From: Massilia sp.
GTDB taxonomy: Bacteria; Pseudomonadota; Gammaproteobacteria; Burkholderiales; Burkholderiaceae_D
DNA: 64,000 nt
Assembly: GCA_025359245.1 (NCBI GenBank)
Contig: JANYGW010000158.1
Location: 1 to 64,000, forward strand
Direction: 5' to 3'
Shown: piece by piece, positions 1-64,000 of the stretch
Layout: the number at the start of each line of letters is the position of its first letter
Position numbering within the stretch: position 1 is the stretch's first letter
Translations under genes and position numbers: made by a program
The notes under the pieces: generated by a model
What the model was told of the DNA's origin: nothing
Databases searched by the model: none
What the model saw: the letters and a program-made list of their open reading frames with translations, nothing else

Positions 1-1
1 C

Positions 2-1504
<1,503 letters not shown>

Positions 1505-1529
1505 TCAGACACGCAAAGACAACGACAAC

Positions 1530-3029
1530 ATGATGCAGTCTCTTTCTACATTCCCTCCGTTTCTGAGCCTGGCGATCTGGCTCCCGATCGCCTTCGGCGC
1601 GCTGATCCTGTTCGTCGGCCGCGACGAGAAGCCGGGCCTGTCGCGCTGGCTGGCACTGGCCGGCGCCATCGCCAGCTTCCTGGTGACGATCCCGCTGCTG
1701 GTCCACTTCGATAACGCCGCGCACGGCATGCAGTTCGTCGAAAGCGCGCCGTGGATCGGCCAGTTCAACATTTTCTACTCGCTCGCGCTGGACGGCCTGT
1801 CGCTGTGGTTCGTGCCGCTGACGGCCTTCATCACCGTGATCGTCGTGATCTCGGCGTGGGAAGTGATCGAAAAACGCGTGGCGCAGTACATGGGCGCGTT
1901 CCTGATCCTGTCGGGCCTGATGATTGGCGTGTTCTGCGCCATGGACGGCTTGCTGTTCTACTTCTTCTTCGAAGCGACCCTGATCCCGATGTTCATCATC
2001 ATCGGCGTGTGGGGCGGCGAAAACCGCGTGTACGCATCGTTCAAGTTCTTTCTCTACACCTTCCTCGGTTCGCTGCTGACCCTGGTCGCCATCATCTACC
2101 TGTACAACGCGTCGGGCAGCTTCAACATCCTCGACTGGCACAAGCTGCCGCTGACGATGAAAGAGCAGACCTTCATCTTCCTGGCCTTCCTGGCGGCGTT
2201 TGCGGTCAAGGTGCCGATGTTCCCGGTCCACACCTGGCTGCCCGACGTCCACGTCGAAGCGCCAACCGGCGGCTCCGCGGTGCTGGCGGCGATCATGCTG
2301 AAACTGGGCGCGTACGGCTTCCTGCGGTTCTCGCTGCCGATCACGCCTGACGCCTCGCATTCGATGGCGCCGTTTATCATCACGCTGTCGCTGATCGCGG
2401 TGATCTACGTCGGCCTGGTCGCGCTGGTCCAGAAGGACATGAAAAAACTGGTCGCCTACTCGTCGATCGCGCACATGGGCTTTGTCACGCTGGGCTTCTT
2501 CATGTTCAACATGATGAGCGTGCAGGGCGGTATCGTGCAGATGATTTCGCACGGCTTCATCTCGGGCGCGATGTTCCTTTGCATCGGCGTGCTGTACGAC
2601 CGCATGCACTCGCGCCAGATCGCCGACTACGGAGGGGTGGTCAACACCATGCCGAAGTTCGCGGCGCTGATCGTGCTGTTCTCGATGGCCAACTGCGGCC
2701 TGCCCGCGACGTCCGGCTTCGTCGGCGAATTCATGGTGATCCTGGGTGCGGTCCAGTACAACTTCTGGATCGGCATGCTGGCGGCAACGGCACTGATCTT
2801 CGGCGCGGCATACTCGCTGTGGATGGTCAAGCGCGTCATCTTCGGCGCGGTGGCCAACAAGCACGTGGCCGAACTGGTCGACCTGAACAAGCGCGAGTTC
2901 CTGATGCTGGGGCTTCTGGCCATCGCCGTGATCGCAATGGGCCTGTACCCGGCGCCATTCACCGACACGATGCAAACCTCGGTCGCCGACTTGCTCCAGC
3001 AAGTCTCCGTGTCGAAACTGCCGAAATAA
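1530..3029 (+). CDS. nuoM: NADH-quinone oxidoreductase subunit M
   Basis: Proton-translocating antiporter-like subunit; KVPMFPVHTWLPDVHVEAPTGGSAVLAAIMLKLGAYG motif; operon position. Confidence 0.97.
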   Translation: MMQSLSTFPPFLSLAIWLPIAFGALILFVGRDEKPGLSRWLALAGAIASFLVTIPLLVHFDNAAHGMQFVESAPWIGQFNIFYSLALDGLSLWFVPLTAFITVIVVISAWEVIEKRVAQYMGAFLILSGLMIGVFCAMDGLLFYFFFEATLIPMFIIIGVWGGENRVYASFKFFLYTFLGSLLTLVAIIYLYNASGSFNILDWHKLPLTMKEQTFIFLAFLAAFAVKVPMFPVHTWLPDVHVEAPTGGSAVLAAIMLKLGAYGFLRFSLPITPDASHSMAPFIITLSLIAVIYVGLVALVQKDMKKLVAYSSIAHMGFVTLGFFMFNMMSVQGGIVQMISHGFISGAMFLCIGVLYDRMHSRQIADYGGVVNTMPKFAALIVLFSMANCGLPATSGFVGEFMVILGAVQYNFWIGMLAATALIFGAAYSLWMVKRVIFGAVANKHVAELVDLNKREFLMLGLLAIAVIAMGLYPAPFTDTMQTSVADLLQQVSVSKLPK

Positions 3030-3038
3030 AAACAGACT

Positions 3039-4535
3039 ATGATCGAAAATATCTCTCCCAACCTGGTCCCGGTCTACGCCGAGATCTTCCTGCTGATCGC
3101 CGCGTCGGCGATCCTGTTGATCGACATGTTCCTGTCGGAGTCGAAGCGCGCGCTGACGTATTACATGTCGCTGGCGACTTTGGCCGTGTGCGGCTACCTG
3201 ACCTGGATCGACTACTCGGCCGGTACCACGGTCTACACGTTCCACAACATGTTCGTGTCGGACCCGATGTCGAACCTGCTCAAATTGTTCACCTACCTGG
3301 CGACGGCGATCACGCTGATCTACTCGCGCCAGTATGCGACCGAACGCGGCATGATGTCCGGTAACCTGGGCGGCGAGTTCTATGTGCTGGCGCTGTTCTC
3401 GGTGCTGGGCCAGATGATCATGATCTCGGCGAATAACATGCTGATCATTTACCTGGGCCTGGAACTGATGTCGCTGTCGCTGTATGCGCTGGTGGCCCTG
3501 CGCCGCGACCATGCGGTATCGACCGAAGCGTCGATGAAGTACTTCATCCTCGGCGCGCTCGCTTCCGGCTTCCTCTTGTATGGCATCTCGATGCTGTACG
3601 GCGCCACTGGCGGCTCGCTTGACATTAGCATCGTCGCCCGTACCGCCGCACTGGGTACGGCAAATCACAAGATCCTGGTGTTCGGCATCGTGTTCGTGGT
3701 GGCCGGCCTGGCGTTCAAACTGGGTGCGGTACCGTTCCACATGTGGGTGCCCGACGTCTATCAGGGCTCGCCAACGGCGGTGACGCTGTTGTTGGGCGGC
3801 GCGCCGAAAATCGCCGCCTTTGCGATCTGCATCCGCCTGCTGGTCGAAGGCCTGCTGCCGATGGCGATCCAATGGCAGCAGATGCTGATGGTATTGGCTG
3901 TCATGTCGCTGGTCATCGGCAACCTGACGGCGATCGCCCAGACCAATTTGAAGCGCATGCTGGCCTATTCGACGATCGCGCAAGTGGGCTTCGTGCTGCT
4001 TGGCCTGCTGTCCGGCGTGGTCGGCGACGATACGAGCAACACCGCCACCGCCTACAGCGCGGCGATGTACTACACGATCACCTACGTGCTGACCACGCTC
4101 GGAACCTTCGGCCTGATCATGATGCTGGCCCGTGCCGGCTTTGAAGCCGAAGAACTGAGCGACTTCAAGGGCCTGTCCAAGCGCAGCCCGTGGTTCGCCG
4201 CCGTCATGTCGATCCTGCTGTTTTCGCTGGCCGGCGTGCCGCCGATGATGGGCTTCGCCGCCAAGTTCGCGGTGCTGCAGTCGGTGCTGTCGACCGGCGC
4301 CGTGTGGCTGACCGTGGTGGCGGTGATGTTCTCGCTGATCGGCGCGTTCTACTACCTGCGCGTGATCAAGCTGATGTACTTCGACGAGCCGACCGACACT
4401 GCTGCGATCGCGGTGCCGTTCGACATGCGCGCCACCTTGACCATCAACGGCATCGCCGTGATCGTGCTGGGCATTTATGCCGGTCCGCTGCTGACCGCCT
4501 GCATGAACGCGATGACCAGGACCCTTGGCACCTGA
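3039..4535 (+). CDS. nuoN: NADH-quinone oxidoreductase subunit N
   Basis: GAVPFHMWVPDVYQGSPTAVT motif; follows nuoM. Confidence 0.97.
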   Translation: MIENISPNLVPVYAEIFLLIAASAILLIDMFLSESKRALTYYMSLATLAVCGYLTWIDYSAGTTVYTFHNMFVSDPMSNLLKLFTYLATAITLIYSRQYATERGMMSGNLGGEFYVLALFSVLGQMIMISANNMLIIYLGLELMSLSLYALVALRRDHAVSTEASMKYFILGALASGFLLYGISMLYGATGGSLDISIVARTAALGTANHKILVFGIVFVVAGLAFKLGAVPFHMWVPDVYQGSPTAVTLLLGGAPKIAAFAICIRLLVEGLLPMAIQWQQMLMVLAVMSLVIGNLTAIAQTNLKRMLAYSTIAQVGFVLLGLLSGVVGDDTSNTATAYSAAMYYTITYVLTTLGTFGLIMMLARAGFEAEELSDFKGLSKRSPWFAAVMSILLFSLAGVPPMMGFAAKFAVLQSVLSTGAVWLTVVAVMFSLIGAFYYLRVIKLMYFDEPTDTAAIAVPFDMRATLTINGIAVIVLGIYAGPLLTACMNAMTRTLGT

Positions 4536-4840
4536 TGGATGTTTCGGTATCGAGCTGGCTGTTGATCGCCGTCGCCCTGGCGGCGGCCAACCTGCCTTTC
4601 CTGAATGAGTCGCTGTTCGGTGTCATTCCCCTCAAGGGCGGCCACAAGCATGCGTGGACGCGCGTGTTCGAGCTGCTTGTTCTATACTTTGTCACCGGTG
4701 CGATCGCGTATGCGCTCGAAGCCCGGATCGGCAATGTCTTCACCCAGGTCAAGGAGTTCTACATGATCACGGTGCCCTTGTTTGTCGTTCTGGCGTTTCC
4801 TGGATTCGTACTGCGCTACCTGCGCAAGCACCACCATTAA
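4535..4840 (+). CDS. DUF2818 family small membrane protein
   Basis: 101-aa hydrophobic protein MDVSVSSWLLIAVALAAANLPFLNESLFG...; overlaps the nuoN stop; typical position after nuoN in betaproteobacteria. Confidence 0.88.
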   Translation: MDVSVSSWLLIAVALAAANLPFLNESLFGVIPLKGGHKHAWTRVFELLVLYFVTGAIAYALEARIGNVFTQVKEFYMITVPLFVVLAFPGFVLRYLRKHHH

Positions 4841-4857
4841 TCGACCAGGAGTGCGGA

Positions 4858-5415
4858 TTGGATTCAAAGCTCAAAGAAACCCGGATCGGCGGGAGCGTTG
4901 CCTATGACGGCAGCTTCCTGAAGGTCACGCGTGACCAGGTCAGCCTGCCCGACGGCGCCGCCACCTTCCGTGAATACATCAAGCACCCCGGCGCGGTCGT
5001 GGTGCTGGCCATCCTCGACGACGGCAGCGTGCTGCTCGAGCGCCAGTACCGCTATCCGCTGCGGCGCGTGTTCATCGAACTCCCGGCCGGCAAGATCGAT
5101 CCGGGCGAGGACATCCTGGCCTGCGCCAAGCGCGAGCTGCAGGAGGAAACCGGCTATACCGCCAGCGACTGGCAGTTCGTCACCACCATCCACAACGCGA
5201 TCGCCTATTCGGACGAGCACCTCGACCTGTTCATCGCGCGCGGCCTGAGCGCCGGCCCGGCCAAGCTCGATGACGGCGAGTTCCTCGAAACCTTCAGCGC
5301 CACCTTGCCCGAGATGCTGGAGATGGTGCGCAGCGGCCAGATCACCGACGTCAAGACCATCATCGGCGCGTTCTGGCTCGACAAGCTCAGCGCCGGTGCC
5401 TGGAAGCTGGGGTAG
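4858..5415 (+). CDS. NUDIX hydrolase, ADP-ribose pyrophosphatase type
   Basis: NUDIX box GKIDPGEDILACAKRELQEETGY; TTG start with AGGAG upstream. Confidence 0.9.
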   Translation: MDSKLKETRIGGSVAYDGSFLKVTRDQVSLPDGAATFREYIKHPGAVVVLAILDDGSVLLERQYRYPLRRVFIELPAGKIDPGEDILACAKRELQEETGYTASDWQFVTTIHNAIAYSDEHLDLFIARGLSAGPAKLDDGEFLETFSATLPEMLEMVRSGQITDVKTIIGAFWLDKLSAGAWKLG

Positions 5416-5419
5416 GGGC

Positions 5420-6103
5420 GTGATCAAGGCATTGCTGTTTGCACTTGCGCTGTTGTGGGGCGACAGCGCCTGGGCGGCGCGCTCGCTGTTCCAGGCGCGC
5501 TGCGAGGACGCGCGCGCCGAGACGGTCGACAGCGCGCGTCCGCAGCAGGCCAGTTATGTCATCGATAATACGCAGTCGTACCGGGCGCTGTCCGCGCTCA
5601 AGGGCAATGCGCCGGCCAATGCCTATGTGCTCGGGCTGACCCACGTCCATCCGCGCTTCGAAATCGGCCACCGCGGGCCGGTGATCCGCGACCTGCTGAT
5701 GCGCTCCGAATGCATCATGCCGAACATCGATGTCGTCCTCGCCTACCGCCCGATCGTGGTGTATATCGGCAGCGAATTCGTGCCCGGAACATGCGCATAT
5801 CAGGAAGTTCTCGCGCATGAGATGCGCCATGTCAATGCCTATCTGGGACAATTGCCGAAAGTGGAGTCTAGGGTGCGCGCGCAGATGCAGCGCCGCTTCA
5901 AGAACCGGCCCTTGTACGCGCCGCTCGGGCAGTCGGCCGACGCGCTCAAGCGCGAGATCGCCGCCACCTGGATACCCTACATGACGCGGCTGGTGGACGA
6001 GGTTGAGCTGTTGCAGGCAGCCATCGACACGCCGCAAGAAATAGATCGCCTGAGCAGAGTTTGCAAAGGTGAGGTACAGTCACTTATCGGACCAGCCGAT
6101 TGA
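5420..6103 (+). CDS. Secreted hypothetical protein with HExxH-like motif
   Basis: GTG start, signal peptide MIKALLFALALLWGDSAWA; motif LAHEMRHVNAYL. Confidence 0.75.
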   Translation: MIKALLFALALLWGDSAWAARSLFQARCEDARAETVDSARPQQASYVIDNTQSYRALSALKGNAPANAYVLGLTHVHPRFEIGHRGPVIRDLLMRSECIMPNIDVVLAYRPIVVYIGSEFVPGTCAYQEVLAHEMRHVNAYLGQLPKVESRVRAQMQRRFKNRPLYAPLGQSADALKREIAATWIPYMTRLVDEVELLQAAIDTPQEIDRLSRVCKGEVQSLIGPAD

Positions 6104-6117
6104 ACGAGACCAGCACC

Positions 6118-6804
6118 ATGGACCAGCTATTCCCGCGATATGTCGCCCTGATTCCGGCCGCCGGCGTCGGCGCCCGCATGGCCGCGGACGGCCCCAAGCA
6201 GTACATGGCGCTGGGCGGCAAGCCGATGCTGCGCCACACCATCGACGCCTTCCTGTCCAGCGAACTGATAGACCACGTATATGTTGTGGTCAGCCCCGAC
6301 GATGGCCAGATCGACGCCATCGTGCCGGCGGCCGGCGTGACCGTGCTGCGCTGCGGCGGCGCCAGCCGGCTCGAATCGGTGCACAATGCGCTGCGCCAGC
6401 TGGGCGAGCTGCTGGCCCCGAACGACTGGGTGCTGGTGCACGACGCCGCGCGCCCCGGCCTGAACGCCGCACTGATAGAAAAACTCATTACAACGATAGG
6501 CGGCGACGCCGTCGGCGGCCTGTTGGCGCTGCCGGTGGTGGACACCGTCAAGCGCGCCGGCAGCACCGTCTCCACCTTGTCCCGGGACGACCTGTGGCTT
6601 GCGCAAACCCCACAGATGTTCCGGTACCGGCTGCTGTGCGACGCGCTGGCAGCGGCCACCGACGCCAGCGTCATTACCGATGACGCCAGTGCGGTCGAAG
6701 CTTTGGGCTTCTCGCCCAAGCTGGTTGAAGGACATCCCCGTAATCTAAAAGTGACGCTGCCCGCCGACATCCGGATCGCCGAGATGTACCTGGCCGCGCC
6801 TTAA
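6118..6804 (+). CDS. ispD: 2-C-methyl-D-erythritol 4-phosphate cytidylyltransferase
   Basis: ALIPAAGVGARMAADGPKQYMALGGKPMLRHTIDAF; adjacent to ispF. Confidence 0.96.
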   Translation: MDQLFPRYVALIPAAGVGARMAADGPKQYMALGGKPMLRHTIDAFLSSELIDHVYVVVSPDDGQIDAIVPAAGVTVLRCGGASRLESVHNALRQLGELLAPNDWVLVHDAARPGLNAALIEKLITTIGGDAVGGLLALPVVDTVKRAGSTVSTLSRDDLWLAQTPQMFRYRLLCDALAAATDASVITDDASAVEALGFSPKLVEGHPRNLKVTLPADIRIAEMYLAAP

Positions 6805-6825
6805 CCTGACATTAGCGAATACATC

Positions 6826-7341
6826 ATGCCACTGGCTTCCTACAATCCCACGCCCCCCTACCGCATCGGCACCGGCTACGACTGCCACGCCCTGGTCGAG
6901 GGCCGCAAACTGATCATCGGCGGGGTCACGATCCCGCACAAGACCGGCCTGTTCGGCCACTCCGATGCCGACGTGCTGCTGCACGCGATCATCGACGCCA
7001 TGCTCGGCGCGGCCGGGCTGGGCGACATCGGCAAGCACTTCCCCGACACCGACCCGATGTTCGCCGGCGCCGATTCGCGCACCCTGCTGCGCGAAGTGGC
7101 GCACCGCGTCATCGCCACCGGCTACACGATCGGCAATATCGACGCGACCATCATCGCGCAGGCGCCGAAAATGGCGCCGCACATCGCGCAGATGGTCTCG
7201 CGCATCGCCGAGGACATCGGCGTTTCGCCGCAGCAGGTCAACGTCAAGGCCAAGACCAACGAAAAGCTGGGCTACCTTGGCCGCGAAGAAGGCATGGCGG
7301 CCGAAGCGATCTGCATGCTGATTAGGTCCACGACAGCCTGA
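6826..7341 (+). CDS. ispF: 2-C-methyl-D-erythritol 2,4-cyclodiphosphate synthase
   Basis: [52 protein letters not shown]. Confidence 0.97.
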
Positions 7342-7384
7342 TCCTTCGGTATGATGGTCGTTTGCTAACGACCAGGGATACCGG

Positions 7385-8302
7385 ATGACGATCGTTTATG
7401 TGCTGGTGGCGGCATTGGCCGTGGCCTTGCTGGCGTCGCTGCTCGCGCCCGAAGGCTTGACAGCGGGCGGCCTGTGGCTGGAGCGGCGCCTCAGCGGCCT
7501 GCAGACGAAGCACGTGCGGGTCGACGGCTTCGACATGCCTTACCTGGAGGGCGGCAAGGGCGAGGTCCTGCTGCTGATCCACGGCTTCGGCGGCGACAAG
7601 GACAACTTCACCCGCATCGCGCGCTTCCTGACGCCGCACTACCGCGTGCTCATTCCCGACCTGCCCGGTTTTGGCGACGCGACGCGCGACCCCAAGGCCA
7701 GCTACGGCATGGCCGACCAGGTTGCGCGCATCCACAGCTTCCTGGGCCAGCTGGGGATCAGCCGCTGCCACATCGGCGGCAACTCGATGGGCGGCTTCAT
7801 CGCCGCGCAGTTCGCGGTGCCGTACGCGCACATGGTGCAGAGCCTGTGGCTGCTGGACCCGGCCGGCACCACCGCTTCGCACAGTTCGCCGATGCTGGAG
7901 CATTACGAAAAGACGGGCGAAAATCCGCTGCTGGTCAAGCGCGTCGCCGACTTCAATGAAACGATCCGCGCCACCACCCACAAGGCGCCGTTCGTGCCGC
8001 GCTTCGCCCGCGTCGCGCTGGGCCGGCGCGCGGTGGCCGACTTCGAGCTGCATACCAACATCATGCGCCAGATGGCCGAGTCGCCGCTGCTGGAGCTGAC
8101 CTACCAGCCGATGCCGACGCCGGCGCTGATCGTGTGGGGCAGGGAGGATGCGATCCTCAGCCCGGCCGGGGCCGAATCGTTCCGCCAGCTGTTCCCCAAT
8201 TCGAGCGTGATCATGATGGACGGTATCGGCCACCTGCCGATGGCCGAGGCGCCCGCGCAGACCGCACGGGACTACCTGGCTTACCGCGCCACGCTCGCTT
8301 AG
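7385..8302 (+). CDS. Alpha/beta hydrolase
   Basis: LLLIHGFGGDKDNF, nucleophile elbow GGNSMGGF, C-terminal GHLPMAEAP. Confidence 0.9.
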   Translation: MTIVYVLVAALAVALLASLLAPEGLTAGGLWLERRLSGLQTKHVRVDGFDMPYLEGGKGEVLLLIHGFGGDKDNFTRIARFLTPHYRVLIPDLPGFGDATRDPKASYGMADQVARIHSFLGQLGISRCHIGGNSMGGFIAAQFAVPYAHMVQSLWLLDPAGTTASHSSPMLEHYEKTGENPLLVKRVADFNETIRATTHKAPFVPRFARVALGRRAVADFELHTNIMRQMAESPLLELTYQPMPTPALIVWGREDAILSPAGAESFRQLFPNSSVIMMDGIGHLPMAEAPAQTARDYLAYRATLA

Positions 8303-8356
8303 CCGGGTATGATTTCATTGAACCGATAGTCCACAGAACAACAAGAGAGGTACACC

Positions 8357-9025
8357 ATGTTTTCAACGATGCCAGTCGAGGCGCCAGTCGCTTGCGAGGC
8401 CCGGCCGTACGCGGCAGAACTGCATATCGATGCGGCGAAAAAAGCCAAGGTCAACCTGCCGCCCGGCTCGACGTTCCGCAAGTGTTCCGGCGGGCGCGAA
8501 CCGTCCCAGGTCGTGACCAAGCCGGACAGCGGCGGCACGACGGCCTGCGTGTTCTACGAATTCACGGTCGATCCCAAAAATCCCGAAGTCCAGCTTGGCA
8601 CGCGCAAGGCGGCGGTGGCCAAGTCGCTGACCGACAAGAGCTGCCCGGCGATCGATTTCAGCGCGCATAGCTATCCGGGCAAGGATTGGTTTTTCTTGTC
8701 CGATAACGTCCCGCTGGAGAATGCGTACCGCGTCAAGGCGCGCGTCGAATCGGGTGGCCTGGCCTTCCTGCAGGAAGAAAAGAAGGCGCTGAAGGATCCG
8801 AAGGGCGCCCTCGATTTCGGCACAGCGCCGCTGGGCGTGTACTCGGTCTCGGCCGCGCCGGCGCTGGAATGCCGCAAGAAGGATGCCTTTTTCCAGGAGC
8901 GGCACGCGGCCTGCTACGTGGCTGGCATCTATAACGCATCGGTGCGCGGGGGCTGGACCCTGCATGTGGCGCTGCGCAAGAACGGCGAGTACAAATTCAT
9001 CGAGAGCAATCGCTTGCTCAAGTAA
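8357..9025 (+). CDS. Hypothetical protein
   Basis: 222-aa ORF, no family recognised. Confidence 0.6.
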   Translation: MFSTMPVEAPVACEARPYAAELHIDAAKKAKVNLPPGSTFRKCSGGREPSQVVTKPDSGGTTACVFYEFTVDPKNPEVQLGTRKAAVAKSLTDKSCPAIDFSAHSYPGKDWFFLSDNVPLENAYRVKARVESGGLAFLQEEKKALKDPKGALDFGTAPLGVYSVSAAPALECRKKDAFFQERHAACYVAGIYNASVRGGWTLHVALRKNGEYKFIESNRLLK

Positions 9026-9055
9026 GCAGTCCCTGTGCAGCGCAGCGGCGGACCG

Positions 9056-9574
9056 CTATTTGGGCGGCGCGACCGCGGCTGTTTCCTTGACCGCCTTTAG
9101 CGCGGCCTCTGGCGCTATCTCGGTGCCCTTGGCATCGACGTAGTGCAAGTCGAACGGGGCGTCGGAATACACATAGAACATGCAGTCGTGCTGACAGACA
9201 AACTGGTGCACATGGGTGGCCGGCATCAGCGCGAAGCCCCCGCTTTGCAAGGTCACGCCTTGACCGCCTTTCATCTCGGCGCGCCCGGTGCCGCTGACCA
9301 TCATCAAAGTTTCGCTGGGGGTATGCCAGTGCCAGGGCACGCTGCAGCCGGACTTCAGCTTTGCCAGGATGAAGGATGGGCCTTTGGCGGGGTCGCCGTT
9401 CTGGACCGACCCGCTGGCGCAAGTGGGCAAGCCGGGAAAGGGGCCGAATTTCATGCCGGCGATGTTCGTGCCCGGGGGATGGACGGCGTCCTGGGCCTGG
9501 GCCGACAAGGTGGCGCACAGGGCCAGCGTCAAGGCGGTTCTGACCGCGCTGAAAACATATTGTCGTGTACGCAT
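9056..9574 (-). CDS. Secreted cupin-domain protein
   Basis: Signal peptide plus cupin motif VPWHWHTPSETLMMVSGTGRAEM; GGAGGAG RBS before ATG. Confidence 0.85.
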   Translation of the reverse strand: MRTRQYVFSAVRTALTLALCATLSAQAQDAVHPPGTNIAGMKFGPFPGLPTCASGSVQNGDPAKGPSFILAKLKSGCSVPWHWHTPSETLMMVSGTGRAEMKGGQGVTLQSGGFALMPATHVHQFVCQHDCMFYVYSDAPFDLHYVDAKGTEIAPEAALKAVKETAAVAPPK

Positions 9575-9696
9575 GGAAATCTCCTCCAATGGAAACAGAC
9601 GCATAGAAAACGACGTTGGGATGTTCGACAATCCTAGCACTGATGGGGCGTGCGCCTGGCCCTGGTGTCGTATCGTACGCGGAAATTTGCGCGCGC

Positions 9697-10089
9697 TCAG
9701 GGCGCCGGAATTCCGGCGGGCACCAGGTGTGCCAGGCCCTGGACCGTGACCAGCCAGGTGCGCTGGCCGCACATGTCGGTCGTCCATATTTCGTCGGGAC
9801 CGCTGGTGCCGGCGTTGGCGATCGCAGGGACAATGGCCTTGATTGAAAACAGCGCCGTGTCCTCGCAATGAAAGTTGGCGACCGCGTGCAGCGTGATCGC
9901 CAGCTTTGCGATGTCGACGCTCTCCGGCGGCAAGGTCGACTTCATGAACGCAGGCGTGGACGCCGCCGTCCAGCGCGCCATCAATCGTTCTTGCTGCGCA
10001 TGGCCGTCCGATGTGCCGGCACAGCCGCCGCAAGCGAGCAGCACGATCAGCGGGGCAGGGAAAAGCGCGAGCGGTGGCCATTGTTTCAT
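9697..10089 (-). CDS. Hypothetical lipoprotein
   Basis: MKQWPPLALFPAPLIVLLACGGC lipobox-like N-terminus. Confidence 0.6.
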   Translation of the reverse strand: MKQWPPLALFPAPLIVLLACGGCAGTSDGHAQQERLMARWTAASTPAFMKSTLPPESVDIAKLAITLHAVANFHCEDTALFSIKAIVPAIANAGTSGPDEIWTTDMCGQRTWLVTVQGLAHLVPAGIPAP

Positions 10090-10106
10090 CGGATTTGGCA
10101 AGACTC

Positions 10107-10325
10107 TCAGCTCAAGGTTGTGACGTCATTATTGCGCGGCGTGGCGTTCTCGTGAAACAGGTCGGCCAGGTATTCCTGCAGTTCGTCGCTCGCCACGTCG
10201 GCGGGCACGATGAAGTCAGCCAGGCGGCGCTTGCCTTCCGTGCCGAGATAAAAGGCCTGCCACGCGCCGGGCGCGCCCGTCACCGCGACCAGCGTGCCAA
10301 ATACATTGAATCGAAACTCTTGCAC
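10107..10325 (-). CDS. Small conserved hypothetical protein (possibly DUF7661-like)
   Basis: 72-aa VQEFRFNVFGTLVAVTGAPGAWQAFYLGTEGKRRL; GTG start; 2 nt after the upstream gene. Confidence 0.65.
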   Translation of the reverse strand: MQEFRFNVFGTLVAVTGAPGAWQAFYLGTEGKRRLADFIVPADVASDELQEYLADLFHENATPRNNDVTTLS

Positions 10326-10327
10326 GG

Positions 10328-10933
10328 CTAGTCCCTTCCGAGATGGGCGTCGATCAGCGCGGCGATCCGCGCGGCATGTGCTTGCGCCAGATTGTGATCG
10401 CCGCCTTCGATGATATGCAGTTGTGCGCGCGGCAGCAAGGCCGCAATGCGTGCGCCGACAGCGACAGGGCTGATCGGGTCGCAATCGCCCCACAGCAGCA
10501 GGGTCGGCGCCATGACCGTCGGCAGGCGCGCCGACAAGTCTTCCTGGCAGGTCGACAACCAGCGCGGCAGCAAGGGATGGGTCTCGTGAAACGCGGGGCG
10601 CCAATCCTGGCCGCCCATGCCGGCCACATCGATGCCGCCGGAGGTCACGGCCAGCACCAGGTGCGTGACCAGCTCAGGCCGGGCCAGCGCGACGCGCATG
10701 GCAATGATGCCGCCCATCGACTGGGCAATCAGCGCTGTTGGCTGGTCGACCTGCGCCGCCACGCTGGCGACCAGGTCGTCGATGTCGCCAATGGTGGGAT
10801 CGGACGGGGTCGCGCCGAAGCCCGGCCAGCCGACCTGGACTTGCGCGGCCGGATGGGCGAGCCGGCTGGCGACCGGTTCCCAGAATTGGGTCCGGCCCAG
10901 GGCGCCCGGCAGAAAAAGCAGTTTGCCCGGCAT
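10328..10933 (-). CDS. Alpha/beta hydrolase
   Basis: LLFLPGALG, AQSMGGIIAM, GGDHNLAQAH. Confidence 0.88.
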   Translation of the reverse strand: MPGKLLFLPGALGRTQFWEPVASRLAHPAAQVQVGWPGFGATPSDPTIGDIDDLVASVAAQVDQPTALIAQSMGGIIAMRVALARPELVTHLVLAVTSGGIDVAGMGGQDWRPAFHETHPLLPRWLSTCQEDLSARLPTVMAPTLLLWGDCDPISPVAVGARIAALLPRAQLHIIEGGDHNLAQAHAARIAALIDAHLGRD

Positions 10934-10939
10934 GACTGG

Positions 10940-11131
10940 TCAGGCCACCTTTGGGACCTGGACGTTCTTGGCGAGGGTCTTGAAACGGTCGCCATTTTCC
11001 TGCACGACGGTGATCGTCATGTGGCCGGTCTTGCTGATGTTGACGTCGCGCACGGTGCCGGATTTGCCGGCGTGGGTGCCGCCGACCACGGCGCACAGGT
11101 CGCCATCCTTGAGCGCAGGCGCGGCGTTCAT
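10940..11131 (-). CDS. KOW-motif small protein
   Basis: 63-aa DLCAVVGGTHAGKSGTVRDVNISKTGHMTITV resembles a KOW motif. Confidence 0.7.
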   Translation of the reverse strand: MNAAPALKDGDLCAVVGGTHAGKSGTVRDVNISKTGHMTITVVQENGDRFKTLAKNVQVPKVA

Positions 11132-11331
11132 GGCTGCAGCTTGTGCGCGGCGATTTGGTAGGCCGCCATGCCGACGGTCGCGCCGATCATTATGCACGGG
11201 AGCAATCCCGCACTGAACACATACGCGGCGCCGCAACCGAGTGCGACGCCGGCAAACGGGATGGCCCGCAGCGCCATGCCGGGCAGGTGGCTCCTCTTGC
11301 GGCCGGCGATCCAATCGTAATCTGGTTCCAT
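11128..11331 (-). CDS. Small hypothetical membrane protein
   Basis: 67-aa protein with hydrophobic helices; 4-bp overlap with the KOW gene. Confidence 0.6.
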   Translation of the reverse strand: MEPDYDWIAGRKRSHLPGMALRAIPFAGVALGCGAAYVFSAGLLPCIMIGATVGMAAYQIAAHKLQP

Positions 11332-11351
11332 GGTGTGTTTTCCTTGCTTGC

Positions 11352-11777
11352 TTAAATCCGCGTTTGGCGTGGCCAGTTCCAGGCCGTCCATGCGATCAGT
11401 GCGGTCAAGGCCGCTTCCAGCAAGCCGATGGCAATGTAGAAAATCCATCCGCTCTTCGATACCACCAGCAGCTGGATGGCGGTGTAGATCACGCCGAACA
11501 TGATATTGAGCCAGCGCGCCAGCGGCGCCTTGAGCATCAGCGACAGGAAGATCATCAGGCTGGGCAGCGCCAGCATGATGGCCGTTCCCAGCAGCATGGT
11601 TTGGCTGACCGGGCCCAGTGGCAGCATCAGCCCGTCCAGCATGCCGCGCAGTTTGCCCGGCACATACAGTTCGAAGTAGTCGACATAGATATAGCAGAAC
11701 ATGACCGAGGTCCACATGGCGGCCAGCTTGTAGCGGACGGGAACGTGGATATCGTCGAGGGCAGCGCGGCTGGTCAT
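11352..11777 (-). CDS. DUF6326-like integral membrane protein
   Basis: Four predicted TM segments; YIYVDYFELYVPGKL. Confidence 0.7.
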   Translation of the reverse strand: MTSRAALDDIHVPVRYKLAAMWTSVMFCYIYVDYFELYVPGKLRGMLDGLMLPLGPVSQTMLLGTAIMLALPSLMIFLSLMLKAPLARWLNIMFGVIYTAIQLLVVSKSGWIFYIAIGLLEAALTALIAWTAWNWPRQTRI

Positions 11778-11858
11778 CGGTGTCTTTGATGGTGGTTTGA
11801 TCGGCTGGAGTATGGCTCAAATTTATTAAAGAATCAATATTTTTGCTGGCCATCAGCA

Positions 11859-11916
11859 CAATAGGTGCATATGCACTATAATTCGCTTCATCGAACAGGT
11901 GTACCTGCACCTATTG
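11859..11916. promoter_or_regulatory. Putative MarR operator pair flanking a TATAAT -10
   Basis: CAATAGGTGCA (11859-11869) and exact inverted copy TGCACCTATTG (11906-11916); TATAAT at 11877-11882; CAGGTGTACCTG palindrome between. Confidence 0.65.
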
Positions 11917-11926
11917 ATGGGAGCTT

Positions 11927-12385
11927 ATGAACGAACTGCTGGAAAAGCCGCTCGCTTGCACCTGCTTCAGGCTGCGCAAGCTCACCCGCGCGATGTCGCG
12001 CCTGTACGACCAGCAGATGGCCACGGTCGGCCTGAAGACCACCCAGTACAGCGTGCTGGTGAACGCCGCGCGCGAAGCGCTGCCGGTGGCCGACCTGGCC
12101 GAGCTGCTTGGCCTGGACCGGACCACGCTCACGCGCAATCTCAAACCGCTGATCGATGCCGGCCTGGTCGCACTGCACAGCGGCGCCGACAGCCGCCAGC
12201 GCATCGTCACCATCACCGCGGCCGGCCGCGCCAAGGTCAAGCTGGCCTACGTCGCCTGGAGCCGCGCCCAGACCGAATTCGAAACGCTGCTGGGACGCGA
12301 CGCGGTGCGCGCCCTGAACCAGCAGCTCGACACCACGATGATCCAACTTACCCCCTTGCTCGAGGATGCCAGCGATGAACCCTGA
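11927..12385 (+). CDS. MarR family transcriptional regulator
   Basis: wHTH protein: VADLAELLGLDRTTLTRNLKPLIDAGLV. Confidence 0.92.
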   Translation: MNELLEKPLACTCFRLRKLTRAMSRLYDQQMATVGLKTTQYSVLVNAAREALPVADLAELLGLDRTTLTRNLKPLIDAGLVALHSGADSRQRIVTITAAGRAKVKLAYVAWSRAQTEFETLLGRDAVRALNQQLDTTMIQLTPLLEDASDEP

Positions 12386-13628
12386 AACCCCAATGACTCC
12401 GCGCGCGGCCTGGATGCTGATCCTGGCCGCCTCCGCGATCCTGATGATCACGATGGGCGCGCGCCTGACCACCGGCCTGTTCATGTCGCCGATTAATACC
12501 TCGACCGGGCTGGGCATCGCCAAGATCAGCTTTGCGATGGCGATCGGCCAGTTCGTGTGGGGCGCGGCGCAGCCGGTGTTCGGCGCCATGGCCGACAAAT
12601 GGGGCTCGTCCAAGGTCATCATCCTGGGCGCCGTGATGCTGGCCGCCGGCACCGCGCTGACGCCGTTCGCCGGTTCGCAATGGACGCTGATCATGTGCAT
12701 GGGGGTGTTGAGCGCGGCAGGGGCGGGCGCCGGCAGCTTTTCGATCCTGATCGGCGCCACCGCCCAGCGCCTGCCGGCCGAGCGCCGGCCTTTCGCGGCC
12801 GGCTTCATCAACGCCGGCGGCTCCTTCGGCCAGTTCGTGTTCGCCCCGCTGATGCAAGCGATCATCGGCGGCGCCGGCTGGGTCGTGGCGATGCTGACCA
12901 TGGCCGCCACCACGCTGCTGACCATTCCGCTGGCCTGGCCGCTGCGCCGCTCGGCCGGCCTGGCGGCGGCCGATCCGTCGGCCCCCGCCAAAGCGGTCGC
13001 GCCGCCCGGCATCGGGCTGGGCGCGCAGATCAAGATCGCCCTGCGCGACCGCAGCTACCTGTGCCTGCATGCGGGCTTTTTCACCTGCGGCTTCCATATC
13101 GCCTTCCTGGTCACCCACTTGCCGGGCGAAGTCGCACTGTGCAACCTGGCGCCGGGCGTGTCGGCCACCGCGCTGGCGCTGATCGGACTGTTTAATATCG
13201 CCGGCAGCCTGAGCGCCGGCGCGCTGTCGACCCGCTACCGCATGAAGTCCCTGCTGTCGTTGATGTACGCGGCGCGCGCCGTCATCATCGTGCTGTACCT
13301 GCTGGCCCCGAAGACGCCGCTGACCTTCTATATTTTCGCCGGCGCGCTCGGCTTCACCTGGCTGGCCACGGTGCCGCCGACGGCCGGCCTGGTGGGCAAG
13401 CTGTTCGGCCTGCGCTACCTGTCGACGCTGTTCGGATTGACGCTGCTGTCGCATCAGGTGGGTGCCTTCTTCGGGGCCTGGCTGGGCGGGCTGTCGTTCG
13501 TCACTTACGGCGACTACACCTGGATGTGGTGCGCCGACATCGCGCTGGCGATCGGCGCCGCGCTGATCAACCTGCCGATCCGCGAGGCGCACGTGGTGCG
13601 CGCTGCGGACCTGCTGGTGAAGGCGTAA
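12375..13628 (+). CDS. MFS transporter
   Basis: 12-TM protein; overlaps marR end, so translationally coupled. Confidence 0.9.
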   Translation: MNPETPMTPRAAWMLILAASAILMITMGARLTTGLFMSPINTSTGLGIAKISFAMAIGQFVWGAAQPVFGAMADKWGSSKVIILGAVMLAAGTALTPFAGSQWTLIMCMGVLSAAGAGAGSFSILIGATAQRLPAERRPFAAGFINAGGSFGQFVFAPLMQAIIGGAGWVVAMLTMAATTLLTIPLAWPLRRSAGLAAADPSAPAKAVAPPGIGLGAQIKIALRDRSYLCLHAGFFTCGFHIAFLVTHLPGEVALCNLAPGVSATALALIGLFNIAGSLSAGALSTRYRMKSLLSLMYAARAVIIVLYLLAPKTPLTFYIFAGALGFTWLATVPPTAGLVGKLFGLRYLSTLFGLTLLSHQVGAFFGAWLGGLSFVTYGDYTWMWCADIALAIGAALINLPIREAHVVRAADLLVKA

Positions 13629-13631
13629 GCG

Positions 13632-13940
13632 ATGGCGCGCGATATCTACGCCTACCGCGACGTGGCGGTCGAATCGGTGATCGACCGCCGCAGCGGCCTT
13701 CTGCGCATCGCCCCGATGGCGGGGCAGGCGTTCGCGCCGACGCTGGCGGTGCAGTGCGCGCAAGGCCTGCGCGATGCGGCCCGCTATCCGCCCGGCACCT
13801 GTTTCCTGGTGTCGGCCAAGCTGACCGACCGCCTCGGCGGCACGCCGTTCCTGTATGTGTACCATGGCGATCCGGTGGTGGTGCTGACGCCGGCCGAGGC
13901 GAGGAAGTTCCTGCTCGAGTTCCGGCGCGGCCGGATTTAG
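13632..13940 (+). CDS. Hypothetical protein
   Basis: 102-aa ORF, 3 nt after the MFS gene. Confidence 0.6.
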   Translation: MARDIYAYRDVAVESVIDRRSGLLRIAPMAGQAFAPTLAVQCAQGLRDAARYPPGTCFLVSAKLTDRLGGTPFLYVYHGDPVVVLTPAEARKFLLEFRRGRI

Positions 13941-14842
13941 TGCCGGGCCAGATAGTCGCGGTAGAAGTCGATGAAGGCGCGCACCCTGGCCGGCACGTGC
14001 CGTCCCGGCGGCAGCACCGCATAGACGCCGCCGTCCGGCAGCGTCCATTTCGGCAGCACTTGCACCAGCGTGCCCTCGTCCAGCGAGGCTTGCACCGTCA
14101 GCGTTTCCAGCGCCGACAGGCCCGCGCCATGTTCCACCAGTGCCAGCAGCGTGCTGGGTGAATCGACTTCCATGCGCGACGCCATGTGCACCACCACCTG
14201 CTTGCCGTCGGCATGGCTGAACTTCCACGTCAGCGGGGTGGGCAGCAGCGACAGCGAGACCCAGTCGTGCTGCGCCAAGTGTTCCGGCCGTTTCGGACTG
14301 CCGCGCCGTTTCAGGTAGGCCGGCGAAGCGACCACGTGCTGCGAAAACTCGGCCAGCTTGATCGCGCGCTGGGTCGAGTCGCGCAGCCAGCCCATGCGAA
14401 ACGACAGGTCGATCCCTTCGGCGACCATGTCGGCCACGCGGTCGCCGGTGCGCAAGTCCACGTGCAAGCGCGGGTACAGGGCGGCAAATTCCACCAGCGC
14501 CGGGCCGATTGAATGGGTCGCTTGCAGCGCGGTGGTCGATACGCGCAGCATGCCCGACAGTTCGCCCTGGTCGCTGCCCGCTTCGGCCAGCGCGTCGGTC
14601 AGGGCACGCAGCAGCGGCTGGCACTGGGTGTGCAGGCTGCGCCCGGCGTCGGTCAGCGATACCTGGCGTGTGGTGCGGGTAAACAGCGACAGGCCGAGCA
14701 GGCGCTCGAGGCGCGCGACCTGCACGCTGACCTTGGCCTTGGCCACGCCCAGGCGGTCGGCGGCGCCGGTGAAGCTGCCTGCTTCGACGACGGCGTCGAA
14801 GATGGTCAGCGCGTTCAGGTCGATGTGGTCGGGTGTGGACAT
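13937..14842 (-). CDS. LysR family transcriptional regulator
   Basis: N-terminal LysR HTH (FTGAADRLGVAKAKVSVQVARLERLLG) plus substrate domain. Confidence 0.93.
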   Translation of the reverse strand: MSTPDHIDLNALTIFDAVVEAGSFTGAADRLGVAKAKVSVQVARLERLLGLSLFTRTTRQVSLTDAGRSLHTQCQPLLRALTDALAEAGSDQGELSGMLRVSTTALQATHSIGPALVEFAALYPRLHVDLRTGDRVADMVAEGIDLSFRMGWLRDSTQRAIKLAEFSQHVVASPAYLKRRGSPKRPEHLAQHDWVSLSLLPTPLTWKFSHADGKQVVVHMASRMEVDSPSTLLALVEHGAGLSALETLTVQASLDEGTLVQVLPKWTLPDGGVYAVLPPGRHVPARVRAFIDFYRDYLARH

Positions 14843-14860
14843 GATTTTGATAAGGAATTG

Positions 14861-14881
14861 AGAACAATGAATTATCGTTCT
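14861..14881. promoter_or_regulatory. Putative LysR-type operator
   Basis: AGAACAATGAATTATCGTTCT, 8-bp arms with one mismatch, in the divergent lysR/NAD(P)H-binding intergenic region. Confidence 0.5.
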
Positions 14882-14948
14882 TGCTGTTTATTTTATCAAT
14901 CCCCGGTGGCATGATTCTGTTCACATCAACCACATTCAGGAACAGCAC

Positions 14949-15587
14949 ATGAACATCACCCTCATCGGCGCCAGCGGCTTTATCGGCACGGCCATCTTGA
15001 ACGAAGCGCTGGCGCGCGGCCACCACGTCACCGCGCTGGTGACCCGGCCGGAACGGCTGGCCCCGCACGAACGCCTGGACGCGCAGGCCGCCGACGTCAT
15101 GGACGTGGCCCGATTGACGGCGCAGCTGGCCGGCGCCGACGCGGTCGTCTCGGCCTTCAGCGGCCATGCCCAGGCCGACATCCTCGATTATTTCGTGGCC
15201 GGCACGCGCGCCATCGTCAGCGCCGCCAAGCAGGCGCGCGTGGCGCGCCTGCTGGTGGTTGGCGGCGCCGGTGCGCTGGAAGTGGCGCCCGGGCTGCAGC
15301 TGATCGACACGCCCACGTTTCCGGCTCAGTACAAGGCCAGCGCGGAAGGCGCGCGCCAGGCGCTGCAGCTGCTGCAACAGGACGCGACGCTGAACTGGAC
15401 CATGCTCAGCCCCTCGGCCATGATTGCGCCGGGCCAACGCACTGGTACTTTCCGCTCCAGCCTGGACCAGTTGCTGACCGGCGCCGACGGCAGCAGCCGC
15501 ATTTCGGTCGAAGACTTTGCCATGGCCATGCTCGATGAGATCGAAAACCCGGCCCACCCGCGCCAGCGTTTCACGGTCGGATACTAA
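14949..15587 (+). CDS. NAD(P)H-binding (SDR-like) oxidoreductase
   Basis: MNITLIGASGFIGTAILNEALARGHHVTALVTRP Rossmann motif. Confidence 0.9.
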   Translation: MNITLIGASGFIGTAILNEALARGHHVTALVTRPERLAPHERLDAQAADVMDVARLTAQLAGADAVVSAFSGHAQADILDYFVAGTRAIVSAAKQARVARLLVVGGAGALEVAPGLQLIDTPTFPAQYKASAEGARQALQLLQQDATLNWTMLSPSAMIAPGQRTGTFRSSLDQLLTGADGSSRISVEDFAMAMLDEIENPAHPRQRFTVGY

Positions 15588-15591
15588 GCGG

Positions 15592-15621
15592 CGGTCATCC
15601 TCGCGCACGCGGGGATGACCG
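15592..15621. repeat. REP-like palindrome, copy 1
   Basis: CGGTCATCCTCGCG-CA-CGCGGGGATGACCG, 14-bp arms, one mismatch. Confidence 0.7.
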
Positions 15622-15720
15622 TGGTTTGGGGCGCCGGCAACTCCCGGTTCCGCAGCGCGTGCGGCGCGGCAATGCAAAAATTGCTACACTTTGACGCTCC
15701 CACCCATCGAAAGGAATGCC

Positions 15721-16272
15721 ATGGCTACGAGAAAGATCGCTGTAATTGTAGGCAGCTTGCGCAAGGACTCGTTCAACCGCAAGATCGCCAAGACGCTGAT
15801 GCTGCTGGCCCCGTCCACGCTGGAGATGGAAATCGTCGAGATCGGCCAACTGCCCCTGTACAACCAGGACGACGACGCCGCGCCGCCGGCCACCTACACC
15901 GAATTTCGCGACAAGATCAAAAGCTTCGACGGCGTCCTGTTCTGCACTCCCGAATACAACCGCTCGGTCCCGGGCGCGCTCAAGAACGCCATCGATGTCG
16001 GCTCGCGTCCCTACGGCCAGAGCGCCTGGAGCGGCAAGCCTTGCGCGGTGATCAGCGTCACGCCGGGCGGCACCGGCGCGTTCGGCGCCAATCACCACCT
16101 GCGCCAGTCGCTGGTGTTCCTCGACATGCCCGCCATGCAGCAGCCGGAAGCCTACATCAGCAATGCGGCCAAGCTGTACGACGGCGACGCATTGAAGGAC
16201 GAAAGCACCAAGGCCTTCCTGCAGAAGTTCATCGACGCGTTTGCGTCCTGGGTCGAACGGCACGCCGACTGA
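15721..16272 (+). CDS. NADPH-dependent FMN reductase
   Basis: KIAVIVGSLRKDSFNRKIAK; TPEYNRSVPGALKNAID. Confidence 0.93.
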   Translation: MATRKIAVIVGSLRKDSFNRKIAKTLMLLAPSTLEMEIVEIGQLPLYNQDDDAAPPATYTEFRDKIKSFDGVLFCTPEYNRSVPGALKNAIDVGSRPYGQSAWSGKPCAVISVTPGGTGAFGANHHLRQSLVFLDMPAMQQPEAYISNAAKLYDGDALKDESTKAFLQKFIDAFASWVERHAD

Positions 16273-16275
16273 GGC

Positions 16276-17013
16276 TCAGCTCTCCACCTCGCGCCGGCCC
16301 AGCAGCATGGTGCTGGCGGCGAGCAGCAGCGTGCCGAGCAGCGCCGCCAGCAATAGCGCCGTCTGCTGGCTGCCGGCCTGGCCGCCGTTGACTGCCATCA
16401 CCGCATAGGTCCACGGGTAGTACACCCATTCCCTGGCGCTGCCGATCTGCGTGATGCCCATCGTGGCGACCACGCCGACCGCCAATGGCAGCACCAGGTT
16501 CTGGAAGCGCCAGCTCAGCGCATGCTGGATCGCCAGCACCGGCAGGCAGGCCAGGGCCACCTTGGCGATCATCGGCAGCAGCGCAAAGCCGAAGGCCCCG
16601 TCGACCGGGGCGCCGCCCAGCACCATCAGCGCCGCCGCCAGCGTCGCCGCGCCGGCCAGCGCCACCGTGGCGCCGACCACGAACAGCCACGCCAGCAAGG
16701 CCTTCATCAGGTACAGCTGGTACTGCGACACCGGCAGCGTGAGCATCAGTCGCCAGCTCTGGTTCTTGTGCTCCTGGCCGTTGAGCAGGCCGGTGACCAG
16801 CGCGATATACAGCGGCAGCATGAAATAGCACCAGAGCGCGCTGGTGCTGCCCCAGAAATTCATCCACAGCCTGGGCGTCATGGCGGCCAGCGGGTGCTGC
16901 CTGCACGCGATCAGGGTGGTCAGCACGACCACCATCAGCGGGATCGCAAACATCATCAGCAAGGCCAGCGAGCGCCGGATCTTGAGCAGTTCAACCGACA
17001 GCAGCATGCGCAT
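16276..17013 (-). CDS. ABC-2 type transporter permease
   Basis: Six-TM permease; overlaps the ATPase gene. Confidence 0.85.
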   Translation of the reverse strand: MRMLLSVELLKIRRSLALLMMFAIPLMVVVLTTLIACRQHPLAAMTPRLWMNFWGSTSALWCYFMLPLYIALVTGLLNGQEHKNQSWRLMLTLPVSQYQLYLMKALLAWLFVVGATVALAGAATLAAALMVLGGAPVDGAFGFALLPMIAKVALACLPVLAIQHALSWRFQNLVLPLAVGVVATMGITQIGSAREWVYYPWTYAVMAVNGGQAGSQQTALLLAALLGTLLLAASTMLLGRREVES

Positions 17014-17911
17014 GGCGCTCCTCCAGAAACCATTGTTCGAGCGACGGCGTGTGATACACCGACTGATAGAGCCGGATCCCGGCATGCACCAGCAGCGCAT
17101 GCACGCGGTCGGCCTGGTCCCGTTCCACGCCGGTCACCGTCAGCTGTCCGCTGCCGGTGCGTTCGACCAGGTAGGCGGCGCCGGACAGCACCTGTTCGGC
17201 GCGCACGGCGTCGCCCACCTCGATCGCCATCGCGCCGGCCTGGCGCGCCAGCAGGTCGGCGATCGGTGCCTGCATCCGGATCGCGCCGCCCTTGAGCACC
17301 GCCACGTGGGTGGCCATCTTCTCGACCTCGTCCAGGTTGTGGCTGGAGACGAACACGCTGGCGCCGGCCTGGCCGGGCAGGTCCCTGAGCAAGGTGCGGA
17401 TATCGCGGATGCCTTCCGGATCGAGGCCGTTGGTCGGTTCGTCGAGGATCAGCAAACGCGGCGACCCAAGCAGGGCGTGCGCGATGGCCAGGCGCTGCTT
17501 CATCCCGAGCGAGAATTTGCCGGTCAGGCGCGGGCCGGCGCCGGCCAGGCCGACCAGTTCCAGCACGCGCGCGATCTCGGTGCGCGGCAGGCCCTTGATG
17601 CTGCAGCCGATGCGCAAGAATTCGCTGGCGGTCAGGTTGGGGTAGATGCTGGGCGCGTCGACGATGGCGCCCACCTGCGCCAGGATCGCCCTGCGCGCGC
17701 GGCGCACGTCCAGGCCGAGTACCTCGATGTCGCCGCTGTCGGAGCGCAGCAGGCCGGTGATCATGCGGATGACGGTGGACTTGCCTTCGCCGTTATTGCC
17801 AAGGAAGGCGAAGATACTGTGTTCCGGCACCGCCAGGCTGAGCCCATCGATGACCTGGTGCTTGCCGAATGCCTTGCGCACGTCGCGCAGGTGAATGACG
17901 TGGGACGCCAT
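16991..17911 (-). CDS. ABC transporter ATP-binding protein
   Basis: Walker A GNNGEGKST, signature SLGMKQRLAIA, Walker B LLILDEPTNGLDP. Confidence 0.95.
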   Translation of the reverse strand: MASHVIHLRDVRKAFGKHQVIDGLSLAVPEHSIFAFLGNNGEGKSTVIRMITGLLRSDSGDIEVLGLDVRRARRAILAQVGAIVDAPSIYPNLTASEFLRIGCSIKGLPRTEIARVLELVGLAGAGPRLTGKFSLGMKQRLAIAHALLGSPRLLILDEPTNGLDPEGIRDIRTLLRDLPGQAGASVFVSSHNLDEVEKMATHVAVLKGGAIRMQAPIADLLARQAGAMAIEVGDAVRAEQVLSGAAYLVERTGSGQLTVTGVERDQADRVHALLVHAGIRLYQSVYHTPSLEQWFLEERHAHAAVG

Positions 17912-18045
17912 GGTGGCCCGATGAAAGTTGCGATTGTTCCATACTAGCCTGCGCCGGGCCCGGCAACGGCATCAATCGTGACGGGCGGCGAGTATTGGCG
18001 CCTCAGTGGCGGTTTTGTGGCGTAAAAACCATGGTTGACGATTGC

Positions 18046-18798
18046 TCAAGCGCCGTGGTGGCGCGCCGGCGCCGGCGGGCCCGGAGCCCGACCATCTTTT
18101 TCGATCCAGTAATTGAACTGGCCGAAGGTCGGCAACTCGCCGGCCTCATGGGCCTTGAAAAAGTCCTCGAGCATCTGGCGGTAGGCGCCGCGCCGCGAAA
18201 ATGCGGCATGCGTGGCGGCGTAACGGGCCACGGCGGCGCGAAAGGTGTGCCGCACTTCCTGGTCGGCGTTCATGCCCGGATGGCCGGCCTGCTTGCGCGG
18301 ACGCCCGCGCTTGACGTTGGTGCTGGCCATGCGGGTCTTGCCGCGTGCGCCGGAATTCTTGTAGTCGGGCAGCAGGGCATTCGGGTTCTGGCCCCGTTCC
18401 CAGTAGCGCCGCAGGTAGCGGTAGACCGATGGGTAGGACACCCCGTGCAGCGCGCTGTAGCCGGCCACGAGGCGCCCGCGCGCCTGCGCCTGAAAGAGCG
18501 CAGGTTCGTGGGCCGTCATGGCGCTGACGATGGTCCAGGCGCGCGCCTGCAATTGCAGGTGACTGGCCGGCAGTGTGCCGGGGTCGGCCTCGACCAGGTA
18601 GGGATCGACCGGCAGCAAACGGGCGCGCTGCTGTTCGACGTCGGCCACCAGTGCCTTGAGCGGCTCCAGTTGCGGATGGGCGTTGCGTGCGTTCAGCTCG
18701 AAGGTGTACGCGATCGTTTGCGCGCGATCGATCCAGAGGATGCGCACGGTGCGCGGGCGGGGCGCCAGGTAGTGCAGCAGATCATTTCTAAGCAGCAT
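18046..18798 (-). pseudogene. Truncated TnsB/TniA-like (Mu-type) transposase, N-terminal part only
   Basis: MLLRNDLLHYLAP..RTVRILWIDR, YPSVYRYLRRYWERGQNPNALLPDYKNSGARGK, FSRRGAYRQMLEDFF..PTFGQFNYWIEKD resemble the N-terminus of Tn7-like TnsB proteins; stops before any DDE domain. Confidence 0.6.
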
Positions 18799-18930
18799 GG
18801 TCTATCCCTCGTTTCGCTTCAGGTAGTGGGGCAGATGCAATTTCCGCGCCATGCAATTCGGGGTAGTTTGCTTAGGAATCTGCCTAATTTTGGTGCGGTG
18901 CACCCAAATGGAATAACGAGGCGGATTCAT

Positions 18931-18944
18931 TTGATCCATATCAA
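18931..18944. promoter_or_regulatory. FNR/ANR-type box upstream of phasin
   Basis: TTGATCCATATCAA, exact match to TTGAT-N4-ATCAA. Confidence 0.65.
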
Positions 18945-19125
18945 TCTCGTAGCGACTCAACACCCTAGCCTTGTCACTTGTGCTGAAGACCTGCTGTCGA
19001 GTTCACATGAACGTTGACCGACAGGTGTTCACCACGCACTCGCAGCGGCGGTGCCAGATGCGGCATGCCTGCCGATCTGTTCCGGAACCGCGTTTCATTG
19101 CCATGTATTTTATATAGGGGTACTC

Positions 19126-19752
19126 ATGTTTCCTTTCTCCCATTCTGTTACACCCGCTGTGCGTTCGCACCTCGACGCGCAGGTGTCGTTCCTGAACGAC
19201 ATGTCCAAATCACTGTTCCAGTCGTTCCAACAACTATGCGACCTGAACATCCAACTGACCCAGACCATGCTGGAAGAAGCCACCCAGACCGGCCATCAGC
19301 TGTTGACCGCCGACCGCCAGACCGACGTGATCGGCGCCGCCGCTGCCCGCGCCCAGCCAGCAACCGACAAGCTGCGCGCCTATCAGCAGCATATTTCGCG
19401 CGTGGCCGCCGATACGCAGGTGCAGCTGTCGCGCGTCGCCGAGCAGCACGTCCAGGAAACGACGCGCACCGCGAAGGCGCTGGCCGATGAAGTGCAGCGC
19501 GTGGCGTCCGAAGAAACCGAACGCAATATGCGCAACCAGCAGGAAACCATGCGCAAGTTCAGCGACCCGTTCATGCACAGTGCCGGCTACCAGCGCGGCA
19601 ACGGCAGCGGCGCCAGCATGCAAAGCGGCCAGCCCGGCAGCGCCCAGGGCAGCTCGGCAGGCGGCAGCCAGGCCGACGTGAGCAGCAACGTCCAGGGCAC
19701 CAGCGGCAGCGCCAGCTCGACCAGCGGGCGCAGCACCAGCAAAGGCAGCTGA
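19126..19752 (+). CDS. Phasin family protein
   Basis: FLNDMSKSLFQSFQQLCDLNIQLTQTMLEEA; amphipathic helices; Ser/Gly-rich tail. Confidence 0.9.
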   Translation: MFPFSHSVTPAVRSHLDAQVSFLNDMSKSLFQSFQQLCDLNIQLTQTMLEEATQTGHQLLTADRQTDVIGAAAARAQPATDKLRAYQQHISRVAADTQVQLSRVAEQHVQETTRTAKALADEVQRVASEETERNMRNQQETMRKFSDPFMHSAGYQRGNGSGASMQSGQPGSAQGSSAGGSQADVSSNVQGTSGSASSTSGRSTSKGS

Positions 19753-19769
19753 GTCCGGTTCGCTGCATG

Positions 19770-19805
19770 AAAAATGCCGCCCAGCTTGCACTGGGCGGCA
19801 TTTTT
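19770..19805. terminator. Bidirectional intrinsic terminator
   Basis: AAAAATGCCGCCCAG..CTGGGCGGCATTTTT perfect hairpin between convergent genes. Confidence 0.93.
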
Positions 19806-19828
19806 CTTTCGGCGGATCCAGACAGCGC

Positions 19829-21034
19829 TCAGGCCGCGCTGCAGACTGGCATCGGCGCGACCGGACGCAAGGCCGGCGCCGCCTGGCCCAGCCCGAACAG
19901 GGGCCGCAACACGCCAACCCGCCGCACCAGCTCGAAGATACCGAAGCTGATGCACAGCGTCAGCACCACCAGGATGAAACCCTCGGTGCCCGGCGCCAGC
20001 CTGGCCGGCTTGATCAGATGCGCCATCGAGACGATCAGGGTCTGGTGCACGATATAGACCGGGAACACCGCTTCGGTCAGGTAGCGCCGGCTGGCGCTGT
20101 CGGTATTCAAGTGGCGATGCGCAAAGCCGCACGCGGCCACCATCGCCGTCCAGGCGCACAGCGCATAGACCACCCGCATCAGCATGCGCAAGGTGTTGAA
20201 GTCGGGCCGCAAGGTCACCGACTCGGGCAGCGAGAACCAGATGATCAGCGCGGCCCAGCAGGCAAACGCGATCCCCAGCGCGGCCCAGCGTTGCGCGTCC
20301 ATGCGCTCCCATACAACGGCCTGGCGCGCCAGCATGGCGCCCAGCAGGAACAACGGCACATACTGCGCATGGTTGTACCAGTCGCAGGTCAGGTTATGCG
20401 TGCTCGGGAAGACCGACAGCAGCAGCACCCGCGCCGCGCCCAGCACCGCCACCGGCAGCACGATCAGCTTCCAGCCGGTGAGGGCGGCGGCGACCTTGCG
20501 CGACAGCGTCTCAAAGCGCGCGCCGAGCATCAGCACGAGGGACCCGAGCAGCAGCGTGTAGGCCCACAGGTAGGCGACGAACCACAGATGATTCCAGGTC
20601 GGCAGGCGCAGGCAGTCGGCCTTGCGGCAAAAGTCGCCGTAGCCGCTCACGTACAGGCGCATGAAATCTAGGTAGCTGCCCTGGTAGGCGACCTTTTCGA
20701 TCACCTCGAAATACGGCTGCGGCGGCACGATCACCAGCATCCCGAATACCAGCGGCACCAGCAGGCGCACGCTGCGCTGGCGCATGAAGCGCCCGGCGTT
20801 CATCTTTTCCAGCATGAAGCTCGATGCCACGCCCGAGATCAAAAACAGCAGGCCAAGCCGCCACGGCGACGACAGCATCATCAGCGGTTCGATCGCGTCG
20901 CTCGCGTATGGGCTCTTGACGTGCCAGTCCCCGCTCACGTAGTACATGCCCACGTGGTAGACAATGAGCAGCATGAAAGCGAGGATGCGCACCCAGTCGA
21001 GGAAATACAGGCGGGAGGAAGTCGGATTGTGCAT
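19829..21034 (-). CDS. Acyltransferase 3 family membrane protein
   Basis: LYFLDWVRILAFMLLIVYHVGMYY; FLISGVASSFML; multi-TM. Confidence 0.9.
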   Translation of the reverse strand: MHNPTSSRLYFLDWVRILAFMLLIVYHVGMYYVSGDWHVKSPYASDAIEPLMMLSSPWRLGLLFLISGVASSFMLEKMNAGRFMRQRSVRLLVPLVFGMLVIVPPQPYFEVIEKVAYQGSYLDFMRLYVSGYGDFCRKADCLRLPTWNHLWFVAYLWAYTLLLGSLVLMLGARFETLSRKVAAALTGWKLIVLPVAVLGAARVLLLSVFPSTHNLTCDWYNHAQYVPLFLLGAMLARQAVVWERMDAQRWAALGIAFACWAALIIWFSLPESVTLRPDFNTLRMLMRVVYALCAWTAMVAACGFAHRHLNTDSASRRYLTEAVFPVYIVHQTLIVSMAHLIKPARLAPGTEGFILVVLTLCISFGIFELVRRVGVLRPLFGLGQAAPALRPVAPMPVCSAA

Positions 21035-21142
21035 GGTGGTCGGCGCCGCAAAGTGGATGACGGCTTGAGCATAAAGCTGCCGGCGCGGGCGATCCAGCCG
21101 GATGTGGCGAACCGGGATGCCGGTGGGGCGAACCGGGAAATG

Positions 21143-21853
21143 CTACAGTTTTTCGATCACCGCGGCGCGGTACTGGCGGCTGCACGGCACCCGCGCACCG
21201 CCGCGCAGCACCAGTTCGCAATCGCCCTTGTCGAGCGCGACGACGCTCTCGATCCAGTCCAGCTGCACCGCCGCGCGCCGGTGGCAGCGCATGAAGCGCG
21301 GTCCCAGCTTGTCGAGCAGTCCGGCCAGGGTCTGGCGCATCAGCGGCTGTTCGGCGGCGGTATGCAGGACCACGTAATTGTCGGCCGTCTCGATCCACTG
21401 CACCAGGTCGACCTTGATCACGCGCGTGACGCCGCGCTCGGAAAGGAGCAGCTGGTTGACCCGATGGCCGCTGTCGAAGGCCGGCGCCGGCTGCGGCGCC
21501 TTGAGCCGTTCGCGCACCCGCACCAGCGCGCGCCGCAGCCTTGCCTGGTCGTAGGGCTTGAGCAGGTAGTCGATCGCATTGGCGTCGAAGGCGCTGATCG
21601 CATACTGGTCGAACGCGGTGGCGAACACGATCAGCGGCGCCGGGGCGGGCAGGGAGGCGGCCAGCTCGATGCCGCTCACTTCCGGCATCTGGATGTCGAG
21701 GAATACGACGTCGGGCTTGAAGGCGGCAATCCGCTCCAGCGCCTCGACTCCGTCGCGCGCCTCGGCCAGCTCGGTCACATCGGCTTCCTGCGCCAGCAGC
21801 CGGTGCAGCTTGTCGCGCGCGGGCTTCTCGTCGTCGACGATCAGGATTCGCAT
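21143..21853 (-). CDS. LytTR family response regulator
   Basis: REC domain MRILIVDDEKPARDKL..VVFLDIQMPEVSG, C-terminal LytTR domain. Confidence 0.95.
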   Translation of the reverse strand: MRILIVDDEKPARDKLHRLLAQEADVTELAEARDGVEALERIAAFKPDVVFLDIQMPEVSGIELAASLPAPAPLIVFATAFDQYAISAFDANAIDYLLKPYDQARLRRALVRVRERLKAPQPAPAFDSGHRVNQLLLSERGVTRVIKVDLVQWIETADNYVVLHTAAEQPLMRQTLAGLLDKLGPRFMRCHRRAAVQLDWIESVVALDKGDCELVLRGGARVPCSRQYRAAVIEKL

Positions 21854-22896
21854 GGCAGCCTCATGTCGGCGCGCACTCCGGCCGGTTCCAGCTGCACCAG
21901 CGCCAGGCTGGCGCGCGCGCCGTAGCGCACGGCCAGGCGCTCGCGCAAATTGGCCACGCCGATCCCCGGCGTGGCGGCCGGCTCGAGCGTGCCGGTGTCG
22001 TCGTCCAGCCGCACCAGCAGCTCGCCGTCGGCGCGGGTGGCGCTGATCGTGATCCGGGTCGGCTTGCGGCGTTTTTCCACCGTGTGCTTGAAGATGTTCT
22101 CCAGCAGCGGCTGGATGCTCATCACCGGCAGCGTGCATGCCAGCGTGTCGTCGGCGATCAGCCACGTGACTTCGACCCGGTCCGCATAGCGCTCCTGCAT
22201 CACGCGCGCGTAGCCGCGCGCCAGCCGCAGCTCGGTCGACAGGGGCGCTTCGTGCAGGTCGCTGACATCGAGCGTGGTGCGCAGGACATCGGCCAGCTGG
22301 ATCAATGTGGCGTCGGCCCGGTCCACATCGGTATGCATCAGCGACGAGATCGTGTTGAGCGCATTGAACAGAAAGTGCGGCTGCATCTGCTGCGCCAGGC
22401 GCTGCAACTGGGCCTGGCGCAGCAGGGCATTGGCCTTCTCGACCCGCATTTTCTCTTCGAGCAGCTGCTGATAGGAGAGGATGCCGAAGCGCATCAGGTA
22501 GAACATGCCGATGAAGACCGACAGCTTGACGGCCTCGTAGAATACGGTTTCGGCCCACGGCTCGTGCGTGTACGCCTGGCCGGCCAGCGCGTAGACGGCA
22601 TGGCGGATGCCGAAGGCGATCGGCACGAAGGCGATCCAGTACATCGGCAGCCACATGGCCTGCAGCGCGAACCAGCGCAGCGGGCGGGCCAGCAGCTTGT
22701 CGTGGCGGCGCGTGAAATGATGCTGGATGCCGAGCAGCAGCGTCACCGTGACCATGGAAGAAGTCTCCCACAGGACAGGCTTCCAGTATTCGCTGGCGTG
22801 GTTGCGCGCGTAGTCCTGCACTGCGGTGGCGACCAGCATCGTCCACAGCAGAAGCCATGCGGCGCCAACGATGATGCGGGTGCGGTTCGATGTCAT
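21841..22896 (-). CDS. LytS-like sensor histidine kinase
   Basis: QLQRLAQQMQPHFLFNALNTISSLMHTD HisKA_3/His_kinase motif; overlaps the LytTR gene. Confidence 0.95.
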   Translation of the reverse strand: MTSNRTRIIVGAAWLLLWTMLVATAVQDYARNHASEYWKPVLWETSSMVTVTLLLGIQHHFTRRHDKLLARPLRWFALQAMWLPMYWIAFVPIAFGIRHAVYALAGQAYTHEPWAETVFYEAVKLSVFIGMFYLMRFGILSYQQLLEEKMRVEKANALLRQAQLQRLAQQMQPHFLFNALNTISSLMHTDVDRADATLIQLADVLRTTLDVSDLHEAPLSTELRLARGYARVMQERYADRVEVTWLIADDTLACTLPVMSIQPLLENIFKHTVEKRRKPTRITISATRADGELLVRLDDDTGTLEPAATPGIGVANLRERLAVRYGARASLALVQLEPAGVRADMRLPCES

Positions 22897-22974
22897 GTGG
22901 TGAGGAGCGCTACACTGGCGAAGCGCTGATGATTGCGTATTCCTGCAATGATGTCAAAAAAATCGGAGTCGACG

Positions 22975-23571
22975 ATGGCGGCAGCAGACGAAGTACTGAG
23001 TTTCGGTTCGCAGGCCGAGATGGCGCAATGGATGGCCGAACACCACGCCAGGTCCGATGGCGTCTGGCTGCGGCATGCGAAGAAGGGCGCGCCGGCGGCC
23101 ACCGTGTCGTACCAGGAAGCGCTGGAGGTAGCGCTGTGCTTCGGCTGGATCGACGGCCAAAAAAAGGCCGAGGACGCGTTCTACTTCCGCCAGCGCTGGA
23201 CGCCGCGCCGCGCGCGCAGCATCTGGTCCAAGATCAATCGCGACAAGGCGCTGCGCTACATCGACGAAGGCAAGATGCAGCCGAGCGGGCTGGCCGAAGT
23301 GGAGCGGGCGCGCAAGGACGGGCGCTGGGAGGCAGCGTACGACGGCGGCGGCAAGGCCACCGTGCCGCCCGATTTGCAGGCCGCGTTCGACGCCAGTCCT
23401 GGCGCCGGGGCATTCTTCGCGACGCTCGATTCGCAGAACCGGTATGCGGTGCTGTTTCGGATCCAGACGGCCAAAAAGCCGGAGACGCGCGCCAGGCGGA
23501 TCGCCCAGTTTGCCGCGATGCTGGCGCGGCATGAGACCTTGCATCCGGCGGCGCGGCGGGCACGCCGCTAA
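22975..23571 (+). CDS. YdeI/OmpD-associated family protein
   Basis: ALCFGWIDGQKKAEDAFYFRQRWTPRRARSIWSKIN. Confidence 0.88.
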   Translation: MAAADEVLSFGSQAEMAQWMAEHHARSDGVWLRHAKKGAPAATVSYQEALEVALCFGWIDGQKKAEDAFYFRQRWTPRRARSIWSKINRDKALRYIDEGKMQPSGLAEVERARKDGRWEAAYDGGGKATVPPDLQAAFDASPGAGAFFATLDSQNRYAVLFRIQTAKKPETRARRIAQFAAMLARHETLHPAARRARR

Positions 23572-23573
23572 TT

Positions 23574-24971
23574 TCACTCGCCGCGCCCGGCGCCACCGCC
23601 GCCGAAGCGGCCACCAAGGCCGATTTCCAGTGTCGCGAAAAAGCCAAACCGCGCCGCTCCCCACAGCGCACCGGCAAGCGATCCGCCGCCGGTGGCCGCC
23701 TGCATCATCCTTGCGTGCGTATCGTCCCCCAGTGCCGCCTGGACCAGCAGCAGCAAACCCGCCGGCAACACCAGCAGCAGCGCCAGTCCGATCAGCCAGT
23801 GTGCTGCCGTACTGCGCGCGTGCGCATCCGCCTGATCCACGCGCGCGCGATGATCCAGGTAAAGGGCCAGCGCCACGCAGGCAGTAAACGCGGCCGCAAC
23901 GGCGAATGCGGTGGCGCTCGGGTGCACCATGAAGGGCTGCAAGGCAACGTACGCAAGCGTCAGGACCACCGCAAAATGCATGGCGCTGCGCAGCACGATC
24001 ATCAGGTAGCCCGCAGGCTTGCCCGGGAATAGAAAGGCCGCCAGCCCCAGTGCCATCATCGCCGCGAACAAGGGCGCCGCCCACACTTCGGCAGCGCCGC
24101 TGGCCCGCAGTCCGGCCCCGACAAACAAGGTGATCGCCAGGAAAAAAAGGGCCACGGCCAGCGCGTTGCCGCATCCCTTGGCCGACCGTCCCCATCGACC
24201 CAGGGCGTAGTCGTTCACCCAATTCAAGCCCCACAGCAGCGGGAGCGCGAACGCGGCGCCGGCCACGGCCGATGCGGCGGCGACCGACTGCCACAACATC
24301 CATGCCGCGATGCCCAGGAATAGCGCGAACAGACAGGCGCTGGCGATGCTGCCCCAGCGGCCTATGAACATCGGGAACAAGGCCAGCGGCGAAAAAATCG
24401 CCAGCACGAACGGCAATTGCCATTCCGGGTGATCGGGGAACAGGGACTCGTCAGCGCCGTCTTTCGACGCTGGCGCATCCTGCGCCAGCACGGCGTCGAT
24501 TTGATCGAGCAGGTGATCGAGCCCTGTGGCGAGCGTGCGCTGCTTCACTGCCGCCAGCAACTCGTCGACCCAGCGCGAGGAACGCGCATCGGTGATCTCG
24601 CCTTCGAGTCCGTAGCCGACTTCGATCCGGGCCGCGCCGCTGGACGGCACCACCACGATCAGCAAGCCGTCGTCGCGTCCGGCGCGCCCCAGCTTCCATG
24701 CTTCGGCGACGCGCAAGGCGTATGGCGCCAACGGTTCGCCATGGGTGCCATTCGAAATCAGCACCGCGATCTGGGCGTGTCCGGCAGCCTGGATGGCGGT
24801 CAGGCGCGTGGTCAGCGCAGCGCGTTCGGCTGCGTTCAGCGCGCCAGCCTGGTCGACCACGAGGCCGGTTTGTTCAGGAATCGCAGCAGGCGCCGCGGCG
24901 CAAACCGACGCGAGCTGCGCGTACACGCACAGGCAAAGCCATGCCATCCATCGATAAAAATGTGTACTCAT
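23574..24971 (-). CDS. TPM-domain (YgcG-like) membrane protein
   Basis: Signal peptide, TPM domain (GLVVDQAGALNAAERAALTTRL), TM segments, Gly-rich C-terminus. Confidence 0.85.
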   Translation of the reverse strand: MSTHFYRWMAWLCLCVYAQLASVCAAAPAAIPEQTGLVVDQAGALNAAERAALTTRLTAIQAAGHAQIAVLISNGTHGEPLAPYALRVAEAWKLGRAGRDDGLLIVVVPSSGAARIEVGYGLEGEITDARSSRWVDELLAAVKQRTLATGLDHLLDQIDAVLAQDAPASKDGADESLFPDHPEWQLPFVLAIFSPLALFPMFIGRWGSIASACLFALFLGIAAWMLWQSVAAASAVAGAAFALPLLWGLNWVNDYALGRWGRSAKGCGNALAVALFFLAITLFVGAGLRASGAAEVWAAPLFAAMMALGLAAFLFPGKPAGYLMIVLRSAMHFAVVLTLAYVALQPFMVHPSATAFAVAAAFTACVALALYLDHRARVDQADAHARSTAAHWLIGLALLLVLPAGLLLLVQAALGDDTHARMMQAATGGGSLAGALWGAARFGFFATLEIGLGGRFGGGGAGRGE

Positions 24972-25105
24972 CCATCAATGATGCGCACATTAGGCGCTTT
25001 ATGCTAATTAATCATTTATTTCCACTGACCAATAGTGATATATTGCTACACTCGATGTTTTTTGATCAGCAAAAAAACCATCCCTCTCATAGTAAAGGAC
25101 TGACT

Positions 25106-26071
25106 TTGTCAACCAAACTTCTCGCCAGCGCGTCGCTGATCTTGTTGCTCAGCGCCTGCGCCACCCCGACTCCGGCTCCGGTCGCGGTCGAAGCAGCCGT
25201 CTCGCGCGCCCAACAAGTCGAGGCCCAGAAGACGGCCGCCATTCCGGACGCCAAGGTATTCAAGCGCAAGGTCGCGATCGGCCGTTTTTCGAACGAAACG
25301 CGCTACGGCCGTACCTTCCAGACTGATGCCAACCTCGATCCGCTGGGCAAGCAGGCGTCCGACATGCTGTCGACCAAGCTGATCGCCTCGAAAAAGTTCC
25401 TGGTGCTGGAGCGCCCGGACATGGGCAAGATCATTGACGAACAGACCCGCAGCGGCATGGCGCCAGGGCTGGTCGGCGTCGATACCCTGATCATGGGTTC
25501 GGTGACCGAATTCGGCCGCAGCACCACCGGGAAATCCGGCTTCCTCAGCGCGACCAAGATTCAGACGGCACGCGCCAAGGTCGAGGTGCGCCTCGTCGAC
25601 GCGCGCACCGGCCATGCATTCTTCAGCGCCACCGGCACCGGCGAAGCGAGCACGGAATCGGGCGAAGTGGCCGGCTACGGCAGCAAGGCCGACTATGACG
25701 CGAGCCTGAACGATCGCGCCATTTCGGCCGCCATTTCCGATCTCCAGAGCGCGCTGATCACCAAACTGGAAGAGCGCCAATGGCGCACCGACATCCTCAA
25801 ATCCGACGGCCGCCAGGTCTTCATGTCCGGCGGCGAAAAGCAGGGCGTTAAGGTCGGCGACCTGTTCTCCGTCGTGCGCGAAGGCGAGAAGGTCAAGAGC
25901 GGACAAAGCGGCTTCCAGATCACGCTGCCGGGAACAACGGTCGGCACGATCAAGGTCACCAGCCTGTTCGGCGACGCAGAAAACAATGAAGGTGCCGTGG
26001 CCGAACTGGTCAGCGGCAGCGCGCCGACCAGCAATAGCGCTGGCTATTTCATCTCCGAACAGAAGAAGTAA
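25106..26071 (+). CDS. CsgG/HfaB family lipoprotein
   Basis: Lipobox LLLLSACA; VAIGRFSNETRYGR, VLERPDMGKIIDEQ, ADYDASLNDRAISAAI; TTG start after AAAGGA. Confidence 0.88.
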   Translation: MSTKLLASASLILLLSACATPTPAPVAVEAAVSRAQQVEAQKTAAIPDAKVFKRKVAIGRFSNETRYGRTFQTDANLDPLGKQASDMLSTKLIASKKFLVLERPDMGKIIDEQTRSGMAPGLVGVDTLIMGSVTEFGRSTTGKSGFLSATKIQTARAKVEVRLVDARTGHAFFSATGTGEASTESGEVAGYGSKADYDASLNDRAISAAISDLQSALITKLEERQWRTDILKSDGRQVFMSGGEKQGVKVGDLFSVVREGEKVKSGQSGFQITLPGTTVGTIKVTSLFGDAENNEGAVAELVSGSAPTSNSAGYFISEQKK

Positions 26072-26077
26072 TCCCAC

Positions 26078-26392
26078 ATGAAAAACATCCTCGTCCTTTT
26101 CCTCGCACTGGCCCTGACGGCCTGCGCGTTGCCGACCACCCGGGTCAATGCCGGTACCGCACGTCCAACCTTGACGGTCATCGGGGCGCCGGCCAATGCG
26201 ATGCTGTTCATCGACGGCTTGCAGATCGGCGCAGCGTCCAGCTACAACGGCGCCCCGAATAACCTGCTGATCGAAGAAGGTGTGCACCGCCTCGAACTGC
26301 GCCAGGGCGCTACCGTCCTGATGGTGCAGAAAATCCTCGCCAGCGGCGGCGAAAACACCAAATTCACCTACAACCCCGAAAGCCCTCAATGA
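26078..26392 (+). CDS. Hypothetical lipoprotein (PEGA-like)
   Basis: Lipobox ALTACA; TVIGAPANAMLFIDGLQIG; within the csgG-like operon. Confidence 0.75.
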   Translation: MKNILVLFLALALTACALPTTRVNAGTARPTLTVIGAPANAMLFIDGLQIGAASSYNGAPNNLLIEEGVHRLELRQGATVLMVQKILASGGENTKFTYNPESPQ

Positions 26393-26760
26393 AGCGTTTT
26401 TTATGTATCAGTGTGGCCATGCTGGCGCTGTCGGCCTGCGCCACGGCTCCACAGCCGAAGTACGATTGGGGAAATTACGAGCAGTCGATGTACGGCTACT
26501 ATAAGAGCCCGGCCAACGCGAGCGAGCTGATTGCGTCGATCGCGACGACGATCAAGAACGCCGAAGCGAACAAGCGCTCCGTCGGCCCTGGCATGTATGC
26601 CGAATACGGCTACTTGCTGCTGCAGCAGGGTAACAGCCAGGACGCCATCGTCAATTTCGAAAAAGAGAAAGCGCGCTGGCCGGAGTCGACGCAGTTGATG
26701 GATCGGATGAGCAAACTGGCGCTGGCGCCAGTGGCCACCAAAGCGGAGAACAAACAATGA
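26389..26760 (+). CDS. DUF4810 domain lipoprotein
   Basis: Lipobox ALSACA; YDWGNYEQSMYGYYKSP; 4-bp overlap with the previous gene. Confidence 0.82.
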   Translation: MKRFLCISVAMLALSACATAPQPKYDWGNYEQSMYGYYKSPANASELIASIATTIKNAEANKRSVGPGMYAEYGYLLLQQGNSQDAIVNFEKEKARWPESTQLMDRMSKLALAPVATKAENKQ

Positions 26761-27428
26761 GCGGCATGAAAATCAAACTGTCTTTGCTGCTCGGTGTACT
26801 GGCCATCCTGGGCGGTTGCGCCACCAAACCGGTGGAAAAAAAGGACTATGCTGACTTCCGCAAGGCCAATCCGAGGTCGATCCTGGTGGTCCCGGTCATC
26901 AATCGCAGCGTTGACGTCGATGCGCCTGACTACTTCCTGTCGACCATCACGCGGCCGATCGCCGAGCGTGGCTATTACGTCTTTCCGATCAACCTGATCA
27001 AGCATGTCATGGAAGACGACGGCCTGGCCGACGCCAACATGGTGCATGGCAGCGACACGCCGAAGCTCGCTTCGCTGTTCGGTGCGGACAGCGTCATGTA
27101 CATCACGATCGAGCGCTGGGATTCGCGCTACGCCGTCCTGGCGACCGTCACCACCGTCGAACTGAGCTACTCGCTCAAGAGCGGCAGCAGCGGCCAGGAG
27201 ATCTGGAAGCACAAGGAGTTGCTGGCCTATAATCCTTCGGCCAACCAGTCGCAGGGCGGCCTCGCCGGACTGATCGCCAAGGCGGTCGTGGCCGCCATGG
27301 AAAAGGCCAAGCCGAACTACATGCCGCTGGCACGCCAGGCCAATGGCATGGCCGTGGTGCGGCTGGGGCAGGGCTTGCCGGCTGGTCCGCAAGACGCCGG
27401 CTACCAGAAGGACACGCTGGAGTTTTAA
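26757..27428 (+). CDS. DUF799/GNA1162 family lipoprotein
   Basis: Lipobox ILGGCA; YADFRKANPRSILVVPVINRSVDVDAPDYFLSTITRPIAERGYYVFP; 4-bp overlap. Confidence 0.88.
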   Translation: MSGMKIKLSLLLGVLAILGGCATKPVEKKDYADFRKANPRSILVVPVINRSVDVDAPDYFLSTITRPIAERGYYVFPINLIKHVMEDDGLADANMVHGSDTPKLASLFGADSVMYITIERWDSRYAVLATVTTVELSYSLKSGSSGQEIWKHKELLAYNPSANQSQGGLAGLIAKAVVAAMEKAKPNYMPLARQANGMAVVRLGQGLPAGPQDAGYQKDTLEF

Positions 27429-27458
27429 GCAGATCGCCGCTCGTCGCGGCGCCCAAGG

Positions 27459-27514
27459 AAAAACGCCATCTGCTCGAACGCGCTTCATTTGCGCTCAGTG
27501 CGGATGGCGTTTTT
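27459..27514. terminator. Intrinsic terminator
   Basis: AAAAACGCCATC...GATGGCGTTTTT stem with T-run after the lipoprotein operon. Confidence 0.8.
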
Positions 27515-27544
27515 ATTTCAAGGACCGAAATCGCGAACGCAAAA

Positions 27545-27949
27545 TCATTGGACTACGTCAATCGATTGTTCGCCAACCTGCAGGCGATAGGATTCAAACC
27601 CTTGCGGAGACGTGAGAAGCCTGAGGTGAAAATCATCCGAAAAAGTGAGCATCAGCTCATTGTCGGGCAAGTGCGCAACGGCAACGACGGAGTGGCGTAG
27701 CAGCGCAGTCAACCTTCCGGCGTTGCACCCAAGTTGTTCATTTCCAGAGGCGCACAGAACAACGCCATCTTTGGATAATTCGAATCCAGCTTCAATTTGA
27801 ATAGCCGCGCCGGGTTTCCACTGGTGCGGATCAGGTGCGATCAAATAGAAATTCAGTCCAATCTCATTCGCACCAATACAAATTTGCGTGAGTTCCTGGG
27901 CTGGCAAGTCACTTAAAGGAAAATCTGCCGGAATGGAGAAAGAGCTCAC
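27545..27949 (-). CDS. Hypothetical protein downstream of FHA gene
   Basis: GTG start overlapping the FHA stop (GTGA); 134 aa. Confidence 0.65.
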   Translation of the reverse strand: MSSFSIPADFPLSDLPAQELTQICIGANEIGLNFYLIAPDPHQWKPGAAIQIEAGFELSKDGVVLCASGNEQLGCNAGRLTALLRHSVVAVAHLPDNELMLTFSDDFHLRLLTSPQGFESYRLQVGEQSIDVVQ

Positions 27950-28917
27950 TCCTCGCCACCGCCATCGTCCTTGACCTTCCTGGTCCGCTCCGCATCGGCC
28001 TGCGCCTTGAGCTTGTTCACGTCGGCCATGAACTCGTCGACCGTGTGATCCGGGCTGACCCGCATCGACGGCTGCAGCACCACCGACATGTACGGGCTGT
28101 CGGCCAGGCGCCCGGTGCGCTGTTCGTTGCTCAGCAAAGTCAGGCCCGACCCCAGCAGCGCCAATGCCGCGCAGGTAATCGCGAAACGGCGCGTGTTGTG
28201 CGGCTTGACCGTGGTCAGGTGATAGAACATCATCCCGGCCGCAATGATGATCGCCATGTGCGAGCTGTAGCGCGTCAGCGCCTCGAGCGAGAACGCATAC
28301 GCCGCCACGCTCGAGCCGACCTTGTACAGCGTGATGACGCCCAGCGCGCTGCCGAAGATGAACAAGTGCCGTCCCAGCCGCGCCTGGCGCCCGAACAGGC
28401 GGTTGGCGAACGCCCAGGCGCCGCCCCACACCAGTCCCGCGCCGATCCCGTAGGCCAGCGCCTGCAAGTAGCGCACCAGCTGGAACGACTGGGTGTCGCT
28501 CAGCCACACGGTAAAGATCGCAAACATCCCGATCAGCACCATCCCGACCAGGCCAGGCAGCACGCCCTCCCAGCCATGCCGGGTGCGGTCGAGCAGTTCC
28601 GGTGCGACCGCAAAGTCGGCCGGCCGCACGCGCAGGGTGGTGTGCCCGATGCGGATGACCGTGTCGCCATCCATCGGCAGGATGTTGCGCCGCTTGCCGC
28701 GGTGGACCACGCCGTTCTTGCTGCCGAGGTCGCGCAGCACCAGCCGGCCTTCGTCGTCGGCGTCGATGACGGCATGGCGCGGCGCGGCGAACGCGTCGTC
28801 CAGGATGAAGTCGTTGTCGTAGCCGCGTCCGAGCCGGATCGGCAGCGAATTGACCTGGTGCCGGTGCAGCACGTCGCCGTTGCGCGCCAGCGTTTCGATG
28901 AAGTAGGGTGCGCTCAT
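27946..28917 (-). CDS. FHA-domain membrane protein
   Basis: FHA signature IRLGRGYDNDFILDDAFAAPRHAVI..LRDLGSKNGVVHRG followed by TM segments. Confidence 0.92.
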   Translation of the reverse strand: MSAPYFIETLARNGDVLHRHQVNSLPIRLGRGYDNDFILDDAFAAPRHAVIDADDEGRLVLRDLGSKNGVVHRGKRRNILPMDGDTVIRIGHTTLRVRPADFAVAPELLDRTRHGWEGVLPGLVGMVLIGMFAIFTVWLSDTQSFQLVRYLQALAYGIGAGLVWGGAWAFANRLFGRQARLGRHLFIFGSALGVITLYKVGSSVAAYAFSLEALTRYSSHMAIIIAAGMMFYHLTTVKPHNTRRFAITCAALALLGSGLTLLSNEQRTGRLADSPYMSVVLQPSMRVSPDHTVDEFMADVNKLKAQADAERTRKVKDDGGGEE

Positions 28918-30311
28918 TTGCGGCTCCCGTGGCCGAGCGCCTCAAGGAAGGCGCGCGTGCTGCGCATGCCGTTTTCAAACGAGACGCCCGACACGTCGAG
29001 GCGGCTCTGCAAGCTGGCCTGGGCGTCGTCGGTGCTGGCCGTGAGCAGCGTAAAGTTGTACAGGCCCGCGAACTTGCGGTAGGCGCGTACGCAGGTGACC
29101 GCGCGCAGCGGCAGCGTCTTGGTCTTGACGAATTTCTCGGTGCAGATCGGCCCGCTCAGGCGCGTATCCTTGTTGGTACCCAGGTTATCGGCCTTGAACA
29201 GGGTGCTCGCCAGCGCGGCGAAGCGGACCGGATCCAGGCTGGCCGAGCGCACGTACTGGTGCGTCATCGACACATGCCCGGTCTGCTGCGTCTCCGACAC
29301 GAAGATCGCCGACTCCATCGCGCACGCCATGGTATCGGCGGTGAAGGTCGCTTCGGCCTTGACGTTGGACCTGCCCCAGCAGCGCACCTGCTCCGACTCG
29401 CGCACCGGTACCACGTACGGGCCCATGGTCTTCAGGTCGAGCGGTGCATCGAGCAGGCGGTCGATCATCGCCGCCTGGTGCGCCAGCAGCTGCTGGCCGA
29501 TCAGCGGATTGAAGTCTTTCGGCGCAGCCTTTTGCAGCGCCACCTTCTTGAGCAGTTCCTGGGCAAACCGGATCGGCACCAGGAAGCTGACCAGCTCACC
29601 GTCGCGCCGCTTGGACACGTTCACGCCGGCGACCTGGCCGGCCACCGTCACGCTCGGACCGCCGCTCATGCCGGAGTTGATCGGGCCGGTGAACATCAGC
29701 TGGTCATAGAAGCTGCGCGAGATGATGCCGTTGTACGAGCCTTCCGAAATGGCGAAGCCCAGGTCGAGCGGATTGCCGAGCGAGTACAGGTACTGGCCCT
29801 GGGTCAGCTTGACGGCATGCTCGGGCACGTCGAAAAAGCCGGTGCCGACGCGGTTCTTGATGCGCACCACGGCCAGGTCGTGCAGCACGTCCACCGCCAG
29901 CAATTCGACCGGGCCGCTCTTGCCGTCGGTGTCGACATACTCGCCGACATACACGTCCGGATCGATCGCCATTTGCGAGACCACGTGGTAGTTGGTCAGT
30001 ACCAGGTTGCTGGTGCCGACCATGAAGCCCGAACCGACGGTCGACTGGCTGCGTCCGTTCTTGAGCAGCATGCGGATTTGCAGCAGGTCGGCCTTGGCGG
30101 CGGAATACAGTTTTTGCGCGGCCGACGACGGCGGCGGCAGGGCATCTTCGGCGGCGGCGTCAGGCGTGGCCGCCGGGGCTGCGGCAGGACTAGTAACTGG
30201 AAGGTGGGCGGCGGGGGCGGGCAGCGCTTTTGCCGCCGATGGGGGCTGGCCTAACGCGGCGGCGCCGGCGGCCAGGGTGGAGCAGAGCAATGCGATCCGA
30301 ATTAATTTCAT
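28914..30311 (-). CDS. S1C (trypsin-like) serine protease
   Basis: Signal peptide; TNYHVVSQ, DLAVVRIKN, GMSGGPSV catalytic motifs. Confidence 0.9.
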   Translation of the reverse strand: MKLIRIALLCSTLAAGAAALGQPPSAAKALPAPAAHLPVTSPAAAPAATPDAAAEDALPPPSSAAQKLYSAAKADLLQIRMLLKNGRSQSTVGSGFMVGTSNLVLTNYHVVSQMAIDPDVYVGEYVDTDGKSGPVELLAVDVLHDLAVVRIKNRVGTGFFDVPEHAVKLTQGQYLYSLGNPLDLGFAISEGSYNGIISRSFYDQLMFTGPINSGMSGGPSVTVAGQVAGVNVSKRRDGELVSFLVPIRFAQELLKKVALQKAAPKDFNPLIGQQLLAHQAAMIDRLLDAPLDLKTMGPYVVPVRESEQVRCWGRSNVKAEATFTADTMACAMESAIFVSETQQTGHVSMTHQYVRSASLDPVRFAALASTLFKADNLGTNKDTRLSGPICTEKFVKTKTLPLRAVTCVRAYRKFAGLYNFTLLTASTDDAQASLQSRLDVSGVSFENGMRSTRAFLEALGHGSRK

Positions 30312-30368
30312 GCAGTCCTTGGCAGGGTGATCCTTTGTCTTGCCAATAGCTTACCGCATTTGCCGTAA

Positions 30369-31013
30369 CTAGAGTTCGCCGTCTTGTGCGACCGCTTCGA
30401 CCAGCGGCTTCATCATGTGACCGAGCTTGGCGGCCTTGGTATCGAGGTAGTTGGTATTGAAGGCGTTGCGGTTGACCAGCAGCGGCACGCGCTCGCTGAC
30501 GGTGATGCCCATTTTCTCCATGGCGTCGATCTTGCGCGGATTGTTGGTCATCAGGCGCAGCGACGTGATGCCGAACTGGGCCAGCATCGGCTGGCACAAT
30601 TCGTAGTTGCGGGCGTCGGCGTGAAAGCCCAGCGCCAGGTTCGCTTCGACGGTGTCGGCGCCGGCTTCCTGCAAGCGGTAGGCGCGGATCTTGTTGACCA
30701 GGCCGATGCCGCGCCCTTCCTGGCGCAGGTACAGCAGGATGCCGCGGCCTTCGTCGGCGATTTTCTTGAGCGCGCCTTCGAGCTGGGCGCCGCAATCGCA
30801 GCGTTGCGAGAAAAGCACGTCGCCGGTCAGGCATTCGGAATGCACGCGCGCCAGCACCGGCTCGCCGTTGCCGATCTCGCCCAGCGTCATGGCCAGGTGC
30901 TCCTTGCCGGTCGCATGCTCGACAAACGCGTGCAGCGTGAACTGCGCCCACGGGGTAGGGAGCAGGCAGGAGGTGGTGTAATCCAACAGTTCTTCGTGCG
31001 GAGTGGACGGCAT
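30369..31013 (-). CDS. ribA: GTP cyclohydrolase II
   Basis: [36 protein letters not shown]. Confidence 0.97.
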
Positions 31014-31128
31014 GGCGGTGTCTCTAAAGCTATTGCTGTAGCCGCAAGTGTAGCGGAAAACCCGCCGGACCGTTGGGGCGGGGGCTCTAAAACGGCCTGC
31101 GGCGGGGCAGCGATCGCGCTCCTAAGCA

Positions 31129-31202
31129 ACATCGTCCTTGCGAAAGCGAGGACCCAAGTTGACCATGCTCACCATGGGTCCTCGCTTTCGCAAGGACGAT
31201 GT
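31129..31202. repeat. REP-like element, copy 2: perfect 28-bp inverted repeat
   Basis: ACATCGTCCTTGCGAAAGCGAGGACCCA (31129-31156) and exact reverse complement (31175-31202), 18-nt loop. Confidence 0.95.
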
Positions 31203-31243
31203 CGGTCGACGATAGGGCACTTGTCCAGCCCGCGATGCCGGCT

Positions 31244-31945
31244 TTAGGACGGCAAATCAAACACCAGCACTTCGGCCGCCTCGGCCTGCTCCAGGCTGAC
31301 CAGCGGTTCGCCGGTGATCTTGAGCGCGTCGCCGCCCTTGAGCGTGTTGCCGTTGACCGACAGCTGGCCGCGGATCACATGCACATACGAGTTGCGCCCC
31401 GCCTTGACCGCATGTTCGACCCGGTCGCCGGCATTCAGGATCGCCGCATAGATCGCCGCATCCTGGTGGATCAGCACCGAGCCGTCGCGCCCGTCGCCGG
31501 ACGCGATCAGGCGCAACTGGCCCAGCTTGCTTTCCGGCGCGAAGTGCTTTTCCTCGTAGCTCGGCGCAATACCCGTCACGTTCGGCTGGATCCAGATCTG
31601 CAGGAAATGCACCTGTTCGGTCTGCGATCCGTTGAACTCGCTGTGCCGCACGCCGCTGCCCGCGCTCATGCGCTGCACGTCGCCATAGTGCAGCACCGAG
31701 CCGGTGCCGATGCTGTCCTTGTGTTCGAGCGCGCCTTCGAGCACGTAGGAAATGATTTCCATGTCGCGGTGGCCGTGCGTGCCGAAACCCTGGCCGGGCG
31801 CGACCTTGTCTTCATTGATGACCAGCAAGGGCCCGAAGCCGACATGGTGCGGATCGTGATAATCGCCAAACGAAAACGTGTGCTTCGATTGCAGCCAGCC
31901 GTGGTTGGCGCTGCCGCGGTCTTCGCTTTTCCTGATCTGTAGCAT
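31244..31945 (-). CDS. Pirin family protein
   Basis: FGDYHDPHHVGFGPLLVINEDKVAPGQGFGTHGHRDMEIISYVLEG. Confidence 0.95.
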   Translation of the reverse strand: MLQIRKSEDRGSANHGWLQSKHTFSFGDYHDPHHVGFGPLLVINEDKVAPGQGFGTHGHRDMEIISYVLEGALEHKDSIGTGSVLHYGDVQRMSAGSGVRHSEFNGSQTEQVHFLQIWIQPNVTGIAPSYEEKHFAPESKLGQLRLIASGDGRDGSVLIHQDAAIYAAILNAGDRVEHAVKAGRNSYVHVIRGQLSVNGNTLKGGDALKITGEPLVSLEQAEAAEVLVFDLPS

Positions 31946-32074
31946 GATTTTTGCTCCCTTTTAAAATTAATGTGCAATAATTTCGAATTCACCTGCTTGC
32001 AATGAACAGAGTATAGAAGGGTAGGCTGAATTTGAAAAACGGAATATTTCGTCATCTATGATCGAAAAAATCGA

Positions 32075-33019
32075 ATGCTAAGACTCAGCCTGGAAGCACT
32101 GCAGATTATCGACGCAATCGACCGCCGGGGCTCGTTCTCCAAGGCCGGACAGGAACTGCACCGCGTCCCCTCGACCATCTCTTACCTGGTCGGCAAGCTC
32201 GAAGACGACCTGGCGGTCCAGGTGTTCGAGCGCAACGGGCCGCGCGTGGTGCTGACCGCGGCCGGGCGCGAGCTGCTCAAGGAGGGGCGCTACCTGCTCA
32301 AGGCGGCGCGCGACCTGGAGCAGCGGGTGCGCCGCATCGCATCGGGCTGGGAAACCGAACTGGCGATCGGCATGGATTCGATGTTTTCAATCAGTGCGCT
32401 GACCGACGACATGCATGCCTTTTACCAAATAGCGCAGCAAACGCGCTTGCGCATCGTCCAGGAAACCCTGTCCGGCCCGTGGGAAGCGCTGCTCGACCGC
32501 CGGGTCGACCTGCTGGTTGGCGTGGCCGGCGAAGGCCCGGCCGGCGGCGGCTATGTGACGCGCGCCATCGGCGAGATGCCGTTCGTGTTCGCGGTCGCGC
32601 CTGGCCATCCGCTGGCGCAGGTGGCCGGCCCGCTGGGACGCTCCCAGTTGCAGGATCACCGCGCCATCGTGGTCGCCGATTCGGCCCGCAACATGGCGCC
32701 GCGCACGGTCGGCCTGATGTTCGGCCAGGATGCGCTGACCGTGCCCACGATGGCGGCCAAGTTCGCGCTGCAGGTGGCCGGTTTCGGCTTCGGTTTCCTG
32801 CCCCAGCCCTGCGCGCAGCGCGCCATCGCGGCCGGCCTGCTGGTCGAAAAGCAAGTCGAAGAGCTGCGCGCACCGGAAACGTTCTACGTCGCCTGGCGCA
32901 CCGGCGAGGAGGGCGCGGCCCTGAAATGGTGGCGCGAGCGCCTGCTGCAACCTGGCACTTTTGCCCGTTTGGGCGCCCATTTACCGGGCATCGCGGCTAT
33001 CTTGCCTTTGCATGACTGA
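32075..33019 (+). CDS. LysR family transcriptional regulator
   Basis: SLEALQIIDAIDRRGSFSKAGQELHRVPSTISYLVGKLE; divergent from pirin. Confidence 0.94.
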   Translation: MLRLSLEALQIIDAIDRRGSFSKAGQELHRVPSTISYLVGKLEDDLAVQVFERNGPRVVLTAAGRELLKEGRYLLKAARDLEQRVRRIASGWETELAIGMDSMFSISALTDDMHAFYQIAQQTRLRIVQETLSGPWEALLDRRVDLLVGVAGEGPAGGGYVTRAIGEMPFVFAVAPGHPLAQVAGPLGRSQLQDHRAIVVADSARNMAPRTVGLMFGQDALTVPTMAAKFALQVAGFGFGFLPQPCAQRAIAAGLLVEKQVEELRAPETFYVAWRTGEEGAALKWWRERLLQPGTFARLGAHLPGIAAILPLHD

Positions 33020-33120
33020 CAAGGCACTGACAAAACCATCCAACAACGGACGGTCAACGTTGGTAGCAACCAATATTTTCGGAGTACCATAGGAAGACTT
33101 GCGACCTCCACTGAAAAAAC

Positions 33121-34116
33121 ATGATGAGCAATCAGAGTCCGGCGCCACTGGTATGTTTCCGCGTATTGGCCAATCAAGCCGGGATTCCGGCTGGCCTGCT
33201 GATGGACCTGGGCGCGGGCGATGAAGCCGCGCTGCTGGACCTGTTCCAGACTCCGGGCTTCCAGGCCTTCGGCCTCGAAATGCCGGCCTACTACCGCGAA
33301 GGCCTGTCGGCGCAATTGGCCGAAGCGCTCACCGCCGCGGGCTGGAGCCAGCTGGTGCCCGGTACGCTGCTGCGCGAAGACGAACGCCTGGTCAAGGAAG
33401 ACCTGCCGGTCGGCACCCTGTTGATCGAAGGCGACTGGTGCATGGCGGCGCCGCCCAAGCCAACCGGCGCCCAGGCCGCCTCGCGCGCGCTGGCGCTGCA
33501 GCTGGCCCAGCTGGTCGCCTCCGACGCCCATACCCATGACATCGAGGCGCTGCTGCGCAAGGATCCGACGCTGTCCTACCACTTGCTGCGGCTGGTCAAT
33601 TCGCTGGGCATCGGCGCCGGGCGCAAGATCAGCAGTTTTTCGCAAGCCATCCTGATCCTCGGGCGCCAGCAACTGCGGCGCTGGGTCAACCTGATGCTGT
33701 TCGCGGCGCGCCAGGGCGACCCGCGCTCGGCCATGCTGCTGGCCCGCGTGGCCGTGCGCGGCCGCCTGCTCGAGCAATTGACCAAGGCGCTGGGGCAGGA
33801 CAAGGCGGCGCAAGACCAGGCTTTTATCGCCGGCATGTTTTCGCTGCTGGGCGTGCTGTTCGGCATGCCCTTGCCCGAAGTCCTCGCGCCGCTGTCGATG
33901 AGCGAAGCGGTGCAGGAAGCGCTGCTCGAATCGAAGGGCGAGCTGGGCCTGGCAGTGCGCCTGTGCGAGGCGGTCGAGGAGGGCGACTTCGGCGCCGTCG
34001 CGGAGCTCTTGCAGGAGCTCAAGATCGATGTGGCCGTGTTCAACGACGCCATCGTCGACGCCAATCACTGGATGATCGGCGCGGTGACGGGCAGCCATGG
34101 CAGCCCAATCGGCTGA
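33121..34116 (+). CDS. HDOD domain protein
   Basis: IEALLRKDPTLSYHLLRLVNSLGIGAGRKISSFSQAILILGRQQLRRWV. Confidence 0.88.
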   Translation: MMSNQSPAPLVCFRVLANQAGIPAGLLMDLGAGDEAALLDLFQTPGFQAFGLEMPAYYREGLSAQLAEALTAAGWSQLVPGTLLREDERLVKEDLPVGTLLIEGDWCMAAPPKPTGAQAASRALALQLAQLVASDAHTHDIEALLRKDPTLSYHLLRLVNSLGIGAGRKISSFSQAILILGRQQLRRWVNLMLFAARQGDPRSAMLLARVAVRGRLLEQLTKALGQDKAAQDQAFIAGMFSLLGVLFGMPLPEVLAPLSMSEAVQEALLESKGELGLAVRLCEAVEEGDFGAVAELLQELKIDVAVFNDAIVDANHWMIGAVTGSHGSPIG

Positions 34117-34285
34117 GTTCGCTTCCCATCGTCACGGTCCGGCGCCGGCCCGAACACTGCTGTTCCAGCGCAAACAAGGGCGCCCGTTTTCCCGCATGCT
34201 GTGCTGCTTGTTCCTTGAGCCGGGAAGGTGCTGTCGTGCATGCCAAGCTGCAAATGCGGGTTGACGCAAGGTCGGGGAGTGCGCC

Positions 34286-34486
34286 GTGAAGCGCATGCGT
34301 TGCGAGATCGTCGTCTCGCTGCTTGACCGCCGCGCCAGCAAGGAGTTGGCGGGAAAGATTGAAGTGGGCCTGGTCTCGCTCGCAAGGCTGGGGGTGGATG
34401 TGGCGACCTGGTATCTGCTGTCGCACGGCGTGCCGCTCGACACGATATTGCGCGTCATGGCGGGGCCCCAGCGGCGCCGCCGCTAG
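34286..34486 (+). CDS. Small hypothetical protein
   Basis: 66-aa GTG-start ORF; weak support. Confidence 0.4.
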   Translation: MKRMRCEIVVSLLDRRASKELAGKIEVGLVSLARLGVDVATWYLLSHGVPLDTILRVMAGPQRRRR

Positions 34487-35145
34487 GCTGGCGCGACAGC
34501 GGGGATGTGCGCAGTCGTGTACGGCGAGCGGGTGCGCCATCCCAGGGACGCATACAGGGCCTGGCCCGCCGCGGTGGCAATCAATATCTGGATCGCGCTG
34601 TCGGAGCGCCGTGCCGCGTGCAGTGCCTGCATCAGGCCGGCACCGAGGCCGCGCCGCCGATGTTCAGCCTCGGTATGGATTTGGTCGTAGATGAAGTAGC
34701 CGTCGTATTCGGCCGCATGGCCGATCGCCGCAATCTCGCCTTGACCGGTCAGGATGCGCGCGGTGGTGGTCATGCCGTTGCCGGACAGCTGCAGGGTGTA
34801 GCCTGGCGCGAGCACCTCCTTGCCTGGACGGTAGGCCTCGCCCGTCATCACGTAGCGTGGTTCCTGGAATCGCCAGCGTGGCGGCAGCAGTGCGCGCATC
34901 TGTTGCTCGCTTGCGCACAGCTTCAGGAATACGCGCGGTGTGACGATTGCCTGCGCCAGGCTGCGCAAACCATCGTCGGCGCACGCGAATACGTAGCGCC
35001 GCAGTTCGTGCGGCAGTTGCGTGTCCACGCGCCAGCCGCCGTGGTCTGCCACCGGCGCCGGCAAGCCGCGCGCGACCGAACGCGCGCGCAGCCAGCCGGC
35101 AATCAGCGCGGGGTCGACGCACGGCGGTTCGCTGTCATTGTTCAT
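34483..35145 (-). CDS. GNAT family N-acetyltransferase
   Basis: IHTEAEHRRRGLGAGLMQALHAAR acetyl-CoA binding motif. Confidence 0.85.
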   Translation of the reverse strand: MNNDSEPPCVDPALIAGWLRARSVARGLPAPVADHGGWRVDTQLPHELRRYVFACADDGLRSLAQAIVTPRVFLKLCASEQQMRALLPPRWRFQEPRYVMTGEAYRPGKEVLAPGYTLQLSGNGMTTTARILTGQGEIAAIGHAAEYDGYFIYDQIHTEAEHRRRGLGAGLMQALHAARRSDSAIQILIATAAGQALYASLGWRTRSPYTTAHIPAVAPA

Positions 35146-35157
35146 GCTGGAATCTGC

Positions 35158-36042
35158 TCATTTCGGCGCTAGCGTCCATTTCAGGCCGTGCGTGATAATT
35201 CCCGGCGCGACAGTCAGGTGATCCTCGTCCTCGAACACATGGCTTGTGGTGTGCAGGCCGGGATAGTGGTGCGCGTTGAGCGTTTTTTCGAGCAGCTTCA
35301 TGTCGCCCACTGTGTCGTTCTTGTTGCCCGGTTTGATGCCTTCCAAACCGCCGACCCCGAAATACACCCTGGCTTTCAAATCCTTGTGCGTGGCGGCATA
35401 CGCCTTTTCGCGCTCGAACATGATGCGCCTGCCGTACCAGAGCGAGGGGCTGCCAAGGATGTATTGATCGAACATCGCCGGCTCGGTGAACAGGATGTGC
35501 AGCCCAAGCAGGCTGCCGTACGAGTGCCCTGCGAAGACCTTGCGCGTCATGTCGGCGCGGTAGCTTTTTTCAATCAGCGGAAAAACGTCGGCCGCGATGA
35601 AGCGCCGGTAATCCTCGGCCTGGCCGTGCTGCACCGCGCGCCCCGGCATGTCCGATTTGAGGCCGACGTCGGCGGTTTCGATGGGCGTGTAGTCGCGGCG
35701 GCGGCTAAATTCTGGCGTATCGCCCTTGGCATACGCCAGGCCGACGAGGATGAATTCCTCCAGCCCGTCGCCATGGTCGCCGACCCGCTTGCCGATGGCG
35801 CGTATGAGCGGGAAGGCATACGGCGCATCGGTCACGAACACGACCGGGTAACGCCGCGTCGATGTCTTGTACGATGGTGGCAGGCTGACCAGCACCTGGT
35901 AGTCGCGCTTGAGTTCAGCCGCGTGCAGTGTGTGGACTTCGGTGTCCTCGAGGACGTAGGGCGGAGCAGTTTGGCTCGCAGCAGCGCTGGAAAGGCAAAG
36001 CAAAAACAGGACAGGAAAAAGCTTTTTCAAATGGCGCTCCAA
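35158..36042 (-). CDS. Secreted alpha/beta hydrolase (esterase D/Fes-like)
   Basis: Signal peptide; YPVVFVTDAPYAFPLI, FAGHSYGSLLGL, H near C-terminus. Confidence 0.85.
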   Translation of the reverse strand: MERHLKKLFPVLFLLCLSSAAASQTAPPYVLEDTEVHTLHAAELKRDYQVLVSLPPSYKTSTRRYPVVFVTDAPYAFPLIRAIGKRVGDHGDGLEEFILVGLAYAKGDTPEFSRRRDYTPIETADVGLKSDMPGRAVQHGQAEDYRRFIAADVFPLIEKSYRADMTRKVFAGHSYGSLLGLHILFTEPAMFDQYILGSPSLWYGRRIMFEREKAYAATHKDLKARVYFGVGGLEGIKPGNKNDTVGDMKLLEKTLNAHHYPGLHTTSHVFEDEDHLTVAPGIITHGLKWTLAPK

Positions 36043-36133
36043 TGTTAGTGTGCTGCCATTATCACGATATTGGTTGCAGACGTAAACGGCGCACGTGCTG
36101 TGCGCGGCCCGCCAATTACCGGACGGGGTCCGC

Positions 36134-36361
36134 TCAGAACGGCCGGCGCCGTTCGCTGCGCAGCGGATCGAGCAGGGCGCGCAGGTCGTTGTGATCGAGT
36201 TCGTACATCAGCGCGAGCAGTTCGCCCAGTTCGCCGCGCGGGAATCCTTCGCGCGCAAACCAGCCGAGATAATGGCCGGGCAGGTCGGCGATGAATCGGC
36301 CTTTGTATTTCCCGTATGGCATTTCACGGGTCAGCAGCATCTGGAGGTGTTCGGGTTTCAT
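36134..36361 (-). CDS. DUF3820 family protein
   Basis: MPYGKYKGRFIADLPGHYLGWFAREGFPRGELGELLALMYE. Confidence 0.85.
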   Translation of the reverse strand: MKPEHLQMLLTREMPYGKYKGRFIADLPGHYLGWFAREGFPRGELGELLALMYELDHNDLRALLDPLRSERRRPF

Positions 36362-36454
36362 GATGCCGACACTGTAGCGCAAATCGACAACGGGATGACG
36401 TATGCGGAAGACAAATCACGGGAGCTGCTACTGCGGCGCGGCGCGTTCAGGGAG

Positions 36455-38431
36455 ATGCTGTTGACCCGCCTGAAATACCCGCTGTTCCTTGTTCTTGCCC
36501 TTGTGCTGGCATCGTGCGGCACCCCGCGCGCGCCGGCGGCGCTGGCGGCCAGTATCGAACGCCTCGACATCATCAGCCGCGCGCCGGCATTCGGCGGCGC
36601 CGACTTCGAAGGCGGCGGCCAATACGAAACCATCGTCGCCGTGGCCCATATGCGCATCAATCCGGCCCACCCGGCGAACCGGATCATCGCCGATATCGAC
36701 AAGGCCGCCGCACCGGACGGGTGGGTGCGCTACCAGAGCGATGTCATCATCGTGCGTCCGCGCGACCCGGCCAGGGCATCCAAAGTGCTGCTGATCGACC
36801 TGCCCGGCAGCGGCGCACAGCGCTTGCCGGGCATGGCCAATGATGCCGATGCAGGCGCGGCCGGCAATGGCTTCACCATGCGGCGCGGCCATACCATGGT
36901 GTCGATCGGCTGGCAGGGCGATATCGCGCTCAAAAAGGATGGCACGACGGCCGGCACCGAACTGCCGCTGGCGACCAACGGCACGCTGCCGATCACCGGG
37001 CCGAGCTACGCCGAAACCATATTCGATGACGGCGCCACCACCGGTTCAATGGCACTGGCGTATCCCGCCGCTTCGCTCGACCAGGCATCGGCCAGGCTGA
37101 CCGTGCGCGCCACTGCGACTGCCGCCCCGACCACGCTGCCGCGCAGCGCATGGAGTTTCAAGGGCCCGTTGCGGATCGAACTGGGGCGCCCGAGCGGCTT
37201 CGACGCCGGCGCGATCTACCGCTTCGACTACCTGGCACGCGATCCCAGGCTGATGGGACTGGGCATGGCGGCTGTGCGCGACGTGGCCAGCTTCCTCAAA
37301 TCAGGCCTGGCCGACGGCGCCGGCCAGGCCAATCCATTGGCCGACATCCATCCGGACGTCGCGGTGGCGGTCGGCGTCGGGCAAGCGGGCGGCTTCCTGC
37401 GCGACCTGATCTGGCAAGGCTTCAACCAGGATCCGCGCGGCGGCAAGGTGTTCGAGGGCGCCATGCCGCTGGTTGCGGGCAGCGCCAAGAGTTTCGTCAA
37501 CCTGCGCTTCAGCCAGCCGGGCCGCATAGCGACCCAGCACCTCGACCACCTGGCGTATGGCGATGAGTTCCCGTTCAGCTACGGCGTCACGACCGATCCG
37601 GCAAGCGGCAAGACCGACGGCATCTTCAACCGCTGCCAGGCCAGCAATACCTGTCCCCGCCTGATGCACGTCGACAGCAGTGGCGAATTCTGGCAGGCGC
37701 GCGCCTCGCTGGTGCTGGACGATGGCGCCGGCAACGACATTGCGATGCCGGCCGGTGTCAGGGCCTACCTGATGTCGTCGACCCAGCATATCGCTGCGAA
37801 CCGGCCGGTGATGGGAGTATGCCGGTACGCCAATAACCCGGCGCGGCAGTCGCCGACGGTGCGCGTGCTGCTGGACCATCTGGTGGCGTGGGCGCGCGGC
37901 GGCAAGCAGCCGCCCGCCAGTCGCTATCCGCTCCATGCCGACGCGATGCTGACCGCGCCCCAGCGCGACGCCGCCGGATTTCCGGACCTGGGGGCAATCG
38001 GCGTCGAATACCCGGCCGTGATCAATGAGCTGGCGCTGGTGGACTTCAGCGCTCCCAGGGCCGTGCCAGGTGCGGCGCGCCGCTATCAGTTGTTTGTGCC
38101 GATGACCGATGTCGATGGTCACGACATCGCGGGCATCCGGCTGCCCGATATCGCCGTCCCGCTGGCCACGCACGCAGGCTGGAACCTGCGGCGCAAGGGC
38201 TATGCGGATGGACAGTTGTGTGGCTTGAATGGCTTGTCGCTGCCGTTTCCGGCAACGCCCAGGAAGGCAGATCCGCGCCGCGCGATATCGGAACGCTATG
38301 CCAGGCGCATCGAGTATGCGAAGGCGGTGGCGCTGGCCGCGCGCGCGTTGCGCGACCAGGGCTTGCTGCTGCAGGAGGACGTGGAGCGCTACATCGAACG
38401 CGCCAAGGTCGATGCGCGGATCAATCCGTAG
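36455..38431 (+). CDS. Alpha/beta hydrolase domain-containing lipoprotein
   Basis: Lipobox VLASCG; 658-aa secreted protein resembling the Abhydrolase_10-type family. Confidence 0.75.
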   Translation: MLLTRLKYPLFLVLALVLASCGTPRAPAALAASIERLDIISRAPAFGGADFEGGGQYETIVAVAHMRINPAHPANRIIADIDKAAAPDGWVRYQSDVIIVRPRDPARASKVLLIDLPGSGAQRLPGMANDADAGAAGNGFTMRRGHTMVSIGWQGDIALKKDGTTAGTELPLATNGTLPITGPSYAETIFDDGATTGSMALAYPAASLDQASARLTVRATATAAPTTLPRSAWSFKGPLRIELGRPSGFDAGAIYRFDYLARDPRLMGLGMAAVRDVASFLKSGLADGAGQANPLADIHPDVAVAVGVGQAGGFLRDLIWQGFNQDPRGGKVFEGAMPLVAGSAKSFVNLRFSQPGRIATQHLDHLAYGDEFPFSYGVTTDPASGKTDGIFNRCQASNTCPRLMHVDSSGEFWQARASLVLDDGAGNDIAMPAGVRAYLMSSTQHIAANRPVMGVCRYANNPARQSPTVRVLLDHLVAWARGGKQPPASRYPLHADAMLTAPQRDAAGFPDLGAIGVEYPAVINELALVDFSAPRAVPGAARRYQLFVPMTDVDGHDIAGIRLPDIAVPLATHAGWNLRRKGYADGQLCGLNGLSLPFPATPRKADPRRAISERYARRIEYAKAVALAARALRDQGLLLQEDVERYIERAKVDARINP

Positions 38432-38469
38432 AACGCATCAGGCGCAGCGAAGGAGTACTATTTCGTATC

Positions 38470-39051
38470 ATGGAAAATTTGACCCGCCTGCGCGACTTCG
38501 TACACAACTTTACCCGCCTGGTTGACCAGGCCGGGCAGGACGAGCAGCGCATTTTTGTCGATGGCAAGGCGCTGCTGTCGGGCCTGATCGCGCATGACGA
38601 CTGGCTCCCGGACCAGTTTGCGCAGCCGCATCCGGACCGCTATCAGCAATACCTGCTCCATTGCGATCCGCTGGAGCGCTTTTCGGTGCTCAGCTTTGCA
38701 TGGGGGCCGGGACAATCGACCCCGCTGCACGACCATACGGTGTGGGGCATGGTGGGCGTGCTGCGCGGCGCCGAGACATGCGAAGAATTTGCGCCGGGGC
38801 CGGCCGGCGAGCCGCTGCGCGGCGCCGGTTCGCACCATCTCGCGCGCGGCACGATCGACCTGGTGTCGCCGCGCATCGGCGATATTCATCGGGTATCGAA
38901 CGCCTGCGCCGACCAGGTGTCGGTCAGCATCCACGTCTATGGCGCCAATATCGGGCCCCTGGAGCGCCACATGTTCGACCCGGTCGACGGGCGGGCCAGC
39001 CGTTTTGTATCGGGCTACGTCAACAGCGTCACTCCCAACCTGTGGGCTTGA
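38470..39051 (+). CDS. Cysteine dioxygenase family protein
   Basis: FAWGPGQSTPLHDHTVWGMVGVLRG cupin; GDIHRVSNACADQVSVSIHVYGANI. Confidence 0.9.
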   Translation: MENLTRLRDFVHNFTRLVDQAGQDEQRIFVDGKALLSGLIAHDDWLPDQFAQPHPDRYQQYLLHCDPLERFSVLSFAWGPGQSTPLHDHTVWGMVGVLRGAETCEEFAPGPAGEPLRGAGSHHLARGTIDLVSPRIGDIHRVSNACADQVSVSIHVYGANIGPLERHMFDPVDGRASRFVSGYVNSVTPNLWA

Positions 39052-39120
39052 ACGGCCATGTTTGGCCGGGTGCGTATAATTCATGGTTATTGAATCAACC
39101 ATCATCAGAAAAGAATACTT

Positions 39121-40350
39121 ATGGCTTCATCCAACGAGAACATCAGCATGGCCGTGTTTTGCGACTTCGAGAACGTCGCACTGGGCGTGCGTGACGCGAA
39201 CTACGACAAATTCGACATCAAGCCGGTGCTCGAGCGCCTTCTGCTCAAAGGCAGCATCGTCGTCAAGAAGGCCTACTGCGACTGGGAGCGTTACAAGGGC
39301 TTCAAGGCCACCATGCACGAAGCGAACTTCGAGCTGATCGAAATCCCGCACGTGCGCCAGTCGGGCAAGAACTCGGCCGACATCCGCCTGGTCGTCGATG
39401 CGCTCGATCTTTGCTACACCAAGTCGCACGTGAACACCTTCGTCATCATCAGCGGCGACTCCGACTTTTCGCCGCTGGTGTCGAAGCTGCGCGAAAACGC
39501 CAAGCAGGTGATCGGCGTGGGCGTCAAGCAGTCGACTTCCGACCTGCTGGTGGCGAACTGCGACGAATTCATTTTTTACGACGACCTGGTGCGCGAAGTC
39601 AAACGCGCTGCCGCCAAGCGCGACGAACGCAAGCAGCCGGTGGCCAAGCGCTCGCCGGACGAAGGCAATCGGCGCAAGGAAGAACTCGAAGAGCGCAAGG
39701 CCAAGGCGATCGAACTGGTGGTCGAGATGTTCGACGCACTGGTGTCCGAACGCGGCGATAGCGGCAAGATCTGGGCCTCGCTGCTGAAGGATACGCTCAA
39801 GCGCCGCCGTCCCGATTTCAACGAGACCTACTACGGCTTCCGCACCTTCGGCAACCTGCTGGAAGAGGCGCAGAACCGCGGCATGCTCGAATTCGGACGC
39901 GACGAAAAGTCGGGCGCCTACGTCTATCGCAGCAGCCAGGCGCCAGCCAGTGCGCATGTGACCGAAGTTGCGCAGCCAGTGCACGACAGCAGCGCGGCCG
40001 AAGCGGTCGAGCAGGCGCCGGCCAAGGCCGATTCGCGCCGCCGCGGCGGGCGGGGAGGGCGCAAGCCGGCCGAAGTGGAAGTGGCCGAAACGGTGTTCCA
40101 CGAGGCGGAGCCGGTGCTCGAGGCCGAGCCGGAGCCGGAAGCAGTCGTGGCCGCGCCGGAGCAGCCGGAGAAACGCCGCAGCAGCCGTGCCCGCAAGCCG
40201 GCGGCCAGGGCGGCTGAAGCGTCTGTCGAGGTCGTCGCCGCGCCGGTGGAGGTGGTCGCCGACGCGGAGCCAGCCAAGAAGCCGGCGCGCAAGCCGGCGG
40301 CGCGCAGCCGCCGTCCGGCCAAGCCGAAAGCGGCGCCGGAAAACGCGTAA
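39121..40350 (+). CDS. NYN domain protein with OST-HTH/LOTUS domain and basic Ala/Pro-rich tail
   Basis: NYN: AVFCDFENVALGVRD..SADIRLVVDALDL..TFVIISGDSDFSPLVSKLRE; OST-HTH-like IWASLLKDTLKRRRPDFNETYYGFRTFGNLLEEAQ. Confidence 0.9.
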   Translation: MASSNENISMAVFCDFENVALGVRDANYDKFDIKPVLERLLLKGSIVVKKAYCDWERYKGFKATMHEANFELIEIPHVRQSGKNSADIRLVVDALDLCYTKSHVNTFVIISGDSDFSPLVSKLRENAKQVIGVGVKQSTSDLLVANCDEFIFYDDLVREVKRAAAKRDERKQPVAKRSPDEGNRRKEELEERKAKAIELVVEMFDALVSERGDSGKIWASLLKDTLKRRRPDFNETYYGFRTFGNLLEEAQNRGMLEFGRDEKSGAYVYRSSQAPASAHVTEVAQPVHDSSAAEAVEQAPAKADSRRRGGRGGRKPAEVEVAETVFHEAEPVLEAEPEPEAVVAAPEQPEKRRSSRARKPAARAAEASVEVVAAPVEVVADAEPAKKPARKPAARSRRPAKPKAAPENA

Positions 40351-40395
40351 GCCAGGGCAGCAGACAGCGCGCTGCCTGCGTTGCCGCTACCTCAT

Positions 40396-40429
40396 CCCCG
40401 TCGTCCCCGCGTTCGCGAGGACGGCGGGG
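40396..40429. repeat. REP-like palindrome, copy 3
   Basis: CCCCGTCGTCCCCGCG-TT-CGCGAGGACGGCGGGG, 16-bp arms, two mismatches. Confidence 0.7.
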
Positions 40430-40544
40430 TAAAGTTTCGACGCCTCATGCTATCCAAACAGCTGAGCAATTCTCCCCAAAAACAGGCAAACTGACACCTG
40501 CGACCCGTGTCTAACCCTTGCTTCGATCATCAAGGAGTCCCGCC

Positions 40545-40970
40545 ATGCGCATGCTCTCTGCCCTTGTGTTGTCCCTGGCTATCCTTGCCCCGCCCGCCAC
40601 GGCGGCCGTGCCCGTTGCCAGCCATCCCATCCTCGGCATCTGGCAGCTGACGCTTCCGGACGGCAGCTGTTCCGAGATCTACCGTTTCCGCGGCGATGGC
40701 ACCAGCCTCGTCACCAGCAACGAGGAAGTCTCCGAAAGCGAATTCAACATCCCGGCCGAACCGAGCGCCAAGGGCTTCTACCGCCTCGACGACAAGATCG
40801 TCAAGGACAACGGCAAGCGCGATTGCAGCGGCAGCGTGACGAAAATCGGCCAAAAGGTCACCCATTTCGTGCACTTTCACCCGTCCGGTTCGCTGTTCCT
40901 GATGTGCATGGCCGAATCGCTCGACGCCTGCATCGGCCCGTTCCGCCGCATGCACGGCCAGGAAACGTAG
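40545..40970 (+). CDS. Secreted hypothetical protein
   Basis: Signal peptide MRMLSALVLSLAILAPPATA; HPILGIWQLTLPDGSCSEIYRF. Confidence 0.75.
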   Translation: MRMLSALVLSLAILAPPATAAVPVASHPILGIWQLTLPDGSCSEIYRFRGDGTSLVTSNEEVSESEFNIPAEPSAKGFYRLDDKIVKDNGKRDCSGSVTKIGQKVTHFVHFHPSGSLFLMCMAESLDACIGPFRRMHGQET

Positions 40971-40975
40971 CGCGC

Positions 40976-41437
40976 ATGCCGCGCATCGGCGTCATTTCCG
41001 ACACCCATGGCTTGCTGCGTCCGCAAGCGCTGGCGCAGTTGCAAGGGGCCGATTACATCGTCCATGGCGGCGACATTGGCGCCCCTGCCATTCTTGAGCA
41101 ACTGGCCGCGATTGCGCCGTTGACTGTCGTGCGCGGCAATAACGACTATGCGCCATGGGCCCACGCCGTGCCGCACACGGCGCGGCTGGATGTCGGTGTG
41201 GTCGGTATTTACGCGCTCCACGATATCGCCACGCTCGCCATCGACCCAATAGCGGCGGGCATCCGCGTGATTATCAGCGGCCACTCGCATCGCCCCACAG
41301 CCGAGTGGCGAAGTGGTATGCTTTATCTCAATCCCGGCAGTGCCGGACCGCGGCGTTTCAAGCTTCCCGTCTCGGTGGCCGAATTGATGGTCGATGGCCC
41401 GTCGGTGACGGCACGCATAATCGAACTCAATCTTTGA
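40976..41437 (+). CDS. YfcE/MJ0936-type metallophosphoesterase
   Basis: IGVISDTHGLLRP, VHGGDIG, VRGNNDY, ISGHSHRP. Confidence 0.94.
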   Translation: MPRIGVISDTHGLLRPQALAQLQGADYIVHGGDIGAPAILEQLAAIAPLTVVRGNNDYAPWAHAVPHTARLDVGVVGIYALHDIATLAIDPIAAGIRVIISGHSHRPTAEWRSGMLYLNPGSAGPRRFKLPVSVAELMVDGPSVTARIIELNL

Positions 41438-41445
41438 GGTTCACG

Positions 41446-41991
41446 ATGATCATTGCCCTGATGCTTGCCGCCGCGCTGGCTGTTCCGGCGCACGCCCCCG
41501 TAACCCCGTCGGGAAAACTAATCCAGGATATGGAAGGGGTTTACAAGAAGCGCTTTCCAAACCGGATCGTCGTACCCGGCGCGCCGGATGAAAAATACGA
41601 GGCCGAAGACATTGTCGAAGTGGTGCGCCATGACGACAGTCACATCTACGTGCGGGCCTCGCTGACGTTCGACAACGCCCACCATTGCGGCATCGCCGCC
41701 ATCGCCAGCTATGAGAACGGGGCATTCATTTACCACGACCCGAATCCGAGCATGTCGGAGAAGCAGGCCTGCATGCTGACGGTGTCGGTCAAGGGAGAAT
41801 CGCTGCACCTGTCCGACCGTGCCACGCCGAGCGGGCCATCGACCTGCAGCTCGCTGTGCGGCGCGCGCGGCAGCCTGGGCGACTATGCGATCGCTGCCAG
41901 CAAGAAGACCAAGATCCGCTACCTGCCCAAGCTGAAAGCATCGAAGGAGTATCTGCAGGCGGTGAAGACATTCGAGGAAACCCAGCGCTGA
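41446..41991 (+). CDS. Secreted hypothetical protein
   Basis: Signal peptide; 181 aa, no recognised family. Confidence 0.65.
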   Translation: MIIALMLAAALAVPAHAPVTPSGKLIQDMEGVYKKRFPNRIVVPGAPDEKYEAEDIVEVVRHDDSHIYVRASLTFDNAHHCGIAAIASYENGAFIYHDPNPSMSEKQACMLTVSVKGESLHLSDRATPSGPSTCSSLCGARGSLGDYAIAASKKTKIRYLPKLKASKEYLQAVKTFEETQR

Positions 41992-42071
41992 GTTGCGCAT
42001 GCGGTCATGCCAGCATGCCGGCGATGCGGTGTATATTGCTGGCGATCTGATCTCCACTTCATTGGCCTACC

Positions 42072-43550
42072 ATGTCGCCGGTTTTACTTTTTTGCGTCCT
42101 CATCGCCTACTTCGGCCTGCTGCTCGGCGTCGCGTGGTCCACATCCCGCAACGCCAGCAATGACAGTTTTTTCATCGGTAACAAGAGCAGCAACTGGATG
42201 CTGGTCGCCTTCGGCATGGTCGGCACCACGCTCTCGGGCGCGACCTTCATCAGCGTGCCGGGCGCGGTCGGCCATGACGGCTTCGGCTATGCCCAGGTCC
42301 TGATCGGCTACGTGATCGGCTATGTCGCGGTGGCCTTCATCCTGCTGCCGCTGTATTACCGGCTCAAGCTGACCTCGATCTACCATTACCTCGACGTGCG
42401 CCTCGGCCGCCGCGCCTACCAGAGCGGGGCCGGCTTCTTTATCGTGTCGCGCCTGCTCGGCGGCAGCGCGCGCCTGTACCTGGTGGTCAACATCCTGCAA
42501 GCGATCATCCTCGACAGCCTGGGTGTGCCGTTCTGGCTCACCACGCTGGTCATCCTGGCGATGATCCTGATGTACACCTACCAGGGCGGCGTCAAGACCA
42601 TCGTCTGGACCGACACGCTGCAAACGAGCTGCATGCTGTTTGGCCTGGTCGCCTGCGTGGTGTTCTTGCTCGGCCGGCTCGACCTGAGCGTCGGCCAGAG
42701 CCTGGCGCAGATGGATGCACGCGGCCTGTCCAGGGTGTTCACGACCGCCTTCGACAGCCCCAGTTTCTTCCTCAAGCAGATCGTCGCCGGCGCCTTCATC
42801 GTACTGACCATGACCGGCATGGACCAGGAAATGATGCAGAAGACGATATCGGTCAAAACCTTGCGCGACTCGCAAAAGAACCTGCTGACGCTGACGCTGA
42901 TCCTGGTGATCGTGCTGTCGCTGTTCCTGTTCCTGGGCGGCCTGCTGCACCTGTATGCGCCGCTGGCCGGCGTGAGCGCCAGCGGCGACAAGCTGTTCCC
43001 AGCCATCGTCATGGGCCACCTGCCGGCCGCCGTGCAGCTCATTTTCCTGATCGCCCTGATCTCGGCCCTGTTCCCCAGCGCCGACGGCGCCATCACCGCG
43101 CTCACGTCCACGTTTTGCATCGACCTGCTGGGCCTGACCCGGCGCGCCGACCTGTCCGAAGCGGACAAGCTGCGCTGGCGCCACCGGGTCCACCTCGGCT
43201 TCGCCTTCCTGTTCCTGCTGCTGGTGCTGCTGTTCAAGCTGGCCGACAACCCCAGCATGATCGGCGTGATCCTGAAACTGGCCGGCTACACCTATGGGCC
43301 GCTGCTGGGCCTGTTTGCCTTCGGTCTGCTGACCACGCGCGCGCTGAACGACCGCTGGGTGCCGCTGGTGGCCATCGGCGGGCCGGTGCTGTGCGCTTTG
43401 CTTGAGTTTAATCAGCAGCGGCTGTTTGGAACGTACCGACTCGGCCTCGAACTGCTGATCATTAATGGCATACTCGTGTTCGCGGGGCTGCTTGCCATTT
43501 CCCGGCCCGCCGCAACGGCCCCGGCCGTCCCGGCGGCACCGCTAGCGTGA
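42072..43550 (+). CDS. Sodium:solute symporter family protein
   Basis: SSS fold, FGMVGTTLSGATFISVPG, YQGGVKTIVWTDTLQT. Confidence 0.92.
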   Translation: MSPVLLFCVLIAYFGLLLGVAWSTSRNASNDSFFIGNKSSNWMLVAFGMVGTTLSGATFISVPGAVGHDGFGYAQVLIGYVIGYVAVAFILLPLYYRLKLTSIYHYLDVRLGRRAYQSGAGFFIVSRLLGGSARLYLVVNILQAIILDSLGVPFWLTTLVILAMILMYTYQGGVKTIVWTDTLQTSCMLFGLVACVVFLLGRLDLSVGQSLAQMDARGLSRVFTTAFDSPSFFLKQIVAGAFIVLTMTGMDQEMMQKTISVKTLRDSQKNLLTLTLILVIVLSLFLFLGGLLHLYAPLAGVSASGDKLFPAIVMGHLPAAVQLIFLIALISALFPSADGAITALTSTFCIDLLGLTRRADLSEADKLRWRHRVHLGFAFLFLLLVLLFKLADNPSMIGVILKLAGYTYGPLLGLFAFGLLTTRALNDRWVPLVAIGGPVLCALLEFNQQRLFGTYRLGLELLIINGILVFAGLLAISRPAATAPAVPAAPLA

Positions 43551-43640
43551 TCATTTTGACCACAAGCTGGGCGATTTCGCTTACAGTACGCGTTTGCACT
43601 GCCACACCCCTGTCTTTCACCTTTTAATGCCGGAGTTTCG

Positions 43641-45497
43641 ATGTCATTCAAACCCTTGACCACCCTGCGCCGCGGCTTCGGCATGTTCTGGAGAGCGCTC
43701 GACGCGACCCGCCGCACGGTCCTGAACCTGCTGTTCCTGATCATCGTGATCATCCTGCTGGTGGCCATCTTCGGCGGCGGGGCCAAGCCGATCGGCGCCA
43801 AGACCGCGCTGGTGCTCGAGATCAAAGGCGATATCGTCGAACAGCACAGCGGCAATTTCCGCGACGCGTTCATGTCGAACGTGCGTGGCGACTCGCAGCG
43901 TTCGGTGCAGCTGCGCGATTTGCTGACGGTGCTCGACGGCGCCGCCAAGAACAAGAACATCAGCAGCGTGGTGCTGATGCTCGACGAGATGGACGGCGCC
44001 GGCCTGGCCACGCTGCACGAAGTCGGCTCGGCCATCGACCGCGTCAAGGCAGCCGGCAAGCCCGTCATCGCCTGGGGCGGCAGCTACGACCAGAAGCGCT
44101 ACCTGCTGGCCTCGCACGCGAGCGAGGTGTACATGCACCCGATGGGCTTCTTCATGATCGAAGGCTTCGGGCGCCAGCGCAACTACTACCGCGATGCGCT
44201 CGACAAGCTGGGCGTGACGGTCAACCTGATGAAAGTGGGCGCCTACAAGAGCGCGGCCGAGCCGTATATCGCCAACGGCCCGTCGCCTGCGGCCAGCGAA
44301 GCCGAAGCCTACCTGTACGACGCGCTGTGGGAAGGCTACACCAGCGACGTCGAGAAGAACCGCAAGATGGCGCCCGGTACCGTCATGAAGATCATCAACG
44401 GCCTGCCGAAGATGATGGAAGAAGCCAAGGGCGATATCGGCAAGCTGGCCCTGGAGAACAAGCTGGTCGACGGCCTCAAGACCAGGGATGAAATCCGCGA
44501 GATGATGATCAAGCGCGGCGAAAAGGACAGCGAGAAGAAGTCGTTCCGCCAGATTGCCTTCAGCGACTACCTGGAGCGCCATCACGAGAAGCTGTTCGGC
44601 GACGCCATCGGCGTGGTGGTGGCGGCCGGCGAAATCACCGACGGCTCGGCCAGTCCTGGCGCCATTGGCGGCGTGTCGACGGCCAACCTGATCCGCAAGG
44701 CGCGCGAGGATGACCAGATCAAGGCCATCGTGCTGCGCGTCGATTCGCCCGGCGGCAGCGCCTACGCGTCGGAACTGATCCGGCGCGAGCTGGAACTGAC
44801 GCGCGCCGCCGGCAAGCCGGTGGTGGTGTCGATGGGCAGCGTGGCGGCGTCGGGCGGTTACTGGATCTCGATGGCGTCCGACGAAATCATCGCCGACCGC
44901 TCCACCGTGACCGGCTCGATCGGCGTGTTCTCGCTGATCCCGACCGCCGACAAGGTGGCCGACAAGCTGGGCATCCACACCGCCGGCCACACCACCACGT
45001 GGCTGGCCGGCGCCACCAATCCGCTGCGCCCGCTCGACCCGCGCTTCGGCCAGCTGATCCAGAGCAGCGTCACCCGCATCTACGCCGAATTCACTTCCAA
45101 GGCGGCGGTGGCGCGCAAGACCACGCCGGCCAAGATCGATGAAGTTGGCCAGGGCCGGGTCTGGACCGGCCTGCAGGCACAGGAGCGGGGCCTGGTCGAC
45201 ACCATCGGCAGCTACGGCGATGCGCTGCGTTCGGCCGCCAAGCGCGCCAAGCTGGGCGACGACTACCGCGTGGCGTACATCGAGCGCGACGACACGGCCT
45301 TCGAACGCGCGCTGGAACTGTTCGGCGCCACGTCTGCGCAGGCGATCACCATCCAGGTCAAGATGGGCCTGCTCGAAGCGACCTTGCCGAACAGCGCAGT
45401 CGCTGAAGCCGGCAAGGAACTGGCATGGCTGTCGGACCTGAGCGCCGGCCGCAAGCCATTCCAGGCCATTACGCACTGCATGTGCGGCACGCCTTGA
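43641..45497 (+). CDS. sppA: Signal peptide peptidase SppA, 67K type
   Basis: RVDSPGGSAYASELIRRELE, VSMGSVAASGGYWISMASDEIIAD. Confidence 0.95.
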   Translation: MSFKPLTTLRRGFGMFWRALDATRRTVLNLLFLIIVIILLVAIFGGGAKPIGAKTALVLEIKGDIVEQHSGNFRDAFMSNVRGDSQRSVQLRDLLTVLDGAAKNKNISSVVLMLDEMDGAGLATLHEVGSAIDRVKAAGKPVIAWGGSYDQKRYLLASHASEVYMHPMGFFMIEGFGRQRNYYRDALDKLGVTVNLMKVGAYKSAAEPYIANGPSPAASEAEAYLYDALWEGYTSDVEKNRKMAPGTVMKIINGLPKMMEEAKGDIGKLALENKLVDGLKTRDEIREMMIKRGEKDSEKKSFRQIAFSDYLERHHEKLFGDAIGVVVAAGEITDGSASPGAIGGVSTANLIRKAREDDQIKAIVLRVDSPGGSAYASELIRRELELTRAAGKPVVVSMGSVAASGGYWISMASDEIIADRSTVTGSIGVFSLIPTADKVADKLGIHTAGHTTTWLAGATNPLRPLDPRFGQLIQSSVTRIYAEFTSKAAVARKTTPAKIDEVGQGRVWTGLQAQERGLVDTIGSYGDALRSAAKRAKLGDDYRVAYIERDDTAFERALELFGATSAQAITIQVKMGLLEATLPNSAVAEAGKELAWLSDLSAGRKPFQAITHCMCGTP

Positions 45498-45542
45498 GTT
45501 GCTTTGTAGCGAGTTTGTAACGTCATGTAGCACGAAGAAGGC

Positions 45543-45573
45543 GGGCGCATGCTGAACATGCGCCCATTTTCGT
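45543..45573. terminator. Probable intrinsic terminator after sppA
   Basis: GGGCGCATG-CTGAA-CATGCGCCC perfect 9-bp stem followed by ATTTTCGTTT. Confidence 0.7.
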
Positions 45574-45747
45574 TTACCTCCCCCTATGGGCGGCCGCGTG
45601 CATGCCCGGCGCGGAGGGGCGGGCGCTGCGCGCACGCGCGTGACTGCTTCACACTTGTAAAGATCCTTTGTGCGGTATGAAACATATAATAAAACCCCCG
45701 CATGCTAGAGTCGCGCCATTGCCACATAGCACTACGACATGACCAGA

Positions 45748-45793
45748 CATCGCTGCGTTTCCCCCGCGTTCGCGAGGACGACGGCGGTAGATG
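45748..45793. repeat. REP-like element, copy 4 (degenerate) in the mdtA upstream region
   Basis: CCCCGCGTTCGCGAGGACGACGG shared with copy 3; imperfect arms. Confidence 0.5.
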
Positions 45794-45815
45794 CCCCAAT
45801 AAGACAAGGAACAGC

Positions 45816-47297
45816 ATGAATGCCCTGACCCCACCGCCAGCGCGCGGCCGCCGCGCCAAGATCATCGGCAGCATCATCGCCATTGCCGTCATGGCCGCAT
45901 TGGCGGCGCTCGCCTGGTACCTGAACCACCAGCCCAAGGCCGGCGCGGGCGGTCCCGGCGCGACGCAGGGCGGCGGCCCCGGCGGACCCGGCGGCGGCGG
46001 TGGCGGCGGACGTGGCGGGCGCGGTGGCGCGACCACGGTCGGTTTCGCCAAGGCCGAACTGGCCGACATCCCGGTCAGTGTCGATGCGCTCGGCACCGTC
46101 ATGGCGGCGGCCACCGCCACGGTGCGCCCGCAGGTGTCGGGCATCCTGCAAAAGATTAACTTCAGCGAAGGGCAACTGGTCAAGGCCGGCCAGGTGCTGG
46201 CCGTGATCGACCCGCGTCCGTTCGAGATGGCGCTGCTGCAAGCGAGCGGATCGCGCCAGCGCGACGAGGCCCAGCTGGCCAGCGCGCGCGTGACGCTGGA
46301 GCGCTTCCGCACGCTGCTGGCGCAGGACTCGATCGCGCGCCAGGATGTCGATACCCAGGCCGCGCTGGTCAAGCAGCTCGAAGGCACCGGCATGACCGAC
46401 CGCGCCGCCGAAGGCATCGCGAAACTGAACCTGAGCTACACCCAGATCAAGGCGCCGATCAGCGGGCGGGTCGGCCTGCGCGTGGTCGACATGGGCAACC
46501 TGGTCGGCAGCGGCGACGCCAACGGCATCGCCCTGATCACCCAGCTGTCGCCGATCGACGTCCAGTTCTCGGTGCCGCAAGACCGCGTGCCGGACCTGCA
46601 GGCCAGCATCCGCAGCGCGGCCGGCCTGCCGGCCACCGCCTTCGACCGCACCCGCACCGTGACGCTGGCGACCGGCAAATTCGCCGCGCTCGACAACCAG
46701 GTCGATGTGGCGACCGGCACGGTGCGCGCCAAGGCACGCTTTGCCAACGCCGACCAGTCGCTGTTCCCGAGCCAGTTCGTCAACCTGCGCCTGGAACTGC
46801 GCACCATCAAGGACGCGGTCATGGTGCCGGTGACGGCGCTGCGCAACAGCAGCACCGGGGACTTCGTGTACGTGCTCGATGCGGCCGAGCATACCGTGGC
46901 CGTGCGCCCGGTCACGCGCGGCCAGGCCACGGTCGACAAGGTGGAGATCAAGACCGGCCTGAAGGCGGGCGAACAGGTCATCACCGAAGGAGCCGACCGC
47001 CTCAAGGACGGCGCACGCGTGGTCCTGCCCGGCGACAAGCCGCAGATGGGCGGCGGCCAGGGCGGCGGCGGACGGCGCGGCGGACGTGGCGGCGCGGGCA
47101 GGGGAGAACGGCCTGCCGACGGTGCGTCGGCCGGTGCCGCTGCGCCGGCCTCCGCGGCGTCGGCGCCGCTGGCCGCAGCTTCGGCCGCTGCCTCCGCGCC
47201 GGCCGCTGACGGCGAACGGCGCCACCACTGGCGCGATGGCGCCGCCGGCGACGGTCAGCGTCCACGCCGCAAGCCTGAAGGAACGGAGCAGAAATGA
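45816..47297 (+). CDS. mdtA: RND efflux periplasmic adaptor (MdtA-like)
   Basis: [35 protein letters not shown]; Gly/Arg-rich segments at both ends. Confidence 0.92.
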
Positions 47298-50200
47298 GTC
47301 CCTCGTCACCGTTCATCAAGCGGCCGGTAGCGACTTCGCTGCTGATGGTGGCGATCGTGTTGGCCGGTTTTGTCGGCTTCAAGTTCCTGCCGCTGTCGGC
47401 GCTGCCGCAAGTCGATTTTCCGACTATCCAGGTGCAAACGCTGTATCCCGGCGCCAGCCCTGAAGTGATGGCGCGCACCGTCACCGCGCCGCTCGAAGGG
47501 CGCTTCGGCCAGATGGCCGGCCTGCAGCGCATGGGCTCGACCAGCGCCGCCGGCGTCTCGATCGTGACGCTGCAGTTCGGCCTGGGCCAGACGCTCGACG
47601 TCGCCGAGCAGGAAGTGCAAGCCGCCATCAACGCCGGCGGTTCGCTGCTGCCGACCGATTTGCCGGCGCCGCCCGTGTACGCCAAGGTCAACCCGGCCGA
47701 CGCGCCGGTGCTGACCCTGGCCATCACGTCCGACACGCTGCCGCTGACCGAGGTGCAGAACCTGGTCAACACGCGCCTGGCGCTGAAGATCAGCCAGGTC
47801 TCGGGCGTCGGGCTGGTCACGCTCAGCGGCGGCCAGCGCCCGGCGGTGCGGATCCAGGCCGACACCGGCGCGCTGGCCTCGTACGGTCTGGGGCTCGATA
47901 CGCTGCGCATCGCCATTTCGGGCGCCAACGCGAATAGCGCCAAGGGTAATTTCGACGGTCCCACCCGTTCCTACGCCATCAATGCCAACGACCAGATGCT
48001 GGCCGTGCCGGACTACCAGAACCTGATCATCGCCTACAAGAACGGCGCGCCGGTGCGCCTGACCGACGTGGCCAAGGTGGTCGACAGCGCCGAAAACGTC
48101 AAGCTGGGCGCATGGGCCAACCTGAAGCCGGCCATCATCCTCAATGTCCAGCGCCAGCCTGGCGCGAACGTGATTGCCACGGTCGACGCCATCAAGGCGC
48201 GCCTGCCGGAGCTGGCCGCCGGCCTGCCGGCCTCGGTCCGGCTCGATGTGCTGTCCGACCGCACCACCGGCATCCGCGCCTCCGTCATGCACGTCGAAAT
48301 CGAACTGTTGCTGGCCGTCGCGCTGGTGGTGCTGGTGATCTTCGCCTTCCTGCATAGCCTGCGCGCCACCGTCATCGCCAGCCTGGCCGTGCCGATTTCG
48401 CTGGTCGGCAGCTGCGGCGCCATGTACATGCTCGGCTATAGCCTGAACAACCTGTCGCTGATGGCACTGACGATCGCCACCGGCTTCGTGGTGGACGACG
48501 CGATCGTCATGATCGAGAACATCTCGCGCTACATCGAAAAGGGCGAGACCCCGATGAACGCCGCCGTCAAGGGCGCCGCGCAGATCGGCTTCACCATCAT
48601 TTCGCTGACGGTGTCGCTGATCGCCGTGCTGATTCCGCTTCTGTTCATGGGCGACGTGGTGGGGCGCTTGTTCCGCGAGTTCGCCATCACGCTGGCGATC
48701 ACAATCCTCATTTCCGCGGTCGTGTCGCTGACGCTGGTGCCGATGATGTCGGGCCGCTGGCTGCGCAGCCACGAGGATGAAAAGCCGGGTCCGATGGCGC
48801 GCCGCACGCAGGCGTTTTTCGACGGCGTGATTGTGCGCTACGACCACGGCCTGAACTGGGTGCTGGAACGCCAGGGACTGACCCTGCTGATCGCGCTGGC
48901 CACGCTGCTGTTGACCGTGCTGCTGTATGTGCTGATCCCGAAAGGCCTGTTTCCGACCCAGGATACCGGCCAGCTGCAGGCGCGCGTCGAAATGCGCCAG
49001 GCGATTTCGTATGACCGCATGGCCGAGCTGCAGCAGGCGGCGGCCAGGGCGATCCTGGCTGATCCCGACGTGCTCTCGCTCAGTTCCAACGTCGGCGTCG
49101 ACGCGGCCAACAACATGATGCTCCATACCGGCCGCATGCTGATCAACCTGAAGGACAAGCGCTCGACCGACCAGGCGGCCACGATGGAGCGCCTGCGCCA
49201 GCGCGTGGCCCAGGTAGCGGGCGTGACGCTCTACCTGCAGCCCACGCAAGACCTGACCATCGACGCCGAAACCGGCCCGACCCAGTTCCGCGTATCGATC
49301 GAAGGCGCCAGCAACGCGGTGGTCACCGAGTGGGCCACCAAGCTGGTGCAGCGCCTGCAAAGCGACAAGCACGTGAGCAATGTGGTGACCGATGCCGGCG
49401 CCACGGGCGTTGCCGCGTTTGTCAAGATCGACCGCGACACCGCGTCGCGCCTGTCGATCACGGCGGCCAACATCGACGACGCCCTGTACAGCGCCTATGG
49501 ACAGCGCATCGTCTCGACCATTTTCACCGAGACCAACCAGTACCGGGTGATCCTGGAAGCGCAGCGCGACGCCCAGATGTCGACCGCGGCGCTGGGGCAG
49601 CTGCCGCTGCGCGCGGGGTCCGGCAAGACCACGCCGCTGTCGGCCGTGGCCAGCGTGACCGAACAGAATGCGCCGCTGCAGATCACCCACGTGGCGCAAT
49701 ACCCGGCCACCACCATCGGCTTCGACACCGCGCCCGGCGTGTCGCTGGGGCAGTCGGTCGACGCGATCAAGGCGGCGGCCAGGGAGATCGGCTTCCCGGT
49801 CTCGGCCAGCATGACCTTCCTGGGCGCGGCCGGCGCTTACCAGGCCTCGCTGTCGAACCAGTTGTGGCTGATCCTGGCGGCGGTCGTGTGCGTGTACATC
49901 GTGCTCGGCGTGCTGTATGAAAGCTATATCCATCCGCTGACCATCTTGTCGACCTTGCCGTCGGCAGGTGCGGGCGCCTTGCTGGCCCTGATGGTCAGCG
50001 GGCAGGACCTGGGGGTGATCGGCATCATCGGCATCATCCTGTTGATCGGCATCGTCAAGAAGAACGCCATCATGATGATCGACTTCGCCATCGAGGCTGA
50101 GCGCGAAGGCGGCATGGAGCCGCGCGCGGCGATTCACCAGGCCGCGCTGCTGCGCTTCCGCCCGATCCTGATGACGACCCTGGCCGCCTTGTTCGCTGCG

Positions 50201-50386
50201 GTGCCGCTGATGCTGGGATGGGGCGAGGGCGCCGAATTGCGCCGGCCGCTCGGCCTGGCCATTTTCGGCGGCCTGATCGTCAGCCAGATGCTCACGCTGT
50301 TTACGACGCCGGTCATCTACCTCGGCTTCGACAGCCTGGCGCGCCGCTGGTCGAATCGCAAGGCCGCGCCCGAGGTGGCCAAGTGA
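47294..50386 (+). CDS. mdtB: RND efflux permease (MdtB-like)
   Basis: [52 protein letters not shown]. Confidence 0.94.
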
Positions 50387-53300
50387 ATCTGTCTGCGCCA
50401 TTTGTACGGCGTCCGATCGCCACCGTGCTGCTGACGCTGGGCATCGCGCTGGCGGGGATAGGCGCGTTTTTCGTGCTGCCGGTCTCGCCGCTGCCGCAGG
50501 TGGACTTTCCGACCATTTCGGTCAGCGCCTCGCTGCCCGGGGCCAGCCCCGACACCATGGCGACCAGCGTGGCCACGCCGCTCGAACGGCGCCTGGGCGT
50601 GATCTCGGGCGTCAACGAGATGACCTCGAACAGCGGCAACGGATCGACCCGGATCAGCCTTCAGTTTGACCTGAACCGCAAGATCGATTCGGCCGCGCGC
50701 GAAGTGCAGGCCGCCATCAGCGCGGCCAGGGCTGACCTGCCATCCACGCTGAAAAGCAATCCGACCTACCGCAAGGCCAATCCGTCGGACGCGCCCGTCA
50801 TCATCCTGGCGCTGACTTCGCCGACCAAGACCCCGGGCCAGATTTTCGAATCGGTCTCCAACCTGGTGCAGCAGAAGCTGGCGCAGGTGCAGGGCGTGGG
50901 CGACGTCGAGATCGGCGGCGGTTCGCTGCCGGCAGTGCGGGTCGAGCTGCTGCCGTATGCGCTGAACCGCTACGGCGTCTCGAGCGAGGACGTGCGCGCC
51001 GCGATCCAGGCCACCAATGCCAATCGGCCCAAGGGTTCGATCGAGGGCAACGGCCTGCGCTTGCAGATCTACTCGCAGGCCAATACCCCGACCGCGGGAC
51101 GCACCGCGGCCGATTACCGCGGCCTCGTGGTCGCCTGGCGCAACAATGCCGCGGTGCGCCTGGACGACGTGTCCGAGGTGATCGACGGCGTCGAAAACAT
51201 CAACACGCTCGGCCTGTTCAACGGCAAGCCGGCGGTGGTCGTGCTGGTCACTCGCCAGCCGGGCGCCAACGTGATTGCCACGGTCGACGGCGTGCGCGCC
51301 CTGCTGCCGTCGCTGCAGGCGCAGCTGCCCAAGGACGTCAAGCTGGAAGTCGCATCCGACAGCACCAATTCGATCCGCTCGTCGCTGCATGAAATCGAAG
51401 TGACGCTGATGATCTCGATCCTGCTGGTGGTGCTGGTGGTGAGCGTGTTCCTGCGCAGCGTGCGCGCCACCATCATTCCGGCGGTGGCGACCGTCGTGTC
51501 CCTGCTGGGCACCTTCGGCGTCATGTACATGCTGGGCTTCAGCCTGAACAACCTGTCGCTGATGGCGCTGACGGTGGCCACCGGCTTCGTGGTCGACGAT
51601 GCCATCGTGGTGCTGGAGAATATCAGCCGCCATATCGAGGAGGGCATGGACGGCATGAAGGCGGCGCTGCTGGGCGCGCGCGAAGTCGGCTTCACGGTGC
51701 TCTCGATCAGCCTGTCGCTGGTGGCGGTGTTCATCCCGCTGCTGTTCATGGGCGGCCAGGTCGGACGCTTGTTCCGTGAATTTGCCGTGACCTTGTCGGC
51801 GGCGGTGATGATTTCGCTGGTCATTTCGCTGACCACCACGCCGATGATGTGCGCCTGGCTGCTGAAGGCGGGCGGCGCCGAGCGCGAGCCGGGCCGCCTG
51901 GCGCGCTGGGCCGAGCGCGGTTTCGACAAGATCCACGACACCTACCGCCATTCGCTCGACTGGGCACTCGACAGCAAGGCGCTGGTCATGCTGATCTTTT
52001 TCTTCGTGATTGGCCTGAATATCTATTTGTTCGCGGCCGCCCCGAAGGGCTTCTTTCCGCAGCAGGACACCGGCCAGATCAACGGCGGCATCCGGGCCGA
52101 CCAGAGCATCTCGTTCCAGGCCATGCAGGAAAAGCTCAAGCAGCTGGTCGACATCATCCGCGCCGATCCGGCGGTGGCCACCGTGGTCGGCTTCACGGGC
52201 GGCTCGCGCGCGGGCGGCGGCTTCATGTTCGTCAACCTGAAGCCGGTGTCCGAACGCACCGACGGCGGCCAGGCCGTGATCGCACGCCTGCGCCCGCAAC
52301 TGGCGCAGGTGACCGGCGTGTCGCTGTTCCTCAATCCGGTGCAGGACCTGCGCATGGGCGGGCGGCAGTCCAACTCGACCTATCAGTACACGCTGAAAAG
52401 CGACAACCGCGCCGACCTGAAGAAATGGGCCGGCAAGCTGGCCGATTCGATGAAGCAGCAAAGCGCGCTGGTCGACGTCGAGACCGACCAGGCCGAGAAC
52501 GGTGTCGAGATGTACGTCAAGATCGACAAGGACAGCGCGGCGCGGCTGGGCATCAACCCGCGCGACATCGACAACGCGCTGTACAACGCGTTCGGCCAGC
52601 GCCAGGTCGCCACCATCTACGACGAGCTCAATCAGTACAGCATCATCATGGGCGTGGCCAAGCGCTATTCGCAGACGCCGCAGGCGCTCAGCGACGTCTA
52701 CGTGCCTTCGCGCGGTACTGCCACGGCCAGCGCGCCGGCCAACCTGACTGCGGCGCGCGACCCGGCCAGCGGCCAGGCGCTGTCCGGCGCGGCCGATACC
52801 ATGGTGCCGCTGGCGGCGATCGCCAGCTTCGGCGAAGGCGCCACGCCGACCTCGGTCAACCACCAGGACGGCGAGCTGGCCACCACGATTTCGTACAACC
52901 TGGCCGAAGGCAGCAACCTGTCGCAGGGCGAGGCCGCGGTGCACCAGGCCGAAGCCGACATCGCCATGCCGAACAATGTACGCGGCAGCTTCGAGGGTAC
53001 GGCCAAGGCGGCCCAGGATTCGAACAAGGAACAGCCGCTCTTGATCCTGGCCGCCGTGGTGGTGATCTACATCGTGCTCGGCATCCTGTACGAAAGCCTG
53101 GTCCATCCGATCACGGTGATCTCGACGCTGCCATCGGCCGGCGTCGGGGCGGTGCTGGCGCTGCTGCTGTTCGGGATGGATTTCTCGATCATCGCGCTGA
53201 TCGGCGTGTTCCTGCTGCTCGGGATCGTCAAGAAGAACGCGATCCTGATCATCGACTTCGCGCTGGAAGCCGAACGCACGCGCGGCCTGGGTCCGCTCGA

Positions 53301-53574
53301 AGCGGTGCGCGAAGCCTGCTTGCTGCGCTTCCGTCCTATTTTGATGACGACCCTGGCCGCCGCGCTGGGCGCCTTGCCGCTGGCGATCGGCTTCGGCGAA
53401 GGTTCCGAGCTGCGCCGTCCGCTGGGCGTGGCCATCATCGGCGGCCTGCTGGCGAGCCAGTTGCTCACGCTGCTGACCACCCCGGTCGTGTACGTCATGA
53501 TGGACAAGCTGCGCCGCCGCAGTCCGGCCGAGCGCGAACTTGGCCACCATATCGACCACGCTCCACAACCATGA
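50383..53574 (+). CDS. mdtC: RND efflux permease (MdtC-like)
   Basis: [58 protein letters not shown] overlap with the previous gene. Confidence 0.94.
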
Positions 53575-54980
53575 GACACACCATGCGCACCCATTCGATT
53601 TTTCGCCTGCTGCCGCTGGCACTGGCCGCCTCCTTGCTGGCCGGCTGCGCCGTCGGACCGGCCTACAACGTTCCCGCCACGCCGGCGCCGGCCGCCTTCA
53701 AGGAAGCGGCCGGCTGGGTCGCCGCCGCCCCGGCCGACACGCTCGAACGCGGTCCATGGTGGACCCTGTTCAACGACCCGTTGCTGAACCAATTGGCGCA
53801 GCAGGTCGAGGTATCGAACCAGAACGTGGCGGCGGCGGTGGCGTCGTACGCCCAGGCGCGCTCGCTGGTGCAGGAACAGCGCGCCTCGCTGTTTCCCAGC
53901 GTCGGCCTGACGTCCGGCGTGAACCGCTCGGGCGGGCGCGAGACCGACAGCGCGAGCAGCTACCGGCTCAGCATCGGCACCAGCTGGGAACCGGATATTT
54001 GGGGCCGGCTGCGCGCCGGCGTCACCAGCGCCAAGGCCGGCCAGCAGGCCAGCGCGGCCGACCTGGCCGCAGCCCGGCTGTCGGCCCAGGGCGAGCTGGC
54101 GGCCAACTACTTCCAGCTGCGCCAGAGCGACGCCCAGAAAGCGCTGCTGGCCACCACCATCGAAGGCTACCAGCGGGTGGCCCAGATCACCAAGAATCGC
54201 TTCGACGCCGGCATCGCCCAAAAGGCCGACGTGCTGCAGGCCCAGACCCAGCTGGCCAACGCCCAGGTCGACGACCTGACGCTGGTGCGCCAGCGCGCCC
54301 AGCTCGAACATGCGATCGCGATCCTGGTCGGCAAGGCGCCGGCCGAGTTTGCGCTGGCGCCGGCCGCGTGGCAGGCCAGCGTGCCCGAGATCCCGGCCGG
54401 CGTGCCGTCGCTGCTGCTGCAGCGCCGTCCGGACATCGCCGCGGCCGAACGGCGCGTCGCTGCCGCCAATGCGCAGATCGGCATCGCCAAGGCGGCCTAT
54501 TATCCGGATATCGGCCTGACCGGCTCCGTCGGCACCGGCGGCAGCAAGGTCGGCGACCTGTTCAAGGCGTCGACCATGCTGTGGTCGGTCGGCGCCAGCG
54601 TGGCCCAGTCGATCTTCAACGCGGGCGCCACCCGCGCCCATGTCGCAGGGGCCGAAGCCCAGCACCAGGCGGCGGTGGCGCACTACCGCCAGACTGTGCT
54701 CGAGGCGTTCGGCGACGTCGAAAACCAGCTCAACGCCACGCGCGTGCTGGCGCAGCAGCAGGTGCTGCACAAGCAGGCGTCGGAGGCGGCCGACCAGGTC
54801 GAAGCGCAGATGCTCAACCGCTACAAGGCGGGGCAGGTCAGCTATACCGAAGTGGTGCAGGCGCAGGCGACGGCGCTGTCGGCGCGCCGTGCGCTGGTGC
54901 AGGCACAGGCCGATCGCCAGACAACCGCGGTGGCCTTGATACAATCTCTAGGCGGAGGATGGAAAGCTTCGTTAGAATAG
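53571..54980 (+). CDS. Efflux outer membrane factor (NodT/OprM family lipoprotein)
   Basis: LLAGCAVGPAYNVPATPAPAAFKEA; PSLLLQRRPDIAAAERRVAAANAQIGIAKAAYYP. Confidence 0.95.
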   Translation: MRHTMRTHSIFRLLPLALAASLLAGCAVGPAYNVPATPAPAAFKEAAGWVAAAPADTLERGPWWTLFNDPLLNQLAQQVEVSNQNVAAAVASYAQARSLVQEQRASLFPSVGLTSGVNRSGGRETDSASSYRLSIGTSWEPDIWGRLRAGVTSAKAGQQASAADLAAARLSAQGELAANYFQLRQSDAQKALLATTIEGYQRVAQITKNRFDAGIAQKADVLQAQTQLANAQVDDLTLVRQRAQLEHAIAILVGKAPAEFALAPAAWQASVPEIPAGVPSLLLQRRPDIAAAERRVAAANAQIGIAKAAYYPDIGLTGSVGTGGSKVGDLFKASTMLWSVGASVAQSIFNAGATRAHVAGAEAQHQAAVAHYRQTVLEAFGDVENQLNATRVLAQQQVLHKQASEAADQVEAQMLNRYKAGQVSYTEVVQAQATALSARRALVQAQADRQTTAVALIQSLGGGWKASLE

Positions 54981-54987
54981 CGGCACC

Positions 54988-55497
54988 ATGACCAAAAAAT
55001 CCCCTAGCTCATCCGAGCCGGCCCCGGCCGATTCCCCCGCCTACGAAGTGCGGCGCTCCGAGATCCACGGCAACGGCGTGTTCGCGCGCCGCCTGATCGA
55101 AGCGGGCGAATGCATCGTCGAATACACGGGCGAGCGCATCACGTCCGATGAATCGGCGATCCGCGCTGAAAAGAGTGGGGGACCGGTCAATCACACGTTC
55201 TTCTTTTCGCTGGCCGACGGCAATGTGATCGATGGCGGCAGCGGCGGTAACGACGCCCGTTTCATCAACCATGCGTGCGAACCGAACTGCGAAGCGTATG
55301 AGGAAGACGGCAAGGTCTTCATCTACGCGCTGTACGAGATAGCGCAGGGCGAGGAACTCAACTACAACTACGCGCTGATCTACGAAGAACGGCACACGGC
55401 GGCCGTGAAGAAGATGTTCGAGTGCCGCTGCGGCGCGCCGTCCTGCACGGGGTCGATGCTGGCGCCGAAAAAGCGCGCGTCGCGCAAGAAAAAGTAG
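54988..55497 (+). CDS. SET-domain protein-lysine methyltransferase
   Basis: GNGVFARRLIEAGECIVEYTGE, RFINHACEPNCEA, GEELNYNY, post-SET CRCGAPSCTGSM, basic tail. Confidence 0.93.
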   Translation: MTKKSPSSSEPAPADSPAYEVRRSEIHGNGVFARRLIEAGECIVEYTGERITSDESAIRAEKSGGPVNHTFFFSLADGNVIDGGSGGNDARFINHACEPNCEAYEEDGKVFIYALYEIAQGEELNYNYALIYEERHTAAVKKMFECRCGAPSCTGSMLAPKKRASRKKK

Positions 55498-55503
55498 ACG
55501 CCG

Positions 55504-55601
55504 CGTCGTCCTCGCGAACGGGAACGCAGGCGTTTTCCCCAGGCTGACTATGCTCAGTATGGGTCGCGAGGCGTCGCACCGGCGCTTGCGCGAGGACGAC
55601 G
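55504..55601. repeat. REP-like element, copy 5
   Basis: CGTCGTCCTCGCG (55504-55516) and exact inverted CGCGAGGACGACG (55589-55601); core CTGACTATGCTCAGTATGGGTC resembles copy 2 loop. Confidence 0.75.
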
Positions 55602-55649
55602 GTGGTTTATTTTTGTGGTCTTCGCCGAGGCCGTGAATTCTGCGTGTGC

Positions 55650-56450
55650 CTAACGTGCGTGTTCGACGCCGGCCGCCTGCACCAGCTTGCCGTATTCTTT
55701 GCCGTTGCGCACCTCCTCGATGCTCTTCCAGATCCGCTCGGCCAGCTCCGGCCTGGCCTTGACCAGCGTGTTGGACAGGATCAGGTAGTACGGTTTTTCG
55801 ATGAGCGGCGTGGCGACCATGTCGAGCTGGGGGCCCAGCGCACTGCTCATCAGCACGTTTGCATCGCTGTCCATCATGGCCGCGCCGGCAACCCTTCCCG
55901 TCACTACCTTGCGCCCGACGTTGTACAGCGAATCATTGGTTTCGTCGACCGCCATCTTCAATTCGCGCAACTGTTCGCCGACCGAATAGCCGAGCCGGAA
56001 CGCGATCTTGCCGTCGGCATGCAGAAACTGCTTGCCGTCCCAGTCGATGGCGCTGCCTTTTTTGCGGATCAGGAAATAGCCGGCGTAGTGCATGCGCTTC
56101 TTGACATCGGCCGGTTCGCCGCCCGGGAAGGCGCCGTATTGACGCCGCTCCTCGCTGAAACTGACGGTGAACGCGCCGTCCACCTCGTTCGCCTTGAGCT
56201 TGGCCAGGCAGCGTTTCCACGGCAACAGCTGGTAGTCGAACAGGATGTCGAGCTTGGTCTCTACACGCCGCAACAGCTCGAAATTGAGGCCCTCGCCTTC
56301 GGCCGTACGCCATGGCAGCACCGCCTTGTTTTCAAAACACAGGGTCAGTTTTTCGGTCGCAAGAGCAGGCGTGCAGGCGGCTGCGCACAGCAAGCCGATG
56401 GTCAGGGACCGCCCGAGGCGGCCGGAAATGCGCACAAAATCCGCTGTCAT
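55650..56450 (-). CDS. Periplasmic substrate-binding family protein
   Basis: Signal peptide; SBP_bac_3-like; FELLRRVETKLDILFDYQLLPWKRCLAKLKANEVDGAFTVS. Confidence 0.85.
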   Translation of the reverse strand: MTADFVRISGRLGRSLTIGLLCAAACTPALATEKLTLCFENKAVLPWRTAEGEGLNFELLRRVETKLDILFDYQLLPWKRCLAKLKANEVDGAFTVSFSEERRQYGAFPGGEPADVKKRMHYAGYFLIRKKGSAIDWDGKQFLHADGKIAFRLGYSVGEQLRELKMAVDETNDSLYNVGRKVVTGRVAGAAMMDSDANVLMSSALGPQLDMVATPLIEKPYYLILSNTLVKARPELAERIWKSIEEVRNGKEYGKLVQAAGVEHAR

Positions 56451-56473
56451 CCGTTTCTTCCAGTCACTACTTT

Positions 56474-57823
56474 CTAGGAGTCTAACACGCGTTTTGCGAC
56501 GGGGAAGCAGATTTCGAAATGGGTTTCATCGATGCCGGACGGGGCCAGCCGGTAGCCGAAGCCATGCCGGGTCAGCACTTCGCGCACGAACATCAGGCCG
56601 ATGCCCTGGCCGCCCTTCTTGGTCGTCACGAAGGGCGTGAACAACTGGCGCGCCGGCAATTCGCCCAGGCGGTTGCCCGAATCGATGATAGTCAGGCGCA
56701 CGTGCGCGCCTTCATCGGCCAGCGTGAAGCGGATGTAGCCGGGCTTGCCGCTCTCGGCCTGGGTGGTTTCGACCGCCTCGAGCGCGTTCTTGACGATATT
56801 GAGCAGGGCTTGCTCCATCAGGTGGCTGTCCAGGCGCAGCGCCGGCACCTCGTCGCGCCGCTCCCAGCCGATGGCGATGCCGGCCCGCTTGCACTGTTCG
56901 CGGTTCAGCCACAGGATGTCGTCCATCATGGCCGCCACCGAGGCCGGACGCAGCTCCGGCTCGGGCATCTTGATCACGCGCGTGAAGCGTTCGATGAATT
57001 CGCCCAGGCTGACATTGCGGCGCCGCACCGCCACGATGGCCGTCGAAAAATCGGCGCCGTCCGCCGCCGTCAACTGCGACTGGTAGAACAGCAGCGAGTC
57101 GAGCACCGAGCTGGTGGCCGCCACCGTGTTGTTGACCTCGTGGGCCAGCACGCGGATCAGTTTTTCGTAGGTGGCGCGTTCGGAGCTTTCCAGTTCGGCC
57201 GTCATCTCCTCGACCAGCAGGAAGTGGCGCGCGAAGCCGCGGTCGAAGAACTGGCCGCGCTGGGCACGGTAGCGGCGCCCTTCCGGGTCGGACAGCAAGC
57301 GGCTCTCGCCCAGCGGCAGCGCGTCGAGCTGGGCCGCCAGCGCGCTGCCGTTCCAATGGCCAAGCGGCTTGCCCTTGGGCGCGTCCAGCGCCAGCAGTGC
57401 GTGGGCGCTGGCGTTCACCAGGCTGATGTTGCCCTCGAAGTCGAACACGATCACTGCGCTCGGGGTCGCCTCCAGCAGGCTGTCGAGGAAGCCGCGCTGC
57501 TCGCCCAGTTCCAGCCGTTCGCGGTACAGCGTGCCGAGCATGGTGTTGAACAGCGCGATCAGCTCGTCGAGCTCGGGCACCGCGCTGTCGGTCATGCGGG
57601 CCGCGTAGTCCTGGTCCTGCAGCAGGTCGCGAAAGCGCGCGGTGTATTCGATCGGCCGCATGGCGCGCCCGATCAGCGTAAAGCCGCCGGCCAGGCTGGC
57701 CAGCAGCAGCACTTCGACGCCCAGGAACAGCGCCACCTGCTCCCGCATCAGCGCCAGCGTGAAGGCGAACAGCAGCAGGTGCAGCGCAAGCAGGTAGGCG
57801 CGCAAGCGCCAGCGCAAGCTCAT
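56474..57823 (-). CDS. Sensor histidine kinase, NtrY/NtrB-like
   Basis: HAMP/PAS, LIRVLAHEVNNTVAATSSVLDSLL H-box, HATPase motifs LLNIVKNALEAV, GQGIGLMFVREVL. Confidence 0.94.
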   Translation of the reverse strand: MSLRWRLRAYLLALHLLLFAFTLALMREQVALFLGVEVLLLASLAGGFTLIGRAMRPIEYTARFRDLLQDQDYAARMTDSAVPELDELIALFNTMLGTLYRERLELGEQRGFLDSLLEATPSAVIVFDFEGNISLVNASAHALLALDAPKGKPLGHWNGSALAAQLDALPLGESRLLSDPEGRRYRAQRGQFFDRGFARHFLLVEEMTAELESSERATYEKLIRVLAHEVNNTVAATSSVLDSLLFYQSQLTAADGADFSTAIVAVRRRNVSLGEFIERFTRVIKMPEPELRPASVAAMMDDILWLNREQCKRAGIAIGWERRDEVPALRLDSHLMEQALLNIVKNALEAVETTQAESGKPGYIRFTLADEGAHVRLTIIDSGNRLGELPARQLFTPFVTTKKGGQGIGLMFVREVLTRHGFGYRLAPSGIDETHFEICFPVAKRVLDS

Positions 57824-59205
57824 GCCTCGTCCCCGCCGCCCAGGCCGTGCCGCTCCAGGCGCCGGTACAGCGCGGTGCGCGACAGGCCGAGCGCCTGGGC
57901 CACGCGCGAGATGTTGCCGCCGTGCTGCTCCATGGCTTGCTCGATCATGTGGCGTTCGACCTGTTCCAGCGTCATGCCGTCCACGCCCAGCCGGGTCTGG
58001 CCGGCGCCGTCGTCGCGCTGCGCGGCATCGATGAAGTCGGCCTGGCTGAGCTGGCTTTTGCCGACCAGCAGGACCGTGCGCTCGAGCGTCTGCTTGAGCT
58101 GGCGGATATTGCCCGGCCATGGCTGGGCGCTGAGCCAGTCGAGTGCCTGCGGCGTCAGGGTGACCGGGCCCAGGCCGTACTGGGTCGCCACGTGGCCGAT
58201 GATGTGCGCGGCCAGCAGTGCAATGTCGGTGCGCCGTTCGCGCAGTGGCGGCAAGCGGATCGTGATCAGGTTCAGGCGGTAGTACAGGTCTTCGCGGAAG
58301 TCGCCGCTTGCCACCAGTTCGGCCAGTTCCTGGTTGGTGGCCGAAATGACGCGGATGTCGGCTTGTTCGCTGCGGCTGGCGCCGACCGGCTGGTAGCGCT
58401 GGTCCTGCAGCACGCGCAGCAGCTTGACCTGGTCGGCGCGGTTCAGTTCGCCGATCTCGTCCATGAACAGCGTGCTTTCGTGGGCACAGGCGACATGGCC
58501 CTTGCGGTCGGCCTTGGCGTCGGTGAAGGCGCCGCGCACGTGGCCGAACATTTCGCTTTCGAACAGCGAGGGCGTGATCGCGCCCATGTTGATCTTGACC
58601 GGCGGGCGCGCCGCGCGCGGGCTGTTGCGGTGGATGGCGTCGGCGACCAGTTCCTTGCCGGTGCCGCTTTCGCCCAGGATCAGCACCGGCGCCTTGGTGC
58701 GCGCCACCTGGCCGAGCGTGGCCAGCACGCGCAGCAGCTTGGGGTGCTCGCCGATGATGGCGGAAAAGTCGAACTGCTTGTCGAGCACCTGGCGGTTCAG
58801 GCGCTGCGGCGACAAGGTGGCCGACAGCTCCAGCGTGCTGTGGATCAGCGCGACCAGCTGGGCGTTGTCCCACGGCTTGGTGAAGAAATTGGCGGCGCCG
58901 CTTTTCACGCCGCGCACGGCCAGTGCGATCGAGCCCCAGGCGGTCATCAACAGGACCGGCGTGTCGGGATAGCTGTCCTTGATGTGGGCCAGCAAGGCCA
59001 GGCCTTCCTCGCCGCTCGTTTGCAGCGAAAAATTCATGTCCTGCAGGACCAGGTCGACCGGCGCGCGCGCCAGTTCGTCGAGGGCCGCTTTGGCGTCGTC
59101 GCAGCAGATTGGGTCGAAGCCGGACTGCTTGAGCAGCAGGGCCAGCGATACCTGGACGGCGGCGTCGTCGTCGACGATCAGGATGCGTTGAGGGCTGGGC
59201 GTCAT
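57820..59205 (-). CDS. Sigma-54-dependent response regulator, NtrC family
   Basis: REC domain, AAA+ GESGTGKELVADAIH, ESEMFGHVRGAFTDAKADRKG (GAFTxA loop), FIS-type HTH. Confidence 0.96.
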   Translation of the reverse strand: MTPSPQRILIVDDDAAVQVSLALLLKQSGFDPICCDDAKAALDELARAPVDLVLQDMNFSLQTSGEEGLALLAHIKDSYPDTPVLLMTAWGSIALAVRGVKSGAANFFTKPWDNAQLVALIHSTLELSATLSPQRLNRQVLDKQFDFSAIIGEHPKLLRVLATLGQVARTKAPVLILGESGTGKELVADAIHRNSPRAARPPVKINMGAITPSLFESEMFGHVRGAFTDAKADRKGHVACAHESTLFMDEIGELNRADQVKLLRVLQDQRYQPVGASRSEQADIRVISATNQELAELVASGDFREDLYYRLNLITIRLPPLRERRTDIALLAAHIIGHVATQYGLGPVTLTPQALDWLSAQPWPGNIRQLKQTLERTVLLVGKSQLSQADFIDAAQRDDGAGQTRLGVDGMTLEQVERHMIEQAMEQHGGNISRVAQALGLSRTALYRRLERHGLGGGDEA

Positions 59206-59235
59206 ATTCTTTTAAGGTGCGGAAAGTTTCAACCA

Positions 59236-59335
59236 CATCGTCCCTGCGCAGGCGGGGACCCATGGCACCTGTGGTCAGAGTCCGATACAGAGCGGAGCTG
59301 AGCTGGTATGGGTCCCCGCCTGCGCAGCGACGATG
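59236..59335. repeat. REP-like element, copy 6: near-perfect 28-bp inverted repeat
   Basis: CATCGTCCCTGCGCAGGCGGGGACCCAT (59236-59263) vs inverted 59308-59335, one mismatch. Confidence 0.92.
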
Positions 59336-59341
59336 GGGCGG

Positions 59342-60538
59342 TTATTCGTAATGCAGCGCTTCGGTCGGGCTGAGCCGGCTGGCGCGCCAGCCCGGATACA
59401 CGGAGCACAGCAAGGATAGCAGATAGATCGTCACCATCGACAGTGCCGTGGCCGCCGCAAACACGGTCCAGTTCAGGCTTTCGCCCAGCGCGCCTGTGAT
59501 CGGCAGCTGCACCAGCAGCAGCAGGGCGGCCAGCATCGCGCCTGAACTGAGCAGGAACTGCTCGCCGATGATCTGGCGGTAGATGTCGCCGGCATTGGCG
59601 CCGATCGCGCGCCGCAGGCCGATCTCGGGAATCCGGCGCGTGGTGTTTTGCCACAGCACCCCGAACAGGCCGAAGGCGACCATCAGCAGCAGGAAGGCGG
59701 CAATCACCGCCAGGATCAGGATCGGCGTCAGCTGGTTTTTCAGCATCGTCGTGCGCAAGGCCGACAGCGGCGAAATTTCGTAGGTCCATTCGTTGTTGAT
59801 CAATTTGAGCTGGCGGTTCAGCTTTTCCTCGAAGGCGCGCGTGGTGCCGGGCGCCACCTTGATCAGGATGCCGCGGAGGCCATCGTCGACCGCCGGCAGG
59901 TGGCGCACGATGGCGACGTTGCCCGGTGTGTCGAGCTCGCCTTTCTTGCGCAGGTCCTCGACCACGCCGATCACCCGCAACATCGTATGGTCCTTGCTGT
60001 CGCGGTCGGACGCATCGAACTCCTTGCCGAGCGATGATGCCTCGCCAAACAAGGCCTTGGCCAGGCGCCGGTTGATCACCACCGGCGTGGCCGCAGCGCC
60101 GTCATCGGTATGGTCGAACGCGCGTCCTTGCTCGACCTTGATACCGAGCACGGGGAATGCTTCGTCGCTGACGATGACCTGCTCGGTATGGACGCGCGTT
60201 GCGCTGCCGGGAACGACGTAGTCGGTCGTCCATGTGCTCGACAGGTAAGGCGCGGCTGTGATGAATGCGATCTGCTTCACCTCGGGCAAGGCCAGCAAGC
60301 CGCGCTTGAATTGCTCATACAAGGCCACGCCCTTGACCTTCTTGTTGTCGGCGGCGTTGATGTCGATCGACCAGACGTCGTCCGACGTGAAACCGGTCGG
60401 CATCTGGTACAGCTGGACATTGCGCAGTGCGAAGGCGGCGACGGCAAACACGACGACAAAAGCGAGCAGGATTTCCAGGCTTAGCATCAGGTTGCGGCCC
60501 TTGCGTTTCCAGATCAGTTTGAGTAGGTGGCGAAACAT
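59342..60538 (-). CDS. FtsX-like (MacB-type) ABC permease
   Basis: MFRHLLKLIWKRKGRNLMLSLEILLAFVVVF; RRIPEIGLRRAIGANAGDIYRQIIGE. Confidence 0.93.
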   Translation of the reverse strand: MFRHLLKLIWKRKGRNLMLSLEILLAFVVVFAVAAFALRNVQLYQMPTGFTSDDVWSIDINAADNKKVKGVALYEQFKRGLLALPEVKQIAFITAAPYLSSTWTTDYVVPGSATRVHTEQVIVSDEAFPVLGIKVEQGRAFDHTDDGAAATPVVINRRLAKALFGEASSLGKEFDASDRDSKDHTMLRVIGVVEDLRKKGELDTPGNVAIVRHLPAVDDGLRGILIKVAPGTTRAFEEKLNRQLKLINNEWTYEISPLSALRTTMLKNQLTPILILAVIAAFLLLMVAFGLFGVLWQNTTRRIPEIGLRRAIGANAGDIYRQIIGEQFLLSSGAMLAALLLLVQLPITGALGESLNWTVFAAATALSMVTIYLLSLLCSVYPGWRASRLSPTEALHYE

Positions 60539-61788
60539 CAGATGGCTCCCTTGAGGGCATGAACAGGATCGAGGCGCGACATTTTCCAGGCAGGTAACAC
60601 GCCGGACAGCAGCCCGAACACCAGGGTAATGAACAAGCCGTAGCCCATGACGGCGAAATTCATGTCGACCTTCATGTAGGGCACCAGGCCCGAGCCTTCC
60701 AGCCACAGCAGCACGCCCTTGGCGGCCAGCAGGCCGATCAGGCCACCGAACAGGCACAGCAACACATTTTCGACGATCAGCTGGCGTACCAGCTGGGCGC
60801 TGGTGGCGCCGAAGGCCTTGCGCACGCCGATCTCGGAGCTGCGTTCGAGGATGCGCCCGGAGTTCAGGTTGACCAGGTTTAGCGCGGGCAGCAGCATGAA
60901 CAGCAGCATCATGCCGCCCAGGATGGCTAGCAGTTTGCCGGCGCCGGAATCTTCTTTGTCAGAGTCGCCGATGGTCGTGCGGGCAAACAGGGCCAGCTTG
61001 GTGTCGGCCCAAAAAAGTGCCTTGTTCCACGCCTTCGGATCGTCGAATTCGACGCCTTTGGCAATGCGCTTTACATCGCGCTGGATTTGCGGCAGGTCGG
61101 CCTTGTCCCTGGCCAGCAGCAACGCGACGAACTCGCCCCTTAGTTCATTGCGGTAGGCGGTCGACGGGAAGGTCGCAATCGGCGCCCACAGGTCGGCGTA
61201 AGCATTCATGTGCAGCTCGTCCTTGACCACGCCGATGATCTGGAACTGCTGGCCGGACACGCTGACAGTTTTGCCGAGCGCGTCGGTCGAGCCGAACAGG
61301 CGGCGCGCCGAGCTGGCGTTGATGACGGCCACGAATCGGCCTTTTTCGTCATCCTCGGCGGTGGGGAAACGACCGCCGAGCAGCGTAAAGTCGAGGATCT
61401 TCCAGTAGTCGGCATCGGCGCGCCGCATTTCCAGCTCGGTCACACGGCCATCCTGGTACACCGAAACGGTGCGCGGCATCGTCACTGCCGAGACCCGTTC
61501 GACGGACTGCATCGGTTTCAGATACTTGTCGATCAGCTTGAAGCCGAGCGGACTGGTCGATATGCTCTTGCCATTCTTGCCTTCGGGCGACTCCATGTGT
61601 AGCACCATGATTTGCAGGAAACGGTCGCTCTTGCCTTCGACGCCGGACGGGTAGAAGGCGTTTTCGAGCATGGCGGTGACGACCATCAGCACCACCAGCG
61701 TGAGCACGATGCACAGCAGGTTGATCGCCGTGAACAGCTTGCGCCGCATGAAGACCTTGTAAGCGGTCAGCAGATAATTTTTGAACAT
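60538..61788 (-). CDS. FtsX-like (MacB-type) ABC permease
   Basis: Four-TM MacB topology; RSSEIGVRKAFGATSAQLVRQLIVE; TGATG overlap with the next gene. Confidence 0.93.
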   Translation of the reverse strand: MFKNYLLTAYKVFMRRKLFTAINLLCIVLTLVVLMVVTAMLENAFYPSGVEGKSDRFLQIMVLHMESPEGKNGKSISTSPLGFKLIDKYLKPMQSVERVSAVTMPRTVSVYQDGRVTELEMRRADADYWKILDFTLLGGRFPTAEDDEKGRFVAVINASSARRLFGSTDALGKTVSVSGQQFQIIGVVKDELHMNAYADLWAPIATFPSTAYRNELRGEFVALLLARDKADLPQIQRDVKRIAKGVEFDDPKAWNKALFWADTKLALFARTTIGDSDKEDSGAGKLLAILGGMMLLFMLLPALNLVNLNSGRILERSSEIGVRKAFGATSAQLVRQLIVENVLLCLFGGLIGLLAAKGVLLWLEGSGLVPYMKVDMNFAVMGYGLFITLVFGLLSGVLPAWKMSRLDPVHALKGAI

Positions 61789-61796
61789 GCGGCCTC

Positions 61797-62459
61797 CTAG
61801 GCGACCAATTGGCCGTCGAACACGCGTACCACGCGGCTGGCCAGTTTGGCGTCGTGCTCGCTGTGGCTGACCATGACGATGGTCGTGCCTTCGCTGTTGA
61901 GCTTGAGCAGGATGTCCATGATTTCGGCGCCCATCTTGCTGTCCAGGTTGCCGGTCGGCTCATCGGCCAGCAAGACTTGCGGCCGGCCCACGATGGCGCG
62001 CGCGATGGCGACGCGCTGCTGCTGGCCGCCGGACAGCTGGTTCGGGTAATGGTCCATGCGCGCGCCCAGGCCGACTTTTTCGAGCGCCTCGCGCGCCAGC
62101 TTGCGGCGCTCGCTGCCCGACATGCTGCGGTACAGCAGCGGCAGTTCGACGTTGTCGATGACGCGCAGGTCGTTGATCAGGTGGAAGCTCTGGAAAATGA
62201 AGCCGAAGGTGCTGTTGCGCATTTCGGCGACCTGCTTGTCGCGGTAGGTCTTGACCGGGATGCCGTCCACATGGACCATGCCGGCGCCGGGCCGGTCGAG
62301 CAGGCCGATCAGGTTGAGCAGCGTGCTCTTGCCGCAGCCGCTAGGGCCCATCATGCAGACGAATTCGCCCTTGCGCACATGCAGGTCGATATCCTTGACG
62401 GCCAGGGTCTCGACCTTGTCGGTCTGGTAGGTCTTGCTCACTTTGTCCAGTTTAATCAT
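61797..62459 (-). CDS. ABC transporter ATP-binding protein, LolD/MacB type
   Basis: [47 protein letters not shown]. Confidence 0.97.
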
Positions 62460-62483
62460 GATGGGTCTCTTCGCTTTGGTTGG

Positions 62484-63731
62484 CTAGTTGCTGATGCGGA
62501 TGCTGTCGTGCTGCTTGAAATTGGTGGTGTCGGAGACGATCAGGCGGTCGCGCATCTGCGCGCCGTGGAGAATTTCGAATGCCTTGCCGTCGCCGTTGCC
62601 GATCTCCAGTTCGGTCTTGCGGGCCATGCCGTCGCGGATCACGTACACCTGCTGGCGCCCCTTGCCGTTGATGGCCGGGCCAGTGTCGGCCACCAGCGCG
62701 CCTTGCTTGTTGTCGGTGATGATGTTGACGTCGACCCGCATCTTGTTGCGCAGCAGCGGGTGATTCGGCTGGTCCAGCGTGACGAGCAGCTTGATGCTGC
62801 CGTTCTGGATTTCGGGCAGCACGGTCTGGACATGGCCGTTCAAGGTTTCCTTGCCCTGTTCGATGCGCACCGCCTGGCCCGGGGCGAGCAGGCGCGCATG
62901 GAAGTCCGAGAGCGAGGCTTCGACCCGGTAGTTGTCCGGTTCGGAGACACGCGCAACTTGCTGGCCCATCTGCAGGCTGGCGCCTTCGTCTTCGACCAGC
63001 ATGGTCAGCACGCCGGCGAAGGGCGCGCGCACGCGGGTGCGTTCGAGCAGGTCCTGCTGCTGCGCCACCTGCTTTTGCAGGATGTTCTTTTGCAGGCGCG
63101 CCCCTTCGATATTGCTGCTGGTGGCGCGTCGGCTGTCTTCGATCAGTTCGCGCTGCTGGCGCAGCTGGATCTCGATGCGCTGCACGTTCAGTTCCGCCGT
63201 CAGCATGTCTTCGCCAGAGACGCCGCCGGCCTTGCGCAATGTGGTGTAGCGCTCGCGCTTGACGCGCGCGCTTTGCAGGTCCAGTTCCAGCAGTTCGATG
63301 CTTGAGACGATCTGCTTGCGCTTCTGGTCCAGTTCCAAGGTCAGGCCGTTGATGCGGTTCTCCTGCTGCGCCAGTTGTTCCTTCAGGCTGTCGAGGGCGA
63401 GCGTGATCGTATGGTCGTCCAGCTCCAGCAGCAGGGCGCCGGCGGCGACCGTCTGGCCCAGTTTCGCGTGGACCTTGGCGATGCGGCTCTGGATCGGGCT
63501 GGTGACCAGCTCCTCGTGCACGGGGATCACGACGCCCGAGGCGTTGATGGCGTTGGCGATGTCGCCGCGCCGCACTTCGGCCACGCGGATGTCGGCGGCG
63601 TTGATGCTGGGGCGCAGCACGCGGTTGATGCCCCAGGCGCTGGCGCACAGCGCGGCCATGACGGCGGCCACGGTCAGCAGCGTCAGACGGCGCCGGCGCT
63701 GCACGGTGAGGGGAGTGAGTGGGATATCCAT
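62484..63731 (-). CDS. HlyD/MacA-like periplasmic adaptor
   Basis: N-terminal TM, coiled coil, IPVHEELVTSPIQSRIAKVHAKLGQTVAAGALLLELDD; upstream of the ABC ATPase. Confidence 0.92.
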   Translation of the reverse strand: MDIPLTPLTVQRRRRLTLLTVAAVMAALCASAWGINRVLRPSINAADIRVAEVRRGDIANAINASGVVIPVHEELVTSPIQSRIAKVHAKLGQTVAAGALLLELDDHTITLALDSLKEQLAQQENRINGLTLELDQKRKQIVSSIELLELDLQSARVKRERYTTLRKAGGVSGEDMLTAELNVQRIEIQLRQQRELIEDSRRATSSNIEGARLQKNILQKQVAQQQDLLERTRVRAPFAGVLTMLVEDEGASLQMGQQVARVSEPDNYRVEASLSDFHARLLAPGQAVRIEQGKETLNGHVQTVLPEIQNGSIKLLVTLDQPNHPLLRNKMRVDVNIITDNKQGALVADTGPAINGKGRQQVYVIRDGMARKTELEIGNGDGKAFEILHGAQMRDRLIVSDTTNFKQHDSIRISN

Positions 63732-63742
63732 GCCGACTGTAC

Positions 63743-63759
63743 AGCAAGGGGCGTGCCAG
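63743..63759 (-). promoter_or_regulatory. Sigma-54 (-24/-12) promoter upstream of ABC exporter operon
   Basis: Minus strand CTGGCACGCCCCTTGCT matches YTGGCACG-N4-TTGCW with correct spacing. Confidence 0.8.
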
Positions 63760-63818
63760 CTCGTTTGCGGGGCTAGGCGTGGCCTTTCGTCGCAAAAAAT
63801 GCCCGTGTTCGCCCATGA

Positions 63819-63836
63819 GTGTCCGGATTCGGACAC
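63819..63836. promoter_or_regulatory. Putative enhancer-binding-protein site
   Basis: GTGTCCG-GATT-CGGACAC, perfect 7-bp arms, about 90-105 bp upstream of the predicted TSS. Confidence 0.65.
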
Positions 63837-63868
63837 CGGCTGGCCACCCCAAAGTGCGCAAGGTGAAA

Positions 63869-64000
63869 CTACGCGCCGGGCGAGGGATGCGCTTGACGAC
63901 GCGTGTTGTTGACGGCGCATAGGCGGTAAAGGAGCGGAAGCAGTTCCTGCCGCAGCAATGTCGTCATGCGGTCATCGTCGTTGATGCGCTGCTCCGTGCC
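63869..64000 (-). CDS. C-terminal end of an unidentified protein (truncated by window end)
   Basis: Minus frame open from the window end (GTEQRINDDDRMTTLLRQELLPLLYRLCAVNNTRRQAHPSPGA) to TAG at 63869-63871. Confidence 0.35.
   Translation of the reverse strand, partial: GTEQRINDDDRMTTLLRQELLPLLYRLCAVNNTRRQAHPSPGA

Follow-up and report, generated by a model that had tools for sequence, protein, structure and literature searches.

A predicted two-component, sigma-54-dependent switch of a MacB/FtsX-type exporter operon in Massilia

The region in front of a six-gene exporter operon in the window (the whole 64,000-nucleotide stretch of DNA that was analysed) is most probably a dedicated two-component, sigma-54-dependent switch of that operon, a reading to which we give a probability of roughly 0.8. 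A -24/-12 promoter and a tandem palindromic operator stand ahead of genes for an adaptor, an ATPase, two permeases, an NtrC-type regulator and a histidine kinase, in the following arrangement.

63819–63836, no strand assigned: operator site 1, GTGTCCG-N4-CGGACAC, a strong palindrome and predicted regulator dimer site, found in 34/34 aligned upstream regions
63799–63816, no strand assigned: operator site 2, ATGGGCG-AACA-CGGGCAT, a weaker palindrome, offset from site 1 by exactly 20 bp
63743–63759, minus strand: sigma-54 -24/-12 promoter, CTGGCACG-CCCC-TTGCT, with 0 mismatches; TGGCAC and TTGC invariant in 34/34
63730–63734, minus strand: predicted transcription start, 0–2 nt from the ATG, inferred from the 27 bp between the -24 T and the ATG
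62484–63731, minus strand: first gene, HlyD/MacA-type periplasmic adaptor, 415 aa (Pfam HlyD_3, HlyD_D23)
61797–62459, minus strand: ABC ATPase, 220 aa; closest NCBIfam model DarD, below its cut-off
60538–61788, minus strand: MacB_PCD/FtsX permease 1, 416 aa
59342–60538, minus strand: MacB_PCD/FtsX permease 2, 398 aa
57820–59205, minus strand: NtrC-type response regulator with receiver, AAA+ domain with GAFTDA, and HTH_8; recognition helix LSRTALYRRLERHG
56474–57823, minus strand: sensor histidine kinase, 449 aa, with two adjacent transmembrane helices joined by a turn of a few residues and no periplasmic domain
55650–56450, minus strand: SBP_bac_3 periplasmic protein, after the kinase

Promoter, operator and operon

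The original prediction had seen a nearly full -24/-12 consensus on the minus strand, and the match proved to be perfect. The minus-strand letters at 63759–63743 read CTGGCACGCCCCTTGCT, which contains TGGCAC-N5-TTGC(A/T), its GG and GC canonically spaced, and a pattern scan of all 64,000 nt for TGGCACGNNNNTTGCW returned this position as the sole mismatch-free match. As sequence, the promoter is a real sigma-54 element. Its dependence on rpoN, a gene that was found in the host genome, is a prediction.

The two-fold symmetric site that had been proposed, GTGTCCG-GATT-CGGACAC, is present as an 18 bp palindrome at 63819–63836 (GTGTCCGGATTCGGACAC, or GTGTCCGAATCCGGACAC in the minus-strand letters 63836–63819), and the 60 bp gap from it to the -24 T agrees with the distance of about 60 bp given for it. 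It had been taken for a single site, however, and is one of a tandem pair, the degenerate second palindrome (ATGGGCGAACACGGGCAT in the letters of the window, 63799–63816) lying downstream of the first. When offsets of 14–29 were allowed for site 2, an offset of 20 was selected in 34/34 aligned upstream regions, and palindromicity across these regions peaks at the same offset; with two palindromes set 20 bp apart, the half-sites thus repeat every 10 bp. T2, G3, C5, C6 and G7 together with C12, G13, G14 and C16 of site 1 are invariant in the 34 regions, and site 2 has TG..C....CG in 34/34, its other CGGGCA positions being kept in 33–34/34 each.

Within the window, the next best matches to GTGTCCGGATTCGGACAC carry 3 mismatches. 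A genome-wide scan, also proposed with the original prediction, gave no second exact copy in the host genome (4.96 Mb, 82% complete), and a reversed-pattern control gave none at all. Among 300 genomes of the order, exact matches occur in four, the host and three others. One of the outside matches (L038) belongs to a related exporter; L037 lies inside a coding sequence, L039 follows an unrelated ORF in a stretch devoid of exporter genes, and both were taken as chance. Wherever a genome matches the strict tandem pattern, it does so once, at the exporter.

To read the palindrome as chance symmetry, or as a hairpin or terminator in the RNA of the upstream gene, and not as a protein site, is very improbable. 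The palindrome lies 32 bp past the stop of a same-strand upstream ORF (63869–64657), and palindromes in general are able to fold; the terminator scan, however, lists nothing at this position and no T-run follows, and the terminator reading was dropped on these grounds. The palindrome is moreover kept where the upstream sequence varies, has a partner site at a constant offset of 20 bp, stands at a helix-phased distance from the promoter, and is matched exactly in only 4/300 genomes of the order.

Conservation was followed in 35 related loci, whose names are mostly Massilia, Duganella, Pseudoduganella or Rugamonas, with a readable upstream region in 33 (34 with the window). Absence from orthologous upstream regions had been named as the outcome that would speak against the prediction; promoter and palindrome were both found ahead of 33/33 readable orthologous operons, or 34/34 with the window. 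Since the spacer from the operator sites to the promoter varies in both length and sequence between orthologs, this conservation is more than recent ancestry. Both elements are present in 68/69 loci of a wider family sample, in which some genomes are counted twice. The sole loss (L154, genome G866) is an orthologous operon without recognisable promoter or operator, which we read as a natural loss or rewiring. In Massilia sp. H-1 (L033, CP087969.1) several exporter genes are frameshifted and the promoter and operators are intact; the frameshifts are likely to be sequencing errors in that genome.

The gene order adaptor–ATPase–permease–permease–regulator–kinase recurs in nearly all orthologous loci whose length suffices to show it. 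The exporter had been called MacAB-like, and the adaptor and permeases bear this out, as a MacB periplasmic core and FtsX permease (PF12704, PF02687) occur together with HlyD; the fusion of ATPase to permease found in MacB is absent, the ATPase (61797–62459) being a separate gene beside two permeases. The SBP_bac_3 gene at the kinase end is also present in L002 and L033 and absent from most orthologs, and it is doubtful that its product belongs to the circuit. Permease 2 and the regulator are separated by 136 bp of repeat-like sequence, an inverted-repeat element at 59206–59341 (GCGCAGGCGGGGACCCAT...ATGGGTCCCCGCCTGCGC). Most orthologs have a much shorter gap here, so that this looks like a recent repeat insertion, and it makes co-transcription of the regulator and kinase with the exporter uncertain in the host.

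If, as is usual, transcription begins 12 nt from the GC of the -12 box, the predicted start lies at or within 2 nt of the ATG (63731), and because the promoter ends so near the ATG the transcript should be without a leader. The distance from the -24 T to the ATG is 27–28 bp in 28/67 loci and 47–63 bp in nearly all others, with seven switches between short and long on the tree. The mRNA of the host operon, as of the whole 27–28 bp group, should therefore be leaderless, a prediction from the sequence. The ATGGA start of the adaptor is kept in orthologs, with M1 and D2 invariant. For the first gene, Shine–Dalgarno energies carry no information, since what was scored in the leaderless group is promoter sequence and not transcript.

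Recognition of the operator and its phasing with the promoter

An NtrC-type regulator with a GAFTxA loop had been claimed for the cluster and is indeed encoded there, with receiver, sigma-54 AAA+ and HTH_8 domains (PF00072, PF00158 and PF02954, as in the NtrC family) and the loop GAFTDA. Its recognition helix was compared with the operator in the orthologs and in further ones from a family-wide search. Where the helix has SRTAL or SRAAL, one or both halves of site 1 are TGTCCG; the SRNAL clade (L006, L016, L026 and L031) has TGCCCG-N4-CGGGCA as site 1, and the SRF(A/S)L..EKHQ clade, which is one genus (code g7), has an operator of the form TGTGC..CGCAC. The changes to SRAAL left the operator unaltered. 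Informative changes on the tree thus amount to two events (the N and F clades), each single, so that the covariation is suggestive and statistically not strong. By our own alignment, the T/N/F position is that of N457 in NtrC. This asparagine is among the residues altered in the classical non-binding 3Ala mutant.

Because operator and recognition helix vary jointly, the regulator of the cluster is the most likely reader of the tandem operator, and its predicted binding to the palindromes upstream of the promoter has strong comparative support. It is improbable that another protein, a paralogous NtrC-type regulator or a repressor, binds the palindromes and the local regulator has its targets elsewhere. 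Further exporter systems of the family, a second and a third, do have NtrC-type regulators and TGTCCG operators of their own, and the host genome carries an NtrC-type paralogue at C13; where a genome holds such a second or third regulator with a TGTCCG-type operator (in the host, C13), cross-binding is possible. The helix of the local regulator nevertheless varies in step with the local operator, the operator is always accompanied by the local regulator in the operon (in loci long enough to tell), and the strict tandem is found once per genome, at the exporter operon.

The distances between the site 1 centre and the -24 T fall into classes of 61, 71, 81, 91/94, 104, 114 and 125 bp. At a period of 10.5 bp the eight classes gave R = 0.81, with a Rayleigh p of ~0.005, which is our own estimate from the usual exp(-nR^2) formula with kinship ignored and the classes uncorrected for phylogeny. 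In a simulation of helix phase the outcome was 0/20000; since close classes are forbidden under its null, we rely on the Rayleigh estimate. The spacing data suggest that the palindrome–promoter distance shifts in steps of about one helical turn.

Input to the kinase, second target and related exporters

The kinase had been described as NtrY-like. A kinase it is, with a HATPase match and a sub-threshold PAS match; the NtrY-like part is not specifically supported, as the best NCBIfam matches are AtoS, ZraS and FixL, all below cut-off, and no NtrY model is among the best 25 of 37 NCBIfam families listed. Two adjacent transmembrane helices with a short join and no periplasmic domain are shared by the kinases of nearly all orthologs.

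By analogy, sensing through the MacB-type transporter would be the likeliest input to such a kinase. We tentatively consider that the exporter may itself be the sensor, its MacB-type permeases switching the kinase in a Bce-like sensing of flux with feedback through sigma-54; this would refine the switch proposed here, not compete with it. The BceAB transporters are MacB-related, and their kinase BceS requires the transporter for sensing (PMC5985334). The present kinase likewise has two transmembrane helices with a short turn and no extracellular sensor domain, and the kinase, regulator and transporter genes remain together. The Bce regulator and kinase are of different types, however, the Bce regulator being OmpR-type and the present one NtrC-type, and the PAS-like cytoplasmic region of the kinase could sense instead.

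A relaxed pattern led to a further site in the host genome, C111:31782. Here GTGTCCGTTTTCGCACAC and another site 21 bp further on, followed by TGGCACGATGCTTGCA, stand ahead of a gene for a secreted protein. At this locus (L058:3761–6378; host C111:31760–34377) the secreted protein is followed by an M28 peptidase, and a tandem TGTCCG/TGCCCG operator with a sigma-54 box precedes the two. The secreted protein has no match in Pfam or NCBIfam, and its homologue L201 has none in the PDB. The homologous gene in Massilia H-1 has the same layout of elements. Six genomes have the elements ahead of this gene and 6/6 carry the exporter, compared with 2/15 for loci without them (Fisher p = 5e-4, with kinship ignored and two or three of the six sites weak). 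In genus g7 the homologues adjoin the exporter operon, directly 3' of the kinase in the one genome read. The secreted-protein gene is thus a likely second target. The circuit had been thought self-contained, which is close to right, since each genome that matches the strict tandem has a single copy, that of the exporter; the likely second target is what qualifies it.

A second exporter group of the same family (adaptor 22–27% identical, ATPase ~52%) has a divergent NtrC-type regulator and, at most loci, TGTCCG-N4-CGGACA and sigma-54 boxes between genes. Among more distant homologous operons, those that have an NtrC-type regulator alongside often carry sigma-54 boxes and differently arranged TGTCCG half-sites. 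Neither TGTCCG sites nor sigma-54 boxes were found at L085, L088 and L090, which have no NtrC-type regulator in the stretch read; at L087 a regulator and a sigma-54 box are present and a TGTCCG site is absent. The host genome itself holds a second adaptor–ATPase–permease–permease–regulator–kinase operon (L086; C13:1000–16000) whose regulator has GAYTGA and which comes with a sigma-54-like box and TGTCCG half-sites; we read it as a putative paralogous circuit.

Proposed circuit and its relation to known systems

A circuit from sensor through sigma-54 to exporter, as originally proposed, is supported by the conservation and by the covariation of helix and operator. From elements, conservation, spacing and covariation, which come from the sequence and its comparison, we infer phosphorylation, binding, looping and the start site as follows. 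The kinase, with two transmembrane helices and no periplasmic domain, would phosphorylate the NtrC-type regulator, and two phosphorylated dimers would bind the tandem palindromes 20 bp apart and form an AAA+ oligomer. A DNA loop of 60–125 bp on a preferred helical face would bring the oligomer to the -24/-12 promoter, where it would open RNA polymerase–sigma54. Adaptor, ATPase, the two MacB/FtsX permeases, regulator and kinase would then be transcribed, in the clade of the host as a leaderless mRNA. With regulator and kinase on the same transcript, the operon would amplify its own sensor, and the secreted-protein gene elsewhere in the genome would be co-activated.

The regulator resembles NtrC-family (group I) enhancer-binding proteins in its receiver, AAA+ domain (GAFTxA) and Fis-type HTH, and in its tandem palindromic sites ~60–125 bp upstream of a -24/-12 promoter. 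It differs from those systems in its predicted target, a MacB/FtsX-type exporter, in an operator of TGTCCG-N4-CGGACA and not the TGCAC type, in GAFTDA in place of GAFTGA, and in the predicted leaderless transcript. PhoPQ is a global system that answers to other signals too and is not known to be sigma-54 dependent. Its control of macAB in Salmonella and E. coli is likewise two-component control of a MacAB-type pump (PMC5985334), whereas here the regulator and kinase genes lie within the pump operon. As in BceRS–BceAB of Firmicutes, a MacB-related permease is linked to a kinase without extracellular domain (PMC5985334), but with an NtrC-type regulator, a sigma-54 promoter, an HlyD adaptor, two permeases and a Gram-negative host. 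The darobactin exporter DarBCDE and MacAB–TolC share the HlyD-type adaptor, LolD/MacB-type ATPase and MacB_PCD/FtsX permeases. No specific name came from NCBIfam; DarC and DarD are among the best matches listed, at 75.9 and 256.9 bits, far below their equivalog cut-offs of 450 and 375 bits. In comparison, the present operon has two separate permeases and a separate ATPase, its own kinase and sigma-54 regulator, and no TolC or peptide gene within it.

The exporter circuit was not found described in the literature searched, which left out most subscription papers, and neither HlyD nor MacB occurs as a term in Francke 2011 (PMC3162934). The parts are of known kinds; within that literature, the wiring is new. 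More speculatively, and on balance improbably, such operons may be widespread, undescribed Gram-negative exporter modules in which the MacB-type transporter senses for an intramembrane kinase and TGTCCG tandem operators switch on the operon's own leaderless sigma-54 mRNA and a secreted protein. The analysis offers an operator code, recognition-helix residue against half-site base, for regulators attached to MacB-type exporters, and with it promoters can be predicted for many gammaproteobacterial pumps that lack annotation. The operons also provide a candidate, evolved repeatedly, for leaderless transcription under sigma-54, and the secreted protein is indicated as a partner of the exporter. 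The circuit could become a Gram-negative counterpart of Bce-type sensing.
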